Shown: in pieces, positions 1 through 64,000 of the stretch
Position numbering within the stretch: the stretch's first letter is position 1
Layout: each line of letters starts with the position of its first letter
NCBI GenBank assembly: GCA_900315595.1
Contig: OMZQ01000007.1
Location: forward strand, 62,001-126,000
Source of the DNA: an uncultured Eubacteriales bacterium
GTDB lineage: Bacteria > Bacillota > Clostridia > Oscillospirales > Oscillospiraceae
Direction: 5' to 3'
Length of the DNA: 64,000 nt
The notes under the pieces: generated by a model
What the model was told of the DNA's origin: nothing
Database searches by the model: none
The model's input: only the letters and a program-made list of their open reading frames with translations
Made by a program: the position numbers and the translations under genes

Positions 1-383
1 TCGTCCAGACGGGAGGCGTTCTCCGGCAGGTAGGCCCGGCAGGCCTTGATGACCTCGGGATCCATCTCCACGAGGTCGATGCGTTTGATCGTGTCGTACC
101 GCGCAAGCTCCTTGACCACGCCGCCGTCGCCGGCGCCGATCACCAGAACGTCGGTGATGTTCGGGTGGACGGCCATCGGCACGTGCGTGATCATCTCGTC
201 GTAGATGAATTCGTCGCGCTCGGTGAGCTGGACGTTGCCGTCCAGGGCCAGGACGCGGCCAAACTCCGGCGTCTCAAAAATGTCGATGCGCTGGTAGTCG
301 CTCTGGAGCGAGAAAAGCTGCTTGTTGACCCGGATCGAATGCTTTACGTCCGGCGCGTGAAATTCGGAAAACCAGAGTTCCAT
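1..383 (-). CDS. speE: Spermidine synthase, N-terminal part (cut by window edge)
   Basis: Polyamine aminopropyltransferase: moves the aminopropyl group of decarboxylated S-adenosylmethionine to putrescine in the cytoplasm. About 127 residues are visible. The start M-E-L-W-F-S-E-F-H, the D-G-N-V-Q-L-T-E-R-D-E-F substrate strand and the V-I-G-A-G-D-G-G nucleotide loop followed by V-E-M-D-P-E are the family hallmarks. The start at 383 has an AAGGAGG box overlapping the speA stop, and only 12 bp separate the two genes, so they are one operon and probably translationally coupled. The C-terminus lies beyond base 1. Confidence 0.93.
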   Translation of the reverse strand, partial: MELWFSEFHAPDVKHSIRVNKQLFSLQSDYQRIDIFETPEFGRVLALDGNVQLTERDEFIYDEMITHVPMAVHPNITDVLVIGAGDGGVVKELARYDTIKRIDLVEMDPEVIKACRAYLPENASRLD

Positions 384-395
384 GGGGAGACCTCC

Positions 396-1871
396 TTAAG
401 CCAGCACGTTCAGCCGCAAAATGTCCGGGTCCTCCGGGCCGGTCATGGAGCAGCCTTTTTCCTTGGCGAACTCGATATAGTCCAGAATGTCGCGGGTGAT
501 GCGCTCGCCGGGGGCAAGGATGGGGATGCCGGGGGGATAGCACATCACGAACTCAGAGCAGACCATACCCTCGCTCTGGTCGATGGGGACGGATTTTTTC
601 GGGGCGTAGAAGGCCTCCTGCGGGCTGTAGACGACCTCGGGATCGAGATATTCCGTGTCCAGCAGGCCGGAGCCGTCGCGCTGATAGCGGCGGCGGATCT
701 CCGCCAGGGCGGAGACCAGACGCTCCAGCTCCTGGGGCCGGTCTCCGATGGAGAGGTAGGCCAGAATGTTGCCGATGTCGCCGAATTCGATCTGAATGTC
801 GTACTCGTCGCGCAGAATATCGTAGACCTCGATCCCCGCCAGACCGATGTCGCGGGTGTGGATGGAAAGCTTGGTCGGGTCGAAGTCGAAGACGGAGTCG
901 CCGTTGACCAGCTCCTTGCCGAAGGCGTAGTAGCCGCCGATGGCGTTGACCTCCTCGCGGGCGTAGTCCGCCATGGTGCTGACCTTGGCAAAGACCTCGC
1001 GGCCCCGCAGGGCCAGGTTGCGGCGGGAGATGTCCAGAGACGACATCAGCAGATAGGAGCTGGAGGTCGTCTGGGTCAGGTTGATGATCTGGCGGACGTG
1101 GCCCTGGTTCATGTTCGGCCCGATCAGCAGGAAGCTCGACTGCGTCAGACTGCCGCCGGACTTGTGCATGGACACGGCGGCCATGTCGGCCCCTGCGTCC
1201 ATCGCGGAGATCGGCATGCCTGCGCCGAAGTAGAAGTGGGTTCCGTGGGCCTCGTCGGCCAGACAGAACATCCCCGCGTCGTGGGCCATCTTCGTGATGG
1301 CCTTCAGATCGGAGCAGACGCCGTAGTAGGTGGGGTTGTTCACCAGGACGGCCACCGCCTCCGGATGCTCGCGGATGGCCCGCTCCACCTGCTCGCGCCG
1401 CATGCCCAGGGAGATGCCGAGCCGGTCGTCCACCTCGGGGTTGACGTAGACCGGCACCGCGCCGCAGAGGACCAGGGCGTTGATGACCGAGCGGTGGACG
1501 TTGCGGGGCAGGATGATCTTATCGCCGCGCTTGCAGGTGGCAAGCACCATCGTCTGCACGGAAGAGGTCGTGCCGCCGACCATCAAAAAGGCGTGGGCCG
1601 CGCCGAAGGCGTCGGCAGCCAGGTCCTCGGCGTCACGGATCACGGAGACCGGGTGGCAGAGGTTGTCCAGCGGCTTCATGGAGTTGACGTCGATCGAGAC
1701 GCATTTTTCTCCGAGGAAGGCGGCCATCTCCGGATTGCCCCGGCCGCGCTTGTGCCCGGGGACGTCAAAGGGGACGACGCGCATGTTGCGGAACCGTTCC
1801 AGAGCCTCATAGATTGGCGCTCTGGTCTGGTCGAGATCGTAGTAAGAGTTGATCAAGGCTTGCACCTCCAT
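396..1871 (-). CDS. speA: Arginine (Orn/Lys/Arg family) decarboxylase
   Basis: PLP-dependent aminotransferase-fold decarboxylase of the Bacillus SpeA type (491 residues, usual about 490). It probably converts arginine to agmatine, the entry step to putrescine and spermidine; lysine or ornithine cannot be excluded from sequence. The N-terminal P-G-H-K-R-G-R-G motif, the L-A-D-E-A-H-G-T-H cofactor loop around residues 204-212 and the Schiff-base lysine in S-M-H-K-S-G-G (Lys237) are all intact. It heads the speA-speE operon. The mRNA leader contains a closed multi-stem structure followed directly by an intrinsic terminator, so expression is probably set by attenuation (see 1888-2017). Confidence 0.93.
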   Translation of the reverse strand: MEVQALINSYYDLDQTRAPIYEALERFRNMRVVPFDVPGHKRGRGNPEMAAFLGEKCVSIDVNSMKPLDNLCHPVSVIRDAEDLAADAFGAAHAFLMVGGTTSSVQTMVLATCKRGDKIILPRNVHRSVINALVLCGAVPVYVNPEVDDRLGISLGMRREQVERAIREHPEAVAVLVNNPTYYGVCSDLKAITKMAHDAGMFCLADEAHGTHFYFGAGMPISAMDAGADMAAVSMHKSGGSLTQSSFLLIGPNMNQGHVRQIINLTQTTSSSYLLMSSLDISRRNLALRGREVFAKVSTMADYAREEVNAIGGYYAFGKELVNGDSVFDFDPTKLSIHTRDIGLAGIEVYDILRDEYDIQIEFGDIGNILAYLSIGDRPQELERLVSALAEIRRRYQRDGSGLLDTEYLDPEVVYSPQEAFYAPKKSVPIDQSEGMVCSEFVMCYPPGIPILAPGERITRDILDYIEFAKEKGCSMTGPEDPDILRLNVLA

Positions 1872-1887
1872 AGCTTTCCGGATCGGA

Positions 1888-1918
1888 AAACAAAAATCAC
1901 AGGCGCGCAGCCTGTGAT
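1888..1918 (-). terminator. Attenuator hairpin in the speA leader
   Basis: The minus strand reads ATCACAGGC, a 5-nt loop, GCCTGTGAT, then TTTTGTTTT. A perfect 9-bp stem followed by a U-run about 20-50 nt before the speA start codon indicates premature termination control rather than the end of an upstream gene, because no gene precedes it on this strand. Confidence 0.65.
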
Positions 1919-2017
1919 GCGGGTCAATACACCTTTTCCGTCCGGGGAAAGGCGGAGCCTCCGCCGGCGATATCAGAGCCTATACAGCAACGAATACTTT
2001 TACTGCTCTTATTGACC
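1888..2017 (-). promoter_or_regulatory. Structured leader of speA, riboswitch-like
   Basis: Read on the minus strand, GGTCAATA (2017-2010) pairs exactly with TATTGACC (1929-1922) to close a multi-stem domain. Inside it are AGAGC (2009-2005) pairing with GCTCT (1979-1975), a hairpin CAGTAA/TTGCTG within that arm, and the 7-bp hairpin GGCGGAG-G-CTCCGCC (1965-1951). An intrinsic terminator follows at once and then the speA start. This closed-domain plus expression-platform layout is typical of riboswitches and attenuators. I could not match it to a known class (no S-box, L-box, T-box, ykkC or GEMM landmarks), so ligand and mechanism are unknown. Confidence 0.5.
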
Positions 2018-2274
2018 GTTTCACAAGTCTGCGCATGCCGCGCATTTCGGTTATAAAGGAACCAACTTATAAAATGCTCGCGCGCAGGCGCGATCAATAA
2101 GGCGGCAAGCCGCCGATCGGCAGCGGACCCGGCTGTCCGTATGGCCTCGGCTCCCGGGGGAGCGGTCCTGTATAAATCGCCGGAAAGAGATCCTTCGACA
2201 CTTTCCGTCTATACTATACAAAAAACAGGGCGGGAAGTCAAGAAAAAAACAAGGAAAATACGCGGCAGACAGCA

Positions 2275-2332
2275 GCGCCCCTACGAGGTGCTGCATCGGC
2301 GGGCGCGTGGATACGCGCCCCTACGAGGCTGG
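2275..2332 (+). repeat. REP palindromes, one half and one full copy
   Basis: The full copy holds the palindrome GGGCGCGTGGATACGCGCCC (2301-2320) followed by CTACGAGGCTGG. A partial copy, GCGCCCCTACGAGG, precedes it at 2275. The same element occurs on both sides of the RAYT gene near 32 kb, so this is a dispersed REP copy in the speA-pgi intergenic region. Apart from the speA leader and the pgi promoter, I see no gene in 1872-2451. Confidence 0.8.
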
Positions 2333-2378
2333 CGGTCGTCGGCGGCGAAAAAATCTCGTTTTTTTGTGAAATTGCCCA

Positions 2379-2407
2379 TTGTTTTCCGGCGGCAAATCGG
2401 TTATGAT
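2379..2407 (+). promoter_or_regulatory. SigA-type promoter of pgi
   Basis: TTGTTT (2379-2384), a 17-bp spacer and TATGAT (2402-2407), 45 bp before the pgi start. Spacing is ideal and the -10 is one base from consensus. Confidence 0.6.
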
Positions 2408-2451
2408 AGAAATGAAGAAGAATACCCGGCAAAAAACTGTGAGGTGTCATT

Positions 2452-3750
2452 ATGCTGAATGTAGATATTTCCAATATCTGGGGGGAATATACCCTCAATG
2501 ATCTGCTTTCTCTGGAAAAGGAGACCTTCGACGCGCACAAGCTGCTCCTGGATGGCAAGGGTCCCGGCAGCGACTATCTGGGCTGGATGAAGCTCCCGGT
2601 CTTCGAGGAGACCGAGGAGATGATCCGCATCCGGGCGGCTGCCAAGCGGATCCGCGAATCGTCCGACGTCTTCGTCGTCGTCGGCATCGGCGGCAGCTAT
2701 CTGGGCCCGCGCGCGGCGATCGAGCTGGTCATGGGCTCCAACCACAACCTTCGCGGCAAGGACCCGCAGATCTTCTTTGCGGGCAACAATCTGTCCACCC
2801 GCGCCTGGAATGAGCTCTGCGCCCTGTTGGAGGGGAAGGATTTCTCCGTCAACATCATCTCCAAATCCGGCACCACCACCGAGCCCGCAATCGCAACCCG
2901 CGCCCTCAAGTGGATGCTCGAGCGCAAATACGGCGCCGACGAGGCCAAGAAGCGCATCTTCGTGACCACCGACCCCGAAAAGGGCGCGCTGCGCCAGATG
3001 GCTGCGGAGGAGGGCTATGAGACCTTCGTCATCCCGCCCGACGTCGGCGGACGCTACTCCGTCCTGACCGCCGTCGGCCTGCTGCCGATGGCAGTGGCCG
3101 GCATGGACATCACCGAGGTCATGTTCGGCGCGGCCTCGGCCCGCCGCGACATGGAGGCCTTCTCCTTTGAGAATCCCGCCTGGCTCTACGCCGCCGCCCG
3201 CAACCTGCTCTACCGCCACGGCAAGAAGACCGAGCTCTTCTGCTCCTACGAGCCCGATTTCCGCTTTATGGGCGGCTGGCTGCAGCAGCTCTTCGGCGAG
3301 TCCGAGGGCAAGGACGGCAAGGGCATCTACCCCTTCCCGCTGGAATTCACTGCCGACCTGCATTCGATGGGTCAGATGATCCAGCAGGGCGAGCGGACGA
3401 TCTTCGAGACCGTGCTCCGCTTCGCGCCACCGCGCAAGAAAACCATGATCGAGAGCGACTGGAAAAACCTGGACGGGCTCAACTATCTTGAGGGCAAGAG
3501 CCTCGACTTCGTGGAGGAGCAGGCCTTCCAGGGCACCCTCGCGGCCCACACCGACGGCGGCGTGCCGGTCATCCTGGTCCAGAACGACGAGATCTGCGAC
3601 CGCACCCTCGGCGAGATGTTCTATTTCTTCGAGCTGAGCTGCGGCATCTCCGCATACATGCTGGGGGTCAACCCCTTCAACCAGCCCGGCGTCGAGTTCT
3701 ACAAGCGGAACATGTTCCAGCTCCTCGGCAAGCCCGGCTATACCAAGTAA
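2452..3750 (+). CDS. pgi: Glucose-6-phosphate isomerase
   Basis: Glycolytic/gluconeogenic interconversion of glucose-6-phosphate and fructose-6-phosphate in the cytoplasm. The protein has 432 residues, the short bacterial form. Visible signatures are G-I-G-G-S-Y-L-G-P-R, the phosphate-binding S-K-S-G-T-T-T-E-P, D-V-G-G-R-Y-S-V-L-T-A-V-G-L-L-P and the C-terminal N-Q-P-G-V-E region. The start has GAGGTG 7 bp upstream and its own promoter at 2379. The next gene follows after 39 bp and may be co-transcribed up to the terminator at 4213. Confidence 0.96.
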   Translation: MLNVDISNIWGEYTLNDLLSLEKETFDAHKLLLDGKGPGSDYLGWMKLPVFEETEEMIRIRAAAKRIRESSDVFVVVGIGGSYLGPRAAIELVMGSNHNLRGKDPQIFFAGNNLSTRAWNELCALLEGKDFSVNIISKSGTTTEPAIATRALKWMLERKYGADEAKKRIFVTTDPEKGALRQMAAEEGYETFVIPPDVGGRYSVLTAVGLLPMAVAGMDITEVMFGAASARRDMEAFSFENPAWLYAAARNLLYRHGKKTELFCSYEPDFRFMGGWLQQLFGESEGKDGKGIYPFPLEFTADLHSMGQMIQQGERTIFETVLRFAPPRKKTMIESDWKNLDGLNYLEGKSLDFVEEQAFQGTLAAHTDGGVPVILVQNDEICDRTLGEMFYFFELSCGISAYMLGVNPFNQPGVEFYKRNMFQLLGKPGYTK

Positions 3751-3789
3751 GCAAGCCACCGACTATCACACAGACAGGAGGAATTTCCT

Positions 3790-4200
3790 ATGGTTAAGCT
3801 GTACGCCGGTCTGAGCGGAACCGGCAAGACGAAAGAAATGCTCCGCGACCTCGACCTGGCCGTGGAGAACGAGAGCGGCAGCATCGTCTGCATCGAAAAG
3901 GGCAACAAGCTCCGCTTTGACGTGAACTACAAGGTCCGTTTGATCGAATACCAGACCTACGAGCTCGACGGCGAGGAGGACCTGAGGGCCTTCATCTCCG
4001 GCCTGCACGCGGGCAACTTTGATATCACGCATATCTTCCTCAGGAGCATCCACCGTCTGCTCGGCACGGACGAGCCCGCCGTCATGGCGTCCTTCTGCGC
4101 CTGGTGCGAGACCTTCGGCGCGGCAAACGGCGTGAACTTCACCCTGACCGCCCGAATCGACCCGACCCTGATCCCGGCGGAGCTGAAAAAATACCTGTAA
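3790..4200 (+). CDS. Small P-loop protein of unknown function
   Basis: A 136-residue cytoplasmic protein. A Walker A loop, G-L-S-G-T-G-K-T, sits at residues 7-14, right after the first beta strand. A hydrophobic I-T-H-I-F-L strand around residues 78-83 could serve the Walker B position but has no clear D-E pair. It is much shorter than most AAA or PilT-type ATPases, so it is either a minimal nucleotide-binding switch or a reduced member. The GGAGGAATTTCCT ribosome site decides the start. It lies between pgi and a strong terminator. I do not recognise a named family. Confidence 0.85.
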   Translation: MVKLYAGLSGTGKTKEMLRDLDLAVENESGSIVCIEKGNKLRFDVNYKVRLIEYQTYELDGEEDLRAFISGLHAGNFDITHIFLRSIHRLLGTDEPAVMASFCAWCETFGAANGVNFTLTARIDPTLIPAELKKYL

Positions 4201-4212
4201 CAGACGCAAGCA

Positions 4213-4245
4213 CAGCGGGCCTCGGAAACGAGGCCCGCTGTATTT
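4213..4245. terminator. Intrinsic terminator between convergent genes
   Basis: Perfect 12-bp stem CAGCGGGCCTCG / CGAGGCCCGCTG with a GAAA tetraloop (4213-4240), then TATTTC. It ends the pgi transcript; the symmetric stem may also serve spoIIP from the other side. Confidence 0.75.
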
Positions 4246-4280
4246 CAGAGCGTCCGTGAACGGGAAACGAACGGAGCGTT

Positions 4281-5381
4281 TCAGCCGCCGCATTCCAGCT
4301 CCAGCAGCTCCGCCACGGCGCGGGCCAGATGGGGCATCGAGGCCAGCGCTTCGGGGAGGAGGTTTCCGGTGGAGCCGACCTCCACGATCAGCGAGCCGGA
4401 GGTCAGGTCGCCGTTGAAGCGCTCCTTGCGGAAGGATATGTCCTTGGCCAGACCGGGGGCCGCCCGGTTGAGCAGGGCCTGGAGCTTCAGCCCACAGGAG
4501 AGATTGTCCCTCCAATTCGGGTGGTTCAGCCCGCCCTGGTCGGTGCCGATGACCAGCATCAGCTTTGCGCAGGTCTCGCCGCCGACCTCCGCGATCTCGC
4601 GCACCGGCTCCGCCATCGCGTCGCGGTGGACGTCGATCACCATGCAGATCGAGGGCTGCTCCGCCAGATGACGCAGGATCTTCTCCCGCGCCGTCGCGTA
4701 GGAGCTGTTGTAGCTCGGATAGTCGTTGAGCGTCCGGTCGTGGATCACCCCCACGCCCTGCGCCTCCAGCGCCGCCGCAAGGGCGTCCCCGACGGCGATC
4801 ACCGAGGCCGCCTCGTCCAGCGTCCGGTAGTCCCCGGCGGACTCGTATTCATAGCCCGGCGAAGGCGTGTAGGACTCGCAGGAATGCGTGTGGACGATCA
4901 GCACCCGCGGCCCCGGCGCATCGGCCCAGCCCATCGGGCGGAGCAGGAGGGCGGTCTTGTCCGCCCCGTAGGTGCAGTTGCCGCGCAGCGTGATCGCCTC
5001 CGCCTCCTCCGCCGTGAAGGGGGCGGGCCGTTCCGCCGGAGCGGCGGTCTCCGGTGCGGGCTCGGAGGCGGGGACGGTCGTCGGCTCCGTCTGCGGCGCG
5101 GAAACCGTCTGCGAGGTCCGCTCCGTCTGCGGCGCGGAAACCGTCTGCGCGGTGATCTCCGGCTTCGGCGCCGGGGTCCCGACCGGGGCCGGGAGCGCTT
5201 GTCCGTTTTCCAGAAAGAAGGCCGCCTCCGCCAGTGTTCGGCTCGCGAGGATCGACTGCGCGCCGCGCAGGACCTTCGCCGCGGCAGCCGGAGCCAGAAA
5301 CAGGCGCAGAACGACGGCAAACAGAATGACCGTTGCCCCCCAGACGGAGCAAGCGGCGTTTCGGTACGTATCAGGACGCAT
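4281..5381 (-). CDS. spoIIP: Stage II sporulation protein P
   Basis: SpoIIP-family peptidoglycan hydrolase of the engulfment machine, which works with SpoIID and SpoIIM at the septal membrane in the mother cell. An N-terminal membrane anchor (about residues 10-30) is followed by a Pro/Thr/Glu-rich linker containing duplicated segments, then the amidase/endopeptidase domain. Visible marks are V-L-I-V-H-T-H-S-C-E-S-Y, S-Y-N-S-S-Y, and V-I-D-V-H-R-D. I chose the ATG at 5381 because GGGAGGG lies 6 bp upstream; a methionine two codons earlier sits against the same box. About 366 residues, normal for the family. It stands alone and is probably under a mother-cell sigma factor. Confidence 0.93.
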   Translation of the reverse strand: MRPDTYRNAACSVWGATVILFAVVLRLFLAPAAAAKVLRGAQSILASRTLAEAAFFLENGQALPAPVGTPAPKPEITAQTVSAPQTERTSQTVSAPQTEPTTVPASEPAPETAAPAERPAPFTAEEAEAITLRGNCTYGADKTALLLRPMGWADAPGPRVLIVHTHSCESYTPSPGYEYESAGDYRTLDEAASVIAVGDALAAALEAQGVGVIHDRTLNDYPSYNSSYATAREKILRHLAEQPSICMVIDVHRDAMAEPVREIAEVGGETCAKLMLVIGTDQGGLNHPNWRDNLSCGLKLQALLNRAAPGLAKDISFRKERFNGDLTSGSLIVEVGSTGNLLPEALASMPHLARAVAELLELECGG

Positions 5382-5450
5382 TCCCATCCCTCCCACGGAA
5401 GCATATGCGCGGTCCGAACCGGATATGCCGGAAAAACCCATTTCCTTTTC

Positions 5451-5477
5451 TTGACAGATATGATATACTGATATCAT
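5451..5477 (+). promoter_or_regulatory. Possible promoter of the kinase/PqqD/ABC cassette
   Basis: Consensus TTGACA at 5451-5456, with TATCAT at 5472-5477 after a short 15-bp spacer, 26 bp before the first cassette gene. The perfect -35 is convincing; the sub-optimal spacing lowers confidence. Confidence 0.4.
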
Positions 5478-5503
5478 CCTGAGAATGGCCGGAGGCCGTT
5501 GCC

Positions 5504-6211
5504 ATGACTGATTTTACCGTGACCCTCGCAGGCCGCAGCTTCCGGGTCTCGGCCCGGTACGCGGAAACCGCGTCCTATTTTCCTGCGCCGGACCCCGAGG
5601 CCCCGCTCGTTCCCGGCGCGCCGGTCTCCATCCCGGAGACCGACTGGCAGGAATATCTGCAAAGCGGCATGGAGGACTGCGCGCATACCGAATACAGCGT
5701 GCTCACCGCCCACTGCTCGGACGCTCTGCTTGCGTTCGACTGCGTGATCCTGCACGCGGCTGCCCTGCGCTGGCGGGACCGGAGCTGGCTGATCATCGCG
5801 CCGAGCGGCGTGGGAAAATCCACGCAGACGCGGAATCTGCAGACGCTTTTGCCCGGCGAGGTCTCGGTGATCTGCGGCGACCGCCCGGTGCTTGTCCGCA
5901 GAGGCTCGGAGATCTGGGTCCACCCCTCGCCCTGGAACGGCAAGGAGGGTTGGCACGGGGCCGAGGCCGCGCCGCTGGGCGGGCTGATCCTGCTCCGGCG
6001 CGGGCCGGAAAACCGGCTCTATGCCCTGCGGGAGGACGAGGCCATTCTGAACCTCTACGTGGCCTTCATCCATACCTCGGCAAGCGTGGAAGCAGTCACA
6101 AAGGTCGCAGACCTGGAGGACGGCCTCCTCCGCGCCGTGCCGACCTGGCTTCTGGTTTCCGATACCGTGCCGGATTCCACGCGCTGCCTCGTGGACGGAA
6201 TCTTTTCATAA
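5504..6211 (+). CDS. HPr-kinase-like protein of a RiPP-type cassette
   Basis: A 235-residue protein with a P-loop A-P-S-G-V-G-K-S-T at residues 99-107 preceded by the A-A-A-L strand, and a C-G-D-R-P-V-L segment about 30 residues later. This arrangement is that of HPr-kinase/phosphorylase-related kinases found in peptide-modification loci, where a homologue in paeninodin-type lasso clusters phosphorylates the precursor peptide. It is not HPr kinase itself: the N-terminal HPrK domain is missing. First of four tightly packed genes with PqqD, NTP_transf_5 nucleotidyltransferase and ABC transporter. The GGAGG box 8 bp before the ATG sets the start. The substrate is unknown. Confidence 0.8.
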   Translation: MTDFTVTLAGRSFRVSARYAETASYFPAPDPEAPLVPGAPVSIPETDWQEYLQSGMEDCAHTEYSVLTAHCSDALLAFDCVILHAAALRWRDRSWLIIAPSGVGKSTQTRNLQTLLPGEVSVICGDRPVLVRRGSEIWVHPSPWNGKEGWHGAEAAPLGGLILLRRGPENRLYALREDEAILNLYVAFIHTSASVEAVTKVADLEDGLLRAVPTWLLVSDTVPDSTRCLVDGIFS

Positions 6212-6245
6212 TCTATTCCAAAGGATAAGGGGGCTTGAAATCACC

Positions 6246-6542
6246 ATGAAGTATCGACCGAGACCCGGCGTCGTCCGGACAGCGATCTGCGGAAGGACCG
6301 TGCTGATCCCCACGCGGGCGGCCTTTGACGACTGCAAGACCGTCCAGATCCTGCCCCCGATCTGGGCCGGCACCTGGGGCGCCATCTGCGCAGGCTTCAC
6401 CCGGGAACAGATCGTGATGGAGCTCTCCAAACGGACCAAAACCAAGACCGAGGCCGAGTGCGCCGACCGGCTGGATCAGTTCTGCCGGATGATGTGCGAA
6501 AAGGGCTTTCTGATCCCCGTGCCGGAGGAGACGGACGGATGA
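6246..6542 (+). CDS. PqqD-family peptide-binding (RRE) protein
   Basis: A 98-residue protein with the PqqD/RiPP recognition element layout: an N-terminal beta region with R-T-A-I-C-G-R-T-V-L-I-P-T, then helices with a W-A-G-T-W-G-A-I-C-A-G-F-T motif and a C-terminal helix ending in K-G-F-L-I-P. Such domains bind the leader of a ribosomal peptide and present it to modifying enzymes. It follows the kinase after 34 bp and overlaps the nucleotidyltransferase start by the ATGA motif, so it is translationally coupled. No precursor peptide gene is seen nearby. Confidence 0.85.
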   Translation: MKYRPRPGVVRTAICGRTVLIPTRAAFDDCKTVQILPPIWAGTWGAICAGFTREQIVMELSKRTKTKTEAECADRLDQFCRMMCEKGFLIPVPEETDG

Positions 6543-7789
6543 CCGCCGTTGAATCGGCCCTCCTGGCCCTGACTGCGGCTGCGATCCACGCGGAAGCGCC
6601 GACGGACCCGAAGCTGTCCGCTTCGGACTGGATGGAGCTCTTCCGTCTGGCCGATCGGCATAAGCTCCTGCCGCTGACTGCAGACGCAGCCGCGCCCCTG
6701 CCCTCTCTGCGGGCGGCGGTGCAGAACGGCCTGGACTGGAATAAGATCCTGTCCGCCGTCTTTACCCAGGTCAACAGCCAGATGATTCAGGAAAACGAGC
6801 TTCTGAACCTCCTGACCGACCTCCGCGCCGAGGGGCTTGCGCCCCTCGTCCTCAAGGGTCCGATCCTTCGCGCCCTCTATCCCAGACCGCTGCTCCGGCC
6901 CTCGTTGGACGACGATCTCTTCGTCCCGTCGGACCTCGTCGCGGACTATCACCGCGCTTTTCTGGCGCACGGGCTGACGGCGGACCGGCCCGACGCCGAT
7001 CTGCAGAACGCGGACGAGCTCTCCTATCACCGCCCGGGATCTCCGCTCCATGTGGAGCTCCACGCTGCGCTCTTTGACCGCAGCTCGCCCATTTTTGCCG
7101 CCTATAACGACGGCTTCACGGCGGAGCCGGAGACGCCGGAGACCGTCCGGATCCAGGACGCGGACCTCCGGACCCTGCCGCCGACGGACCATCTGAAATT
7201 CCTCCTGCTCCATGCCTGCAAGCATTTTCTGTTCAGCGGCTTCGGCCTGCGGATCGTGACGGATATCTGCCTCTTTGCCCGGGCCTATGCCGAGCGGATC
7301 GACTTCCCGGCGGTCCGGGACGCCTGCGCCGCGCTGCGCTGCGACCGTGTGGCGGAGGCGATCTTCCGCATCGGAGAGAATCACCTCGGTCTGCCCGCGC
7401 CGTTCCGCTTTGCCGCAGAGGTGGACGAGACCGCCCTGCTCCGCGACGTGCTCTCCGCCGGTCTGCACGGCGCGACGCCCGACCGGCAGCACAGCGTCCG
7501 GGTTCTGCAGGACGCCGTGGTCGCCGCGCGCGGAGAGAAAAAGGCCGGGGGCGGCATGCGGATGATCCTGTTCCCGCCGCTCTCCCGGATCAAGGGCGAC
7601 TATCCCTTCCTGAACAACCGGCCCTGGCTGCTGCCCTGGGCCTGGACCCGCCGCGCCGCGCGGTATGCCGCCGGGCGTCTGCGCGGGCAGGAGGCGGGAC
7701 CGGCGGAAAGCCTTCGCATCAGCCGGGAGCGGACCGAGCTGCTGCGGACCTACGACCTCATCGACGGAAGAAACGAGGCCTCTTCATGA
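6539..7789 (+). CDS. Nucleotidyltransferase family protein (NTP_transf_5 type)
   Basis: A 416-residue protein of the NTP_transf_5 type that accompanies lasso and other RiPP loci. The nucleotidyltransferase core is visible: P-L-V-L-K-G-P-I-L-R-A-L-Y-P, then the metal-binding acidic run S-L-D-D-D-L-F-V, and later H-V-E-L-H. The middle L-L-L-H-A-C-K-H-F motif is also characteristic. It probably transfers a nucleotide or similar group to a peptide or sugar acceptor, but the substrate is unknown. It overlaps both neighbours by ATGA, so the cassette is translated as a unit. Confidence 0.82.
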   Translation: MTAVESALLALTAAAIHAEAPTDPKLSASDWMELFRLADRHKLLPLTADAAAPLPSLRAAVQNGLDWNKILSAVFTQVNSQMIQENELLNLLTDLRAEGLAPLVLKGPILRALYPRPLLRPSLDDDLFVPSDLVADYHRAFLAHGLTADRPDADLQNADELSYHRPGSPLHVELHAALFDRSSPIFAAYNDGFTAEPETPETVRIQDADLRTLPPTDHLKFLLLHACKHFLFSGFGLRIVTDICLFARAYAERIDFPAVRDACAALRCDRVAEAIFRIGENHLGLPAPFRFAAEVDETALLRDVLSAGLHGATPDRQHSVRVLQDAVVAARGEKKAGGGMRMILFPPLSRIKGDYPFLNNRPWLLPWAWTRRAARYAAGRLRGQEAGPAESLRISRERTELLRTYDLIDGRNEASS

Positions 7790-9594
7790 AAGAAACGAAA
7801 CGGAACGACGCGCCGCCTGACGCGGCCGAGGAACAGTCCTTCCGCGCCCTGCGCGAGCTGCGCCGCCGCGTCAAGGACGGAACCTTCGGCGAGATCCTGG
7901 ACGACTGGCGCTGGATCTTCACCTACAGCAAGCGCTACAGGTGGGCCATCGTCTTCTATACCGTGCTGGGCATCGTCAGCACGACCCTCGGCCTGATCTC
8001 CAGTCTGATGGCAAAGTACACCCTGGATATCATCGTCGGGCAGAAGACCTCCAAGCTCTGGCTGCTGTTCATCATCATGGTGGGCAGCGCCCTGTTCAGC
8101 GTGGTGTTTGAAAACCTTCTGGGCCGGATCTCGCTGAAGATCGGCATCCGGATCGGCAACGACATCCGCTCCGACGTCTTCTCCAAGATCATCGACAGCG
8201 ACTGGGCCAGACTCAACGAATACCAGAGCGGCGATATCGTCAACCGCTTCAATAACGATACCGGCACCGTCGGCTCCAACGCCGTGAGCTGGCTGCCCAC
8301 GATCCTGATCTCGCTCTACCGCTTCGCCGCGACCTTCGTCGTTCTGGCCCACTACGACCTGTTCATTGCGTTCTTCTCCCTGGCCTCCGCTCCGGCGCTG
8401 ATGCTGATGTCCCGCTTCGTCATTCGCAAGCAGCGCTATTACGGTCAGAAGATGCGGGAGATGAGCAGTAAGATGATGAGCTTCGAGGTGGAAACCTTCT
8501 ATAACCTCGATACCATCAAGTCCTTCGGCGTCACCGATCAGTACGGCAGAAAGCTGGACGACCGGCTGGAGGAGATGAAGCAGGTCTCGCTGGACTACAA
8601 CAAATTCACGATCCATACGAACGTCTTCATGTCCGTCGCCGGGACCGTCGTCTCGATGACGATCTTCGGCTACTGCCTGTATCGTCTCTGGTACGGAACG
8701 GACTTCACCTTCGGCACGATGACGCTCTTTCTCCAGCAGTCGCGCGGACTGAGCGCCGCCTTCCGCTCCGTCGTCGGCATCATTCCGGGCTTTCTGAACG
8801 CCTCCGTCTCCGCGCACCGCATCCGGGAGCTGGTGGAGCTGCCCAAGGAGATCCGCCTGCCGGAGAGCAGGGCCTTTGCCGAAAAGGCAAAGGACGGTCT
8901 GACCCTGGAGCTGACCGATCTCAGCTTCGGCTACGATCCGGACAAGCCCGTCGTGGAGCACGCTGCGCTGCGGGCGGGTCCGGGCGAGATCGTCGCCCTG
9001 ATCGGCGCCTCCGGCGAGGGCAAGACCACCATGATCCGTCTGCTTCTGGCCCTGGTCCATCCCGGAGCGGGGAGCGTGCGGATCCGCGCCGCAGACGGGG
9101 CTGAGCTGACCCTGAATGCCGAAACCCGCAGTCTGATCTCCTACGTGCCCCAGGGCAACACGATCCTCTCCGGCACGATCGAGGAGAACCTCCGCGTCGG
9201 CAGGGAGGATGCAACGGAGGCGGAGATGCGCGCCGCGCTGGAGCTTGCCTGCGCGCTGGACTTTGTGGATAAGCTGCCGAACGGCCTCCGGACGGAGCTG
9301 GGACGCCGCGGCAAGGGTCTCTCCGAGGGACAGGCCCAGCGGATCGCCATCGCCCGCGCCGTGCTGCGCGACGCGCCGATCCTCCTGCTGGACGAGGCGA
9401 CCTCCTCCCTGGACGTCGCCACCGAGCGCCGGGTCCTTCGGAATCTGATGACGATGGCCCCGAACAAGACCTGCATCGTCACCACCCACCGCCCGAGCGT
9501 TCTGAACCTCTGCACCCGTGTCTATCAGGTGACCGCCCGCGCCGTCACCGAGCTCGACGCCGAGACCTCGGCGCGTCTTGCCATGGATTTTTAG
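7786..9594 (+). CDS. ABC transporter, fused permease and ATPase
   Basis: A 602-residue ABC-B type half-transporter exporter. A transmembrane domain spans roughly residues 45-340 with six predicted helices. The ATPase domain carries Walker A G-A-S-G-E-G-K-T-T near residue 407, signature L-S-E-G-Q-A-Q-R, and Walker B I-L-L-L-D-E-A-T-S. There is no N-terminal C39 peptidase, so it would not cleave a leader itself. As the last gene of the kinase/PqqD/nucleotidyltransferase cassette, and overlapping the previous gene by ATGA, it most likely exports the product of that cassette. It is followed by a strong terminator. Confidence 0.92.
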   Translation: MKETKRNDAPPDAAEEQSFRALRELRRRVKDGTFGEILDDWRWIFTYSKRYRWAIVFYTVLGIVSTTLGLISSLMAKYTLDIIVGQKTSKLWLLFIIMVGSALFSVVFENLLGRISLKIGIRIGNDIRSDVFSKIIDSDWARLNEYQSGDIVNRFNNDTGTVGSNAVSWLPTILISLYRFAATFVVLAHYDLFIAFFSLASAPALMLMSRFVIRKQRYYGQKMREMSSKMMSFEVETFYNLDTIKSFGVTDQYGRKLDDRLEEMKQVSLDYNKFTIHTNVFMSVAGTVVSMTIFGYCLYRLWYGTDFTFGTMTLFLQQSRGLSAAFRSVVGIIPGFLNASVSAHRIRELVELPKEIRLPESRAFAEKAKDGLTLELTDLSFGYDPDKPVVEHAALRAGPGEIVALIGASGEGKTTMIRLLLALVHPGAGSVRIRAADGAELTLNAETRSLISYVPQGNTILSGTIEENLRVGREDATEAEMRAALELACALDFVDKLPNGLRTELGRRGKGLSEGQAQRIAIARAVLRDAPILLLDEATSSLDVATERRVLRNLMTMAPNKTCIVTTHRPSVLNLCTRVYQVTARAVTELDAETSARLAMDF

Positions 9595-9611
9595 GCCGTA
9601 GCAAAGAGAGC

Positions 9612-9645
9612 GAGCGCACAGCCAGACCGGCTGTGCGCTCTTTTT
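9612..9645. terminator. Intrinsic terminator after the ABC gene
   Basis: Perfect 12-bp stem GAGCGCACAGCC / GGCTGTGCGCTC (9612-9640), 5-nt loop, followed by TTTTT on the plus strand. It also lies 4 bp beyond the stop of the convergent secreted-protein gene. Confidence 0.8.
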
Positions 9646-9648
9646 GCC

Positions 9649-10359
9649 CTATGGGAGCTTTGCCGAAAGCCGGACCGTGCCGCCGGCCAGGACCTGGAAC
9701 TGCTGGAGCGGGCGTCGGTCGTGGACCAGGGTATAACGCCCCTCCGGCAGACCCTGGAAGCGCAGGACCCGGGCGTAGGACCCGTCCGCTCCGCGTCCCT
9801 CCTGCTCCGGGATGAAGAAGTCCCGCGTCCAGCGCCGACCCAGGTCGTCCACAAGCAGAATGCTCTCATAGCCCGGCTCGGTCAGCGTCAGCGTGATCTC
9901 CGCTTGTCCGGGGCGGAAGCGCTCCAAGTGCAGAAGCTCTCCGTCGGACCAGAGCCGGCCCGCCGTTTCGGTGATCGCCGCGTTTTCCAGCACGCGGAAG
10001 CTGCCGATCCGCTCCGAATCGAGGGTGAGGCAGTACCGCCCCGGGGTCACGGGGCCGAGGGCGGCGTCTCCGTCCGCGTCCGCCTCCACCTCCGCGATCG
10101 GGCTGCCGCTGAGATCGCAGAGCCACAGCCGTCCCCGGATCGGGGTCTCCAGCCGCAGGGCCGCGTAGCAGGCCGCCGGGGCGAGGACCTCCTCCGCCGC
10201 CTCCGTCGCGGTCTGCCGGGCGGACTCCGCCCGCGCCGTGACGGAGGGCGGGTCCGGGATGCGGCCCGCGGCGGATACGTTGGCGTATGCCGCCGCGCTG
10301 AGCGTCAGGACACCGATCATCGCCCCGAGCGCCGCCAGCCGTATTGAATAATCGTTCAT
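9649..10359 (-). CDS. Secreted protein with beta-rich repeats, unknown function
   Basis: About 236 residues. It begins with a short positive segment and a hydrophobic stretch L-A-A-L-G-A-M-I-G-V-L-T-L-S-A-A-A-Y-A that reads as a signal peptide or membrane anchor. The rest is rich in short beta patterns ending in G-R-Y-C-L-T-L and G-R-Y-T-L-V, each led by a G-x-V-x-P-G or G-L-P-E-G turn. These resemble the Cna-B/prealbumin-like folds of surface proteins. The start at 10359 is fixed by AAGGAGAC; longer upstream reading has no ribosome site. No catalytic motif seen. Confidence 0.75.
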   Translation of the reverse strand: MNDYSIRLAALGAMIGVLTLSAAAYANVSAAGRIPDPPSVTARAESARQTATEAAEEVLAPAACYAALRLETPIRGRLWLCDLSGSPIAEVEADADGDAALGPVTPGRYCLTLDSERIGSFRVLENAAITETAGRLWSDGELLHLERFRPGQAEITLTLTEPGYESILLVDDLGRRWTRDFFIPEQEGRGADGSYARVLRFQGLPEGRYTLVHDRRPLQQFQVLAGGTVRLSAKLP

Positions 10360-10478
10360 GTATCTTCTGTCTCCTTTCCGTGGGTATCTACAGTATAAGA
10401 TCTGACCGGCGAAGAACCTGTCGAGACGGGGGAGACAAAAAAATAAATCCAAATCCTGCGGCCCCGATCCTGCCCGCA

Positions 10479-10507
10479 TTGACAAATCCCGCGCCGCTTG
10501 CTAAAAT
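10479..10507 (+). promoter_or_regulatory. SigA promoter of the GH13 gene
   Basis: Consensus TTGACA (10479-10484), 17-bp spacer, TAAAAT (10502-10507), 39 bp before the GH13 start codon. Confidence 0.8.
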
Positions 10508-10545
10508 GGGAGCGTCAGCCCCACTCATCGTAAAGGAGCCATTTT

Positions 10546-12405
10546 ATGCGCATTCTCTACAATTCCCGCGATTCGGAGTATAAGCGGCCCTTCGGAACGC
10601 TGACCGAGGACCAGACCTGCACGATCCGCATCCGCATCCCCGCCGAGCTTGAATGCCGGGGGGCCCAGCTCGTTCTGGAGCACGAGGACGGCAGACCCTT
10701 TCGCGAATTCCGCCTGGTCTGGGCCGGGCAGGACGCGGACTACCATATCTTCAAATGCGATTTCTCCATTCAGGCCCGCGGCCTGTATTTCTACTGGTTC
10801 CGCGTCACCGGCAAGACCGGCCCCTTCCGTCTCTTTCGCCGCGGCGACGATACCAACATGGAGGACGGGGACCGCTGGCAGCTTTCCGTCGTGCCTGCGG
10901 ACTTCACGGTCCCGGCTGCCTTCCGGGGCAGGGTCATGTACCAGATCTTTCCGGACCGGTTTTGCCGGGTCGGGGACTGCGACGCGTCGGAAAAGCTCAA
11001 GCCCTGGACTCTGCGCGAAGACTGGGGCGGCACGCCCGAATACCGTCCGGACCCCAAAACCGGGGAGGTCCTCTGCAACGATTTCTTCGGCGGCAATTTC
11101 CGCGGCATCGCCTCGAAGCTGGATTATCTGAAGGACCTCGGCGTGGAGCTTCTCTATCTCAACCCGATCTCGATGGCCTTCTCCAACCACCGCTATGACA
11201 CCGCCGACTACAAGCGCCCCGATCCGCTGCTCGGCACCGAGGAGGACTTCCGCGCCCTCTGCGATGCGGCCCACGCCCGGGGCATGCGCGTGATCCTGGA
11301 CGGGGTCTACTCCCATACCGGGAGCAATTCGGTGTATTTCGACAAAAACGGCGTCTTCGGAACCGGAGCCTGCTCCGCCGGAACCGCCTCGCCCTACTAT
11401 TCGTGGTACCGCTTCCGCCGCTTCCCCGATGATTACGAATGCTGGTGGAACTTCCCCACGCTCCCGAACGTCACAGAGACCGAGGAGAGCTATCAGGACT
11501 TCATCATCCGAGACGAGGATTCCGTCATCGCCCACTGGCTGCGCCTCGGCGCGGACGGCTTCCGCCTGGACGTGGCGGACGAGCTGCCGGATTCGTTTAT
11601 CCTGAACTTCAAGCGCGGCCTGCGCGCCCGGAAGCCGGACGGCTTTCTGATGGGCGAGGTCTGGGAGGACGCCTCCAACAAGACCGCCTACTCCGTCCGC
11701 CGCCGCTATTTCGTGGACGGAGAGCTCGATTCCGTGATGAACTACCCCTGGCGGACGGCCATTTTGCGCTATCTGCGCGCAGAGGACGACGGCGCAGCCC
11801 TGGGCGAGACCGTGATGACCATCGCGGAAAACTATCCGCCCCAGGTCCTCCAGGCCGTGATGAACGCCCTCTCCACCCACGATACCCCCCGCGCCCTGAC
11901 CCTGCTGCACGGCGACTGCCCCGAGACGCGCGAGGCGCAGGCGAGCTTCCGCCTGACGCCCGACGAGCGGGAGGCTGCCTTTGAAAAGCTCCGCGCAGCC
12001 GCCTTTTTGCAGTATACCCTGCCCGGAAACCCCTGCCTCTACTACGGCGACGAGGCCGGCATGGAGGGCTGCAAGGACCCCTTCAACCGGGCCTGCTACC
12101 CCTGGGGTCAGGCGGACGAGCGGTTTTTGAACCTCTTCCGCAGCCTCGGAAGACTGAAACGCGAAACCCCCGCCCTGCGCGCCGGAGACGTCCGCGTGAT
12201 GCGCGCCGGCGGCGGCGTCTTCGCCTTCCGCCGGAGCCTCCGATCCGCCGACGACCTGCCGACGGAAACGGTCGTGTGTTATGTCAACCGTTCAGGCGGC
12301 CCGATCTTCGTCCCGGCCCGCCACGCCCTGCTGGCGCAGAACGCGTCCCGCACGGACGGCGGCTTCGAGCTTTCCCCCGGTGGCTTCGGCTGCTTCGCGG
12401 AATAA
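10546..12405 (+). CDS. GH13 alpha-glycosidase (neopullulanase/cyclomaltodextrinase type)
   Basis: A 619-residue cytoplasmic alpha-amylase-family enzyme with no signal peptide. An N-terminal beta domain (about residues 1-130, CBM34-like) precedes the TIM barrel. All catalytic pieces are present: region I L-D-G-V-Y-S-H-T-G, nucleophile Asp342 in G-F-R-L-D-V-A-D-E, acid/base Glu371 in G-E-V-W-E-D, and Asp446 in S-T-H-D-T-P-R. The architecture and intracellular location suggest cleavage of imported maltodextrins, cyclodextrins or pullulan fragments. It has its own consensus promoter and is followed after 58 bp by an unrelated membrane protein. Confidence 0.92.
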   Translation: MRILYNSRDSEYKRPFGTLTEDQTCTIRIRIPAELECRGAQLVLEHEDGRPFREFRLVWAGQDADYHIFKCDFSIQARGLYFYWFRVTGKTGPFRLFRRGDDTNMEDGDRWQLSVVPADFTVPAAFRGRVMYQIFPDRFCRVGDCDASEKLKPWTLREDWGGTPEYRPDPKTGEVLCNDFFGGNFRGIASKLDYLKDLGVELLYLNPISMAFSNHRYDTADYKRPDPLLGTEEDFRALCDAAHARGMRVILDGVYSHTGSNSVYFDKNGVFGTGACSAGTASPYYSWYRFRRFPDDYECWWNFPTLPNVTETEESYQDFIIRDEDSVIAHWLRLGADGFRLDVADELPDSFILNFKRGLRARKPDGFLMGEVWEDASNKTAYSVRRRYFVDGELDSVMNYPWRTAILRYLRAEDDGAALGETVMTIAENYPPQVLQAVMNALSTHDTPRALTLLHGDCPETREAQASFRLTPDEREAAFEKLRAAAFLQYTLPGNPCLYYGDEAGMEGCKDPFNRACYPWGQADERFLNLFRSLGRLKRETPALRAGDVRVMRAGGGVFAFRRSLRSADDLPTETVVCYVNRSGGPIFVPARHALLAQNASRTDGGFELSPGGFGCFAE

Positions 12406-12463
12406 GCCCGCATTCCAATTCTCAATTTCAATTCTCCATTCCCCCGCTCCGGGAGGTGTTTTC

Positions 12464-13144
12464 ATGCGAAAAACCGGTTGGATCGCTCTGATTTCCGGAG
12501 CGATCCTGAGCATCGCGCTCTTTCTGGTCCGGCAGACCCGCTGGTACGCGGTCCAGCGTTCCGGCGAGCTGTCCGACTTTGCCCAGACCGTCAATTCCGC
12601 CTTCTGGGCTGCCCTGATCACGACGGTCTTCGGTCTCGTCCTTCTGCTTCTGACCCTGCGCCGCCGCAAACCGCAGGAGGTGGAGCGCCCCGCTCCGCTG
12701 GAGATCACCTGGATCTGCCCCTACTGCGGCGGAAAGAACACCGAGGGCGACGAGACCTGCAAGCGCTGCGGCACGCCCAAATACCGCCCGCCCGTGCTTT
12801 GGACCTGCGGCTGGTGCGGGACGGAAAACCCTGAAACCGAGGGCGTCTGCGCCCGCTGCCACGCGCCGCGCAGCGCTGCGGTCCGGGCCTGGACCTGCCC
12901 GCACTGCGGCTCCCAGAGCCCCGTCACCGCTGAGACCTGCGTGGTCTGCGGCGCGGCGCGTCCGCAGGTCGTCCCCACCTGGCGCTGCCGCGCCTGCGGT
13001 TCTCTGAACCCGGAAAACGCCGTCCGCTGCCAGGTCTGCAAGGCGCCCCGCGCTGCCGAAACCTGGGCCTGCCCCACCTGCGGGACCCGTAACCCGCAGA
13101 AGCTGGACCGCTGCTTCGTCTGCCGTACCCGCCGCCCCGAATGA
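12464..13144 (+). CDS. Membrane protein with five RanBP2-type zinc fingers
   Basis: About 226 residues. Two hydrophobic helices (about residues 6-22 and 45-66) are followed by five tandem fingers of about 30 residues with spacing W-x-C-x2-C-x3-[N/S]-x6-C-x2-C. They begin W-I-C-P-Y-C, W-T-C-G-W-C, W-T-C-P-H-C, W-R-C-R-A-C and W-A-C-P-T-C. The Trp and the middle Asn are typical of RanBP2/NZF fingers, which bind ssRNA or ubiquitin in eukaryotes. The start at 12464 has GGGAGGTG upstream. The stop overlaps a possible ATG of the next gene. No function assigned; a structural or nucleic-acid role on the cytoplasmic face is inference. Confidence 0.85.
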   Translation: MRKTGWIALISGAILSIALFLVRQTRWYAVQRSGELSDFAQTVNSAFWAALITTVFGLVLLLLTLRRRKPQEVERPAPLEITWICPYCGGKNTEGDETCKRCGTPKYRPPVLWTCGWCGTENPETEGVCARCHAPRSAAVRAWTCPHCGSQSPVTAETCVVCGAARPQVVPTWRCRACGSLNPENAVRCQVCKAPRAAETWACPTCGTRNPQKLDRCFVCRTRRPE

Positions 13145-13173
13145 TCCGTATCTTTGAAATGGAGGAACCTCGA

Positions 13174-14247
13174 ATGAAAAAGCTGCTTGCCTGCCTGCTC
13201 CCCCTCTGCCTGCTGGCGGCGATGCTCTGCGGCTGCACCAGCACCGGCGAGACGCCGTCCGCTGCGCCCGCGGCCCCGGCTCCGTCCGCGTCCGCCCCGG
13301 CATCCAGTATTCCCGTCCCGGAATCGAGCCTTCCCGTCCCGGAATCGACCGAGGCCCCTGCAGCCACGGAGCCGGTCGTCGAGGTCCCGGAGGACCTGCA
13401 CCCCATGCTCTTCCGCGTCACCGGCGAGGGCGGGCAGGAGATGTATCTGTTCGGCACGATCCACGTTGGGGACGAGCGCAACGCCGCCGCCCTTTCGCTG
13501 ATCGCGCCGACGCTGGACGAATGCGACGCCCTGGCCGTGGAGTTCGACGTCCTGGCCTTTGAGGAAGATATGAGCGCCGCGTCGGAGATGATGATGCAGT
13601 TCCTCCTGCTGGACGGAACCACGGCGGAGGACCATATGCCTGCCGAGACCTACCGCGCCGCTGCGGATCTGCTGGAGAAGGCCGGCCTCATGCCGGATAT
13701 CATGAAGCAGTTCAACCTCGGAATGTGGGCCCAGCTCGTGGAGCAGGCCGCCCTGATGACGGAAAGCGACCTGAGCGCGGAATACGCCATGGACACCTAT
13801 CTGATCCGCCATGCCTACGATCATCAGATCGAGGTCCGGGACGTTGAATCCGCCGCCTTCCAGTACGGGATGCTCGCAGACTTCTCCGACGAGCTCGATC
13901 TGCTTCTGATCCGCAGCACCCTGGACAATCTGGACGGCTACGGCGCGCAGATCTCCGAGCTCTACGAGGCCTGGTGCAGCGGCGACTATGACGCCATCCA
14001 GGCCCTGAACGAAACGGAAACGGAGGACGGGGAATACACCGAGGAGGAGCTGGCACTCCTGGAGGACTATCAGCGCCGGATGCTCGACGACCGCAACCTC
14101 GGCATGCGTGACCGCGCCGTGGAATGGATGCAGGCGGGGGACCGGGTCTTCTTTGCCGTCGGCGCAGGCCACCTGGTCGGGGACGCCGGTCTCGTCAGCC
14201 TGCTGCGCGCGGCGGGCTACGAGGTGGAGCAGGTGAGCGGAGACTGA
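13174..14247 (+). CDS. TraB/GumN-family lipoprotein
   Basis: A 357-residue protein with a lipoprotein signal ending L-A-A-M-L-C-G-C, then a Pro/Ala/Ser-rich linker with a duplicated P-V-P-E-S-S/T unit, then a TraB/GumN (TIKI-like) domain. Its hallmark motifs G-T-I-H-V-G-D near the domain start and G-A-G-H-L-V-G-D-A-G-L near the end are intact; in TIKI relatives these form a metal-dependent protease site. Probably anchored to the outer face of the membrane. The start at 13174 is chosen for its GGAGG box and signal peptide, although an in-frame ATG at 13141 overlaps the previous stop. Confidence 0.88.
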   Translation: MKKLLACLLPLCLLAAMLCGCTSTGETPSAAPAAPAPSASAPASSIPVPESSLPVPESTEAPAATEPVVEVPEDLHPMLFRVTGEGGQEMYLFGTIHVGDERNAAALSLIAPTLDECDALAVEFDVLAFEEDMSAASEMMMQFLLLDGTTAEDHMPAETYRAAADLLEKAGLMPDIMKQFNLGMWAQLVEQAALMTESDLSAEYAMDTYLIRHAYDHQIEVRDVESAAFQYGMLADFSDELDLLLIRSTLDNLDGYGAQISELYEAWCSGDYDAIQALNETETEDGEYTEEELALLEDYQRRMLDDRNLGMRDRAVEWMQAGDRVFFAVGAGHLVGDAGLVSLLRAAGYEVEQVSGD

Positions 14248-14269
14248 TACGCGGAACGGGATCGGGAAT

Positions 14270-14335
14270 CGCGCTGTTTCTTCCCTAAAAACGCGCTGTT
14301 TCTTCCCTAAAAACGCGCTGTTTCTTCCCTAAAAT
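14270..14335 (+). repeat. Three tandem 22-bp repeats
   Basis: Three head-to-tail copies (14270-14291, 14292-14313, 14314-14335) of a unit beginning CGCGCTGTTTCTTCCCTAAA. They are identical except for the last base. The array ends 5 bp before the -35 of the lipoprotein promoter at 14341, so it may be an operator array; no hairpin is formed within a unit. Confidence 0.85.
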
Positions 14336-14340
14336 TCTTC

Positions 14341-14369
14341 TTGCTTTTTCCGGAAGCCTATGGTATAAA
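14341..14369 (+). promoter_or_regulatory. SigA promoter of the lipoprotein gene
   Basis: TTGCTT (14341-14346), 17-bp spacer, TATAAA (14364-14369), about 75 bp before the start codon and directly after the 22-bp repeat array. Confidence 0.65.
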
Positions 14370-14443
14370 GGAACCGAAGGGGTTGCGTGCGCCCGAATGA
14401 AATGCGCGGCCCGATTTCATGATGAAAAGGAGACGAACGCACT

Positions 14444-14848
14444 ATGAAACGCATCATTTCCCTGATTCTCGTTGCGCTGCTTGTTGCGGCCCTGTTTGTC
14501 GGCTGCTCCAAGTCTGACCCCGTCGGCACCTACAAGATCGACATGGACAGCATGATCGAGGCGACGAAGAAAGAGTCCGACAAAGCGAAGGACATGTCCA
14601 ATGAGGAAATCAAGGACCTCCTGAAAACGATCGGCATGACCGAGGATTCCATGAGCCTTGAGATCAAGAAGGACGGCACCTTCGTCCTCGACCTCTCCGG
14701 CGACAAGACGGAAGGCACCTGGAAGCAGGACGGCTCCAAGCTGACCCTGACTGCGGAAAACGATCCCATTGACGTTGACTTCTCCGACGGCAAGATCACC
14801 ATGGAAGTGGAAGAAGCCGGCATGAAGCTGATCTTCGTCAAGAAGTAA
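14444..14848 (+). CDS. Small lipoprotein with one lipocalin-like repeat domain
   Basis: A 134-residue lipoprotein. The signal ends L-F-V-G-C-S and the lipid-modified Cys is at residue 21. The mature part holds a charged helix and then a beta segment, K-K-D-G-T-F-V-L-D, T-E-G-T-W-K-Q-D-G-S-K-L-T-L, ending in I-F-V-K-K. The same D-G-T/G-T-W/D-G-x-x-L-T pattern appears twice in the next gene, so the two are paralogues. It is probably exposed on the outer membrane face; function unknown. The strong promoter and terminator around it suggest an abundant monocistronic message. Confidence 0.85.
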   Translation: MKRIISLILVALLVAALFVGCSKSDPVGTYKIDMDSMIEATKKESDKAKDMSNEEIKDLLKTIGMTEDSMSLEIKKDGTFVLDLSGDKTEGTWKQDGSKLTLTAENDPIDVDFSDGKITMEVEEAGMKLIFVKK

Positions 14849-14869
14849 TCCCACGCAACCGTAATAAAC

Positions 14870-14900
14870 CGGGCCGGAGGGAAACCTCCGGCCCGAATAA
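14870..14900 (+). terminator. Terminator between the paired lipoprotein genes
   Basis: Perfect 11-bp stem CGGGCCGGAGG / CCTCCGGCCCG (14870-14895) with a GAAA loop, then AATAAAAT. The U-run is weak, so some read-through into the next lipoprotein gene is likely. Confidence 0.6.
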
Positions 14901-14927
14901 AATAACGAAAGGAATCAAAGGAATCAA

Positions 14928-15827
14928 ATGAAGAAGATTTTGGCACTCACCCTGGTTCTCGTCCTCGTTCTGGCGGCCTTCGTCGGCTGCAAGAAGACCG
15001 ACGCGACCGACAAGAACGGCGACACCGCCGCCCAGAAGACCACCGAAGCGCCTCTCTCCGAGGGTATCGTCGGCTGGTACAAGGCCGAAACCGTCAACGG
15101 CATGAGCTTCACCGAATGGGTGGCCTCCATGTTCGGCGGCCTGGCCGGAGAAGACGAGACCGCTCCCACCATGTCCGAGGAGGAGCTGAAGGAGAAGCTC
15201 ACCTCGCTTGGCATCGATCTGGACAATTTCATGTCCATTGAGCTCCTGGAAGACGGCACCGCCGTCATGTCCTCGATGGGCATCGCTTCCAAGGGCACCT
15301 GGACCCAGGACGGCGAGAACGTCACCGTTACCACCAAAGACGGCACCGAGCAGAAGGGCACCTTTGACGGCAGCCGTCTGACCCTGAAGGCAAGCTCCGA
15401 GCAGATGGAAACGACCGTCGTCTTCGTCAAGGCGCAGAAGCCCGCCGAGCCCGAGGTTGATCCCGAGCTGCTGAACAACGATCCGAACAACATCGTCGGC
15501 ATCTACCACGTGAGCAAGATCAACGGCCAGACCCTTGAGGAGTACGTGGCGAACGCAGCCAAGGAGAGCGGCGTCGAGGTGGAAACCTACCTCGCGCAGA
15601 ACGGCATCGAGCTGGAAAACTATATGCCCATGACCATCCGCAGCGACAACACGGTTGAGATCAAGGCGTTCGCCATCAAGATGACCGGCACCTGGGCTCT
15701 GGACGGCGAGACCCTGACCATCACCATGGATCAGGACGGCGAGTCCCAGACCACCACCGGCACCTTTGCCAACGGGGAGATCGTCATCGGCGAAGAGGGC
15801 CAGATGATCACCTTCGTCAAGGGCTGA
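14928..15827 (+). CDS. Lipoprotein with two tandem copies of the same domain
   Basis: A 299-residue lipoprotein with its lipobox at V-G-C (Cys21). Two homologous halves follow. The first contains I-V-G-W-Y, T-S-L-G-I-D-L, L-E-D-G-T-A-V and K-G-T-W-T-Q-D-G. The second, after a Pro/Glu linker near residue 170, contains I-V-G-I-Y, N-G-I-E-L, R-S-D-N-T-V and T-G-T-W-A-L-D-G. Each half matches the single domain of the gene upstream, so the locus grew by duplication and fusion. Surface location is likely; function unknown. Confidence 0.87.
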   Translation: MKKILALTLVLVLVLAAFVGCKKTDATDKNGDTAAQKTTEAPLSEGIVGWYKAETVNGMSFTEWVASMFGGLAGEDETAPTMSEEELKEKLTSLGIDLDNFMSIELLEDGTAVMSSMGIASKGTWTQDGENVTVTTKDGTEQKGTFDGSRLTLKASSEQMETTVVFVKAQKPAEPEVDPELLNNDPNNIVGIYHVSKINGQTLEEYVANAAKESGVEVETYLAQNGIELENYMPMTIRSDNTVEIKAFAIKMTGTWALDGETLTITMDQDGESQTTTGTFANGEIVIGEEGQMITFVKG

Positions 15828-15861
15828 TCCCTGCCGCGTCCCCGGCAAAGCATTTGAAACA

Positions 15862-15901
15862 GGCTCCCCGCACGGCAGTTTTCCGTGCAGGGAGCCGCTT
15901 T
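15862..15901. terminator. Terminator between convergent lipoprotein and spoIVB genes
   Basis: GGCTCCC-C-GCACGG pairs with CCGTGC-A-GGGAGCC (15862-15896) around one internal mismatch, followed by GCTTTT on the plus strand. Confidence 0.65.
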
Positions 15902-16863
15902 TATCCGCAGACCTCCAGCATATGACCGATGAAGATGCCGTAGCCCCGCGTCGGGTCGCCGATCAGCACGTGGGTGACCGCGCCGATCAGCCTGCCGTTT
16001 TGCAGGATCGGGGACCCGCTCATGCCCTGGACGATCCCGCCCGTGGCGGCAAGCAGCTCCGGGTCCGTGACCCGCAGACGCAGATCCCGGCCCTCCTCGC
16101 CTGCAAAGGACAGGGCCTCGATCTCCACCGCGCAGCGGCGGATCTCGCTGCCGGAGACGTTGCACAGCAGCTCCGCCGGTCCGGTCGTGACCTCGCCGGG
16201 CTCAGCCGCCGGGACGGCGACCCCGTCCCAAACGGCCTCGGCGTGACCGAAGACGCCGCAGTCCGAGTTCTCCTCCACGCGCCCAAGGGCCTCGCCCGTG
16301 TCCACGGCGCCGCGCAGCTCGCCGGGGCAGCCCGCCTCGCCGCGCCGGACCGAGACCACCTCTGTCCGCGTTGCCGTGCCGCCGAGGATCTCCAGCGTCC
16401 GCTCCCCGCCGCCGCTCACGCCGTGACCCAGCGCGCCGAAGGCTCCGGTCTGCGGGTCGTAGAAGGTCACCGTGCCCAGCCCCTCGATCCGATCCTGCAC
16501 GTATACGCCGAGCCGCCAGCCTGTCTCCGTGCTGACCGGGCGGACCGTGAAGCTCATGTCCTTTTCCCCGCGCCGGACGCGGAGGATCAGGTCCGCGCCG
16601 TGTCCCGCTGCGATGCGGCTGCGCAGGGTCTCCGCGCTGTCCAGCTCCGCGCCGTCCACGGAAACGATCCGGTCCCCGACCTTCAGTCCGGCCTCGCGCG
16701 CGGGCGCCGCGTCTGCGTCAAAGCGGACCACGTAGACCCCGTCGAGCCGCAGGGCCAGTCCGACGGTCTGGCCCACCGGGATCAGGTCCTGCGCCGCCGC
16801 CGGGAACAGGAGAACCGGCAACAGCAGAAGCGCAGCCATGATCGCCAATATCCGTTTTCGCAT
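15901..16863 (-). CDS. spoIVB: SpoIVB peptidase
   Basis: S55-family serine protease secreted from the forespore into the intermembrane space, where in Bacillus it triggers pro-sigma-K processing. The protein has 320 residues: a signal/anchor (7-24), a PDZ domain (about 30-110, with A-G-L-K-V-G-D-R-I), and the peptidase domain. The catalytic triad can be read as His147 (A-L-G-H-G-V), Asp267 (T-D-P-E-L-L) and Ser282 (G-M-S-G-S-P), with the Asp-Ser distance of 15 residues as in the Bacillus enzyme. The start is set by GGAGGG. It is shorter than Bacillus SpoIVB, mostly in the N-terminal region. Confidence 0.94.
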   Translation of the reverse strand: MRKRILAIMAALLLLPVLLFPAAAQDLIPVGQTVGLALRLDGVYVVRFDADAAPAREAGLKVGDRIVSVDGAELDSAETLRSRIAAGHGADLILRVRRGEKDMSFTVRPVSTETGWRLGVYVQDRIEGLGTVTFYDPQTGAFGALGHGVSGGGERTLEILGGTATRTEVVSVRRGEAGCPGELRGAVDTGEALGRVEENSDCGVFGHAEAVWDGVAVPAAEPGEVTTGPAELLCNVSGSEIRRCAVEIEALSFAGEEGRDLRLRVTDPELLAATGGIVQGMSGSPILQNGRLIGAVTHVLIGDPTRGYGIFIGHMLEVCG

Positions 16864-17037
16864 CCAATCCCTCCAATCATCAGGTGCTGCTCTTAATATG
16901 GACGGATCTGCGAAAAAAACACTGGCGGGTTTTCCTCAAACCGTCAGGATTTGACAGTCAACTGCACATAAACGCCGGAGAATCGGAAAAGATACCAATA
17001 AAATAGAACTAATCTGCATCAACGGGAAAAGTAGAGC

Positions 17038-17066
17038 TTGACATCAGGTGTTTTGCTCTGTATAGT
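17038..17066 (+). promoter_or_regulatory. SigA promoter of the DUF6465-like gene
   Basis: Consensus TTGACA (17038-17043), 17-bp spacer, TATAGT (17061-17066), about 48 bp before the start codon. Confidence 0.8.
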
Positions 17067-17113
17067 ATAAGCAGGAATTGAATTTTCATACTGAAAGAAA
17101 AGGAGGTGTTTCC

Positions 17114-17404
17114 ATGTCTGCAAGCATCAAGGAGGCGGTGGACGCCGCGCTGGAAAAAACCGGACCGATTCTGGAAGCTGCCAAGGCTGCCGGCAAGCAG
17201 TTTGCCGCCGGCTTCGTGCCGGAGCTCTACGTTCAGGATTCCAACCGTCAGTTCGACTGCGCCATTCTGCTCGAGCGCTGCCTGGACGATTACCGCCGGA
17301 AATACGGTTCTGCCCGGATCTCCTCCTGCAAGCTCTATATCAAGCCGGAGGACAACACGGTCTACTACGTCATCAACGACATTGAGGATAAGCTGCCCCT
17401 GTGA
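17114..17404 (+). CDS. Small conserved clostridial protein (DUF6465-like)
   Basis: A 96-residue soluble protein. An N-terminal Ala/Lys-rich helix (residues 1-35) is followed by a compact mixed domain with E-L-Y-V-Q-D, S-C-K-L-Y-I-K-P-E-D and V-Y-Y-V-I-N-D at the end. This pattern fits the small DUF6465 proteins common in Clostridia, whose role is unknown. The start has AGGAGGTG upstream, and the gene has its own consensus promoter and terminator, so it is a monocistronic and probably well-expressed gene. Confidence 0.8.
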   Translation: MSASIKEAVDAALEKTGPILEAAKAAGKQFAAGFVPELYVQDSNRQFDCAILLERCLDDYRRKYGSARISSCKLYIKPEDNTVYYVINDIEDKLPL

Positions 17405-17449
17405 TCCGATGATGCAAGGATCCGAATCGGATCAGGCGGCGAAACGGAA

Positions 17450-17496
17450 CAGGCTCCGCGGTTCGGGACGAGCCCCGGAGCCTGCTTAATTTTTTG
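17450..17496 (+). terminator. Terminator after the DUF6465-like gene
   Basis: CAGGCTCCG (17450-17458) pairs with CGGAGCCTG (17476-17484), followed by CTTAATTTTTTG. The U-rich tail overlaps the -35 of the next promoter. Confidence 0.7.
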
Positions 17497-17524
17497 TTGC
17501 AATTTGTACGCAAACGTGTATAAT
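17497..17524 (+). promoter_or_regulatory. SigA promoter of the oxoamine synthase operon
   Basis: TTGCAA (17497-17502), 16-bp spacer, perfect TATAAT (17519-17524), 33 bp before the start codon. Confidence 0.75.
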
Positions 17525-17556
17525 AAAAGACGAAATTTGAAACCGAAGGTGGATTT

Positions 17557-18732
17557 ATGGATATTTTTGCGAAGTGCGACAGCTTTACGATCGCCAGAGA
17601 TTTTATGAAGCAGGGCCTCTATCCCTACGGTCACGCCCTGGAATCGCGTCAGGACGTCGAGGTCATCATGGAGGGCAAGCGCCGCATCATGCTCGGCTCC
17701 AACAACTATCTCGGCCTGACCACGAATCCGGAGGTCATTGAGGCCGGCATTCACGCCTTTGAGCAGTACGGCACCGGCTGCTCCGGGTCCCGCTATCTCA
17801 ACGGCACGCTGGAAATGCACCTGGAGCTCGAGGCGGAGCTGGCGAAGTTCCTGCACAAGGAAATGGTCATCACCTTCTCCACCGGCTTCCAGACCAACCT
17901 CGGCATCATCTCCGCCATCGTGGGCATGCACGACTACGTGATCTGCGACCGCGAAAACCATGCCTCCATCTATGACGGCTGCAAGCTCAGCTACGGCAAG
18001 ATGCTTCGCTTCCGTCACGCCGATATGGCCGATCTCGAGGCCCAGCTTCAGAAGGTCCCCGAGAACCGCGGCTGCCTCATCGTCACCGACGGCGTCTTCT
18101 CCATGGGCGGCGACATCGCCAAGCTCCCGGAGATCGTGGCCCTGGCCAAGAAATACGGCGCGGGCGTCATGGTGGACGACGCGCACGCCCTGGGCGTCAT
18201 CGGCGAGGGCGGACGCGGCACGGCCAGCTACTTCGGCCTGGAGGACGAGGTGGATATCTACATGGGCACCTTCTCCAAATCCCTTGCCTCTCTGGGCGGC
18301 TACTGCGCCACCTCCGAGCGCATCGGCCACTATATCAAGCATAACTCCCGCCCCTTCATCTTCTCGGCCTCCATCACGCCGGCCTCCTGCGCGACGGCCC
18401 TGGCTGCCCTGCGCTATCTGGAGAAGCACCCCGAGCTGCCCCAGACCCTGCAGGACATCTCCGCCTACGCCCGCGGCTGCTTCCACCGCAAGGGCGTTCG
18501 CATCATCGAAAGCGAGACCCCCATCGTCCCGCTCTATACCTACCAGCCGGTCAACACTCTGGTCAAGGCCAAAGAGGCCTACGAAGCCGGCGTCTACGTG
18601 AACCCCGTCCTGCCCCCTGCCTGCGCCGAGGGCGAGTGCCTGCTGCGCACCTCCTACATGGCGACGCACACGAAGGCCCTCGTGGACGAGGCCACCGACA
18701 TTCTTGCCGAGGTGCTGAAGGAAAATGGCTGA
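17557..18732 (+). CDS. Alpha-oxoamine synthase, serine palmitoyltransferase-like
   Basis: A 391-residue PLP enzyme that condenses an amino acid with an acyl-CoA or acyl-ACP. Landmarks are G-S-N-N-Y-L-G-L, G-T-G-C-S-G-S-R-Y-L-N-G-T, the His135 of E-N-H-A-S, D-D-A-H-A-L-G (208-214) and the Schiff-base Lys241 in G-T-F-S-K-S-L-A-S. Stretches such as P-F-I-F-S-A-S, P-I-V-P-L-Y, N-P-V-L-P-P-A-C-A and M-A-T-H-T-K resemble what I recall of Bacteroides serine palmitoyltransferase more than Kbl or BioF. The overlapping reductase gene supports a ketone product. Glycine C-acetyltransferase is the main alternative. Confidence 0.85.
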   Translation: MDIFAKCDSFTIARDFMKQGLYPYGHALESRQDVEVIMEGKRRIMLGSNNYLGLTTNPEVIEAGIHAFEQYGTGCSGSRYLNGTLEMHLELEAELAKFLHKEMVITFSTGFQTNLGIISAIVGMHDYVICDRENHASIYDGCKLSYGKMLRFRHADMADLEAQLQKVPENRGCLIVTDGVFSMGGDIAKLPEIVALAKKYGAGVMVDDAHALGVIGEGGRGTASYFGLEDEVDIYMGTFSKSLASLGGYCATSERIGHYIKHNSRPFIFSASITPASCATALAALRYLEKHPELPQTLQDISAYARGCFHRKGVRIIESETPIVPLYTYQPVNTLVKAKEAYEAGVYVNPVLPPACAEGECLLRTSYMATHTKALVDEATDILAEVLKENG

Positions 18733-19513
18733 GACTGCAATTGTCACCGGCGGCAGCTCCGGCATCGGCCTGGCTGCGGCCCGCGCGCTGCGGGATCGGG
18801 GCCTGCGCGTCTACGTCCTCTCCCGCCGCCCTTATACGGAAAAGGGTTTGCACCATATCTGCGCCGACGTCTCCGACGAACAGCAGTGCGCCTACGCCGT
18901 GCAGGAGGTCCTGCGTCTGGCGGGGGACTTCTCCCTGCTGGTCAACTGCGCGGGCTTCGGCATCTCCGGGGCCATTGAGTTCACCGAGCTGGCCGATGCG
19001 AAAAAGCAGATGGACGTCAACTTCTTCGGCACGGTCAATCTGTGCAAGGCGGTTCTGCCCCACTTCCGCAAGCGCGGCGGCGGGCGGATCGTGAACGTCA
19101 GCTCCGTGGCGGCCCCTGCCGCCATCCCTTTCCAGGCCTTCTATTCGGCCTCCAAGGCGGCGATCAACGACTATACCGCAGCCCTGGCAAACGAGGTACG
19201 ACCCTTCGGGATCACGGCTGCGGCGGTCCAGCCCGGCGACATTGCCACCGGCTTCACCGCGGCCCGCGAAAAGTCCGCGGTCGGCGACGACGTCTACGGC
19301 GGCAGGATCTCCAAGAGCGTCCGCAAGATGGAGCACGACGAGCAGAACGGCATGGACCCCCGGACCGCGGGCAATTATATCGCCAAAATCGCCATGAAGC
19401 GCCATCCCAAGCCGGTCTATACCATCGGCCTTTCCTACAAGGCGATCTGCGTCCTGCTCAAGCTCCTGCCCTCCCGCCTCGCCAACTGGGCCATCGGCAA
19501 GCTCTACACATGA
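18725..19513 (+). CDS. Short-chain dehydrogenase, 3-ketosphinganine-reductase-like
   Basis: A 262-residue classical SDR. The cofactor motif T-G-G-S-S-G-I-G spans residues 8-15, the structural N-C-A-G is near 74-77, and the catalytic Ser126, Tyr140 and Lys144 (Y-S-A-S-K) are intact. The C-terminal segment Y-K-A-I-C-V-L-L-K-L-L-P-S-R is hydrophobic and could touch the membrane, as in ketosphinganine reductases. It overlaps the oxoamine synthase by 8 bp, so the two are coupled and probably act in series: condensation, then reduction of the beta-keto amine. The exact substrate is inference. Confidence 0.85.
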   Translation: MAETAIVTGGSSGIGLAAARALRDRGLRVYVLSRRPYTEKGLHHICADVSDEQQCAYAVQEVLRLAGDFSLLVNCAGFGISGAIEFTELADAKKQMDVNFFGTVNLCKAVLPHFRKRGGGRIVNVSSVAAPAAIPFQAFYSASKAAINDYTAALANEVRPFGITAAAVQPGDIATGFTAAREKSAVGDDVYGGRISKSVRKMEHDEQNGMDPRTAGNYIAKIAMKRHPKPVYTIGLSYKAICVLLKLLPSRLANWAIGKLYT

Positions 19514-19529
19514 GCGAATACGGAATTCC

Positions 19530-19562
19530 CTGCGCCGCCCGCCCCCGGACGGCGCAGTTTTT
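19530..19562 (+). terminator. Terminator of the oxoamine synthase/SDR operon
   Basis: CTGCGCCG (19530-19537) pairs with CGGCGCAG (19550-19557), followed by TTTTT. Confidence 0.75.
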
Positions 19563-19589
19563 GCGTCCCGGTCCTCCTGCATTTTTGGG

Positions 19590-19618
19590 TTGCGTTTTTT
19601 CAAGATCGGAAGTAAAAT
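19590..19618 (+). promoter_or_regulatory. Promoter of the DUF2974 gene
   Basis: TTGCGT (19590-19595), 17-bp spacer, TAAAAT (19613-19618), about 63 bp before the start codon. An AT-rich CAAATTCTCAATTCTCAATT segment lies between promoter and ribosome site. Confidence 0.6.
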
Positions 19619-19681
19619 AATACGGTAAGAATCTGATTCAAATTCTCAATTCTCAATTTCCCCATCCCACGGAGGACGTGT

Positions 19682-20806
19682 ATGAACGTTTTCGACTATC
19701 TGTCCTGGCGCGGGGACGTACCGCTGTCGATCTCGCCGTTCAATCCGGTGGACAGCCTCGTCCTGGCCGAGCTGAGCTACACCGATTTCAGCGGCGTCCT
19801 GTCCCCGGACGGCGAGCCGGTCTCCCTTGCGTCGGCCTGCGCGGCCTTCTTTGCGACCCGTGACCGCGCGGAGGTCGCGGCGCGAAAGTCCTACACCGCC
19901 CGCGCCCCGCTTCTGATGGACTTCATGCTTGCCGGCGCGCGCTTCCGCGACGTCCGCCTCTGCCGTTACCGGACCGTCAACGACTACGCCGAGGCGACCC
20001 AGTTTGCCGCCCTGACCCTCCTGCTCCCGGACGGGACCGCCTTCGTCGCCTTCCGCGGGACCGACGGCACGGTCCTCGGCTGGAAGGAGGACATGGAGAT
20101 GAGCTACCACAGCCACAGCAAGGGCCAGGTCTGTGCCGCCGAGTATCTGACCGGGGTGGGGCAGGCGCTTTCCTGCCCCCTGCGTGTGGGCGGTCACTCC
20201 AAAGGCGGTAATCTGGCGGTCTATTCCGCCGCCTTCTGCGACCCGGCGGTTCAGACGCGGATCACCGACGTCTACACCCTCGACGGCCCCGGCTTCCATG
20301 ACGACGTCCGCGCTGAGGCGGGCTACCGCGCCGTGATGGACCGGACCCATGCCGTCATCCCCGATACCTCGATCATCGGCCTGCTGCTCGCCATCGACTG
20401 TCCGCACCGGGTGGTCAGAAGCGACGCCTCCGGCATCGTCCAGCACGACGGCTTTACCTGGCAGGTCGGTCCGACGGATTTTGAACCCGCTCCCCTCTCC
20501 CGGATGGGGGAATTCATGGAGAACACGATCAGCACCTGGGTCTCCCGGCAGGACGGCGAGACCCTGCGCTCGATGGTGGATTCCATCTTCTCCGTCCTGG
20601 AGACCCCCGGCGAGGACAGCTTCCTTGCGATGCGCCGGCAGAAGCGCAAGACGGCCGAGCTCATCATGGCGGGCATCCGCGCCCTGCCGAGGGAAAAGCA
20701 GCTCGAGCTCCTGCAGGCTGCCGGAAAGCTGGTCGCCTCAGGCGGGACAGGCCTGCGCGAGACCTTCCTCCCCGGCGCGGAGGCGGAGCACAAGCCGGAG
20801 GAATAA
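19682..20806 (+). CDS. DUF2974 (Mbeg1-like) alpha/beta hydrolase
   Basis: A 374-residue cytoplasmic protein of the lipase-like DUF2974 family. The start N-V-F-D-Y-L-x-W-R-G-D is typical. The oxyanion region F-V-A-F-R-G-T-D precedes W-K-E-D-x-E-M-S-Y, and the nucleophile elbow is G-G-H-S-K-G-G, with Ser in the lipase G-x-S-x-G position. Downstream D-G-P-G-F-H-D and a His-containing I-V-Q-H-D-G region could complete the triad. The natural substrate of this family is not established. It is followed after 39 bp by yunB and ligA and may be co-transcribed with them. Confidence 0.88.
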   Translation: MNVFDYLSWRGDVPLSISPFNPVDSLVLAELSYTDFSGVLSPDGEPVSLASACAAFFATRDRAEVAARKSYTARAPLLMDFMLAGARFRDVRLCRYRTVNDYAEATQFAALTLLLPDGTAFVAFRGTDGTVLGWKEDMEMSYHSHSKGQVCAAEYLTGVGQALSCPLRVGGHSKGGNLAVYSAAFCDPAVQTRITDVYTLDGPGFHDDVRAEAGYRAVMDRTHAVIPDTSIIGLLLAIDCPHRVVRSDASGIVQHDGFTWQVGPTDFEPAPLSRMGEFMENTISTWVSRQDGETLRSMVDSIFSVLETPGEDSFLAMRRQKRKTAELIMAGIRALPREKQLELLQAAGKLVASGGTGLRETFLPGAEAEHKPEE

Positions 20807-20845
20807 TCCGCCGCCCCGCCGCATAAGCTCACCCGAGGTGGTAGT

Positions 20846-23448
<2,603 letters not shown>

Positions 23449-23490
23449 GCAAAACGCCCGACCCGCAGACAAAACCGCAAACAGATACTG

Positions 23491-23523
23491 CAAGGGGCCG
23501 GCTCGTCAGGAGCCGGCCCCTTG
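23491..23523. terminator. Bidirectional terminator, ligA / rubrerythrin
   Basis: Perfect 14-bp stem CAAGGGGCCGGCTC / GAGCCGGCCCCTTG with a 5-nt loop, between the convergent ligA and rubrerythrin genes. No long U-run on either side. Confidence 0.7.
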
Positions 23524-23539
23524 CCGTACGGTGCGGTCT

Positions 23540-24148
23540 TCAGCAGGAAGAGCCGTTTGCGTAATTGTAGGGCGACTGGGGGACGCGGATGAAGAAGCCC
23601 TGCTCGTGGCCGCAGACGGGGCAGGTCTGCGGGGCTCCCTTGCCGTTGAACTCGTGTCCGCAGTTCAGGCAGATCCAGTCGCAGGCCTCGTCCGAGGCGG
23701 AGAGCTTTCCGTCCTTCAGCAGCCGGTGGAAGGTTTCAAACCGGCCCGCGTGGCACTTCTCGATCTCCGCGATCAGGGCAAACTTCCTTGCGATTTCGGG
23801 GAAGCCCTCGTCCTCCGCCGCCTTGGCGAAGGCCGGGTAGATCCTCAGATGCTCCGCCCGCTCGTCTTCCATTGCCTCGGCCAGAAGGGAGAGCGCGTTC
23901 CCGCCCAGGTTGACCGGGAAGCCCGCCTCGATCTCCACGTTCGGGACCCCGCCCTGCTTCAAAAACTGGGCGAATATCTCCCCGTGCTCCTTTTCCTGCC
24001 CCGCCGTGAAGCGGAAGACCCGCGCGATCACGGGCAGCTTCTCCTGCTCCGCGATCTCGGCGGCGCGGACGTAGCGGCTCCAGGCCATGCTCTCTCCGGC
24101 GAAGGCCCGCATCAGGTTGGTCAGGGTCTGCGTGTTCTGTAAATTCAT
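23540..24148 (-). CDS. rbr: Rubrerythrin
   Basis: A 202-residue non-haem iron peroxidase that removes hydrogen peroxide in anaerobes using reduced rubredoxin or NAD(P)H-linked donors. The N-terminal ferritin-like domain has the two E-x-x-H type ligand sets (Q-E-K-E-H-G-E and the later E-I-E-K-C-H). The C-terminal rubredoxin-like domain has C-L-N-C-G and C-P-V-C-G knuckles for one iron. It sits alone on the minus strand, consistent with separate oxidative-stress control. Confidence 0.95.
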   Translation of the reverse strand: MNLQNTQTLTNLMRAFAGESMAWSRYVRAAEIAEQEKLPVIARVFRFTAGQEKEHGEIFAQFLKQGGVPNVEIEAGFPVNLGGNALSLLAEAMEDERAEHLRIYPAFAKAAEDEGFPEIARKFALIAEIEKCHAGRFETFHRLLKDGKLSASDEACDWICLNCGHEFNGKGAPQTCPVCGHEQGFFIRVPQSPYNYANGSSC

Positions 24149-24270
24149 ATGGAATCCTCCCGTTTCCCGGCGTCGCCGGGTTTTTCATTCGGAGTCTGCC
24201 CGGATTGCGCGCGATTCATACATGGATCACGCGCACAGCGGGCAAACTGAACGAAAAAGGAGATGATCGG

Positions 24271-25659
24271 ATGAACACGGAACCGAAGCCGGTCTGCCCG
24301 GCGCAGATCGACGACGCTTTTTCCGGCACGGCGGACCTCTGCCGCCGGGGGCTGCGCGTCGGCGGGCAGGACGGCGTTTTCTATTTTCTGGACGGTCTGA
24401 CCTCGGGCAGCGAGGTCGCCGAGACCGTGATCCGCCCGCTTTCCCGCCTTCCGGCTGCTTCCCCGGACGAGCTGGCGGAGGCTGCGGTCCGCGGCGCGGT
24501 CTGCTGCGCGGTGGCGGAGCGCTGTCCCGACGCAGCCGACGCGATCCGCCGCCTGCTCAACGGCTTTGCCGTCCTCTGTCTGCCGCAGGGCATTGCCCTG
24601 GCCTTCGAGGTCAAGACCGGAGAGAAGCGCGGCCCCTCCGAACCGGAGGTCGAGAGCACCACGCGCGGGCCGAAGGACGCCTTCTGCGAGACCTCCCGCA
24701 CCAACACCGGCCTGCTCCGCCGCCACCTGCGCAGCGAGCGCCTCAAGGTCTGGGAGACGACGGCGGGGCGGGAGAGCGGAACGAACGTCTCCCTCGTCTA
24801 CGTCGAGGGGCTGGCGGACCCGACCGTCGTGACCCGGCTGCAGGACCGGCTGACCGGTCTCGACGCCCGCGACCTGCTCACGCCAGCCGCCGTGGAGACC
24901 GCCGTGACCGGACGGCGCGGTCTGCCCCTGCCGCTGCTGCAATATACCGAGCGGACGGACAAGCTCGCCGGCGGCCTGCTGGCCGGGCGGGTCGGCCTGT
25001 TCGTGGACGGTCTGCCCGTGGGCTATCTGGCCCCGGTGGACCTCGGTCTGCTGCTCCGCGCCGCCGAGGATACCGATACCGACCCAATCTCCACGGGCTT
25101 CCTGCGTCTGCTCCGCCTGGCTGCCCTGACGCTGGCCCTCCTGCTGCCGGGGCTCTACGTGGCGATGGCGACCTTCCATCAGGAGATGCTTCCCACCCAG
25201 CTTCTGGAGGCGATCATCGAAAGCAAGCGCTCCGTGCCCTTCCCTACGGCGGTTGAGATCGTCGGTCTGCTCCTGGCCTTCGAGCTGTTGCAGGAGGCCG
25301 GGCTGTCCGCGCCGAAGGCAGTCTCCCAGCCGGTTTCCATCATCGGCGGCCTGGTGGTCGGTACGGCGGCGGTGGAAGCGGATCTGATCTCCCCGGCGGC
25401 GCTGATCCTGGTCTCCGCCTCCGGCATCTGCGGCTTTGCCCTGCCGGGCAAGAGCCTGGTGGACGCGATCCGGCTCTGCCGCCTGGGTCTGACCGTCTGC
25501 GCGGCCCTTGCCGGTCTCTGGGGTCTGAGCTTCGGCTTGCTGGCCCTGCTCGTCTATGCGGCGGGCGTGGAATCCTTCGGGCGGCCCTGGCTGAGCTTTT
25601 CGGAATTGCGCGGAGAAGCGGCGAAAAACCCTTGCAGGCGGGGAAAAACCGTGGTATAA
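24271..25659 (+). CDS. GerA-family spore germination protein (SpoVAF-like)
   Basis: A 462-residue GerA/SpoVAF-family subunit of the spore inner membrane. The soluble N-terminal domain contains D-G-L-T-S-G-S and R-G-P-K-D-A-F-C-E-T followed by N-T-x-L-L-R-R, the conserved signature of GerA A-subunits. About five membrane helices follow from residue 290, with P-G-L-Y-V-A-M and the H-Q-E-M-L-P motif. No GerB or GerC partner is adjacent, so it may be SpoVAF-like or an orphan A-subunit. The ATG at 24271 has AAGGAGATG upstream. The rnhA promoter is embedded in its last codons. Confidence 0.9.
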   Translation: MNTEPKPVCPAQIDDAFSGTADLCRRGLRVGGQDGVFYFLDGLTSGSEVAETVIRPLSRLPAASPDELAEAAVRGAVCCAVAERCPDAADAIRRLLNGFAVLCLPQGIALAFEVKTGEKRGPSEPEVESTTRGPKDAFCETSRTNTGLLRRHLRSERLKVWETTAGRESGTNVSLVYVEGLADPTVVTRLQDRLTGLDARDLLTPAAVETAVTGRRGLPLPLLQYTERTDKLAGGLLAGRVGLFVDGLPVGYLAPVDLGLLLRAAEDTDTDPISTGFLRLLRLAALTLALLLPGLYVAMATFHQEMLPTQLLEAIIESKRSVPFPTAVEIVGLLLAFELLQEAGLSAPKAVSQPVSIIGGLVVGTAAVEADLISPAALILVSASGICGFALPGKSLVDAIRLCRLGLTVCAALAGLWGLSFGLLALLVYAAGVESFGRPWLSFSELRGEAAKNPCRRGKTVV

Positions 25660-25660
25660 T
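25632..25660 (+). promoter_or_regulatory. Promoter of rnhA, inside the gerA-family 3' end
   Basis: TTGCAG (25632-25637), 17-bp spacer, perfect TATAAT (25655-25660). The -10 overlaps the upstream stop codon. Confidence 0.75.
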
Positions 25661-25694
25661 AAGCTGTAAAAATGCTTGGAAGGGAGGGCTGCGC

Positions 25695-26132
25695 GTGAAG
25701 GCCGTGACCATCTACACCGACGGGGCCTGCAGCGGCAACCCCGGCCCCGGCGGCTGGGGCGCGATCCTGGAATATCGCGGCGCCGAAAAGGAGCTCTCCG
25801 GCGGCGAGCCGGAGACGACGAACAACCGCATGGAGCTGACCGCCGTGATCCGCGCGCTGGAATGCCTCCGTGAGCCCTGCGCCGTGACCCTCTATTCCGA
25901 CTCGAAGTACGTCGTGGACGCTCTGAATCTCGGCTGGGCGAAGGCCTGGCGGGCAAAGGGCTGGGTCAAGCCCGACAAACAGCCTGCCAAGAACCCGGAC
26001 CTCTGGGCGCGCCTGCTCGACCTGCTGGAAACGCACGAGGTCAGCGCCAACTGGGTCCGGGGCCACGCCGACAACGAGAAAAACGAACGCTGCGACAAAT
26101 TAGCCGTCCAGGCGCGCGAACGGTTTGCCTGA
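25695..26132 (+). CDS. rnhA: Ribonuclease HI
   Basis: Cuts the RNA strand of RNA-DNA hybrids during replication and repair. The 145-residue protein carries all four metal ligands, Asp9 (Y-T-D-G-A-C), Glu47 (N-R-M-E-L), Asp69 (Y-S-D-S-K-Y) and Asp126, with His124 in the G-H-A-D-N-E-x-N-E loop. I chose the GTG at 25695, which follows GGGAGGG by 7 bp; a longer frame upstream has no ribosome site. It has its own promoter and may lead into the DUF362/psu operon downstream. Confidence 0.96.
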   Translation: MKAVTIYTDGACSGNPGPGGWGAILEYRGAEKELSGGEPETTNNRMELTAVIRALECLREPCAVTLYSDSKYVVDALNLGWAKAWRAKGWVKPDKQPAKNPDLWARLLDLLETHEVSANWVRGHADNEKNERCDKLAVQARERFA

Positions 26133-26178
26133 TCCCGGCCTGCGAATCATCAAAAAAACATTACAAGGAGGAGCTCCT

Positions 26179-27186
26179 ATGTCCAATCAGCCCGTTCCCG
26201 GCACCGGCGGGGAGCGCTACGTTCCGATGGAAGCGCGAACCGGCGAAAAATCCGTCGTTTTCTTTACCCGCGACCTCTCCCCCGAGGGTCTGAAAAAGCT
26301 CTACGCCCGCATCAGCGGGACGCTGACCGGAAAGCTGGCCGTCAAGCTCCACACCGGCGAGAAGAACGGCCCCAATATCATCCCCTCCGCCTGGGTCAAG
26401 GACTTCCTTGCCGCCTGCGCCCCGGAGGCCACGATCGTAGAGACCAACACCTTCTACGAGGGCGACCGCTATACCACCGAACAGCACCGCGAGACCCTCA
26501 GGGTCAACGGCTGGACCTTCTGCCCCGTGGACATCATGGACGAGGAGGGTACCGTAATGCTCCCCGTCAAGGGCGGCAAGTGGTTCACTGAAATGTCCGA
26601 GGGCTCCCACGTCCTGCGCTATGATTCCCTCCTGGCCCTGACCCACTTCAAGGGCCATATGATGGGCGGCTTCGGCGGCTCCAACAAGAACCTGGGCATC
26701 GGCATGGCGGACGGCCGCATCGGCAAGAAGATGATCCACCAGCGCGAGGGCTCCGACGATATGTGGAGCATCAACACCGAGGAGCTGATGGAGCGGATCG
26801 CCGAATCCACCAAGGCCACGGTCGATCACTTCGCGGGCCATATCGCCTTCCTGAACGTCCTGCGCAATATGTCGGTCTCCTGCGACTGCGAGGGTACGGC
26901 GGCGCAGCCCGTTGTGACCCCGAATATCGGCATGGTTGCGTCCCTGGATATCCTGGCCGTGGATCAGGCCTCCGTGGATCTGGTCTACGCCCTGAACCCC
27001 GCCGACAACAAGGCCCTGACCGAGCGCATCGAGACCCGTCACGGCCTGCGTCAGCTCAGCTATATGAAGGAGCTCGGCATGGGCAACGACCGCTACGAGC
27101 TGATCGACGTCGATCACGACGACGCCGTGATCACCCCCGCCCAGGCCGTGGAGGGCGTGATCCCCTTCAGCCCCTTCGCCCTGTAA
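26179..27186 (+). CDS. DUF362 domain protein
   Basis: A 335-residue DUF362 protein, a family of predicted Fe-S-associated proteins of unknown reaction. Visible marks are K-L-A-V-K-L-H-T-G-E-K, the N-T-F-Y-E-G-x-R segment, T-H-F-K-G-H-M-M-G-G-F-G-G-S-N-K-N-L-G, and D-I-L-A-V-D-Q-A. The usual C-terminal ferredoxin-type Cys clusters are absent apart from C-D-C near residue 236, so this is the short form. AAGGAGGAG at optimal spacing sets the start. It precedes psuK by 33 bp in the same direction. Confidence 0.85.
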   Translation: MSNQPVPGTGGERYVPMEARTGEKSVVFFTRDLSPEGLKKLYARISGTLTGKLAVKLHTGEKNGPNIIPSAWVKDFLAACAPEATIVETNTFYEGDRYTTEQHRETLRVNGWTFCPVDIMDEEGTVMLPVKGGKWFTEMSEGSHVLRYDSLLALTHFKGHMMGGFGGSNKNLGIGMADGRIGKKMIHQREGSDDMWSINTEELMERIAESTKATVDHFAGHIAFLNVLRNMSVSCDCEGTAAQPVVTPNIGMVASLDILAVDQASVDLVYALNPADNKALTERIETRHGLRQLSYMKELGMGNDRYELIDVDHDDAVITPAQAVEGVIPFSPFAL

Positions 27187-27219
27187 GCTGCAAAACCAAT
27201 CACATTAAGGAGGCGCCTT

Positions 27220-28137
27220 ATGGAACAGCCCTACGTAGTCGTCGTCGGCGGCGTGAACATTGATATCTGCGGCAAAGCCTTTGAACCACTGATTCCCTGC
27301 GACTCCAACCCCGGCTCCGTCCGGATGTCGATGGGCGGCGTGGGACGGAACATTGCCCACAACCTCAGCCTGCTCGGTCAGAAGGTCTATCTGCTGACCG
27401 CTCTGGGCGAGGACGACTATGCGGACGATATCCGCGCGAACTGCGCGCTCAACGGCATCGACCTGACCTACGCCTGCACGGTTCCGGAGGGCAGGACATC
27501 TACATACGTCTATCTGGCAGGGCCGGACGGGGACATGGCTCTGGCGGTCTGCGACAACGAGATCGCCCGCTTCGTTACCCCCGGTTATCTGGAGGACTGC
27601 CTGCCTGTCCTCAACGGAGCCGCCGCCGTGGTGATCGACACGAATCTCTCGGAGGACGCGGTCGTCTGGCTGGGGCGGAACGTCACGGCCCCGCTCTTTG
27701 CCGACGCGGTGAGCGTTGCCAAGGCCAAGAAGCTCCGTCCGATCCTGGATCGCCTGCACACCGTCAAGCCCAACCGCCTGGAGGCGGAGGCCCTCTGCGG
27801 CATCCGGGCGCAGGACGAGGCCGGCGTGCGCGCCGCTGCCGACGCCCTGCTGACCGCCGGGACGGGCCGCGTCTTCATCTCCCTCGGGGCGGACGGCATC
27901 TACTGCGCCGAGGGCGACGCCCGTCTGCTGGTTCCCTGCCCCCCGGCGGAGCCTGTGAACGATACCGGCGGCGGCGACGCCCTGACTGCCGGTCTGGTGC
28001 GGGCCTTTACCGCAGGGCTGGGCCTCCGCGACAGCGCGGCCCTGGCCCTGGCCTGCGCGGCGATCAACGTTGAGGGCGCCGATACCATCAATCCAAGACT
28101 GTCTCTGCCCGCTGCCATGCAGCGAGCCGGTCTGTAG
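27220..28137 (+). CDS. psuK: PfkB-family kinase, probable pseudouridine kinase
   Basis: A 305-residue ribokinase-fold sugar or nucleoside kinase. PfkB signature 1 is G-G-V-G-R-N-I-A-H-N-L and the catalytic signature is N-D-T-G-G-G-D-A-L-T-A-G, with the base Asp. The K-P-N-R-x-E-A-E motif is present. The partner gene psuG begins 18 bp later, so its role is assigned as phosphorylation of pseudouridine to pseudouridine 5'-phosphate, which psuG then splits. The pairing, rather than the kinase sequence alone, gives the specificity. Confidence 0.9.
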   Translation: MEQPYVVVVGGVNIDICGKAFEPLIPCDSNPGSVRMSMGGVGRNIAHNLSLLGQKVYLLTALGEDDYADDIRANCALNGIDLTYACTVPEGRTSTYVYLAGPDGDMALAVCDNEIARFVTPGYLEDCLPVLNGAAAVVIDTNLSEDAVVWLGRNVTAPLFADAVSVAKAKKLRPILDRLHTVKPNRLEAEALCGIRAQDEAGVRAAADALLTAGTGRVFISLGADGIYCAEGDARLLVPCPPAEPVNDTGGGDALTAGLVRAFTAGLGLRDSAALALACAAINVEGADTINPRLSLPAAMQRAGL

Positions 28138-28154
28138 CAAAGGAGAACGAAAAC

Positions 28155-29072
28155 ATGTACAATTCCTATCTGGACGTCAATCCCGAGGTCGCCGCAGCCC
28201 TTGCCGCCGGCAAGCCCGTCGTTGCCTTGGAGTCCACCATCATTTCCCACGGCATGCCCTACCCCCAGAACGTGGAGACGGCTCTTGCTGTGGAGAACAT
28301 CGTCCGCGAAAACGGGGCCGTTCCGGCTACCATCGCCATTCTGGGCGGACGGCTCAAGGCCGGGCTGACCAAGGACGAGATCGAATACCTCGGCAAAGCC
28401 GGGCAGAAGGTCACAAAGGCCAGCCGCCGCGACCTGCCCGTCCTGGTCGCAAAGGGCATGGACGGCGCGACCACCGTCACCACCACAATGATGATCGCCC
28501 ACATGGCGGGCATCTCCATCTTCGCCACGGGCGGCATCGGCGGCGTCCACCGCGGCGCGGAGACCACGATGGATATCTCCGCCGACCTCGAGGAGCTGGC
28601 AAATACCCCGGTGATGGTCGTCTGCGCCGGAGCGAAGGCGATCCTCGACCTCGGCCTGACGCTGGAGTATCTGGAGACCCACGGCGTGCCGGTCATCGGC
28701 TACGGCACGAAGGAGCTGCCCGCCTTCTACACCCGGACCAGCGGCTTCGGCGTAGACTATGAGCTTGATACCCCCGAGGAGCTGGCGAAGACCTTCAAGG
28801 TCCAGCGCGACCTGGGTCTCAAGGGCGGCATTCTGGTCACGAACCCGATCCCGGCGGAATACTCGATGGACCCCGCCGTGATCAATCGGGCCATCGACGA
28901 GGCCGTGGCCCAGTCCGTTCTGGAAGGCGTCCACGGCAAGGCCGCCACGCCCTATCTGCTGGCAAAGGTCAAGGAGCTGACCGGCGGCGAGAGCCTGGAG
29001 AGCAACATCCACCTGGTCTTCAACAACGCCGCCCTGGCCGCAAAGACCGCCGCCGCCTACGCGAAGCTGTAA
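28155..29072 (+). CDS. psuG: Pseudouridine-5'-phosphate glycosidase
   Basis: Reversible cleavage of pseudouridine 5'-phosphate to uracil and ribose 5-phosphate, for recycling of modified RNA. The 305 residues match the family length. Conserved stretches are A-L-E-S-T-I-I-S-H-G-M-P-Y-P, G-A-V-P-A-T-I-A, the A-T-G-G-I-G-G-V-H-R-G-A loop, and the N-P-I-P segment with I-D-E-A. It lies between psuK and an M32 carboxypeptidase with 15-18 bp gaps, so the three are one transcription unit. Confidence 0.96.
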   Translation: MYNSYLDVNPEVAAALAAGKPVVALESTIISHGMPYPQNVETALAVENIVRENGAVPATIAILGGRLKAGLTKDEIEYLGKAGQKVTKASRRDLPVLVAKGMDGATTVTTTMMIAHMAGISIFATGGIGGVHRGAETTMDISADLEELANTPVMVVCAGAKAILDLGLTLEYLETHGVPVIGYGTKELPAFYTRTSGFGVDYELDTPEELAKTFKVQRDLGLKGGILVTNPIPAEYSMDPAVINRAIDEAVAQSVLEGVHGKAATPYLLAKVKELTGGESLESNIHLVFNNAALAAKTAAAYAKL

Positions 29073-29087
29073 CAAAGGAGCGGACCG

Positions 29088-30590
29088 ATGAATCTGCAGA
29101 CGGCAAGGACTCTTTTCCGGGAGAAGATGGACGAGCTCCACGCCCTGAACCATGCCGGCGGCGTCCTGCAATACGACGGCGAGACCGTCGCGCCCCGCGC
29201 CTCCGCCGCGGGACGCGGCAGGACTCTGGCCTACCTCTCCGGCAAGACCTATGAGCTCCAGACCAACCGCGCGCTCAACGAGGCTGCGGTCTTCCTGCTC
29301 GCGCACCGGGACGAGCTCTCCGAAATCGAAGCGCGCGAGGTGGAGATCTTCCTGCGCGAGAAGGAATTCACCGCCTCGATCCCGCAGGAGGAATACGTCG
29401 GCTACGTGACCCTGCAAAACCGGGCCTCCGCAGTCTGGCACAGGGCGAAGGAAGAAAACGACTTTGCCGCCTTCGCCCCGGTGATCCGGGAGGTCTTCGA
29501 TACCAACCGCCGCTTCTGCCGCCGCTACCGGCCGGACGAAGCCCCCTACGACGTGCAGATGGGCCGCTTTGAGCACGGGCTGACGATGGAGAAGACCGAC
29601 GCCTTCTTCGACACCCTCAAGGCGCGGATCGTCCCCCTGCTGAAAAAGGTTCTGGAAAAGCCGCAGGTGGACGACAGCTTTCTCCGGGGAAAGTTCTTCC
29701 CGGTCGAGCCCCAGCGGGAATTTGCCGAATACCTGATGGATGTCATCTGCCTGCCCCGGGACCGCTGCTCCATCGGCGAGACCGAGCATCCCTTCACCAC
29801 GCATTTTAACCGCGACGACGTCCGCATCACCACCCACTACCGCACGGAAAACCCGGTCTACAGCATGTACTCCGTCATTCACGAGGGCGGCCACGCCCTG
29901 TACGAGCTGCACACTGCGCCGGAGCTGAACGGTACGATCCTGGGCAAGGGCGTCTCAATGTCGATCCACGAGGGGCAGTCCCGCTTCATGGAGAACTATA
30001 TCGGCCGCAGCCGCCCCTTCATCGAGCTGATCTTCCCCAAGCTGCAAGCCCTCTTCCCGGCGCAGTTTGCGGGCGTGCGCGCAGAACAGCTCTGGCTCGC
30101 CGTCAACAAGGCCGAGCCCACACTGATCCGCACCCAGGCCGACGAGCTGACCTACGCTCTGCACGTTCTGGTCCGGTACGAGATCGAAAAGGGCCTGTTC
30201 GACGGCTCCGTTCAGGCCGAGGATCTGCAGGCCGTCTGGAACGCGAAGTACCGCGAATACCTCGGCATCGAGGTCCCGGACGACAGGCGCGGCGTCCTGC
30301 AGGACAGCCATTGGTCCACCGGCTACGTGGGCTACTTCCCGTCCTACGCCCTTGGCTCCGCCTACGGCGCCCAGCTCCTGGCGAAGATGAAGCAGACCGT
30401 TGACGTGGACGCTGTCGTCGCAAGCGGCGATCTCCGCCCGATCCTCGCCTGGCTGGAGGACCGCATCTGGAAATACGGCGCCCTCCGCGACCCGATGGAT
30501 ATCCTGGAATCTGCCCTTGAGGCCCCATTCGACCCGAGGTATTTCACCGACTATCTGGAAGAAAAGTATACGAGGATCTACGGGCTGTAA
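29088..30590 (+). CDS. Carboxypeptidase M32
   Basis: A 500-residue thermostable-carboxypeptidase (Taq) family zinc metallopeptidase that removes C-terminal residues from peptides in the cytoplasm. The zinc site H-E-G-G-H begins at His265 in S-V-I-H-E-G-G-H-A-L-Y-E, followed by the family motif S-I-H-E-G-Q-S-R-F-M-E-N. The N-terminal L-x-x-D-x-E-T-V-A-P-R segment is also typical. Full length. It closes the psuK-psuG operon and is followed by a terminator. Confidence 0.95.
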   Translation: MNLQTARTLFREKMDELHALNHAGGVLQYDGETVAPRASAAGRGRTLAYLSGKTYELQTNRALNEAAVFLLAHRDELSEIEAREVEIFLREKEFTASIPQEEYVGYVTLQNRASAVWHRAKEENDFAAFAPVIREVFDTNRRFCRRYRPDEAPYDVQMGRFEHGLTMEKTDAFFDTLKARIVPLLKKVLEKPQVDDSFLRGKFFPVEPQREFAEYLMDVICLPRDRCSIGETEHPFTTHFNRDDVRITTHYRTENPVYSMYSVIHEGGHALYELHTAPELNGTILGKGVSMSIHEGQSRFMENYIGRSRPFIELIFPKLQALFPAQFAGVRAEQLWLAVNKAEPTLIRTQADELTYALHVLVRYEIEKGLFDGSVQAEDLQAVWNAKYREYLGIEVPDDRRGVLQDSHWSTGYVGYFPSYALGSAYGAQLLAKMKQTVDVDAVVASGDLRPILAWLEDRIWKYGALRDPMDILESALEAPFDPRYFTDYLEEKYTRIYGL

Positions 30591-30603
30591 TACAAAAGAC
30601 AAC

Positions 30604-30643
30604 GAAACAGGCGCGGCCGTCAATGGCCGCGCCTGTTTCACAT
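30604..30643. terminator. Terminator between M32 and Met-gamma-lyase-like genes
   Basis: Perfect 15-bp stem GAAACAGGCGCGGCC / GGCCGCGCCTGTTTC (30604-30639) with a 6-nt loop. The stem carries its own T-run, typical of bidirectional terminators. Confidence 0.75.
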
Positions 30644-30657
30644 ATCTGAAATGATTG

Positions 30658-31944
30658 TCAGTTCGGAAGCACCGTCAGTCCGGCGTCCACCATCGACTGC
30701 AGGGAGCGCAGGATGCCGAGCTTGGCGTGATACCAGGTCAGACCGCCCTGGAAATAAACCGCGTAGGGCGGGCGGATCGGGCCGTCGGCGGAAAGCTCGA
30801 TGGACGAGCCCTGCACGAAGGCGCCTGCCGCCATGATGACCTCGTCGTCATAGCCGGGCATGGCCCAGGGGATCGGCTCGACGTAGGAATCCACCGGAGC
30901 GGCGGCCTGAATGCCCTTGCAGAAGGCCCGCATTCCGGCCTCGGAGCCGAGCTCGACGGCCTGAATGATGTCGTGGCGCTCCTCCGCGCCGCCGGGAACG
31001 ACCCGGAAGCCCAGCCGCTCATAGAGGCAGGCGGCAAAGATCGCGCCCTTGAGCGCACCGGCGACCACGGTCGGGGCCAGGAACAGACCCTGATAGAAGC
31101 TCGGCAGGATGCCGAGATTCGCGCCGACCTCCTGCCCCAGACCCGGGGCCGAGAGCCGGTAAGCGCAGCGCTCCACGCAGGCCTTCGTGCCGACGATGTA
31201 GCCGCCGATCGGGGCCAGTCCGCCGCCGGGGTTCTTGATCAGACTGCCGACGCAGAGATCCGCGCAGACCTGGGAGGGCTCCAGCTCCTCCACGAACTCG
31301 CCGTAGCAGTTGTCCACCATCACCAGCACGTCGGGCTTGACGCCCTTGCAGAAGGAGATCAGCTCGCCGATCTGCGCCACGGAGAAGGAAGGCCGCGTCG
31401 CGTAGCCCTTCGAGCGCTGGATCGTGATGAGCTTGGTCTTTTCGTGGATCGCGGCGCGGATGGCGGGGTAGTCGAAGCCGCCGTCGGGCAGCAGATCCAC
31501 CTGACGGTAGCGTACGCCGTATTCCGCCAGCGAGCAGGGGGAGGGCCGGATGCCGATGACCTCCTGCAGGGTGTCGTAGGGCAGACCGACGGGGGAGAGC
31601 AGCTCGTCCCCGGGCAGGAGGTTGGCAGAAAGGGCCACCGTCAGCGCGTGGGTCCCGCAGGTGATCTGCGGGCGGACCAGGGCGGCCTCGGTCCCGAAGA
31701 CGGAGGCGTATACCTCCTCCAGCCGGTCGCGGCCCACGTCGTCGTAGCCGTAGCCCGTCGTGGCGGCAAAGCAGGCCGCGTCCACGCGGGCATCCTGCAT
31801 GGCGCGGATGACCTTGCCCTGATTGAGCTCCGCCATCCGGTCAATGGCGTCAAACCGATCCCGCAGCGCGTCCAGGACCGATTCGCCGTATTCGTATACG
31901 GGGCGCGAAACCCCGTTGGCTTCATAGGTTTGCAGAAGATTCAT
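30658..31944 (-). CDS. Met-gamma-lyase fold PLP protein (aluminium-resistance family)
   Basis: A 428-residue PLP-dependent protein of the Met_gamma_lyase family seen next to miaB or glnA in many Firmicutes. Recognisable parts are the P-Q-I-T-C-G-T-H-A-L substrate loop, V-M-V-D-N-C-Y-G-E-F cofactor Asp region, and the Schiff-base lysine in G-S-L-I-K-N-P-G-G-G. The in vivo reaction is not established; C-S lyase activity on methionine or cysteine derivatives is likely from the fold. Its upstream region (31945-32343) is filled with REP palindromes, and AAGGAACG serves as ribosome site. Confidence 0.9.
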   Translation of the reverse strand: MNLLQTYEANGVSRPVYEYGESVLDALRDRFDAIDRMAELNQGKVIRAMQDARVDAACFAATTGYGYDDVGRDRLEEVYASVFGTEAALVRPQITCGTHALTVALSANLLPGDELLSPVGLPYDTLQEVIGIRPSPCSLAEYGVRYRQVDLLPDGGFDYPAIRAAIHEKTKLITIQRSKGYATRPSFSVAQIGELISFCKGVKPDVLVMVDNCYGEFVEELEPSQVCADLCVGSLIKNPGGGLAPIGGYIVGTKACVERCAYRLSAPGLGQEVGANLGILPSFYQGLFLAPTVVAGALKGAIFAACLYERLGFRVVPGGAEERHDIIQAVELGSEAGMRAFCKGIQAAAPVDSYVEPIPWAMPGYDDEVIMAAGAFVQGSSIELSADGPIRPPYAVYFQGGLTWYHAKLGILRSLQSMVDAGLTVLPN

Positions 31945-32013
31945 GGTGTCGTTCCTTTTGGTGTGGTTCTTTTGGTGCGTTTATTGAATAGTGCGCCCGC
32001 CGATGACCGCCCG

Positions 32014-32299
32014 CCTCGTAGGGGCGCGTATCTACGCGCCCGCACGGATCGACAACAGAGCCCCGCCGAAAAAACCGAAAACGGTCATTCTCTGCCGTAG
32101 GGACAAGCATTGCTTGTCCGGCAATTGGGACAAATGCAGTTTGCCGGAGTTAAATGACGTTACGGGATCGCATCATTCACACGGGGTTCCATCGCCCATT
32201 TGGGCGATTTGTTCCGCTTCGCGGAACCGGGCGCGTGGATACGCGCCCCTACGTATGCCGACGCAGCGCCTTGTAGGGGCGCGTATCTACGCGCCCGCC
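32014..32299. repeat. Cluster of REP palindromes and other short hairpins
   Basis: This stretch, part of the 31945-32343 gap, has no gene. It holds three REP copies: reversed at 32014-32043, forward at 32229-32253, reversed at 32270-32299. The core is GGGCGCGT-x-GATACGCGCCC followed by CTACG. Between them are three other palindromes: GGACAAGCA-T-TGCTTGTCC (32101-32119), ATCGCCCA-TT-TGGGCGAT (32191-32208) and GTTCCGC-TTC-GCGGAAC (32211-32227). The cluster lies directly 3' of the RAYT gene. Confidence 0.85.
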
Positions 32300-32343
32300 A
32301 AACAACCGCCAACATATCATCACAGCACACAGCGTTCAAGCAT

Positions 32344-32811
32344 TCATACGTAGTAACAATCGTCTGCCCATTTTATGGGGTTGTCGTCGATATACTTCCA
32401 GATTCGACGGTAGTCTCTCTCGTCGCGGATCACATGGTCATAAAAGCTCTTCTGCCAGGTCAAGTCCGTTGTGTTTCTGGTAACAAGCGCCTTCCATGCG
32501 CGCATAATAGAAGAAATGGTAACTCTCTTATATTTGTGCGTCAGTTGAATGATTGCATGGACATGATTCGGCATCACCACATATTTGTCCAACCGGACAT
32601 TCGGGTAATGCGCAGGAATTTCCAGAAGGAAACGTTCGACGATCTTCCCATACTCCGTGAGAGGAAGATGCTCCGGATCGACATTGGCAGAGACGTCATT
32701 CCAGAAGAGCTTTGACTTGTCCCCAATGCAGACCGTAACAAAATAATACCCTGGTGCGCCGTAATCGTAGTTATCCAGTCGGTTTTTCTTACGGGTCGGC
32801 AACTGGTTCAC
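32344..32811 (-). CDS. REP-associated tyrosine transposase (RAYT)
   Basis: A single-strand HUH transposase of the IS200-related TnpA-REP type, about 155 residues. The HUH motif is P-N-H-V-H-A-I in the Y-V-V-M-P-N-H-V-H context. The catalytic Tyr is expected in the S-F-Y-D-H-V-I-R-D-E helix, and the family end W-K-Y-I-D-D-N-P-I-K-W is complete. I place the start at the GTG 32811, which follows AAAGGGAG at good spacing. The frame stays open further upstream only because it reads through a REP repeat. REP palindromes flank it on both sides, which is the usual association. It appears intact. Confidence 0.9.
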   Translation of the reverse strand: MNQLPTRKKNRLDNYDYGAPGYYFVTVCIGDKSKLFWNDVSANVDPEHLPLTEYGKIVERFLLEIPAHYPNVRLDKYVVMPNHVHAIIQLTHKYKRVTISSIMRAWKALVTRNTTDLTWQKSFYDHVIRDERDYRRIWKYIDDNPIKWADDCYYV

Positions 32812-32865
32812 GGTGATCGCTCCCTTTGAATAGAGAATGCAGAAAGTTGAATTTGGCGGGAGGTC

Positions 32866-32944
32866 GTCGGCGGGCGCATGGGTATGCGCCCCTACGAGGC
32901 TGGCAATCGTCGGCGAGCGCATGGGTATGCGTCCCTACAGGGGG
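32866..32944 (+). repeat. Two REP copies upstream of the RAYT gene
   Basis: Two forward copies, GTCGGCGGGCGCATGGGTAT continuing into GCGCCCCTACGAGG (32866-32903), and a diverged one beginning GTCGGCGAGCGCATGGGTAT (32909-32944). They differ from the downstream copies mainly in the hairpin tip (CATGGGTATG instead of CGTGGATACG), so at least two subtypes exist. Confidence 0.85.
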
Positions 32945-32954
32945 GACAGCAGCG

Positions 32955-33452
32955 TTACAGCGATTTTGCCTTTTCCAGCAGCTCGCGGGAGATGTGGCAG
33001 TAGCCGGCGGGATTTTTGACCAGATAGTCCTGGTGGTAGGTCTCGGCGTCAAAGAACTGCTGCAGGGGGCCGTGCTCGATCACGGGCTCGCAGCCGATCT
33101 CGGCGGCAAGCTCCTGCAGAGCCGCCTCCACGTCCGGGGCCAGGCTCTCGTCGGTGTACCAGATGCCGGTGCGGTACTGGATGCCGAAATCCATCCCCTG
33201 CCGGTTCAGGGAGGTCGGGTCCACGCTCAGAAAGTAGCATTTCAGGAGCTTGCGCGTGGGCAGGACCGTCTCGTCATAGACGACCTCCACGGTCTCGGCG
33301 TGGCCGGTGTGGTTGTGCTTGACCTCATCGTAGGTCGGGTGGTCGGTGTGGCCGTTGGCGTAGCCCACGCGGGTCTCCGTAACCCCGCGGATCTGCCGCA
33401 TAAAATGTTGGGTGCCCCAGAAGCAGCCCCCGGCCAGATAGATCGTTTTCAT
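32955..33452 (-). CDS. msrA: Peptide methionine-S-sulfoxide reductase
   Basis: Repairs oxidised methionine (S-epimer) in proteins using thioredoxin. The 165-residue protein has the active-site motif A-G-G-C-F-W-G at residues 7-13 with nucleophile Cys10, and conserved G-Y-A-N-G, N-H-T-G-H-A-E-T-V-E-V and the A-E-T-Y-H-Q-D-Y-L segment. It is the MsrA-only form; no MsrB domain is fused. It lies between the REP cluster and a strong terminator and is probably monocistronic. Confidence 0.96.
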   Translation of the reverse strand: MKTIYLAGGCFWGTQHFMRQIRGVTETRVGYANGHTDHPTYDEVKHNHTGHAETVEVVYDETVLPTRKLLKCYFLSVDPTSLNRQGMDFGIQYRTGIWYTDESLAPDVEAALQELAAEIGCEPVIEHGPLQQFFDAETYHQDYLVKNPAGYCHISRELLEKAKSL

Positions 33453-33486
33453 GTCGGTTCCTCCTGTCGTGACGGTTCAGTTTCGC

Positions 33487-33525
33487 AAGGCATCGCCGTT
33501 TTGCAGAGCAAAACGGCGATGCCTT
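33487..33525. terminator. Terminator between the ATP-cone gene and msrA
   Basis: Perfect 17-bp stem AAGGCATCGCCGTTTTG / CAAAACGGCGATGCCTT with a 5-nt loop. It ends the minus-strand transcript from 36.2 kb and lies before msrA. Confidence 0.8.
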
Positions 33526-33549
33526 TGGATTCAGTCTTCGTGCGGCGGC

Positions 33550-34359
33550 TCATTCCTCGCACCGCAGCAGCAGCTCGACCGCCGGGGTCAGGGTCTCCGG
33601 TCGGGCGGTCAGCTCGCGGGTGCAGCCTCTGGCGTGGAGGCAGCGGAGCGTCTGCCGCAGAGCGGCTTCGGTCTGTTCCTCCGCCTGGGCCAGAGCGGCG
33701 GCCTGCGCGGTCTCCACGCTCTCGTGCGCGCAGCCGAGCGTGCCGCAGAGCAGTTCGGCCTGGCGCTTCAAATAGTCGTTCTGCGTCGGACCGAGCAGAG
33801 AAAGGCTGCCGATGGCAACGTGGATGCTCCGCAGGGTCTGCGCAGCGACCGGACAGCCGGCCTTGAGGGCCAGAGCGGTCCGCAGGGCCGCAAAATAGGT
33901 CTTGATCAGTGTGTTCTCCGCCGCCGGAGCCAGGGATTCAAAGAAGCCGACAAGGCGGTCTGCGCCGCCGTTGTTTCGGATCGCCGCGCAGATGGCCACG
34001 GCCTGCCCCGTCAGCGTGGGCTCCCAAGGCTCCAGGATCACCGTGCCGCTGCCATGCTCGGCGCGGGTGCGGGCGTCGGTGCGGGCCTGACGGTAGAGGA
34101 TGAAACGCTTGGCGGCGGCCTCATAGCCGCGGCTCATCAAAACGTGCTCCACCAGATCCTGGATCCGTTCCACGGCGGGAGCGGGGCTGCCGTCCTGCTC
34201 CAACAGGGTCGTGACCTCCCAGGCGAGCTGGTCGGCAATGGTCTCGCGCTCGGCCTGTTCGGTGTCGGCGCGGAAGGATTTTTCGATCGCGTCGGAAATC
34301 TTCTTCATGTCGAAGGGGACGATCCGTCCGTCCCGCTTCTTGATGACTGCAATGGACAT
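33550..34359 (-). CDS. Orphan ATP-cone protein
   Basis: A 269-residue protein. Residues 1-95 form an ATP-cone: V-I-K-K-R-D-G-R-I-V-P-F-D, a D-A-I-E-K-S-F helix, then the end Y-E-A-A-A-K-R-F-I-L-Y-R-Q-A-R-T. ATP-cones are the allosteric nucleotide sensors of ribonucleotide reductases and NrdR. The C-terminal 170 residues are helical and Ala/Leu-rich, with no reductase or NrdR zinc-ribbon motif, so it is not a truncated NrdD by obvious sequence. A nucleotide-responsive regulator is possible but unproven. It is last in a three-gene minus-strand group. Confidence 0.8.
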   Translation of the reverse strand: MSIAVIKKRDGRIVPFDMKKISDAIEKSFRADTEQAERETIADQLAWEVTTLLEQDGSPAPAVERIQDLVEHVLMSRGYEAAAKRFILYRQARTDARTRAEHGSGTVILEPWEPTLTGQAVAICAAIRNNGGADRLVGFFESLAPAAENTLIKTYFAALRTALALKAGCPVAAQTLRSIHVAIGSLSLLGPTQNDYLKRQAELLCGTLGCAHESVETAQAAALAQAEEQTEAALRQTLRCLHARGCTRELTARPETLTPAVELLLRCEE

Positions 34360-34378
34360 GGCGCTGCCTCCGTTTCGT

Positions 34379-35011
34379 TTATTGGGCGTCCCGGTACAGA
34401 CAGACCGGGATCAGCATGGCGCAGACCGCGGATGCGGCCATCGGATAATCGGCGAATGGGAGGCCGGGCAGGAGGGTCGGCAGGGCCAGCAGAAAGGCCA
34501 GACCGGCCAGCAGCCAGACCGGGCGCAGGGCGCGCCGCCTGTCGCGGATCAGAAACCAGAGCAGAACGTCCGCAGCTGCCTGACCCGCAAGGGCGGCGGC
34601 GCGCAGGGTCGCCCAGAGGACCGGCGTCTCGCCGATCAGCCAGTGATTTGCCGGGGCGGCAAGCAGGAGCAGCCGTCCGACCGCGAAGCCGACGGCAGTC
34701 CAAAAGACGGCACGGTCGCGGACCGCAGGCGAAAACCGGCTCTCCCAGATCCAGTAGAGCAGCAGGGCAAAGAGGGTCACGCCCACGGCGGCAAGCAGCC
34801 GCCCCAGACCGCAGACCGCGGCAAGGTCGTCCTTCCAAAAGGCGTCCAGCACCCGCGGCCCGGCGTAGAACAGCACGGAGAGGGTCAGGCTCCCGGAGGC
34901 CAGGGCCGGGCGTTTGAACCGGTCGCCGTTCCGCTGCCGGAGCAGGCGGACCGTCAGAACGGTCCCCCAGATCACCGCCAGCGCGGTCAGAGCTGCCCAA
35001 AGGTATCGCAT
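34379..35011 (-). CDS. Polytopic membrane protein of unknown function
   Basis: A 210-residue hydrophobic protein with about six membrane helices, starting with L-W-A-A-L-T-A-L-A-V-I-W-G and ending in Y-P-M-A-A-S-A-V-C-A-M. A charged R-D-R-R-R-A-L-R-P loop follows the fourth helix. No motif is recognisable. It sits 27 bp after the zinc-ribbon/BIG2 gene and 19 bp before the ATP-cone gene on the same strand, so it is co-transcribed with both. Confidence 0.75.
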   Translation of the reverse strand: MRYLWAALTALAVIWGTVLTVRLLRQRNGDRFKRPALASGSLTLSVLFYAGPRVLDAFWKDDLAAVCGLGRLLAAVGVTLFALLLYWIWESRFSPAVRDRAVFWTAVGFAVGRLLLLAAPANHWLIGETPVLWATLRAAALAGQAAADVLLWFLIRDRRRALRPVWLLAGLAFLLALPTLLPGLPFADYPMAASAVCAMLIPVCLYRDAQ

Positions 35012-35038
35012 CCCGTTCGCCTCCCGGATGAAGCGGCG

Positions 35039-36214
35039 TCAGCCGCCGGAGGTTGCGTCCTCCTGGAAGTTGCAGCGGACCCAGCACTCGGCGGTGAGAT
35101 CGCCGACCTTTGCCAGAACCTTCGTGGTGCCCTTCGCAACGGCGACCACGCGCCCGCCCTCGTCCACGGTGGCGATGGCCGGATCCTGGGAGGTCCAGGT
35201 CACGGGCGTTCCCACGGGGACGTTCGTCACCATCAGGGTAAAGTTTTCACCGGGGTTGAAGAAGGTAATGTCCATGTCCTTGTCGTTGAGCTCCAGACTG
35301 TCCACGTTCAGAGAGACGCTCTCGCTGGGCGCAGGCTCGTCGGAGAAGTCGCAGATGACGGTGCAGCTTGCCGTCTGCTTGCCGCAGGTGACGGTGATCG
35401 TCGCCGTGCCGGGGTTCACCGCCGTGACCACGCCGACGCTCGTCACCTTGGCCACGCTCTCGTCGGAGGAGGTGTAGACGCGCTGATCGGTGGTGTCGCG
35501 GGGCTCGACGCTTGCCACGATCTGATCCAGGTCGTTGCGGTAGGTCAGGGTGATCTCGGTGAGATTCAGGCTCAGACCCGTGCAGGGGTTTGCACCGGAG
35601 TAGGGATCAACGGGGTCGGTGTCCGCCGGTGCCTGGGTCTGGACGGCGCCGGTTTCGCCGCTCGTCGGGGTGTCGGACGGGGCGGTCTCGCTGTGGTAGC
35701 GGTCAAAGAGCTTGTCGTAGACCGGAAGGGAGACCACGTTCTTCTTCCAGAGCAGATAGGACCCGCCGATGGCCAGGGTGGCCAGCAGAAGCAGGAAGCT
35801 CAGCACCAAAAAGACGCGGGGCACGCGGGTACGGTCGCGGCCGATATACTCCTCGCGGACCGCAGGGCGGCGTCCTCCGGACTGATAGACGCCGGGGGTG
35901 GCGGCGGTCGGCGCTTCAGGCTGTTCGGCCTCGTCGTCCTCCTCTGCGCGGGCGGCGCGTCTGGCCGCCTTCTTCATCCGCTTTTCCTCGCGCTTGCGGG
36001 CGGCCTCCTCTTCCAGAAGGTCGTCCTCCGTCTCGGCCTCCGCCTCGTTCTTCTGGCGGCGGGCCTCCTGTTCGGCCTCCTTGCGTTCGGCGCGCCGCTG
36101 CTTGCGGAAGGGGCTTCCGCTTTCCATGACCTGGGCGGCGGTCCCGCAGAGGGGACATTTTTCCAGATCGGCGTCATAGAGCTGCCCGCAGTTGGGGCAT
36201 ACGTTCTTATTCAT
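35039..36214 (-). CDS. Zinc-ribbon, single-pass membrane protein with BIG2 domains
   Basis: A 391-residue protein with clear layers. A cytoplasmic zinc ribbon (C-P-N-C-G at residues 6-10 and C-P-L-C-G near 20-24) is followed by a long highly charged Lys/Arg/Glu helix region (35-95), a transmembrane helix V-F-L-V-L-S-F-L-L-L-L-A-T-L, a Thr/Asp linker, and an extracellular part with two bacterial Ig-like (BIG2) modules. Each has V-x-S-x-D-E/P-x-x-A-x-V followed by G-T-A-T-I-T-V or G-T-T-K-V-L-A. It is divergent from the kinase-like receptor at 36399, which has a similar plan. Function unknown. Confidence 0.85.
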   Translation of the reverse strand: MNKNVCPNCGQLYDADLEKCPLCGTAAQVMESGSPFRKQRRAERKEAEQEARRQKNEAEAETEDDLLEEEAARKREEKRMKKAARRAARAEEDDEAEQPEAPTAATPGVYQSGGRRPAVREEYIGRDRTRVPRVFLVLSFLLLLATLAIGGSYLLWKKNVVSLPVYDKLFDRYHSETAPSDTPTSGETGAVQTQAPADTDPVDPYSGANPCTGLSLNLTEITLTYRNDLDQIVASVEPRDTTDQRVYTSSDESVAKVTSVGVVTAVNPGTATITVTCGKQTASCTVICDFSDEPAPSESVSLNVDSLELNDKDMDITFFNPGENFTLMVTNVPVGTPVTWTSQDPAIATVDEGGRVVAVAKGTTKVLAKVGDLTAECWVRCNFQEDATSGG

Positions 36215-36330
36215 CTTATGGATCCTCCGTGATTGGGGAATACTGTGCGTCGGGGATACAGCCCGATCGACTTCCCGATTTTTGGCTTCTGCCCTATATC
36301 ATACCATTTTCTCGCAAATAAAACAATATG

Positions 36331-36360
36331 TTATTGCTTTTTTTTTCGTTTTGTTATAAG
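36331..36360 (+). promoter_or_regulatory. Possible promoter of the kinase-like gene
   Basis: TTATTG (36331-36336) with TATAAG (36355-36360), 18-bp spacer, inside a very AT-rich divergent intergenic region that contrasts with the GC-rich surroundings; TTGCTT at 36334 with 15 bp is an alternative -35. Confidence 0.4.
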
Positions 36361-36398
36361 ATATACGCGTCAAATTGTCGAAAAAGGAGGGTACAGCC

Positions 36399-39131
36399 GT
36401 GTCTGTACGCAAAATTTCCCCTCTGCTGGACGCGATGGAGCTCGGCGAATGCTTCTCTCAGCATGAAGGTGTGAGCTGCTATGCGCTGACGCATCCGGAG
36501 TCCGGGCGGGAATTTGTACTCAAACACATCTCGATCCCTGCCAGCGCTGACCAGGTCCAGGCTCTGCTCCTGACCGGCGCCTATGCCAGCGAGGCGGAGG
36601 CCGCGGAATACTACCGCAAGGAGGCCGAAGCTCTGGTCAAGGAGGCGGAGGATCGCAAAAAGCTATTGGACTGCCCCTATATCCTGCCCTTCCTGGGCGT
36701 TCAGATGGAGCCGAAGGAGGAGGGCGTGGGCTATGAGGTCTATGCCGTCCTGCCCAAGCGGAACTCCCTGAAGGACTATCTGGAGCAGAACGCCATCTCC
36801 CATCTGCGCGGCATCAACATGGGCATCGACCTCTGCGTGGCCCTGTCCGCCCTGCGCGAGGAAGGCTTCGTTCACGGAAACCTCAAGCCCGGCAACGTCT
36901 ATTTCTCGGATACGGGCCGCTTCCTGCTGGGCGATTTCGGCCTGATCTCCACGGACGATATGCAGTATGCCGTCCTGCCCGAGCAGTACCGCAGCAGCTA
37001 TACCGCCCCGGAGCTCCGCAACTTCATCGGCGGTCTGAATACCACGGTGGACATCTACTCGCTGGGCATGATCCTCTACCGGATCTACAACGGCAACCAC
37101 GCCCCCTTTGAGGACGAGCAGACCAACGCCAAGGCCGCCGATACCCGCAGACTCGAGGGCGACGACCTGCCCGCGCCCCTCTATGCCGACTACGAGCTGG
37201 CGGAGATCATCCAGAAGGCCTGCGCCCACAAGCCCGAGGACCGCTACCAGACCCCGGACGAGATGCGCGTGGCGCTGGAGCAGTATATGCGCCGCAACGC
37301 GGTCAGCGACCATCTGATCGTTCCGCCCCTGGTCTCGGACGACGGCCCGCTGGACGCGTCCGACCGCGAGGAGGAGATCGAGCCCGTCCGCGCCAACGAC
37401 GTCGAGCAGCTTGACGATCAGTTCAAGGTCGCCTTCGCGCCGGACAGCAAGCGCAGCAGGAAAAAGAAGAAAAAGGCTGAGGCGACCGCCGAAGCCCAGC
37501 CCGCCCTGGTGGACGATACGCCCATGCTGACCGCCGAGCGCCGCCGCGCAGCCGAAAAGGCCGCCAAGCGCCGCAGACGCAAGCGCAGAGCCTGGGGCTT
37601 CTTCGCCGCCGCCATGATCCTGCTGGTCGTTCTGGTGGGCCTGTATGAGTTCACCGAATTCGGTCAGGGGCTCTGGCACTATTTCGTCAAGGTCGAATCG
37701 CTTACGGTCTCCGACGTGACGGCGGATTCCCTTCAGGTCCATCTCAAGGCGAGCGTCGAGCAGGAGCAATTCGAGGCAGTCTGTGAGGATTCCTACGGTA
37801 ACTCGACCCGCGCCCCCTTTGAAAACGGGACGGCTTCCCTGACCGGCCTGACGCCCGGCACCCAGTATACGGTCCGCGCCGTTCTGCCCGGACGGCACAA
37901 GGTCTCCGGCCAGACCAGCGTGATCGCCTCCACGATCCCGCAGACCGAGATCCTGACCTTCACCGTCACCGACGGGGCCGAGCCCGGCGCAGTCCAGCTC
38001 GATCTGGTCCTCCGCGACGGCGGCACCGAGCCCGCCGCATGGACCCTGCGCTACGGACCCACCGGCGGCGAGGAGACGGAAACCGAGTTCTCCGGTCACA
38101 GCACCCAGATCTCCGGTCTGGAAACCGGCACGGAATACACCTTCCGTCTGATCGGCAGCGAAAATCTCTACCTGATCGGTCAGACCACGGCGACCTATAC
38201 GCCGATTCTGGAGATCCACGCGGAAAACCTCGCCCTTGCGGAGATCCTGGACGGCACGGCCCGCGTGCGCTGGACCTGCACCTCCGAGCTGCCCGAAAGC
38301 TGGATCCTGACCTGCACCGACGCAGAGGGCAACGCCCTCCAGGTCACGGTCGATCCTGCCCAGCCCGGCGAAAACGGCTATGACTGCTCCGCCTCGATCC
38401 CCGGCATCGAGCCCGGCAAGCCCTACTCCCTGATGCTGACCGCCGATGGCCTGTATCAGCCGCTGACCCTTGAGATCGAGGACGCCGTCATTCAGATCGA
38501 CAGCTTCACCGCCGAGCCCACCTATGAGGGCGTCCGGCTGACCTGGACCGCCAACCGCGAGCCGGAGGCCGGCTGGATAATCTCCGGCACCTACGGCGAC
38601 AATCTCCAGCTTGCCGAGTCCGCGCAGGGAGGAGAGGCGCTGATCGCGGTCCTGCCCGATGCGACCTACGAATTCACCCTCAAGGCCGCCGACGGCTCCT
38701 CCGTCACCGGCCATACCACCGTCAGCGTGCAGACCCTCCCGGCCCGGCGCTTTGCCGAGCTGGGCGTGACGGAATCCGGCACGACCATCGGCACCTACGA
38801 CGCCCCGCAGACGGAGAACTACACCGTTGCGGACGTCAAGCGCACGGGCGGCACGGTCCGCTATGCCCAGGGCGAGACGATCCTGTTCGTGATCGAGACC
38901 CCCGGCATCCCGACGGATTCCGACGAGCAGGTCACGGTCCACTACGTCGTCCGCGACGCGAACGATCAGATCGTCCACGTTGACCGCGAGCATCTGGTCT
39001 GGAACGAGATGTGGCAGGACAGCGCCTGGATGGGCCGGATCCCCTGGCTCCCCGAGACCGCCGGCGCCTACAGCTTCACGATCTATATCAACAGCCAGCG
39101 CGTCGGAACGATCAGCTTCTCCATGCAGTGA
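36399..39131 (+). CDS. Receptor-like protein kinase homologue lacking the HRD aspartate
   Basis: A 910-residue membrane protein. The N-terminal Hanks-type kinase domain (about 1-300) has the ATP-binding Lys42 (F-V-L-K-H) and a D-F-G motif at Asp179, but the catalytic loop reads H-G-N-L-K-P-G-N, with Asn161 where Asp is expected, so it is probably a pseudokinase. A Lys/Arg-rich juxtamembrane segment, one membrane helix near residues 397-417 and about five fibronectin-III-like or related beta modules follow outside. The GTG at 36399 has AAGGAGG 8 bp upstream. No PASTA repeats are seen, so it is not PrkC. Confidence 0.87.
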   Translation: MSVRKISPLLDAMELGECFSQHEGVSCYALTHPESGREFVLKHISIPASADQVQALLLTGAYASEAEAAEYYRKEAEALVKEAEDRKKLLDCPYILPFLGVQMEPKEEGVGYEVYAVLPKRNSLKDYLEQNAISHLRGINMGIDLCVALSALREEGFVHGNLKPGNVYFSDTGRFLLGDFGLISTDDMQYAVLPEQYRSSYTAPELRNFIGGLNTTVDIYSLGMILYRIYNGNHAPFEDEQTNAKAADTRRLEGDDLPAPLYADYELAEIIQKACAHKPEDRYQTPDEMRVALEQYMRRNAVSDHLIVPPLVSDDGPLDASDREEEIEPVRANDVEQLDDQFKVAFAPDSKRSRKKKKKAEATAEAQPALVDDTPMLTAERRRAAEKAAKRRRRKRRAWGFFAAAMILLVVLVGLYEFTEFGQGLWHYFVKVESLTVSDVTADSLQVHLKASVEQEQFEAVCEDSYGNSTRAPFENGTASLTGLTPGTQYTVRAVLPGRHKVSGQTSVIASTIPQTEILTFTVTDGAEPGAVQLDLVLRDGGTEPAAWTLRYGPTGGEETETEFSGHSTQISGLETGTEYTFRLIGSENLYLIGQTTATYTPILEIHAENLALAEILDGTARVRWTCTSELPESWILTCTDAEGNALQVTVDPAQPGENGYDCSASIPGIEPGKPYSLMLTADGLYQPLTLEIEDAVIQIDSFTAEPTYEGVRLTWTANREPEAGWIISGTYGDNLQLAESAQGGEALIAVLPDATYEFTLKAADGSSVTGHTTVSVQTLPARRFAELGVTESGTTIGTYDAPQTENYTVADVKRTGGTVRYAQGETILFVIETPGIPTDSDEQVTVHYVVRDANDQIVHVDREHLVWNEMWQDSAWMGRIPWLPETAGAYSFTIYINSQRVGTISFSMQ

Positions 39132-39140
39132 TCCATACGA

Positions 39141-39171
39141 AAACGCCGCGGGGTCTTGCCCCGCGGCGTTT
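39141..39171. terminator. Terminator between kinase-like and amidase genes
   Basis: Perfect 13-bp stem AAACGCCGCGGGG / CCCCGCGGCGTTT with a 5-nt loop, between convergent genes. Confidence 0.75.
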
Positions 39172-39174
39172 GAT

Positions 39175-39906
39175 CTATTCTTTCTTCAAAAAAGCGTTCG
39201 GGAAGGTTTTCCGCGCCTCGGCGAGCATCGCTTCGGCGTAGGCGCGGTTGTGAAAGGCCCCGATCTGGACCCGGTAGAGCGGCGCGTGCTCCGGCGACGG
39301 ATCGGGGCTTTTTGCGTCCATCTTCGCCCGGACCATCGCGCGGAACCCGTCCATCGTCCAGTCCAGACCCAGACCGGTCCAGAGATGTTCGGGATCGGCG
39401 TGCGCCGTGGCAATGCCGCGCCGCCCGCCCTCCCGGTGGGAGAGGATCGCGGTCTCCGGCTCCAAACCGTATTGTTTACATAACATAGAGAACAGCTCCG
39501 CCGCAGCCTCCCGTGTCCGCGCGGCGCAGGCCACGGCCCGGTCCCGGTCCCAGACCGTGAAGCTCGCGCCGCCGGTGTAGCTCAGGCAGTCGGGCTCGCA
39601 GAGCTCCACGCCGATATGGGTGTTGTTGCAGGAGCCGCCGCCGTGCCAGCCCCGGAAGCTCCAGGGCAGGGTCTGCCAGACGTCGCCCGTGTTCGCGTCG
39701 ATGAAGGCGTGGACGCAGGCGCGGTCATAGTCCGGGCGATTCCACCGGCGGACGAAGACCTCGGCGCTCGGCTGGGCGCAGCCCACCGAATGCAGCATCA
39801 GTCCGACCGGCCCGCGGTCCTGAAAGACCCGGTATCGCTCGTCCGCCCGGTCGAGATTCGCCCGGTAGCAGGGATTTTCCGTCAAAAATGCCTGGATCAG
39901 TTTCAT
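39175..39906 (-). CDS. N-acetylmuramoyl-L-alanine amidase with SPOR domain
   Basis: A 243-residue cell-wall hydrolase. The PGRP/amidase-2 domain has zinc-ligand motifs L-M-L-H-S-V-G near residue 40, the G-W-H-G-G-G-S segment, H-I-G-V-E-L, and the later L-S-H-R-E-G with H-A-D-P-E-H. A short SPOR-type domain (Y-R-V-Q-I-G-A-F) forms the C-terminus. There is no signal peptide, which is typical of phage endolysins that cross through holins. The block at 41-64 kb has a holin but no endolysin in view, so this gene, on the same strand just beyond ytvI, is a candidate lysin. A host autolysin is the alternative. Confidence 0.87.
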   Translation of the reverse strand: MKLIQAFLTENPCYRANLDRADERYRVFQDRGPVGLMLHSVGCAQPSAEVFVRRWNRPDYDRACVHAFIDANTGDVWQTLPWSFRGWHGGGSCNNTHIGVELCEPDCLSYTGGASFTVWDRDRAVACAARTREAAAELFSMLCKQYGLEPETAILSHREGGRRGIATAHADPEHLWTGLGLDWTMDGFRAMVRAKMDAKSPDPSPEHAPLYRVQIGAFHNRAYAEAMLAEARKTFPNAFLKKE

Positions 39907-39998
39907 TTCGTTTTCCTTTCCGTATGAACCATGCAAAACCGGGGAATGCTTTGCATAGAATATTGAACGTCAAATGCTGATCGTCACGAGGTGATTCC

Positions 39999-41054
39999 AT
40001 GTCCGCAAAGCAGAGGCCGCTGCTCCGAAACGCCGTGCTGACGGCGGCCTCGGTGGTCGGGGTGTTCGTCCTGCTGCCGCTGGCCCTGCCCTTCGTTCTG
40101 GCCTATCTGATCTCCTGGTGGGTGGAGCCCGCCGTCGCCGCCCTCGGCAGGCGGACGCATCTGCCGCGCTGGCTGCGCAGCGGCCTGTGCGTGACGGGGC
40201 TGCTCCTGCTGGTCGGGGCCGGACTGTTCCTGTTCTGCCAGGTCGCGTGGACGGAGATCGTCCGCCTGGCGCGCCAGCTTCCGACCCTCCTGCGCCAGCT
40301 TCGCCCCGGCTTTGAAGCCCTGCGCGGGGCGCTGAACGGCCTTGCCCGCAAGGCCCCGCCGGAGGTTGCCGCCGCCATCGAGGGCTGGCTTGACCGGGTC
40401 TTTGCCAGCGGAGGGGTATTTTTGCAGTCGCTCTCCGGCTTCCTGACGGGTCTGGTCTCCGGCCTCGTGACCGGCCTGCCGAAGCTGGTCCTGACACTGA
40501 TCACCACGGTCATCGCGTCCTATATGACCTCCGCCGCCCTGCCGGAGGTCAAGCTCTGGCTGAAACGGACCCTGCCGAAGCCCTGGATGGAGCGGCTGGG
40601 CCGTCTGCATCAGCGCTGCCATCTGGCCCTCGGCGGCTGGTGCAAGGCCCAGCTCAAAATGATGGGCATCGTCTTTGCCCTGCTCACCCTGGGCTTCTGG
40701 ATCCTCGGCGTGGAGTTCCCCATCCTGTTCGGCGGGCTGATCTCGGTGCTCGATGCGCTCCCCGTCCTCGGAACCGGGACGGTGCTGATCCCCTGGGCCA
40801 TGACCTGCTTCCTCCAGGGGGCCTCCACGCGGGGCTTCGGCCTGCTGACGCTCTATGCGCTGACGGCCCTCGGGCGGACCGCTCTGGAGCCCCGCCTGGT
40901 CGGGCGCTCTCTCGGCCTGCATCCGCTTTTGACCCTCGCGGCCTTCTATATCGGCTTCCGCACCTTCGGCGTCCCCGGCATGATCCTGCTTCCCCTGCTC
41001 GCCATCGTGGTGAAGCAGTTCATGCAGAAGCCCGCGCAGAGCGAGAGCCGTTGA
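39999..41054 (+). CDS. ytvI: AI-2E family transporter, YtvI-like sporulation membrane protein
   Basis: A 351-residue polytopic membrane protein of the AI-2E/PerM family. Seven or eight hydrophobic segments are visible. The family C-terminal marks G-L-I-S-V-L-D-A-L-P-V-L-G-T-G and G-R-S-L-G-L-H-P-L-L-T-L with F-R-T-F-G-V-P-G-M are intact. Closest in plan to YtvI, a mother-cell sporulation protein; a general transporter is possible. GAGGTGATT serves the start at 39999. Its stop codon is only 6 bp from the stop of the convergent phage terminase, so the phage block abuts it directly. Confidence 0.88.
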   Translation: MSAKQRPLLRNAVLTAASVVGVFVLLPLALPFVLAYLISWWVEPAVAALGRRTHLPRWLRSGLCVTGLLLLVGAGLFLFCQVAWTEIVRLARQLPTLLRQLRPGFEALRGALNGLARKAPPEVAAAIEGWLDRVFASGGVFLQSLSGFLTGLVSGLVTGLPKLVLTLITTVIASYMTSAALPEVKLWLKRTLPKPWMERLGRLHQRCHLALGGWCKAQLKMMGIVFALLTLGFWILGVEFPILFGGLISVLDALPVLGTGTVLIPWAMTCFLQGASTRGFGLLTLYALTALGRTALEPRLVGRSLGLHPLLTLAAFYIGFRTFGVPGMILLPLLAIVVKQFMQKPAQSESR

Positions 41055-41060
41055 GGCGCT

Positions 41061-42482
41061 TCACCTCAGCGGGTTTACGCGGACCTCTGCCGCAGGCTTT
41101 TCCCGCACGGGCCGGATCGGCCTTGCCATGCACATGTATCGCCACTCGTCGCAGACGTGGTCCTCCAGCGAGGTGTCCAGATCCTCCGGGCTGTGCGCGT
41201 CGTAGACCATCAGGGGCACTGTCCGCAGGAAGGCCTTGCAGGTGTCGAAGACGTACATCATCGGCACCCCGTTTTCGTCAAAGCGCAGGCGGTAGTGGCA
41301 CTGCATCCAGCCGGGGATCCGCGCGTGGTCGCCCGGGCTGAAATAGACCCGGTGCTTTTCGGCGGTCTCGGCGATGGATTCGCCGCCGTTTTCCTGCCAG
41401 ATCGCGGGATCGGCCACGCCCTCGATCTTCCGCCCCGCCAGCCAGCGGTGGCTGTCTTCGATTTCCCGAATCTTGCGGAACACCTCGTCCGTGGTCCACT
41501 TCAGACCCTCGTTCGGCGTCTTCGTGCAGCCGTAGAGCTCCAGGATGCGGTAGAGCCGCCCGTCGAAGTCCACCGCCCACCAGGCGCAGGAGAAGGGCTT
41601 TGCGTAGCCCCAGTCAAAGGAGCGGTAGAGCTTCCATTCGCGGGGCGGATCGAAGGGGGCGATCACGTGGACCCAAAGTCCGCGCCTGCTTGCGTCCTCC
41701 GGGTCTACGCCGTGGCTGCGGCAGGCCGAGAGATCCGGGGTCGTGCGGAAGTCCTCAAAGAACTGTCCCTCAAAGATGTTCCAGTCGCCCTCCAGCCAGG
41801 CCCGCCGCAGCTTTTCGGGCAGGGCCTCGAGCTGCCGGATATAGTCCGGCTGGGCGGCCATCAGAGCCTTGTTGTCCGTCACCAGACTCCGGACGAAGGT
41901 GTAGTCTGCGGGATTCTCCCCGGCCTCGTACTGGCGGTCGAGAAAGATGCGCTTGATGTAGGCGTGACCCTGACCGCCGGGGTTGCAGGTGTAGTAGACC
42001 CGCTTCGGGAAGCCGTTCACGCCGCGCAGACAGGCCGTGATGGTCTTCATCTGGTATTCGCTCAACTGGGTCGCCTCGTCCAGAAAGATGCAGTCGTATT
42101 CCACGCCCTGCAGCCGGTCCAGATCGGCGTCGCAGTCGCAGTACATAAAATGGATCTCGCTCCCGCCTGCGGAGCCGCCCTCCGCCCCGGCCTGCGCCTG
42201 CATCACCGGGAAGCGGAGAACCTTGTCCTTGTCGTTGTATTTTGCGACCCCTGCAAGCTCGGCGCGCAGGAGCTGAATGTGATTGTTGATCAACTCCGGG
42301 TAGGTGCGCCGGACGATCAGGATCCGGATGCCCGGATAGCGCAGAGCCAGCAGCTTGGCCTTCGTCCGCACGGCCCAGCTCTTTCCGCCGCCTCTGGCTC
42401 CGCCGAAGCCCACGTGCTTCGTCCGCGCCAGAAGCATCTGCTCCTGCTTTTCATTCGGCCGGTCAATGTGTAATTCCTTCAT
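41061..42482 (-). CDS. Terminase large subunit of the left module
   Basis: DNA-packaging motor ATPase/nuclease, 473 residues, of the PBSX/Terminase_3-6 type. Walker A is G-G-A-R-G-G-G-K-S at residues 27-35 and Walker B is D-C-I-F-L-D-E-A-T-Q. The C-terminal nuclease domain begins with S-F-D-W-G-Y-A-K-P-F and has later acidic residues. It is full length. It is clearly different from the terminase at 60.6-62.3 kb, so two packaging systems are present. Its ribosome site lies in a 14-bp direct repeat region. It is the last gene of the block. Confidence 0.92.
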   Translation of the reverse strand: MKELHIDRPNEKQEQMLLARTKHVGFGGARGGGKSWAVRTKAKLLALRYPGIRILIVRRTYPELINNHIQLLRAELAGVAKYNDKDKVLRFPVMQAQAGAEGGSAGGSEIHFMYCDCDADLDRLQGVEYDCIFLDEATQLSEYQMKTITACLRGVNGFPKRVYYTCNPGGQGHAYIKRIFLDRQYEAGENPADYTFVRSLVTDNKALMAAQPDYIRQLEALPEKLRRAWLEGDWNIFEGQFFEDFRTTPDLSACRSHGVDPEDASRRGLWVHVIAPFDPPREWKLYRSFDWGYAKPFSCAWWAVDFDGRLYRILELYGCTKTPNEGLKWTTDEVFRKIREIEDSHRWLAGRKIEGVADPAIWQENGGESIAETAEKHRVYFSPGDHARIPGWMQCHYRLRFDENGVPMMYVFDTCKAFLRTVPLMVYDAHSPEDLDTSLEDHVCDEWRYMCMARPIRPVREKPAAEVRVNPLR

Positions 42483-42490
42483 TCATCCCC

Positions 42491-42518
42491 CTGGTCCCTA
42501 ATCCCTGGTCCCTAATCC
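42491..42518 (-). repeat. Two 14-bp direct repeats before the left TerL
   Basis: CTGGTCCCTAATCC occurs twice without a gap (plus-strand reading), in the 43-bp space between the left TerS and TerL. On the coding strand it gives GGGA/AGGG runs that also supply the TerL ribosome site. Confidence 0.75.
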
Positions 42519-42525
42519 CTGACAA

Positions 42526-43017
42526 CTACTCCGCCCATTCCGCCGTGCCGCCCAGCTCTACGCGGACGGCGTCGTCCGCTTCGTCCTTTTCAAACAGGCC
42601 GAGATACTTTGCCAGCAGCTCCAGCGCCTTTTGCTTGTCGTGCAGCTTGATCTCCACGCCCTTGCCGGTGTCCTTGATCCCGGCGATCGCGGCGCGGCGG
42701 CTGTAATCCAGGTTCCGGCTTTCGGTGATCAGGACCTGCCCGTCCTCCACCCGGACGAAGTCGGTAAAATCCGAAAAGGCAATCGCGGCAAGCTCCTGGA
42801 TGATCGCGTCCCGCGTGACGGGCCGGACCCTGGGCCGGGTCTTCCAGGCCCGGTCCAGAGCTGCCTGGACCGCCGGACGGCTGAGCAGCTTTTCTCCCGC
42901 TGCCGCCGCCCGGCCGGAGCCGCAGCCCGCCTCGGCTGCTGCCGCGGCGGGGTCTCCGGTCTCCAGAAAGGCCTCCGTGAACCGCCGTTCCCGGGCGGAA
43001 AGCTCTGCCTGTTCCAT
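42526..43017 (-). CDS. Terminase small subunit of the left module
   Basis: A 163-residue DNA-recognition subunit of the Terminase_2 type. The N-terminal helix-turn-helix begins L-S-A-R-E-R-R-F-T-E-A-F-L-E-T-G-D-P-A-A-A-A-x-x-A-G, and the central part T-R-D-A-I-I-Q-E-L-A-A-I-A-F-S-D with the end K-Q-K-A-L-E-L-L-A-K-Y-L-G-L is typical. It precedes the left TerL, as usual for packaging gene pairs, but here follows the capsid genes instead of leading them. Confidence 0.88.
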   Translation of the reverse strand: MEQAELSARERRFTEAFLETGDPAAAAAEAGCGSGRAAAAGEKLLSRPAVQAALDRAWKTRPRVRPVTRDAIIQELAAIAFSDFTDFVRVEDGQVLITESRNLDYSRRAAIAGIKDTGKGVEIKLHDKQKALELLAKYLGLFEKDEADDAVRVELGGTAEWAE

Positions 43018-43042
43018 TCAGAAGCCCCCTTTCCGTCCGGCG

Positions 43043-43162
43043 TTACCGCAGGCTCTGCTCCGCCTGCCGGCGCTCCGCCTGGCGATAGAGATATTCCCAG
43101 AGCTGACGAAGCTGCTCCTCAACGGTCCCGTGCAGTCTGGGCGGAAATTCCAACTGTTCCAT
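43043..43162 (-). CDS. 39-residue phage microprotein
   Basis: A short gene starting M-E-Q-L-E-F-P-P-R-L-H-G-T, then a single amphipathic helix with E-E-Q-L-R-Q-L-W-E-Y-L-Y-R-Q-A-E. An AGGAGG box lies 6 bp before the ATG, and the gene fills the space between the propeller-like protein and TerS exactly, so it is very probably translated. The helix suggests a small structural or assembly partner. Function unknown. Confidence 0.7.
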   Translation of the reverse strand: MEQLEFPPRLHGTVEEQLRQLWEYLYRQAERRQAEQSLR

Positions 43163-43180
43163 CTGCTTCCTCCTGTTCTT

Positions 43181-45238
43181 TCAACTGTCGCTGCCCGGCT
43201 CCAAAAGCCAGGAGATGCCTGCAAGCTCCATCCCGCCCGCGCCCTCCAGACGCAGACGCAGATTCTCGCAGCGGCGGGGGAAGACCGGAAACAGCTCTGT
43301 CCGCCGCTGGCTGGAGCGAAAGGTGCCGAGCCGGACCCAGCTTTCGCCGTCGTAGCTCCCCCAGACGCGCAGGAAGGCGCCGGGGTCGAGCCGTCCCTCC
43401 ACCTGGATGCGGGAGACGTAGCGCTTCGTGCAGAGGACCGGCCCAAGCGGCCCGGTCTCCACGCGCCAGCTCAGACCGTCGCTGTCCAGAGCCTCGCCGA
43501 TGCAGCGCAGAGGCTGTCCCGGCCCCGCCAGATAGTAGAGCCGCTCGTTCCAGCTCAGGCATTGATAGAGGTCCTCCAGATCCTGCCGGTCCCAGAGGCC
43601 GGTTTCGGTGTGATAGACGTAGATCCAGCTCATCCCGCGCTCGTCCTCTACGGCGGCGTAGTAATCCGGGCCCAAGGCTCCGGCTGAGGTCGGGCCAAGC
43701 CAGGTCTTGCCGAGCGGGTCGGAGATCCGGACGGGCAGGCTCCCGCTGTAGCAGCAGAAGCCGCCCGGCGAGCGATAGTAGAGCTTGTCGCGGATGACCA
43801 CGGCGCTCCGGGCGCTTCCGGGGGCGATCCCCTCCAGGCTGACCGTGACCACGCCGTGATCCCCGCCTGCGGAGGGGTAGATTTTCTCCAGACTGTCGGC
43901 GCGGAAAAAGAGCGGGCATCCGCCCAGGACGGCCGCGCCGGTGAAGGCCCCGCCCACGCCCCGGCTGACGCGGTAGGAATCGGTGGACAGGCCCTCGAAG
44001 ACCGACCAGTTTTTGAAGCTGCCCAGACTGGAGCCGTAGAGCTCGTTGACGCCGCCGCCCCAGCGGCAGCCCCAGAGCCGGTTCTGGCATTCGACCACGT
44101 AGTCCATCTCCGGCATCTTGCGCCGCAGGGTCAGAAAGCTGTTGTCAGAGCCCGTCAAAAAGATCGTCCGCGGCTGGGAGACCAGACCGGGCAGCACCAC
44201 GTAGTCGTTCGTTCCGGCGGGCCGCCCCGACGCGCCGGGGTCGTGCCAGGCGGCGGTGAGGATCGCCGTGCCGTTCAGTGCGTCGGTCAGCTCGTCCTCG
44301 CCGCCGACCTCGGTGTTCAGACGGCAGACGAAGTCCACGGCGTCGCCCGCCGCCAGACCGCGCGCAATGCCTGGGGCCTCCAGACGGATATAGGGCTGTA
44401 CCGCCTTCCACAGTCCGTCGCTCTGCGACCATGCGCTGACCGTCGGGGTTTCTGCGCTCGTGTCCACCCACAGTCCTCCGTCCGGCGGAACGTCCGCCCA
44501 GATGACGCTCCGGCTTACGCCGTCGATGTCGCAGGGCACGGCGTACAGGCGGCCCGCCGCGCAGGTGTTTTCCACGTTGATCGCGCCGTAGTCCACGTCT
44601 GGCTCCAGGCTCTGCTGCTCGTGCAGGCGGGCGGCGTTCACGTACACGCCGTCCGGGAAGATGCAGACCCAGCCGCCGAGGAAGACCATGGAGCGGCGGG
44701 CGTTGCTGAGCAGGACGGTCGAGGCCTGGATCTCAAGCCCGTCGCCGTCGTCCGGCTGCGGCTGGCAGTCGATGGCCCCGTCGGGGATGACGCCGCCGCC
44801 GTCGTCGCGCTGCCAGCAGCCGGCGTCCCGGTCATAGGTAAACCGGAAGATCCCGTCCAGCGGCAGCGCGGCCCGCAGCGCCTCCGCGTCCAGCACCCGG
44901 GCCGTCGTCCCGGCCTCCTCCGGGCGGAGCGAGAAGGAGAGGCGATGCGGCAGAACGCGGGAGCAGCAGTGGCCGCCGGACCAGATCGTTCCGCTCTGAT
45001 CCAGAAGCACCGGCACGCCCGTCCCGCCGATGGCAAGCAGATGGGCGCAGGGGTTGCCGTCCAGAGCTTCGGGGCTCGTGCGCCTGCGCCGAACGCGGAA
45101 CAGCGGCGCGTCGGCGGAGGAGCCGTTCTCCATTGAGCGAAAGCTGCCCTCCGGCGCGTCGTCGCGGCAGTTCAGCCCGTAAAAGCGCCCGATCCGGTAC
45201 CGCTTCCGCTTCGGGACCTGCATGGAAGGATAATGCAT
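43181..45238 (-). CDS. Large phage structural protein, propeller-like (DNA stabilisation/nozzle candidate)
   Basis: A 685-residue beta-rich protein with repeated short W/G motifs such as F-L-G-G-W-V-C-I-F-P-D-G-V-Y, R-L-W-G-C-R-W-G-G-G-V-N-E-L-Y and R-D-K-L-Y-Y-R-S-P-G-G-F-C-C-Y. The central part resembles the beta-propeller of P22 gp10-like DNA-stabilisation proteins and podovirus nozzles. The C-terminal about 100 residues look like a separate beta-sandwich (W-G-S-Y-D-G-E-S-W-V). It follows the N4-gp56 capsid gene. The short-tail assignment is inference from position and pattern. Confidence 0.7.
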   Translation of the reverse strand: MHYPSMQVPKRKRYRIGRFYGLNCRDDAPEGSFRSMENGSSADAPLFRVRRRRTSPEALDGNPCAHLLAIGGTGVPVLLDQSGTIWSGGHCCSRVLPHRLSFSLRPEEAGTTARVLDAEALRAALPLDGIFRFTYDRDAGCWQRDDGGGVIPDGAIDCQPQPDDGDGLEIQASTVLLSNARRSMVFLGGWVCIFPDGVYVNAARLHEQQSLEPDVDYGAINVENTCAAGRLYAVPCDIDGVSRSVIWADVPPDGGLWVDTSAETPTVSAWSQSDGLWKAVQPYIRLEAPGIARGLAAGDAVDFVCRLNTEVGGEDELTDALNGTAILTAAWHDPGASGRPAGTNDYVVLPGLVSQPRTIFLTGSDNSFLTLRRKMPEMDYVVECQNRLWGCRWGGGVNELYGSSLGSFKNWSVFEGLSTDSYRVSRGVGGAFTGAAVLGGCPLFFRADSLEKIYPSAGGDHGVVTVSLEGIAPGSARSAVVIRDKLYYRSPGGFCCYSGSLPVRISDPLGKTWLGPTSAGALGPDYYAAVEDERGMSWIYVYHTETGLWDRQDLEDLYQCLSWNERLYYLAGPGQPLRCIGEALDSDGLSWRVETGPLGPVLCTKRYVSRIQVEGRLDPGAFLRVWGSYDGESWVRLGTFRSSQRRTELFPVFPRRCENLRLRLEGAGGMELAGISWLLEPGSDS

Positions 45239-45276
45239 GGGAAGCTCCTTTCTTTCGCCGTCAGGCGAAGGCTGCC

Positions 45277-45306
45277 GGGAAGCAGCGGCCTGGACCGCTG
45301 CTTCCC
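45277..45306 (-). terminator. Hairpin after the N4-gp56 capsid gene
   Basis: Perfect 12-bp stem GGGAAGCAGCGG / CCGCTGCTTCCC with a 6-nt loop directly after the capsid stop. It lacks a U-run on the coding strand, so mRNA stabilisation or partial termination is more likely than full termination. Confidence 0.5.
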
Positions 45307-45316
45307 GCTTTTGGGA

Positions 45317-46666
45317 TCAGTTCGCTTCGTCCGTGCCGGAGTAGGCCGAGCAGGATTCCACGCGAACCATACGGTTCTGATAGAGGATCTTCGCGGCGGA
45401 TTCGAACTTGTAGCCCACGGTGGAGAACTGGTTCAGCGGACCGCCGATCTGGCTGGCGTCCTTGATGATCATCTCCATCCCCATGCCCTCGGGGTCCACG
45501 ACGCCGAAGGCGTCCTTGCCGAAGAAGAGGGTGCCGTAGACCGCGCAGGGGCCGTTTTCGGCGTTGCCGCCCTCGCCGGGCAGCAGGGTGTCCTCGCTGC
45601 CGGACGCGCCGGAGAGGACGACGGGGGGCTCCGCAGCCAGCCAGACCAGGCCGCCGGCTGCCGTTGCGCCGACGATCTCGCCGGAGCCGGCCAGATCGTG
45701 CGCGGAGGCGTCGCGGAACTGGACCCTGCGGCCCACCAGAGCCTCGGCCTGCTCGGCGGTCAGGCTCTCCTTGAGCGTGACCTTCCAGGCGGAGGTCTGG
45801 CCGAACTGTGCGGCGGCGGTGCTGTCGTTGGAAGCGTAGGCGCTCACGGTCAGCCAGGCCTGTTCGTCGGTGTAGAGGCTGCCGCCGTTGAAGATCGGGG
45901 CCTCGGTGGACTCCACGAAGCGGACGCCGTGCAGCTCGCCGATCTCGCCCTCGAAGATCTCGCGCGTCGCGGCGTACTTGTGCACCTCCAGCCAGTCGGG
46001 ATGGGAGCGCAGGTCGTAGCTGACCGAGGGATGGATGACGGCGACGTACTTGCCGCCCTCAAAGTAGGGCGCCTTCTGCTTCTTGAGGAAGGTGTAGGCC
46101 TTGTTGACCACGTCGGGGGTCAGGCGATTGTTATCGGCGGAGAGCTCGTATCTGGCCTCCGGGGTCGCAACGGCGACGCCGTTGGCGTCCACGGTGTCGG
46201 CATAGAGAACGGAGGTGCCGGTGCAAAGCTCGTTGCGGACCAGGGTGTCGGCGGTCTCGCCGCCGGCAGCGCCCATCTCCTCCGCCGCACCGAGGATGAC
46301 GTTGTCCACCGCGTGCAGATTCAGACGGTCGGAGATGGCGGCATAGTCGCCGTACTGCTGCACGGAGACCGCGATGGCCGACTGACCGAACTTCTGACCG
46401 GTGGGGATCACGCCCTCGGTCAGCGGGGTGAGGGCCTTGTCAAAGGTGTTCCACTTGCGCCACTGGACGCTCTCGCCGTGACCGGCGGGCAGGAACTGGG
46501 ACTTGCCGAGCTGGGAGAAGATCAGCCGCGGACGGGCGTTTTCAAGCAGCTCGGTGTTGTAATAGGTCTTCATGGTCGGGCTCATCGCGCCCGTGACCTG
46601 GACGGAGGCGGGATCGAAGGCGTTGGCGTCGCCTGCGGTGGTGTTGACGGTAAGATTCATGGACAT
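45317..46666 (-). CDS. N4-gp56 family major capsid protein
   Basis: A 449-residue head protein. The N-terminal L-S-P-T-M-K-T-Y-Y-N-T-E-L-L-E-N-A-R-P-R-L-I-F-type segment, followed by V-Q-W-R-K-W-N-T-F, P-L-T-E-G-V-I-P-T-G and Y-G-D-Y-A-A-I-S-D, is the characteristic pattern of N4-gp56 capsid proteins. The end F-S-T-V-G-Y-K-F-E-S-A-A-K-I-L-Y also fits. A central loop (about 300-390) is variable and Gly/Ala-rich. This capsid family is unrelated in sequence to the HK97-type capsid at 57.4-58.8 kb in the same block. Confidence 0.92.
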   Translation of the reverse strand: MSMNLTVNTTAGDANAFDPASVQVTGAMSPTMKTYYNTELLENARPRLIFSQLGKSQFLPAGHGESVQWRKWNTFDKALTPLTEGVIPTGQKFGQSAIAVSVQQYGDYAAISDRLNLHAVDNVILGAAEEMGAAGGETADTLVRNELCTGTSVLYADTVDANGVAVATPEARYELSADNNRLTPDVVNKAYTFLKKQKAPYFEGGKYVAVIHPSVSYDLRSHPDWLEVHKYAATREIFEGEIGELHGVRFVESTEAPIFNGGSLYTDEQAWLTVSAYASNDSTAAAQFGQTSAWKVTLKESLTAEQAEALVGRRVQFRDASAHDLAGSGEIVGATAAGGLVWLAAEPPVVLSGASGSEDTLLPGEGGNAENGPCAVYGTLFFGKDAFGVVDPEGMGMEMIIKDASQIGGPLNQFSTVGYKFESAAKILYQNRMVRVESCSAYSGTDEAN

Positions 46667-46728
46667 ATGAAAGCTCCTTTCAAATCATCGGTTCTGGTTG
46701 GATTCATCCGGGGGGCGTCGGCAGTCGG

Positions 46729-47217
46729 CTACCAGACGATCTCCTCGCCCCGCGCCGCTCTGCGGCGGAGCTGACGGCGCTCCTGACGGGTCAGCTTGCG
46801 GGGGTCTGCGCGGAGGATCGCCGCCTGGGATTCCAGGGCGTTCTCCAGCGGCTGGGCCTCGGAGGCAAAGCGGTTTTCGCGGCTCCGGGCAAGCTCGTCG
46901 TGGTGAACAGCCTCCCAGGCCACGCGAAGGTCCACCCCGCTGCGGAGCAGACCGGCGAAGCCGGGGTCCTCCAGCTCGCGGTTCAGATCAAATTCGGGAT
47001 GCTCGGCCCGCAAGGCCTCTGCCTGACGGCGGATCTCGCGGTACCTGCCGTAGCGGCGCTGCTCCTCGGCCTGGGCAGCCAGCAGACCGGCCGCGTGGCG
47101 CAGATACTCGGCGCGGTATTTGCCGCGGATCAGGGACTGGAAATCCTCCTTCGGCTCCGCCTGCTCCGCAAGGGGAGCGGGCTGTTCTGGTTCGGTGTGC
47201 TTGATTTCTTCTTCCAT
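46729..47217 (-). CDS. Scaffold-like phage protein
   Basis: A 162-residue highly charged protein, acidic at the N-terminus (E-E-E-I-K-H-T-E-P-E-Q) and basic at the C-terminus (R-R-Q-L-R-R-R-A-A-R-G), with a long helical middle. This polarity, its size and its position directly upstream of the capsid gene are those of head scaffolding proteins. The central E-F-D-L-N-R-E-L-E-D-P-G-F-A-x-L-L motif is common in such proteins. The ATG at 47217 has AAGGAGAAG upstream. Assignment rests mainly on context. Confidence 0.7.
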   Translation of the reverse strand: MEEEIKHTEPEQPAPLAEQAEPKEDFQSLIRGKYRAEYLRHAAGLLAAQAEEQRRYGRYREIRRQAEALRAEHPEFDLNRELEDPGFAGLLRSGVDLRVAWEAVHHDELARSRENRFASEAQPLENALESQAAILRADPRKLTRQERRQLRRRAARGEEIVW

Positions 47218-47236
47218 TTCTTCTCCTTCCTCCGTC

Positions 47237-48190
47237 TCAGCCCTGGGCGTTGGCGTAGTAGCGTCGAAGCTGCTCGGCAAATTCAGGGTCCAGCCCGGCG
47301 GCCTCCAGCAGCTCGTCGGATACCGGCTCGCCCTGCATCAGCGAAAGCATCGCCAGCGCGTAGGCGTCGCCTGCCCCGTGCAGACCGGCGGCTACGCGGT
47401 CGTTCCATTCCTTCTGCCGCTGCTTGAACTCCTTATCCCAGTGGGCGTTTTCGGTGTTGAATTCCTGCGACCAATGGCTGTTTTCGTTCTGGAACTCACG
47501 CTCCCAGTGGTCGTTGTCATTCTGGAACTCCTTGTTCCAGCGCTCGTTTTCGGCATCAAAGGCCAGCGCCTCGCGGTCTGCCTCCATCGCGTTGAGATAG
47601 GTCTGATAGTCGCTGTCATAGAAGCCGAGGGCCTGCTCGACGTTCTTCATCAGACGTTCCGTCTCGGCGTCATAATCCTTCCTGGCCCGGTCGTAGAGCT
47701 CCGGGATCATCTCTGACAGCTTGCCGAGCTGCTCGGCATAGGCCTGATGACCCAGACTCTCGGCGTAGGAGGAGGCGTAGCCGCCGCTCATGGCGGAGGC
47801 CCGTCCCATCGCGTCCGACATCGCCCGCTTGCCCTGGCGCACGAATTCGTTCTTCATGCCCTGATACAGGGCGTCGTGCGTCGGGTCGTAGGAGAAGCCG
47901 GGTCTGCGGAGCTGCTTTTCCATCAGATCCTGGGCGGTCTGATACCAGTGGTTGCCCTGGGCGATCCAGTGGCCGTCGCTGTCGGTCCGGTTCGGATCGG
48001 CCCAGAGGACGTCGCCGTACTTCGTCATCCGGTAGTAGCGGCCGCCGTCGCCCTGATAGGTGCTGCCGGTGGGGATGGGGATCGTACCGGCCTCGTCCTG
48101 GTAGACGCGGTTGTCCTTGTACCAGCCGGACTGCACGTTGCCGTCGGGGTCGTAGTATTCGACCTGGCGGGCTTTGCTTCGTTCAGCCAT
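47237..48190 (-). CDS. Phage protein with 11-residue coiled-coil repeats
   Basis: A 317-residue protein. The N-terminal third is Tyr/Gly/Asp-rich (W-Y-K-D-N-R-V-Y, Y-R-M-T-K-Y-G-D-V). The middle is helical with an Ala/Ser/Gly-rich turn. A run of about four 11-residue repeats of the form x-N-x-x-W-x-x-E-F-x-x lies near residues 215-260 (W-N-K-E-F-Q-N, W-E-R-E-F-Q-N, W-S-Q-E-F-N-T, W-D-K-E-F-K-Q). Hendecad repeats give a right-handed coiled coil. It lies between the connector and the scaffold; an internal head or ejection protein is possible. Confidence 0.72.
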   Translation of the reverse strand: MAERSKARQVEYYDPDGNVQSGWYKDNRVYQDEAGTIPIPTGSTYQGDGGRYYRMTKYGDVLWADPNRTDSDGHWIAQGNHWYQTAQDLMEKQLRRPGFSYDPTHDALYQGMKNEFVRQGKRAMSDAMGRASAMSGGYASSYAESLGHQAYAEQLGKLSEMIPELYDRARKDYDAETERLMKNVEQALGFYDSDYQTYLNAMEADREALAFDAENERWNKEFQNDNDHWEREFQNENSHWSQEFNTENAHWDKEFKQRQKEWNDRVAAGLHGAGDAYALAMLSLMQGEPVSDELLEAAGLDPEFAEQLRRYYANAQG

Positions 48191-48206
48191 TCGGCGTCAC
48201 TCCTTT

Positions 48207-48572
48207 CTAAAATTGCAGCGCCGTCCGCGCTGCGGGGCTGTGGTTGTGCGTATAGAATCCGGCCCAGCTCTGCCAGATCCGGTTGAAGGCCGCGGCGTCG
48301 TTGTTGTAGCGGGCGAACTCCCCGTTCTCAAAGTCGATCATCATGACCAGATACCGCACGTAGATGTCGTCGTAGGGCCAGGGGACCAGGAGCTCGGTCT
48401 TCGGCGGCGTCTGCTGGGTATAGGGGGAGAGCTCCACCGCGTTCCCGTGCGGGGCCAGCACCTCGGCGTTCAGCCTTCCGTCCAGGCCGGAGAGCCAGCG
48501 CAGCTTCAGCTCCCGGTCCAGCTCGTTGGGCCGTGTCAGATCGGCCAGCCGGATGGCGTCCGTAACCGTCAT
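48207..48572 (-). CDS. Head-tail connector (gp6-like) protein of the left module
   Basis: A 121-residue helical protein. R-P-N-E-L-D-R-E-L-K-L-R-W-L near the start and P-W-P-Y-D-D-I-Y-V-R-Y-L-V-M-M-I-D-F-E-N-G-E in the middle are typical of gp6-like connector or adaptor proteins in Firmicutes phages. The ATG overlaps the holin stop by ATGA. Its presence in the left module suggests a once complete head-neck set, although no portal is present there. Confidence 0.72.
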   Translation of the reverse strand: MTVTDAIRLADLTRPNELDRELKLRWLSGLDGRLNAEVLAPHGNAVELSPYTQQTPPKTELLVPWPYDDIYVRYLVMMIDFENGEFARYNNDAAAFNRIWQSWAGFYTHNHSPAARTALQF

Positions 48573-48766
48573 CGCTCCGCCTCCGGCAACCCGGCCAGGC
48601 TCGTGAGCAGGCTGAGCAGGCCTGCCAGCGCGGATGCGCTTGCCACAGCCAGCCAGTTCACGTCCGAAAGGACCGCAGCCGTCCCGAGACTGGCCACGGC
48701 GGTCTGGGCCACGGTGCGCAGGGCGCGGATCCCGGCGGCCCGCCACCAGCTTCTGCCCGTTCTCAT
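48569..48766 (-). CDS. Holin, r1t type
   Basis: A 65-residue membrane protein with two hydrophobic helices. The sequence S-W-W-R-A-A-G-I-R-A-L-R-T-V-A-Q-T-A-V-A followed by L-S-D-V-N-W-L and the A-L-A-G-L-L-S-L-L-T-S-L-A-G-L-P end are the signature of r1t-type holins, which permeabilise the membrane for the endolysin. Start and stop overlap both neighbours by ATGA. No endolysin is adjacent; the nearest candidate is the amidase at 39.2-39.9 kb. Confidence 0.88.
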   Translation of the reverse strand: MRTGRSWWRAAGIRALRTVAQTAVASLGTAAVLSDVNWLAVASASALAGLLSLLTSLAGLPEAER

Positions 48767-49170
48767 TCGGATACCTCCTTCCAAAGCGTTTCCGTCCCGG
48801 CTGCGCCGGGCTCCCAGACGTTTGCGTCCGCGAGCGACTCCCAGATCCTTCCCCCGTGCCGCACGCGGTCTCCGGTGCGGTAGGCGTCCTCCGCCCCCAG
48901 GGGCTGCACCCATTCCGGGATCGTCCCCGGCGCGGCGACGCGGACGTAGAGGGAGGGCGCTGCGTCGGGCGTCCAGTCCGCCTGCGCGGTGTGATCCTGC
49001 AGGACCCGGTACAGCTCGCCGTGATAGCGCAGACGCTCGCCCGCAGAGCAGAAGCGTCCCGGCTCCCAGATCGGGAACAGCTCCACGCCCTCCAGCGCGG
49101 TTTCGTCCGGCAGCGACGCGCTGGCCTGTTCGATGACTTCTCTCAGTTTTCGCGCTTTCCCTCGATTCAT
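48763..49170 (-). CDS. Phage protein with carbohydrate-binding (CBM5/12-like) modules
   Basis: A 135-residue protein. After a basic N-terminus, two small beta modules rich in W and Y are seen: F-P-I-W-E-P-G with Y-H-G-E-L-Y-R-V-L-Q-D-H-T-A-Q, and Y-R-T-G-D-R-V-R-H-G-G-R-I-W-E-S-L-A-D-A-N. The G-D-R-V-x-x-x-G-x-x-W-E-S pattern is that of chitin-binding type-3/CBM5_12 domains, common in phage fibres. A role in binding cell-surface glycans is likely. It lies between the fibre genes and the holin. Confidence 0.8.
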   Translation of the reverse strand: MNRGKARKLREVIEQASASLPDETALEGVELFPIWEPGRFCSAGERLRYHGELYRVLQDHTAQADWTPDAAPSLYVRVAAPGTIPEWVQPLGAEDAYRTGDRVRHGGRIWESLADANVWEPGAAGTETLWKEVSE

Positions 49171-49173
49171 CCG

Positions 49174-49362
49174 TTATCGCCTCCCGTCAGCAGCGACCCA
49201 CCAGCCCACGCCCGGCGGTTCCGGCTGATTGGTGTATTGGACTTGCTTATAACCTTCGGCCTCGTAGACGGAGCCGGGCGGGTTGCCGTACCAGAGGCCG
49301 TCATGCAGGATGGGGTTGGGGGCATAGGACGGGTAGTCGTTAATCAGTTTTGCGTATTTCAT
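49174..49362 (-). CDS. Small Tyr/Pro-rich phage protein
   Basis: A 62-residue protein beginning M-K-Y-A-K-L-I-N-D-Y-P-S-Y-A-P-N-P and ending G-V-G-W-W-V-A-A-D-G. No domain known to me. The gene sits in the fibre cassette, 3 bp from the next gene, in a stretch visibly poorer in GC than its neighbours, which points to recent exchange of this cassette. GAGGTAACGCC precedes the ATG. Confidence 0.7.
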   Translation of the reverse strand: MKYAKLINDYPSYAPNPILHDGLWYGNPPGSVYEAEGYKQVQYTNQPEPPGVGWWVAADGRR

Positions 49363-49374
49363 AGGCGTTACCTC

Positions 49375-49809
49375 CTAACTATATCTGCTGAAAAAAGTAC
49401 CTTTGGATTGGTCATATGCCCCCGCTTGGTCTATGCTGGCCTTGAAACTCTCTATTGTAGAACCTGTATATCCCCAACCAACCTTAACATATACAGTTCC
49501 ATGCGGGAAATCGGAATAGTATCCTCCCCAACTGCTTGTATCGACCCTGCTGATATACGATTTTTTAGAATCATAGCAATAAGCAAAATATTGGGTATTT
49601 TGTCTTCCGACCTTATATGTGTAATTCGGATTGATGGGGATGAAGTCTGCCGTTGCCGCCCACCTTTTATCTCTACCAGATGTTGGGTTATTTTTCTCCA
49701 CCATCTCGAAGTTTTGTACATCAACGAGCAGGTTGTAGCCGATTTCTTGCTCCGGGTAGCTGTCTTTTTTCACTTCCATCAACGCCCTGCGTCTCTGCAT
49801 CAGCGTCAT
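49375..49809 (-). CDS. Fibre-cassette protein of unknown function, AT-rich
   Basis: A 144-residue protein starting M-T-L-M-Q-R-R-R-A-L-M, a start often seen in phage tail-fibre-associated proteins. The body is beta-rich with Y-Y-S-D-F-P-H-G-T-V-Y-V-K-V-G-W-G-Y, resembling a small receptor-binding or carbohydrate-binding sandwich. It overlaps the upstream gene by ATGA. The DNA is strikingly AT-rich for this window, marking it as exchanged separately from the tail genes. Confidence 0.72.
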   Translation of the reverse strand: MTLMQRRRALMEVKKDSYPEQEIGYNLLVDVQNFEMVEKNNPTSGRDKRWAATADFIPINPNYTYKVGRQNTQYFAYCYDSKKSYISRVDTSSWGGYYSDFPHGTVYVKVGWGYTGSTIESFKASIDQAGAYDQSKGTFFSRYS

Positions 49810-50261
49810 ACGCTCACCGCCCAACTGCCGATAACGGCACGACTGTCCAGTACGTTGATTTCATACAGGGTGTTCGCCTCAGCCGCAAAATCCTCCAAAC
49901 CAAGGATTGTTGCCGGAATGGTGGTTGTGGTTGCGGTCGATCCAGAGGTAAACACGATGGAATAGGCCCCGGTCGCGGGCGGGTTGCTGATCGTGAGACT
50001 TGCGACCTCGCCGCAGTTGTAGATGGTGTTATTCGCTGGCGTGATAGTGGGTGTGGTTCCGCTGACGGTGACGGTGGTTTCCTCGTCTGCCTTGCCTCCC
50101 AGCTCATCCAAAAACTGAAGAGCCATGGCCGCAATCACTTTGTTTTGGACAGGGTTCGTGCTGTTTCCGTTCAGCTCCGCGTCAACGGTGATGGAGCCGC
50201 CGCCAGAGCCACCGCCGGAGCCGGACAGCTTCGCGGCGATCAGGGCTTGCAGAAGGCTCAT
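49806..50261 (-). CDS. Tail-fibre/baseplate-like protein
   Basis: A 151-residue protein. A short N-terminal helix and a Gly/Ser-rich hinge (S-G-S-G-G-G-S-G-G-G-S) are followed by the stretch L-N-G-N-S-T-N-P-V-Q-N-K-V-I, a trimerisation-type motif found in many phage fibre and baseplate proteins. A beta-sandwich with many Thr residues forms the C-terminus. GGAGGTGG sets the start at 50261, which overlaps the previous stop by ATGA. Probably part of the host-recognition apparatus. Confidence 0.75.
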   Translation of the reverse strand: MSLLQALIAAKLSGSGGGSGGGSITVDAELNGNSTNPVQNKVIAAMALQFLDELGGKADEETTVTVSGTTPTITPANNTIYNCGEVASLTISNPPATGAYSIVFTSGSTATTTTIPATILGLEDFAAEANTLYEINVLDSRAVIGSWAVSV

Positions 50262-50461
50262 CCCGCCACCTCCGTTTCCAGGGGGGCGGTCGCGTCTGCC
50301 CAACTGCCGGAGCTGAGCTTGGCGTAGACCTTCTGATCCGCGAGGCAGAAGGCCAGGGAGCCGGCCTCACAGTCGATGCTCTCCAGGTCGGCCACGGTCT
50401 CGACAAGACAGTCGTCCCTGGTGCCTTCTCTCGTTGGTACAACTTCGCGTGCAAGAATCAT
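50258..50461 (-). CDS. Small tail-tip-associated phage protein
   Basis: A 67-residue protein starting M-I-L-A-R-E-V-V-P-T-R-E-G and containing F-C-L-A-D-Q-K-V-Y-A-K-L-S-S-G-S-W, a pattern of small fibre-linked proteins. AAAGGAG precedes the ATG at 50461, and both ends overlap neighbours by ATGA. The frame stays open upstream inside the tail-associated gene, but only this start has a ribosome site. Function inferred from position only. Confidence 0.7.
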   Translation of the reverse strand: MILAREVVPTREGTRDDCLVETVADLESIDCEAGSLAFCLADQKVYAKLSSGSWADATAPLETEVAG

Positions 50462-51558
50462 TCGTGCATTCTCCTTTCCATGGCCGCCAGGCGCTTCGGG
50501 AGCGTCCGGCGCGGTGTTCCGATTGTGATTTCCGTGTATTTCCCCTGCAGCGGGTCGAATTTGGTTTTGATGATCTTCGCGGCCATTCTGCCGATCATCG
50601 GATGGAAGATGTTTACCGTGTCGCAGAGCCGCAGCTCCGACCAATCCTGCCCAAACACGCCCGGCGCGTCAGCCGCAGCGACGGCGACGCTTGGCAGGAT
50701 CGCCTGCGAATAGTTGGCCAGGAGCTGCGCCCGGCCGGCCTCTCGGACCTGGGCCTGCGTCGGCGTCGAATCGAACTGATCCGAGACGTCGATCACGACG
50801 CGGTCGTAGGCCGTTCGGACGGCGTCGCCGCTCGTGTTGCCGTCCTCGTCTCCAATGTAGGCCTGCACGGAGGCGTAGCTTGAGACTACGGTATCATCTG
50901 CTCCGCGCCAGAAGGCGTAGAAGCTGTTATAGGCGTCCTCATTGGTGAGGCGATAGTCCATTTTGGTCATATTGGAGCCGTATCGGACGTTCCAGACGCC
51001 GGAGCTGCGCGCCGACAGAAGCGCAACGTTGAAGCCGTCGAAGCGGAACTCTCCGCCGAACTTCTGCAGCAGGCTACCGTCCGTGCCGCCCAGGAAGGAC
51101 CGGACCGGCGTCGGGACCTTCGCCGCGACCGTGCCTTCCGTTGTGATGTCCGTCGAAAAGACGAAGGGGGCTCGGGCTTGGCTCAGGTAGGTCATCCAGT
51201 CCGGCAGCGTTTTCGCCTCGCCGTTCGCGAAGACGACGCGGCGATTGAGATCATAGCTGATGTGCCGCGCTGCGATCGTCATCGCGCCGGTGATGTCCAT
51301 TTTGATCGTCGAGATCCGGAAGGGCTGCATCTCGTCCTTCGGGTTCGGCTTCGCGAGGATGATCATGTTTGGCCTCGGGTTGATGCCGAAGCTCCTCGGC
51401 TCTGCTCTCTGGGAGCATTCGACGTCCAACTCATAGACGCCGTTTCGCTCCTCGGTGACGACTGCGCTGACGGCGCCGCGGATGATCCCCAGATCCCCGC
51501 TCGAAAAGGCCTCTGCATCAGCCGGGAACATGTGGAGCCGCTTTTCCATGTTTTCCAT
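50458..51558 (-). CDS. Siphophage tail-associated (Tal/Gp37-like) protein
   Basis: A 366-residue tail-tip protein. The N-terminal region V-V-T-E-E-R-N-G-V-Y-E-L-D-V-E-C followed by I-I-L-A-K-P-N-P and the M-T-I-A-A-R-H-I-S-Y-D-L segment match the conserved base of siphophage Tal proteins. It lacks the long C-terminal peptidase or fibre extension, so it is the short hub form. It follows the distal tail protein, the usual order. Confidence 0.85.
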   Translation of the reverse strand: MENMEKRLHMFPADAEAFSSGDLGIIRGAVSAVVTEERNGVYELDVECSQRAEPRSFGINPRPNMIILAKPNPKDEMQPFRISTIKMDITGAMTIAARHISYDLNRRVVFANGEAKTLPDWMTYLSQARAPFVFSTDITTEGTVAAKVPTPVRSFLGGTDGSLLQKFGGEFRFDGFNVALLSARSSGVWNVRYGSNMTKMDYRLTNEDAYNSFYAFWRGADDTVVSSYASVQAYIGDEDGNTSGDAVRTAYDRVVIDVSDQFDSTPTQAQVREAGRAQLLANYSQAILPSVAVAAADAPGVFGQDWSELRLCDTVNIFHPMIGRMAAKIIKTKFDPLQGKYTEITIGTPRRTLPKRLAAMERRMHE

Positions 51559-51572
51559 ACGCAGCCCCCCGA

Positions 51573-52487
51573 TCAGAGCACGAACCGGCGCGGAATGATG
51601 GTCGCCTGGTCGGGCGTCGTGGTTTCGCTGCCCGTGTTCCGGAATCTGATAATGAGCATCTTTGCAGGGGGCTCGTTTCCGTCTACGCCGGGATCCGGAA
51701 TTACCGGGAATCCCGCGCTCACGCTTTGATCTCCCGCTCCGTAGGCGATTTTATTGCCCTCATCGTCGATGTGGTAATAGGTCTCGTCCTCGCAGTCGAT
51801 GCATATCGGCCATCCCTCGTCCGATATGTAAAGCCGGATGGACTTCCATTCCTCGTCTGTGGTGTATTTGAAATCCACAATGCCGGATCGGTACAAGGTG
51901 ATCAGCGGCTTTGCGACGTAGCCGCGGTTTCCGATGAACGTATAGGATTGTTGCGCGCTCGGATTGCTTTGGTTCATTCCGATGTTTTGAGCCCTAAATT
52001 CGTTTTCTCCGTAAAGCTGAGGCTTGCAGGAGAATGTGATCGTCGCGGAACCGATCTCGTTGTAGGTGCTCTCGATGATGAGTGGGCCGACGAAGACTGC
52101 CTCCCGCAGATACGGATATTCGGTGTTCCCAACGCGCTCTTCGAGGCAATAGTTGTCGTAGAGAATGTGATAACCGTTCCCAACGCCATCATTCAAGCCG
52201 CCGATGCCGGACAGCCAGTCGTTGATCCGTGTTGCCGCTTCCGCGATGGTTTCCCGAACGCCGCCCGTCCGCCACCCCGGCGTGAACCAGACCTTATAGC
52301 TGATGTTGATGTTATCATAGCCGCCGTCCCACGTCACGACGTCGCCCATGCGGCCGGGAACGTGGTAGAAGTTCAGCCGCTTCCTGGACTTGGTGATCTG
52401 CGGATAGCGCTCAATCGTGATTCTCGCCGACCGGCTGTCAACGCCTCGGTAGACGAAAAAGCCCTCGTTCGTGTGTGGAAAACTCAT
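51573..52487 (-). CDS. Distal tail protein (Dit-like)
   Basis: A 304-residue baseplate protein placed between tape measure and Tal, the conserved siphophage position. The N-terminal G-V-D-S-R-S-A-R-I-T-I-E-R, the F-Y-H-V-P-G-R-M-G-D-V segment and V-W-F-T-P-G-W are typical of the Dit N-terminal tail-tube-like domain. A galectin-like C-terminal part follows with I-T-L-Y-R-S-G and I-C-I-D-C-E-D. It would cap the tail tube and carry the adsorption proteins. Confidence 0.85.
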   Translation of the reverse strand: MSFPHTNEGFFVYRGVDSRSARITIERYPQITKSRKRLNFYHVPGRMGDVVTWDGGYDNINISYKVWFTPGWRTGGVRETIAEAATRINDWLSGIGGLNDGVGNGYHILYDNYCLEERVGNTEYPYLREAVFVGPLIIESTYNEIGSATITFSCKPQLYGENEFRAQNIGMNQSNPSAQQSYTFIGNRGYVAKPLITLYRSGIVDFKYTTDEEWKSIRLYISDEGWPICIDCEDETYYHIDDEGNKIAYGAGDQSVSAGFPVIPDPGVDGNEPPAKMLIIRFRNTGSETTTPDQATIIPRRFVL

Positions 52488-52499
52488 AGACTGCCCTCC

Positions 52500-54827
52500 T
52501 TACCATGCGTCGCGCTCGCCAGTCATCAGATCGTTGATGCGATCCATGACGGCGTCTGCGATCGCGTCCTCGCTCTGACCGGTGGCTGCGTGGATCTCGA
52601 TGGTGACGCCGCCGAGGTTGCGGGTGTAATTGTTCGTCGTTCCGCCGGAGCCTCTGCCGGAATCCAACGGCACCGGAGCAGTCCCGGCGAGGTAGCCCGC
52701 CAGCTCTCTCCCGACTGCCGCGATCCATTCGGTGTGCTTTTCAAGCGGGACAACGGCCTCCGCGCCCTCGCCCTCCAGGAGGGCGATCTGGCCGCGTTTG
52801 AGGATGCCGCCTTCGGCATGTGGGGCGGCACTGCCTCTGCCGGGTTTGTAGATGCCGCCCGTCGCGCTTTTCGCAGATGTCTTGCTTTGCCATCGCCGGT
52901 ATGCTTCGCTATCTCCGAACTTCCCTCCACGGCTACCGGATTTTGACCCTCCGAACCAATATCTTCTGGCATCTTCTTCGGTTGTCGTCAGGCCGAGCTC
53001 GCTTTTAATGGAGTATACAAGGTCATCGACGGCTTCTCCTAACCAGCCCGTGATCTTCTTGAACATCTCTTTGACAGCACCGAAAAGGGCTGTTATCAGA
53101 GCTGCGCCAGCTTCTGCCATCTTTGCAAGATTTTCGGTCTTCGTCAGCTCTGTGAAAATGTCCTCGATGATCTGGGGCAGGGCGTCCACGATGGTTTTAA
53201 TGATTTTCGGCAGATTGGTAATCAGTGCCGTCAGCAGGGTCACGCCCGCCTGGATGATCTTGCGGATGTTCTCGCCGTCCTCGGCGGTGAGGGCTTCGAC
53301 GATCGAATCAATAATGAACGGCAGGGCGTCCACGACTGCGGTCGCGATCTCGCTGATGTTTGTGACGAGGCTGATCAGCAGATCGACGCCGGCTGTGATG
53401 ATCTTTTGAAGCTGCTCTGGGTTGTGCAGGAAGCCGGAGATTTTGCCGGTCAGATCGTCGAGCGCTGCGGTTACGCTGGAAACGATCTCCGGCAGGTTTT
53501 TGGCAATCCCGCTCAGCAGACCGCCGACCAGCTCGCCGCCCATCGTCGCCATCTCAGGGATATAGTCGGTGATCATCTGGACGGCCTTGCCGAGGTACTC
53601 TCCGGCGACGGAAGCCATCTGCTCGATGTCACCGTTGCAGTCAAGCAGAGCCTGCGAGAAATCGCTGAGCATATCGACGCCCGCACCGGCGAGCTCGTCG
53701 AGGATGGGCAGGAGCGCCGTGCCCAGCGCCCGCTTGGCGACGTCAACGCCGCCCTTGAGCTCCTGGAGCTTGTCGTTAAACTCGCCGTATGCGTTGAGCA
53801 TGTCGTCCGACATAACTGCTCCGGCGGCCTCGGCCTGCTCGCCCAGCTCCTTCATGCGGTCTGATCCGGCCTTAATCAGCGGGTTGAGCTCCTGGGCGGA
53901 CTTGCCGAAGAGCTCCATCGCGAGCGCGTCCCGCTCTGTCTCGTTTTCGATCTTGCCGAGGGCGTCGATGGCCTCCCAAAACACCTTTTCAGAGTTTCGG
54001 AGCTCGCCGTTGCTCTTGGTGACTTTCACGCCCAGCTTGGCGTAAGCGTCCGCGGCAGATCCCGTGCCCTTTTGGGCGCTGGCCATTTGCTTCGTGTTTT
54101 TCGCGAGGCTTTTCGTGATCGTTCCGACGTCCACGTCTACCAGCTCGGCGGCGTAGTGGAATTTTTGCAGGGACTCCGTTGACAGTCCTGTGACCGCCGA
54201 TTCCGTCAGGATTTCGTCGGCGTACTCGGAGCCTTCGACCGTCATGTTCGTGAGCGCCGATACCACCTTCGAAGCGGCGGCGACCGTGGCGGCGAACGCA
54301 GCCGTAGCGGTAGCCGCAGCAGCTTTCGCCATGCCGCCCATGCCCTTCAGGAGCTTTCCGGCGGCTTCTCCGGCCTTGCCCATCGCTTCGATTTTCTTAC
54401 CGGCCTTTTTCGATTCCTTCCCGGCGTCCTCGGTCTTCTCAGCGGCGTCCTCGGTCTTCTCAGCCGACTGTTTCAGCTCGGCCTGGCTCTTGTCGAGCTC
54501 ACGGTTCATGTCGTTCAAGGCAGCTTCGGCCAGGTTCAGCTTTTCCTTGTATGTTTGGGCTTCCTTGGAGCTTTCGCCGTACTGCGCTGTGGCCTTTTCG
54601 ACCATGTCCTTCAGCGCGTCGACCTGCTTGCGCTGGTTCTCGACCTTTTCGGTGAGGACTTTGGCCTTGTCAGCCGCCTTCTGCTGGGCGTCGGTATTCT
54701 CGTCCCAGGTGCTGGCGACCTTCTTCATTTCGCTGTCAAGCGTCTTTCCCTGCTGGATCAGCTCGTTCATGTTTTTCTTGTACTGGGCAAAGCCCTCGAC
54801 TTTCAGGGTCGGTCCTACAGATGCCAA
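52500..54827 (-). CDS. Tail tape measure protein
   Basis: A 775-residue protein. Residues 1-150 form a coiled coil rich in Lys/Glu/Ala. A Gly/Ala hydrophobic segment near 160-185 follows, then the phage tape-measure core (L-T-E-S-A-V-T-G-L-S, A-L-A-M-E-L-F-G-K-S-A-Q-E-L-N-P-L-I). A repetitive hydrophobic helical zone spans about 400-600 (A-L-I-T-N-L-P-K-I-I), and the C-terminal P-L-E-K-H-T-E-W-type end closes it. It sets the tail length during assembly; by the usual rule of about 1.5 Angstrom per residue the tail would be roughly 115 nm. Confidence 0.92.
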   Translation of the reverse strand: MASVGPTLKVEGFAQYKKNMNELIQQGKTLDSEMKKVASTWDENTDAQQKAADKAKVLTEKVENQRKQVDALKDMVEKATAQYGESSKEAQTYKEKLNLAEAALNDMNRELDKSQAELKQSAEKTEDAAEKTEDAGKESKKAGKKIEAMGKAGEAAGKLLKGMGGMAKAAAATATAAFAATVAAASKVVSALTNMTVEGSEYADEILTESAVTGLSTESLQKFHYAAELVDVDVGTITKSLAKNTKQMASAQKGTGSAADAYAKLGVKVTKSNGELRNSEKVFWEAIDALGKIENETERDALAMELFGKSAQELNPLIKAGSDRMKELGEQAEAAGAVMSDDMLNAYGEFNDKLQELKGGVDVAKRALGTALLPILDELAGAGVDMLSDFSQALLDCNGDIEQMASVAGEYLGKAVQMITDYIPEMATMGGELVGGLLSGIAKNLPEIVSSVTAALDDLTGKISGFLHNPEQLQKIITAGVDLLISLVTNISEIATAVVDALPFIIDSIVEALTAEDGENIRKIIQAGVTLLTALITNLPKIIKTIVDALPQIIEDIFTELTKTENLAKMAEAGAALITALFGAVKEMFKKITGWLGEAVDDLVYSIKSELGLTTTEEDARRYWFGGSKSGSRGGKFGDSEAYRRWQSKTSAKSATGGIYKPGRGSAAPHAEGGILKRGQIALLEGEGAEAVVPLEKHTEWIAAVGRELAGYLAGTAPVPLDSGRGSGGTTNNYTRNLGGVTIEIHAATGQSEDAIADAVMDRINDLMTGERDAW

Positions 54828-54836
54828 TTCCTCACC

Positions 54837-55280
54837 TCATTTCAGGGCCATTGCCTCGGCGTATGACAACCTGGGCTTTTCGTTCGCAGCGCCAGAATAG
54901 ATCTGCTCCGCGGCGATCATATCGTAGAGCAGGCCGACGGGTAGCTCCAGCGCGCCGGGCCAGCCGGCGCCGAGCCGGAGCGCCCGGAAGCAAAGCCAGG
55001 CGTAATTCTGCTCGATCTTTTTCCCGCCCGGCTTTATGGGAAGGGCCTCGATGGTCGGGCGCTTGGCAGCCTTGATGGCGGCAAGCGCCTCTCTGGCCAG
55101 CGCCTCAAAGTTCGGATGAGAGGCGATAGCCTGCGGATCTGTGTGATCCGCGTCCAAGATGCTGATGATCTGCGCCAGGCCGTCGCGGGTGACGGCAATC
55201 CGGTCCAGCTCGGAGATCCGCCGGGTCGGGCAGAGCGCTTCCAGCTCGCCGTAGGCGCGGAGTGTGAAAAGGAATTTCAT
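54837..55280 (-). CDS. Tail assembly chaperone candidate
   Basis: A 147-residue helical protein between the major tail protein and the tape measure, where siphophages encode the G/GT assembly chaperones. It has N-terminal M-K-F-L-F-T-L-R-A-Y and a Trp/Leu-rich C-terminal segment. No second overlapping frame follows before the tape measure start 9 bp away, so the usual programmed frameshift product is not evident. Assignment is by position. Confidence 0.68.
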   Translation of the reverse strand: MKFLFTLRAYGELEALCPTRRISELDRIAVTRDGLAQIISILDADHTDPQAIASHPNFEALAREALAAIKAAKRPTIEALPIKPGGKKIEQNYAWLCFRALRLGAGWPGALELPVGLLYDMIAAEQIYSGAANEKPRLSYAEAMALK

Positions 55281-55291
55281 GCGTTTCTCCC

Positions 55292-55318
55292 AAAAAGGGG
55301 GAGGCCGTTACCTCCCCC
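55292..55318 (-). terminator. Terminator after the major tail protein gene
   Basis: On the minus strand GGGGGAGG pairs with CCTCCCCC around a 6-nt loop and is followed by TTTTT. It probably makes the tail-tube message more abundant than those of the downstream tail genes. Confidence 0.7.
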
Positions 55319-55329
55319 GGGTTGATGGA

Positions 55330-55932
55330 TTAGTGCCCGCTCTGGCTTTGGCTTGCGCTGATACCCAGGTAGGCGTTCAGCGCGGCCTCTGCGAGCGCCT
55401 CGGTGGCGTAGTAGTTTCCCTCGGCCTTCCAGTCGTGGTTCGCGCTGTCGTCGCGGAACAGGTTGAAGGTGACCGTGCCGGTCTGGAAGGCGATCTCCGC
55501 TTCCTGCGTGGTCGCGGCGCTCTGGCGCGTGGTCGCCTTTACCTTCGTCAGAACGATCGGACGCCACGACTCGGTGCCGTCCTGGTTCGTGTAGCGCTCG
55601 ATGTAGCCGGTGCCAAGGAAGGGCGGCGTGACGGAATCGCCGTAGTGCGTCCAGCCCTCCTGATCCGGTTCGGGCAGACCGTAAATGAAATTGATCGCGG
55701 CCTTATCCGGCTCGGAGACGGTATACTGCACGTCGCCGCCGGTCAGCCGCGCCGGGCCGTTGATCGCGGGGCCGTTATTGGCGTAGAAAATGGCGTTGTC
55801 GGAGGCGGTGGGGTTGAGCGCCACAGAGACGCCCAGGGCCAGCTCCATGCCCCCGGTGTAGGTAATGGTGCTGTTGGTGTTCACATACTGCGCAACCTTC
55901 GGCTTGGAAAAGCCGGTCAAAACACGGTTCAT
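55330..55932 (-). CDS. Major tail (tube) protein
   Basis: A 200-residue beta-rich protein of the phi13/major-tail family. It starts N-R-V-L-T-G-F-S-K-P-K-V-A-Q-Y and contains I-T-Y-T-G-G-M-E-L-A, P-P-F-L-G-T-G-Y-I-E-R and A-E-I-A-F-Q-T-G-T-V-T-F-N-L-F, typical of tail tube subunits. It is followed by a terminator and preceded with a 4-bp overlap by the neck gene. It polymerises around the tape measure. Confidence 0.87.
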   Translation of the reverse strand: MNRVLTGFSKPKVAQYVNTNSTITYTGGMELALGVSVALNPTASDNAIFYANNGPAINGPARLTGGDVQYTVSEPDKAAINFIYGLPEPDQEGWTHYGDSVTPPFLGTGYIERYTNQDGTESWRPIVLTKVKATTRQSAATTQEAEIAFQTGTVTFNLFRDDSANHDWKAEGNYYATEALAEAALNAYLGISASQSQSGH

Positions 55933-56432
55933 TTATTTTTCGCTCCTATCGTTTTTTGGATTTGCTTGTCAATTCTGTTTGCTATGCTGCTCTCAATTCT
56001 CGAACTGGATCTTCTGACCGCTCTGGAAATGAAGTCGTATTTTGCGAGCCAGGACGTCCCGCGGCAGATGCCGCGGGCGATCACTGCGATCGGGACGCCT
56101 CTATGCCATCTATCGGTAACGCGGCTGCCGTAACCGTCAAAGCCGATTTTTACGGTGATCAGGCCGCCGTCATCCCTCATTTGGGAAATGCCGAGTCCTC
56201 TTCGCAGATCATTTTTTTCTTCCTCCGTCAGTCCGACTGCTATGCCGTTGGGGCCGTAGAACCGATCAGGGATGTTGTCGATCTCGGCCAGAACAGCGTC
56301 CAGGGCAACCCTGGCGCCGTCGTAGAGGCCCATTTTGCTAATTGGGACGATTGCCGTCTGAATATCCTCCAACTCTTCGAGGTAGTTCTGATATTCGATT
56401 TGTCGCCAGTAATACTCCTTTACCCAACTCAA
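55929..56432 (-). CDS. Neck/tail-completion protein (HK97 gp10-like)
   Basis: A 167-residue protein in the position of the HK97 gp10-type tail completion protein, between the connector genes and the tail tube. It has an N-terminal helix W-V-K-E-Y-Y-W-R-Q-I-E-Y, a central D-G-G-L-I-T-V-K-I-G-F-D-G-Y-G and a basic C-terminal tail, R-I-D-K-Q-I-Q-K-T-I-G-A-K-N-K. Overlaps both neighbours by 4 bp. Role assigned by order and general shape. Confidence 0.7.
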   Translation of the reverse strand: MSWVKEYYWRQIEYQNYLEELEDIQTAIVPISKMGLYDGARVALDAVLAEIDNIPDRFYGPNGIAVGLTEEEKNDLRRGLGISQMRDDGGLITVKIGFDGYGSRVTDRWHRGVPIAVIARGICRGTSWLAKYDFISRAVRRSSSRIESSIANRIDKQIQKTIGAKNK

Positions 56433-56767
56433 ACTGCGACCGCCACCTTCCAGTCCCAGGACCAGTGGATCAGGCCGGTTTCTTCTTCGTACTGGACGGA
56501 GTTGAGCTCCCAGGCCATTCCCTGGGCGTTCATGGCAAGCTGCAGCTGGTCAACGGCTGGGTCAAACTCCGTCTTCGTGTAATAGTCGGCGGTGCCGACG
56601 ATTGACTGCATGCGCTTCAGATTGCCGCCCTGGAGCGAGGTCTGCTCGCCGTCCTCGGCCCAGACCAGGAAGGGCGCTTTGGAGCGATCCGGCCTGAAAT
56701 AGTGAGAAGTCGCAGGGCAGACGTCTGCGAAGGCCTTGCCGATCGCACGGAGCTTAATCATCATCAT
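56429..56767 (-). CDS. Tail terminator or neck protein candidate
   Basis: A 112-residue protein with A-P-F-L-V-W-A-E-D-G-E-Q-T-S-L-Q-G-G-N and a Trp-rich C-terminus (H-W-S-W-D-W-K-V-A-V). The A-P-F-x-V-W-x-E-x-G pattern followed by V-G-T-A-D-Y-Y-T-K-T-E is common in minor capsid or tail-terminator proteins of Firmicutes siphophages. It lies between two connector-type genes with a 14-bp overlap upstream. Exact ring position is uncertain. Confidence 0.68.
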   Translation of the reverse strand: MMMIKLRAIGKAFADVCPATSHYFRPDRSKAPFLVWAEDGEQTSLQGGNLKRMQSIVGTADYYTKTEFDPAVDQLQLAMNAQGMAWELNSVQYEEETGLIHWSWDWKVAVAV

Positions 56768-57092
56768 TGTCGAAATCCTCCTCTAATCTGGACAGTGTCA
56801 GATCGGTGCATTTCAGGTTGTGCTCGTCCAGCAGGTGCTGGATGATGTCGATGCGGTAAGTCAGCGAGCCGATTCTGGCAACCATGCCGATCTTAATGCT
56901 CTCGTTCCGATCAATCCGGATCAGCCGGTCAACCTGCTGGGAAACGCCCATCGCGGCATACTGCCGGCCGTAGCCGATTACGCGGTCCTCGAAGTAATGC
57001 TGCTCGAAAGGCCGGAGCTGTTTGGTCGGCATCTGGCCGTCAATGCGTCTCTCGAGGACGGTGCAGATGTCGACAATCCCGGAATCCCTCAT
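56754..57092 (-). CDS. Head closure / head-tail adaptor candidate
   Basis: A 112-residue protein, third in the neck group. Beta-rich centre with R-I-D-R-N-E-S-I-K-I-G-M-V-A-R-I and a strongly acidic C-terminus (E-E-D-F-D-N-D-D-D). Overlaps the connector gene by 4 bp. Its order after the gp6-like connector suggests a head-closure (stopper) role. I do not recognise a named family from sequence alone. Confidence 0.65.
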   Translation of the reverse strand: MRDSGIVDICTVLERRIDGQMPTKQLRPFEQHYFEDRVIGYGRQYAAMGVSQQVDRLIRIDRNESIKIGMVARIGSLTYRIDIIQHLLDEHNLKCTDLTLSRLEEDFDNDDD

Positions 57093-57385
57093 CGATTCGC
57101 GCCTCCACTCATTTTCTCACTGAAAAGGCGGTTGTTCAGGTTGAACTGCAGCATACGCGGCATGGCGCTGTCCGCCGGATTGGTCGCTGCACGGTTGCGG
57201 TAAAGCCAGGCGGCGTACATCCGCACAAGCCCGGCGTCTCGGCTCGAATCCGGATTAAGCGTGATGCCGTAGGCTGCAATCTCTTCGAGCGCCTGTGCGA
57301 TCAGCTCAAGGAGAAAATCGTCATAGGCGTTTCCGATCAGCTGCAGGTCGAGCTTTACCGAGGACAGGATGACGGCAGTGTCCAT
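57089..57385 (-). CDS. Head-tail connector (Phage_connect_1 / gp6-like)
   Basis: A 98-residue helical protein with I-L-S-S-V-K-L-D-L-Q-L-I-G-N-A-Y-D-D-F-L-L-E-L-I followed by A-L-E-E-I-A-A-Y-G-I-T-L-N, and R-M-Y-A-A-W-L-Y-R-N-R. This is the shape of the HK97 gp6-like connectors that bind below the portal. It is the first gene after the HK97-type capsid, the normal order. Confidence 0.82.
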   Translation of the reverse strand: MDTAVILSSVKLDLQLIGNAYDDFLLELIAQALEEIAAYGITLNPDSSRDAGLVRMYAAWLYRNRAATNPADSAMPRMLQFNLNNRLFSEKMSGGANR

Positions 57386-57438
57386 CTGATCACCTCATTT
57401 CGTTTTGGGGAGGGTTGCCCCTCCCCGGGTTCTGATCT

Positions 57439-58806
57439 TTAGGCGTTCGCAGTGTCGGCCGCGAAGGTCACGGTCGCAGCGGCCGTGGCGACGGCGGTGC
57501 CGTCAATGCCGATGGCGACGAAGGCCGCCGGGATGGCGGGCTTGCCGTCGTAGCGAGCGACTGCCTTGAAGCAGGTCTGATCGTCCAGGAACTTGACGTG
57601 GGAGCTCTCGCTCACGGTGACGCTCTGGCGCTCGGCCATGGTATAGAGGTCGCCGAAGCCGGCGACGATCACGTTATCGGGGATGCGGACGATCTCAACG
57701 GCGCCGCCGAGGACAGGCATCGTCTTGTTCATGCCGCTGACGATTGCGCCGGCTGCGTTGATGCTCAATGCCTCGGAGAGCAGCTTCATCCAGGTCTTGC
57801 GGCTCATGGTCCAGACGATTTCGCCGTTCGAATAATCGTTGTCCTCGGCAGCGCCGAAGGCCTCGATGATCTTCTTAAACAGGGTGATTCCGGTGGAGTT
57901 GGCGGCGCTGATGTTGATGACGTTGGTGTTCTTGAGCGTGTTGTCGGCCAGGATCGCGGTGACGACGCCGTTCGGCATCTTGGTCCCGGTGCCAAAGAGG
58001 ATGGCCTTGTCCAGCGCCTTCGCGATTGCCTTTGCCAGGGCGGCGAGGACGGCGTCCAGCAGCTCGGCGTCATTGTCTTCCAGCAGGTAATTGTCCACCG
58101 GAACGAAGCCGGCGACCTTGTAGCCGTCAACCTCGATCGCGCTGGCGCTCAGGGCGATCTCGTTGATCTTGCCGCCCTGTTCGGTCCACACGGCCTCCGG
58201 GGTGACGCCCAGGATCCGCTGGCGGGCCTGTCCGCGGACGGTCTTGCTGTTGACGTGCTTCAGCAGCTTGGACTCCTTGGCGATCATGTCGGTGAGCATC
58301 GGCATATCAACCCTGGGGACCAGGACGTTGAGGCTCGGATTTCCACTGATCGCGCGGAGCTGCCTGCAGAATTCGACGTTGTCGGGGTGGTTGAAGATCG
58401 CGGAGCGCTCCTCGGCGCTCATGTTGTTGAAGGCGCGGGTTTTGTAGGTGATCATCCGCTGATCACTCCTTTCGTTCGATTCCGGCTTGGCCGGTTCTTC
58501 CGCCTGGGCGGCGGGCTTGGGCTGTTTTTCTTCGAGACTGTCCAGCTCGCGCTGGAGCTCGTCGATCTGGCGCTGCAGGTCGGCCTTGTCGGCCTCGGCC
58601 TGCTCGGCTTCCGCGTCGAAGTCGTTCACTGCCGTCTCAACGGCGGCCCGCTCTTCGTCGGTAGCGTCCTCCTTGGCCGTGAGCTCGGCAACGTCGTCGG
58701 CAAGCTCGGCCGCCCGCTTTTTGCGGTCTTCGTCGCCGGCCTTCAGATCGGTCAGCCGCTTTGCCAAACCGTCGATCTTCGAGCGGAGCAGCAATGCTTT
58801 CAGCAT
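57439..58806 (-). CDS. Major capsid protein, HK97 type
   Basis: A 455-residue precursor. The N-terminal delta/scaffold domain (about residues 1-115) is a charged coiled coil with L-T-A-K-E-D-A-T-D-E-E-R-A-A and is removed by the protease. The shell domain has L-N-V-L-V-P-R-V-D-M-P-M, the F-V-P-V-D-N-Y-L-L-E-D E-loop region, A-L-A-K-A-I-A-K-A-L-D-K-A-I-L-F-G-T-G and the typical G-D-L-Y-T-M-A-E-R end region. The ATG at 58806 has GGAGGAAAC upstream and overlaps the protease stop. Second capsid gene of the block. A GC-rich hairpin (about 57400-57427) follows it. Confidence 0.93.
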   Translation of the reverse strand: MLKALLLRSKIDGLAKRLTDLKAGDEDRKKRAAELADDVAELTAKEDATDEERAAVETAVNDFDAEAEQAEADKADLQRQIDELQRELDSLEEKQPKPAAQAEEPAKPESNERSDQRMITYKTRAFNNMSAEERSAIFNHPDNVEFCRQLRAISGNPSLNVLVPRVDMPMLTDMIAKESKLLKHVNSKTVRGQARQRILGVTPEAVWTEQGGKINEIALSASAIEVDGYKVAGFVPVDNYLLEDNDAELLDAVLAALAKAIAKALDKAILFGTGTKMPNGVVTAILADNTLKNTNVINISAANSTGITLFKKIIEAFGAAEDNDYSNGEIVWTMSRKTWMKLLSEALSINAAGAIVSGMNKTMPVLGGAVEIVRIPDNVIVAGFGDLYTMAERQSVTVSESSHVKFLDDQTCFKAVARYDGKPAIPAAFVAIGIDGTAVATAAATVTFAADTANA

Positions 58807-59396
58807 TTTTGTTTCCTCCATTTGTTCAGTTTTTCGAGGTTTCTGATCTCCCAAGCCTTGGCTCTCTTGCGCAGGATGTCCTGGCCCTGCTGCGTCCGGG
58901 CGGAAATGTCCGTTTCCTCATAGGCCGGGAACGTGCAGCAGGTGACTTCCAGCAGAGAGACCCTCTTCTCGATAAAATGCACGACGTCGCGGCCGGTCTC
59001 GTCTTTGAGGATTTCGGTTTCCTCTGCCAGCGGGACAAAGCCAATCGAACACTGGGAGACGTCTTTCCGCTGGACGCGAGCATAGAGGTTCATTGCGTCG
59101 GAATCGTTACGGTTGATTTCGATGCGGCCGAACAGGCCGTGCTCATCCACGTGCAGCTTGAGCGTCCCGGATTTCGTGCGTCCGAGGACAAGGGTGGTGT
59201 CATGGTTGATCAGAGCGCGAATATCATCACCAAGCGTTTCGTCAAACGCGTGGGGATCGATGGTCTCATACATGCCCGGTGCAAATCTGTATTCGCTGTC
59301 AAAGACGGCGAAATAGCCCTCGATGATGGGCGGCTGCTCTGCCGCGGCTTCCCGGACGACGAGCTCACACGGCATCGAGCGATAACGCATTTCCAT
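58800..59396 (-). CDS. HK97-type prohead protease
   Basis: A 198-residue S78-family maturation protease. I-I-E-G-Y-F-A-V-F-D-S-E near the start, the catalytic His in A-L-I-N-H-D-T-T-L-V-L-G-R-T and Ser in S-Q-C-S-I-G-F are conserved. The R-V-S-L-L-E-V-T-C-C-T-F-P-A-Y segment is typical. It cleaves the capsid delta domain during assembly. It overlaps the portal stop by 1 bp and the capsid start by 7 bp. Confidence 0.92.
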   Translation of the reverse strand: MEMRYRSMPCELVVREAAAEQPPIIEGYFAVFDSEYRFAPGMYETIDPHAFDETLGDDIRALINHDTTLVLGRTKSGTLKLHVDEHGLFGRIEINRNDSDAMNLYARVQRKDVSQCSIGFVPLAEETEILKDETGRDVVHFIEKRVSLLEVTCCTFPAYEETDISARTQQGQDILRKRAKAWEIRNLEKLNKWRKQKC

Positions 59397-60610
59397 TAAC
59401 TTCCTCCATTCAGCTTTGCCTGATCCGCGATTTTGTCCAGCGGAATGTAATTTTCCAGCACGACGAGCTGATCCAGCCCGTCCAGCGGCGTCATGCCGAT
59501 CTTGTCGCGGACCTCGTTTCCCGTTACGATCCCGCGAACATAAAGCTCGCGGAAAACGGTGCTGGTCGTCTGGAGATCGTAGGCGTATAAACTCTGGACG
59601 TTGAAGCGGAAATACCAGCTCTCGGAAATCAGCAGCTTCCGCGTCAGCTCCTGCTCGATGCTGTGGGCGAGCGGCAGGATCGTCGCCGAGACGAAATTGT
59701 TCCAGGCGTCCTTGTTAAACTCTCCGACGCCCAGCACGAAGGCCGGCACACCGAGAATCGCGGCGACGGTCTTTTTGTTGAGTGTTACTGTGTCAGATAT
59801 AGCCAGATCGTTCAGACTGAGCGGCTTGATCTGTTCCACTTGGAACTGCTCGGCCGGGATGATCCATGGCTCGCCGACTTTGCCGTTCTTGAGGTAATCG
59901 TTCCGGAGCTTATCGCGTCCCTCCGGCGAGGAAAACTCCTCCGTCAGCGCGTCCACCTTGACGATCAGATTCGGGCGGAACTCGGAACTCATGAAGGCGT
60001 TTTCTGTCTTCTGGGCCTGCCGGAGATTTTTGGCGATGTCGCTGAGGACCACCCTGAAGCCCTGCCCCTTCCACGGTCGCGCGGGGTCTGGATTCGAAAC
60101 GAAATGCAGCAGGTTCTCCGGATCGTAGGGCTTGCCGTCGATCAGGATCTCATAGCCGAGCGCACGGCTCTTCGCCTGTAGCTGCACCCGGCTCGGAGCG
60201 ATCTTGATCATGTCGCCCAGCAGGCCCTTTTCGGTCATGGGCACGACCACCGCGTTTCCGTCGCCATCGATCAGCATCGTCTGAACGATGTCCTCCATCC
60301 AGATCTGCCGTGTCTGCCAGCGATTCGGATAGACGTCAATGTGCTTCGAAAGCTCGTTTTTCACGCGGTAATCGCCGCCGGTCTTGCTGTTACTCATCAG
60401 ATGGATCGTCATGCTGCCGATCAGCTGGGCGATCTTCCGCACGCCGGCGAGGATGTCCGGATTGTGCGCGAGCGTGGTGTAGCCTGGGACTACAATGTCC
60501 CCGCCCGCTTCGAGCCAGACGGCCAGCGCGGAGGGATTCTGCGCCGATTCTTCCCGGGCTTGTTCGGATCGTTTCGCTTTCGACTTGCGGAAAAGGATAA
60601 CTACCACCAT
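59396..60610 (-). CDS. Phage portal protein, HK97 family
   Basis: A 404-residue dodecameric ring subunit through which DNA enters the head. Key stretches: V-R-K-I-A-Q-L-I-G-S-M-T-I-H-L, P-A-R-P-W-K-G-Q-G-F, Q-I-K-P-L-S-L-N-D-L-A, A-I-L-G-V-P-A-F-V-L-G and L-P-L-A-H-S-I-E-Q-E-L-T-R-K-L. All match HK97-type portals. The ATG at 60610 overlaps the terminase stop (ATGGTGGTAG). This is the only portal gene seen in the window, although two terminases and two capsids are present. Confidence 0.93.
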   Translation of the reverse strand: MVVVILFRKSKAKRSEQAREESAQNPSALAVWLEAGGDIVVPGYTTLAHNPDILAGVRKIAQLIGSMTIHLMSNSKTGGDYRVKNELSKHIDVYPNRWQTRQIWMEDIVQTMLIDGDGNAVVVPMTEKGLLGDMIKIAPSRVQLQAKSRALGYEILIDGKPYDPENLLHFVSNPDPARPWKGQGFRVVLSDIAKNLRQAQKTENAFMSSEFRPNLIVKVDALTEEFSSPEGRDKLRNDYLKNGKVGEPWIIPAEQFQVEQIKPLSLNDLAISDTVTLNKKTVAAILGVPAFVLGVGEFNKDAWNNFVSATILPLAHSIEQELTRKLLISESWYFRFNVQSLYAYDLQTTSTVFRELYVRGIVTGNEVRDKIGMTPLDGLDQLVVLENYIPLDKIADQAKLNGGS

Positions 60611-62343
60611 CCTTTCGTCTGATTTTTCGCCAGGGCTTCCTGGTGCCGGACGCAGGCCATCACGGCCGCGTCGAAAATGTCGATCCTCATTTCTTGGGCA
60701 TACTTCTCATAGAGGATCATCTGGTTGCTCTTCTCGATCCCGCGCACGTTTGAGATGCAGTATTCAAAAGCAGGGGAGTGAAGATAGTAAAACTCCCGGT
60801 TTTTGATCTTCGCCTCAATGTGCCGGAATCCGTCTGAGAGCATGTAATAATACTGCGGCTGATCGAGCACGTTAAATTTCGCCTGTTTCATCAGCAGCCA
60901 GTATTCCTTGGCGAACTTCCGGTCATGGCCGACCTCGGCGATTTTGAAGCCCTGACTGCGCCGCTCTTTGTACCACTTGACGACGTCTGCGGCCTGCACC
61001 GTCGGCGCGTTGCAGAGCGTAAGATCTCCGTCGTCCTCCCAGCCGAAAAGCGGGATGTTGTCTTCGTCGGCCTTCTGCTGGGCCTGCGGCCGCGGGAACC
61101 ATGCATGCGGTACAACGATGTCCACGTCTACTACTTTTCCGTCCTTGCGCTTGTAACCGTAAAGCGTGCCGTAGAGGCAGGCAGCGGTCAGATCGAAGAC
61201 GCGGGAAAGGTCGGTGCCGCCGTACCACTTGACGGGCAGCTTGGCCAGCTCCTCGACGGTCCAGGAGTAGAGCGCATCGGAGCGCTTTACTTCGTCCAGG
61301 TCGAAGTAGGCCAGCATAGCGGTCGTGTAGATGTCCAGCGACCGGCTGAGGAAGTCCTTCCGCATTTGCGGATCGTTTGCCGCCTGATTCGCGTCGGCGG
61401 CCATGTCCTCGGCGCGGATCGTGACGCCATAGGACGGATTCGCTTTTTGATGCTGGATCGGATTCGTGTAATCGACCGCTCCGGAATCCGGATCCTTGTC
61501 GGCCCTGGCGATAAAACCGAAGAGGCTCTCGTCTCTGGCCTGCCCGCTCAGAACTTTGACAACGTACTCCTGGCGCTGATAACAGAAGCTGTTGACGTTG
61601 TCGCCAGCGGTCGTGATGCCGATGACCAGCTTCTGGTTGCCGTAGGCCTTCGTGGCCTCCTTCAGGCGGTTGTAGATCGCGGCATTTTTCAGAGCGTGGA
61701 GCTCGTCCACGATCACGAAGGATCCGTTGAGGGAATCCAGCCGGTCGGGGCTGGCCGCCAGTGCCTCGATTCGAAGGCTGCCGTCGCCGAACTCTCGATA
61801 GATGGAATGCTCCGTTGAATTGTCGCGAAGGCGGAAGTTGACGCCCTCGCCCATGCGGACGATGTTCCATCGAAGGAATTCGAAGCTCTGCATGGCCTGG
61901 CGAAGTGATGCGGCTGCGATGTAAACCGACGCGCCGGCGTGCATCCGGAGCAGGGAGACGCCCCAGGCGAGCGCCGCAACGAATGAAGTCTTGCCGTTTT
62001 TGCGCGGGACCTCGATGAATGCTTCGGTGTATTTCCGCTCGTTCGTCCCGATCTGGAAAATGCCGAGCAGGTTGTAAACGATGAACTTCTGCCAGGCCTG
62101 CAGCAAAAGCGGCTTTCCTGCGAGAGACTTTCCGTCGATGGCGGTTCCTTGCTTGTGGCGGATCGTGCGCTCGATCACGCCGATCACGAAATCAGGATCC
62201 CGGCGCCGCAGCTCGTAGCCGCTGCCCGGCTCCAGATCAGCCAAAAAGCGTTTGCACGATAACACGATTTCAGCGCCGGCGGGAATCGATCCGGCTACCA
62301 CGTCGTTCGCGTAGCGCAGAACCTCAGCGTGGTGATCTGTCAT
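60601..62343 (-). CDS. Terminase large subunit of the HK97 module
   Basis: A 580-residue packaging ATPase/nuclease of the Terminase_1 (YmfN/phi-C31-like) type. Walker A is E-V-P-R-K-N-G-K-T-S with Lys118, Walker B F-V-I-V-D-E-L-H with Asp213 and Glu214, then G-I-T-T-A-G as coupling motif. The nuclease domain has W-Y-G-G-T-D-L-S-R-V-F-D-L-T and later G-H-D-R-K-F-A-K-E-Y. Start overlaps the TerS stop by ATGA. It is clearly distinct from the terminase at 41.1-42.5 kb. Confidence 0.94.
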   Translation of the reverse strand: MTDHHAEVLRYANDVVAGSIPAGAEIVLSCKRFLADLEPGSGYELRRRDPDFVIGVIERTIRHKQGTAIDGKSLAGKPLLLQAWQKFIVYNLLGIFQIGTNERKYTEAFIEVPRKNGKTSFVAALAWGVSLLRMHAGASVYIAAASLRQAMQSFEFLRWNIVRMGEGVNFRLRDNSTEHSIYREFGDGSLRIEALAASPDRLDSLNGSFVIVDELHALKNAAIYNRLKEATKAYGNQKLVIGITTAGDNVNSFCYQRQEYVVKVLSGQARDESLFGFIARADKDPDSGAVDYTNPIQHQKANPSYGVTIRAEDMAADANQAANDPQMRKDFLSRSLDIYTTAMLAYFDLDEVKRSDALYSWTVEELAKLPVKWYGGTDLSRVFDLTAACLYGTLYGYKRKDGKVVDVDIVVPHAWFPRPQAQQKADEDNIPLFGWEDDGDLTLCNAPTVQAADVVKWYKERRSQGFKIAEVGHDRKFAKEYWLLMKQAKFNVLDQPQYYYMLSDGFRHIEAKIKNREFYYLHSPAFEYCISNVRGIEKSNQMILYEKYAQEMRIDIFDAAVMACVRHQEALAKNQTKGWW

Positions 62344-62708
62344 GCCTTCGCCAGCTCCTTCAGGGCGGCGGTCAGCGGACTGTCGGCTTCTTTTGCTTTC
62401 CCGCTCTCCCCGGTGATCCGCTTCAGGGCGCTCGGCGTCAGGCCGAGGTCGCGCCAGTAGGCGAGCGCCTGGGCGTTCAGGTCCATCCAGACGCGGAGCA
62501 GAGGATTCCGCTCCATGTAGACGGAGCCGGAGACGTTCTCGTGTTCAATCACCGGATGGCTGCCTTCCTCCTCGTACTGTTCGAGGGCTCGGTCGCGCTG
62601 CTCCAGGACGCCGGCAAGCGTCACAATGGCGTCGGTGTAGGCCTTGTCATAAGTGCCGGCCAGCTTGCAGCGCCGGATGATCTGTGTTTTCCATTGTTTC
62701 GCGGTCAA
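62340..62708 (-). CDS. Terminase small subunit, P27 family
   Basis: A 122-residue DNA-recognition subunit. The T-Y-D-K-A-Y-T-D-A-I-V-T-L-A-G-V-L-E-Q-R helix, G-S-V-Y-M-E-R-N-P-L-L-R-V-W-M-D-L and A-L-A-Y-W-R-D-L-G-L-T-P-S-A are the P27 signature. The start is a TTG at 62708 preceded by GGAGGTG; no ATG is suitably placed. It is translationally coupled to TerL. Confidence 0.9.
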   Translation of the reverse strand: MTAKQWKTQIIRRCKLAGTYDKAYTDAIVTLAGVLEQRDRALEQYEEEGSHPVIEHENVSGSVYMERNPLLRVWMDLNAQALAYWRDLGLTPSALKRITGESGKAKEADSPLTAALKELAKA

Positions 62709-62824
62709 AAACGATCACCTCCGAGCCATGGTAAAAGGCAGGCCGGGAAAAGGCTGGCCTAAAAACCCGCCGTGTATAAAAAGGCCAGTAGCCGCCATTA
62801 GAACCGGCGCTAAATTCTACGAAT

Positions 62825-63100
62825 TTAGAGGGGGGGGACATAGCCGGAGCCGGGCCTGCGCCTCTGGTTCGCTTTTTTGGCCTTTTCCGGGTGCATTTTG
62901 TTATGGCAACTATGGCACAAACTGATCAAATTGCTCAATTCATAGGCTAATTCCGGCGCGGCGTCAACGTGCGCCACGTGGTGGACCTCCGTCGCCTGGA
63001 CCTGCTTGCCGTAGCGCTTGCATATCTGGCAGATGTAATGATCCCTGCGCAGCGCCACGCCGCGCAGGTGCTTCCATTTCGGCGAATCGTAAGAGAACAT
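62825..63100 (-). CDS. HNH endonuclease
   Basis: About 91 residues. The HNH fold is clear: C-Q-I-C-K-R-Y-G-K zinc knuckle, E-V-H-H-V-A-H-V motif, then L-S-N-L-I-S-L-C-H-S-C-H-N-K-M-H. HNH proteins placed directly before TerS-TerL assist packaging-site cleavage in HK97-like phages. The start is uncertain: ATG at 63100 is used, with a TTG at 63118 as the alternative; neither has a strong ribosome site. Confidence 0.88.
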   Translation of the reverse strand: MFSYDSPKWKHLRGVALRRDHYICQICKRYGKQVQATEVHHVAHVDAAPELAYELSNLISLCHSCHNKMHPEKAKKANQRRRPGSGYVPPL

Positions 63101-63118
63101 AACTTCATTTAACGACAA

Positions 63119-63143
63119 TGGCAGGCGCGTCGAGCGCCTGCCA
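63119..63143 (-). terminator. Hairpin between the regulator and HNH genes
   Basis: GGCAGGCGC pairs with GCGCCTGCC around a GTCGA loop, in the 108-bp gap upstream of the HNH gene. It lacks a clear U-run, so it may attenuate rather than fully terminate transcription from the regulator gene. Confidence 0.4.
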
Positions 63144-63226
63144 CCGTCTCAGGAGGTACGAGAAAAGCAACTATGTCAAGAAAGGCCCTGTGGATTCCCG
63201 ATTTCCACAATGCCATTATAGCACGG

Positions 63227-63664
63227 TCAGGAGTGCCATTCTATGCCATCATCTGCCCGCGCGAGCTTCTCCAGAACCCTTCCGTGAATCCGGTGGACCT
63301 GCCGCCACGAATAATTCATTTCGATGCAGACCTGCTCCCAGGTTTTCCCCTCGATGTACCGGCATCTGATCAGGCGCCGCTCCACCGGATCGCTGAGCGT
63401 GCCGATCAGCTGCTCGATCTCGGTGATCGCCTGAACGGCCTGGTCGAGCTTCGCGGCGTAGTCCTCGCGCAGGTTGATCAGCCTGGACGCACGGTCTCCG
63501 GTTGGATCAGAGACGGCAGCCTTCCGCGGCAGGCCGCTCTTCGCCGGAGCGCCCGGCGTGTAGGCGATCGCCTCCAGCCGCCGGATCTGTTCGGCAATCT
63601 GATCCCGTTCGTGCGTGAGATCGATGTAACGATAGAGCTTAGCCTTGATCGCTTGTTTGTTCAT
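63227..63664 (-). CDS. DUF1492/ArpU-like phage transcription regulator
   Basis: A 145-residue helical protein. A central coiled-coil region precedes a sigma-region-4-like helix-turn-helix: L-S-D-P-V-E-R-R-L-I-R-C-R-Y-I-E-G-K-T-W-E-Q-V with W-R-Q-V-H-R-I-H-G-R-V-L-E-K-L. Such proteins sit at the end of the early region in Firmicutes phages and switch on late genes. Its place directly before HNH and terminase genes fits this. GAGGAG sets the start, which overlaps the previous gene by 26 bp. Confidence 0.82.
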   Translation of the reverse strand: MNKQAIKAKLYRYIDLTHERDQIAEQIRRLEAIAYTPGAPAKSGLPRKAAVSDPTGDRASRLINLREDYAAKLDQAVQAITEIEQLIGTLSDPVERRLIRCRYIEGKTWEQVCIEMNYSWRQVHRIHGRVLEKLARADDGIEWHS

Positions 63665-63869
63665 GGTTGTCTCTCCTCTTTTTAGCCTCTTCGGTAATCT
63701 CTCTGAGTGTCATATCCATTGCTTCACTAAGACTCAATATGAACTCGGCACCCTGTCCATTCTGTGTCTCCATTCCGAAGGCGAAGCCTCTGAGACCTCC
63801 CGCGATTCGATGAAGACTGACAAACTGCTCCGGCTTCATTACCAGCCTGTCTTTTTGTTCCTTTGGCAT
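63639..63869 (-). CDS. Small phage protein of unknown function
   Basis: A 76-residue soluble protein starting M-P-K-E-Q-K-D-R-L-V-M-K-P-E-Q and containing L-S-L-S-E-A-M-D-M-T-L-R-E-I-T-E-E-A-K-K. AAGGAGGAG lies 7 bp before the ATG. It is coupled to the late-gene regulator by a 26-bp overlap. No domain recognised. Confidence 0.7.
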   Translation of the reverse strand: MPKEQKDRLVMKPEQFVSLHRIAGGLRGFAFGMETQNGQGAEFILSLSEAMDMTLREITEEAKKRRDNHEQTSDQG

Positions 63870-63942
63870 TGTGGACTCCTCCTTTTACGTCACTGGGGCC
63901 ATTGCCCCGGCATCGGCATCTTGTGTAGCATCTTTAAGGCAA

Positions 63943-64000
63943 TCATGCGACCCTGTCCGTTGGTCCGCGCTCCCGCTCGATCCGGTACCGGATGTATTGA
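63943..64000 (-). CDS. C-terminal end of a further phage gene (cut by window edge)
   Basis: The last 18 codons of a minus-strand frame, Q-Y-I-R-Y-R-I-E-R-E-R-G-P-T-D-R-V-A then TGA at 63943-63945. The charged tail and the tight phage layout suggest a real gene end, but too little is visible to name it. The 70-bp gap to the next gene holds only its AAGGAGG site and an 18-codon frame of doubtful meaning. Confidence 0.4.
   Translation of the reverse strand, partial: QYIRYRIERERGPTDRVA

Follow-up and report, generated by a model that had tools for sequence, protein, structure and literature searches.

A conserved leader RNA upstream of polyamine genes in Bacillota, catalogued in part as RF02440, is a candidate polyamine riboswitch

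The validated spermidine riboswitch is a variant of the SAM-I class (Salvail et al., 2023, PMC10853860); it is rare, is found before polyamine genes including ldcC and speE, switches them off through an intrinsic terminator, and more polyamine classes are expected by its authors. The potE motif, confined to Veillonella and environmental samples, and the odc1 motif, an alpha-proteobacterial hairpin with a pseudoknot, are candidate RNA elements that also precede polyamine-related genes (Brewer et al., 2021, PMC8632094). F59, an 82-nt sRNA isolated from pneumococcus, is encoded between SP0915 and SP0916, upstream of and co-directional with SP0916, and no family was assigned to it (PMC3395615); the Rfam family RF02440 (SpF59_sRNA / ldcC RNA) now bears its name.

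The window analyzed here comprises 64,000 nt of contig OMZQ01000007.1 from an uncultured Eubacteriales bacterium, and all positions refer to it. A preliminary description had placed a riboswitch-like leader at 1888-2017, directly before a polyamine operon, and the leader indeed adjoins an Orn/Lys/Arg decarboxylase gene followed by speE (Table 1). This 130-nt stretch folds to -49.1 kcal/mol (z = -2.75; 1 of 200 dinucleotide shuffles was equally stable), and the internal hairpins and the intrinsic terminator with a U-run that had been read from it are present. It holds the 3' part of the leader; the conserved RNA spans 2183-1964 of the minus strand (~220 nt in the window, ~200-240 nt in relatives), mostly upstream of that stretch, and the part matched by RF02440 lies entirely outside it. 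The transcript probably starts near 2206, about 190 nt upstream of the stretch first described.

Table 1. Features of the leader RNA, its promoter and the adjoining operon in the window.
Feature	Positions	Strand	Evidence or remark
Sigma-70-like promoter TTGACT-17-TATAGT	2213-2241	-	Pattern scan, 10/12 matches
Closing helix P1a, 5' strand CCGGCGAT	2176-2183	-	8 pairs with 1971-1964
Inner closing helix P1b, 5' strand	2170-2180	-	Pairs with 1997-1987
RF02440 (SpF59_sRNA / ldcC RNA) match	2117-2168	-	cmscan, 64.9 bits, cut-off 37.2, model positions 1-54; includes invariant AGGCCAUACGGACAGCCGGGUC
P2 (within RF02440 match)	2168-2164/2129-2125	-	
P2a hairpin (within RF02440 match)	2163-2159/2154-2150	-	
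P3 hairpin GGCGG/CCGCC	2101-2114	-	Hairpin here in relatives, median z -4.6
P4, 5' strand TTATTGATC	2092-2100	-	Pairs with 2017-2009; RNAalifold without input; 97.4% of cells paired
P5 hairpin TCGCGCCTGCGCGCGA	2078-2093	-	Double changes in 4/4 counted pairs in relatives
P6, 5' strand TTATAAGT	2065-2072	-	Pairs with 2028-2021; RNAalifold; 98.1% of cells paired
P7 hairpin GGTT/AACC	2049-2063	-	Helix counting and hairpin in relatives
P8 hairpin TGCGC/GCGCA	2030-2044	-	Hairpin in relatives, median z -2.7
Switch strand 1 ACTTGTGA	2021-2028	-	P6 3' strand; CTTGTGA alternatively pairs with 1917-1911
Switch strand 2 GGTCAATAA	2009-2017	-	P4 3' strand; GGTCAATA (2017-2010) alternatively pairs with 1929-1922
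P9 hairpin AGAGC/GCTCT (2009-2005/1979-1975)	1975-2009	-	98.4% of cells paired; 1 pair with double changes
Closing helix P1a, 3' strand ATCGCCGG	1964-1971	-	Pairs with 2183-2176
Antiterminator 3' strand, part 1 TATTGACC	1922-1929	-	Partner of GGTCAATA
Antiterminator 3' strand, part 2 TCACAGG	1911-1917	-	Inside the terminator's 5' arm
Intrinsic terminator and U-tract	1891-1918	-	Hairpin 1918-1896, ATCACAGGC-tgcgc-GCCTGTGAT-TTTTTG
Orn/Lys/Arg decarboxylase	396-1871	-	PF01276, E 2.6e-70; arginine decarboxylase by operon context
speE, spermidine synthase	1-383	-	Extends past the window; the next genes are speB, carboxynorspermidine synthase and nspC

The Rfam scan proposed in the preliminary description returned RF02440 as the sole family at E<=1 in the window leader, above its curated cut-off and over the whole 54-nt model, at the 5' end of the conserved RNA; in 12 relatives likewise RF02440 and nothing else was found. 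The preliminary description had been unable to match the leader to a riboswitch class; the family found here is an sRNA family without an assigned ligand and does not place the RNA in such a class. Matches to the SAM-I family were absent from the window at E<=1 and from the 12 relatives at gathering cut-offs. The validated spermidine riboswitch, in contrast, closely resembles the four-stem aptamer of SAM-I (PMC10853860), and identity of the two RNAs was therefore rejected; potE and odc1 are set apart by their published descriptions. In the literature, this RNA was found described only in the report of the pneumococcal sRNA, although a cis-regulatory description may have been published; term searches of papers on genome-wide bacterial RNA discovery found no mention of it. 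One likely source for such a description is a list of 224 RNA motifs from 2017, and the Rfam phrase 'ldcC RNA' shows that the family has already been tied to ldcC by someone. We regard the RNA as a candidate for a new riboswitch class; part of it is already catalogued.

RF02440 is present in 34 of 148 related genomes, and a scan of named genomes using its core added at least 117 further loci; all counts of relatives' loci given here draw on the matches listed. The 21-nt core is near-invariant in the scanned loci by construction, and the rest of the RNA was free of this selection. A second core (CTTGTGAAACGGTCAATAAGAG), which no Rfam family covers, was found 3' of the RF02440 core in 145 of 147 core-bearing loci among the matches listed, mostly about 120 nt downstream (2 of the 145 matches are spurious by position, and 2 further loci are cut by a contig end). 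Since this 3' core accompanies RF02440 in relatives and no other Rfam family matches, RF02440 is the 5' quarter of a larger RNA, and the matched stretch forms the beginning of a conserved leader that extends beyond it rather than a short independent sRNA. RF02440 models 54 nt as an sRNA; the conserved RNA has about four times that length, is a 5' leader and adds the closing helices, P4-P9 and the terminator/antiterminator.

The upstream regions of relatives were collected and a covariance model of the whole RNA was built, as the preliminary description had suggested, and the helices proved conserved and covarying. This model (R1, 200 positions) scored 179.1 bits over 200 positions against the window, found the RNA in 37 of 150 genomes within the family, and phylum-wide detected it in 26 of 398 genomes, in comparison to 18 for RF02440; the search within the order of genome G218 covered four genomes. 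Genomes carrying the RNA held a single copy throughout. Seven of the eight matches found by R1 only precede speA or speD, several of them without a detectable RF02440 domain; the eighth (L189, E 9.5e-4) is weak, is not followed by a polyamine gene and was taken as a chance match. Truncated or diverged versions also occur before speD or speA (L186, L187 around 1501-1710, L185, L188, L182); in these the RF02440 5' domain is missing, but CTTGTGAA..GGTCAATAAGAGTAGTAAAAGTA..TTTGCTATATAGACTCT or close variants are retained. They may represent the smallest functional core, and L186 and L187 have a 5' GCAAATATTT able to pair with AAATATTTGC. One copy before a decarboxylase gene (L040, 4376-4696) has apparently lost its 3' half from the P6 3' strand onward and is possibly a decayed leader.

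For 83 sequences, RNAalifold recovered P2, P4, P5 and P6 unaided. When seven helices were counted over the same sequences, 96.6% of the cells were paired and 14 pairs (141 cells) were changed on both sides, versus shuffle means of 5.6 pairs and 40 cells (reached in 0 of 500 shuffles); sliding the helix partners lowered pairing to 27-51%. The relatives are not independent, and the shuffle z-scores are rough. Covariation stems mostly from the outer pair of P2, the hairpin P2a and P5, and it is thin in P4, P6 and P9, which are nearly invariant with few double changes. Both segments of the long closing helix co-vary with their partners: P1a, between the 5' leader and the 3' tail, is kept in 120 relatives whose letters differ widely (median z -2.1; in 83% it outscores pairing with partners taken from dissimilar loci), and P1b in 96 relatives (median z -2.46; 91% better than dissimilar-locus partners). 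P1a and P1b may alternate in the window, because they share bases there. At the 3' end, GACTCT has two possible partners: the AGAGT that directly follows P4, giving P9, and, in many relatives, an AGAGTC of the 5' leader, giving the outer closing helix. This may amount to a second strand exchange. The 5' leader thus carries a conserved, covarying structure, as is expected for a riboswitch.

The segment CTTGTGA...GGTCAATA has two mutually exclusive sets of partners, upstream in P6 and P4 or downstream in TATTGACC...TCACAGG, the latter disrupting the terminator. The preliminary description had taken the 8-bp helix of GGTCAATA and TATTGACC (2017-2010/1929-1922, minus strand, 80 nt apart) for the closing helix; its pairs are all present (8 of 8 Watson-Crick), but it is one half of the antiterminator, and the aptamer-like domain lies mostly upstream. 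It was rejected as P1 of the aptamer since GGTCAATAA serves as the conserved strand of P4 and TATTGACC is part of the expression platform. Folding of the growing window transcript gave P4 a probability of 0.96 until 1921, 0.55 at 1911 and 0.00 at 1904, and the antiterminator a probability of 0.77-1.00 from 1904 on; once the antiterminator strand has emerged, P4 drops to 0.02 and the antiterminator attains 0.85-0.97; P9 forms in the antiterminator state and its probability rises together with it. In equilibrium folding of the full window leader the terminator reached a probability of only 0.03. The predicted energies were -128.9 kcal/mol for the antiterminator state versus -124.6 kcal/mol for the state with P4, P6 and terminator, a gap that a ligand could close.

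In relatives, a simple scan found the terminator in 98 of 143 cases. Over 94 loci, the duplex of the switch strand with the region of the terminator's 5' arm had a median z of -1.8 (47% at p<=0.05), versus +0.74 for the terminator 3'-arm control, a moderate complementarity; TTGAC stands just before the terminator in 15 of 97 relatives, compared to 2.5 expected. Because equilibrium folding predicted the loss of P4 upon emergence of the terminator arm in only 15 of 71 loci, the mechanism in relatives may be more kinetic, or the folding parameters may be inadequate. With a switch strand that hardly varies, covariation alone does not suffice to prove the antiterminator, and a swap of the CTTGTA and CTTGTG variants does not discriminate as G-U pairing tolerates both. 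Aptamer, antiterminator and terminator helices exclude one another in the way riboswitches require, more weakly so in many relatives.

The genes downstream of the RNA were identified by clustering and by Pfam and NCBIfam scans of representatives. Of 141 readable loci among the matches listed, 137 precede genes of one pathway, polyamine synthesis or uptake, which belong to four unrelated types: SAM decarboxylase (52), Orn/Lys/Arg decarboxylase (44), the importer gene potA (21) and carboxynorspermidine synthase (20), the last in Bacillaceae, Paenibacillaceae and one member of the Sporolactobacillaceae. One of the four remaining loci (L091) has a P-II nitrogen regulator gene followed by potA after the RNA (1554-1952 and 408-1532), an arrangement that may link nitrogen status to polyamine import; in L019 an M28-peptidase-like gene (1764-3053) directly follows the RNA in place of a polyamine gene. 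Carriers of the RNA include Oscillospiraceae, Lachnospiraceae, Christensenellaceae, Negativicutes, Bacillaceae, Paenibacillaceae and others. The RNA had no match on viral contigs that would indicate phage origin, and one match lies on a Paenibacillus replicon listed as a plasmid.

The window operon reads speA-speE-speB-CASDH-nspC, with the genes for agmatinase, carboxynorspermidine synthase and carboxynorspermidine decarboxylase on the contig beyond the window. Because these three share the operon, the decarboxylase is best read as an arginine decarboxylase, and the operon as making spermidine from arginine, judging from the gene content. A GGAGG at 1869-1865 overlaps the ATG called as the decarboxylase start (window 1854-1871), and the TTG at 1856 behind this Shine-Dalgarno-like sequence is the likelier start. 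A repeat element, GTAGGGGCG, occurs in six copies on both strands (window 2284, 2324, 32017-32895), two of which lie between a divergent sugar-isomerase-like gene (2452-3750) and the polyamine promoter.

The reading of the leader as riboswitch-like is well supported by the covarying structure, the mutually exclusive helices and the gene association, and we consider it probable that it acts as a transcriptional OFF riboswitch for a polyamine, with spermidine as the first and putrescine as the second candidate. The aptamer-like RNA, closed by the long helix between its 5' and 3' ends, would hold ACTTGTGA in P6 and GGTCAATAA in P4; with these strands held, the terminator (1918-1896) would form and the polyamine operon would be off. 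If the domain is not stabilized, the same strands would pair with TATTGACC...TCACAGG, remove the 5' arm of the terminator and let transcription go on. Stabilization by a polyamine would thereby provide end-product feedback, and ligand-dependent changes would be expected at GGCCAUACGGACAGCC and AGCAGUAAAAGUA.

The speD/speE and CASDH/nspC genes represent alternative routes from putrescine to spermidine, and CASDH/nspC uses no SAM. Since both routes yield spermidine, this would be the common end product or imported compound of the four gene sets. The RNA also stands before speD, potABCD and CASDH/nspC, the last independent of SAM, and this makes arginine, agmatine, SAM, decarboxylated SAM and MTA poor candidates for a shared signal; among the ligands first proposed, a polyamine fits best, and arginine, agmatine and SAM derivatives fit poorly.

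Among the other explanations, the conserved RNA could bind a polyamine-responsive regulator protein that favors or blocks the antiterminator. The same leader architecture would serve this purpose, a large RNA with invariant loops could bind a protein, and the P-II gene of L091 lies directly downstream of the RNA; nevertheless, we judge such protein-mediated attenuation unlikely, as no one regulator gene was found to accompany the RNA and the downstream genes are of four unrelated types. Moreover, a multi-helix domain with long invariant stretches is more characteristic of metabolite aptamers. A riboswitch of the same build for agmatine, arginine or SAM/MTA, or one sensing cations in general, appears slightly less likely still: the first gene of the window operon encodes a decarboxylase, the substrate or product of which could serve as the signal, and polyamines bind RNA unspecifically (PMC10853860), but the speD, potABCD and CASDH/nspC contexts have neither arginine, agmatine nor SAM in common. 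That the RNA acts in trans as a small RNA, with its leader position being incidental, would agree with the Rfam name and with the isolation of F59 as a pneumococcal sRNA (PMC3395615); it is very improbable given that a terminated leader would resemble an sRNA, that F59 is co-directional with SP0916 and that nearly all copies lie directly before polyamine genes, usually with a terminator in between. Ribosome-mediated attenuation through a uORF, for which an ATG ORF crossing the 3' core in the window might speak, was rejected as the least credible since no frame is conserved (no such ORF in 96 of 142 loci, differing frames in the rest, and loop lengths that vary freely modulo 3).

Returning to the polyamine riboswitch, we give about even chances to the broader proposal that the RNA constitutes a widespread, undescribed riboswitch class of the Bacillota (~220 nt, single-copy in the genomes searched) with a fold unrelated to that of SAM-I, which would sense spermidine directly and control both spermidine pathways as well as polyamine import. 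Public databases list only the first quarter of the RNA, as a pneumococcal small RNA with no role assigned, and its distribution is far wider than that of the SAM-I-variant spermidine riboswitch. The full-length model R1 makes a test direct. If a polyamine is bound, gut Clostridia and soil bacilli would have in it a main control of polyamine synthesis at the RNA level, and the pneumococcal sRNA F59 would be accounted for.
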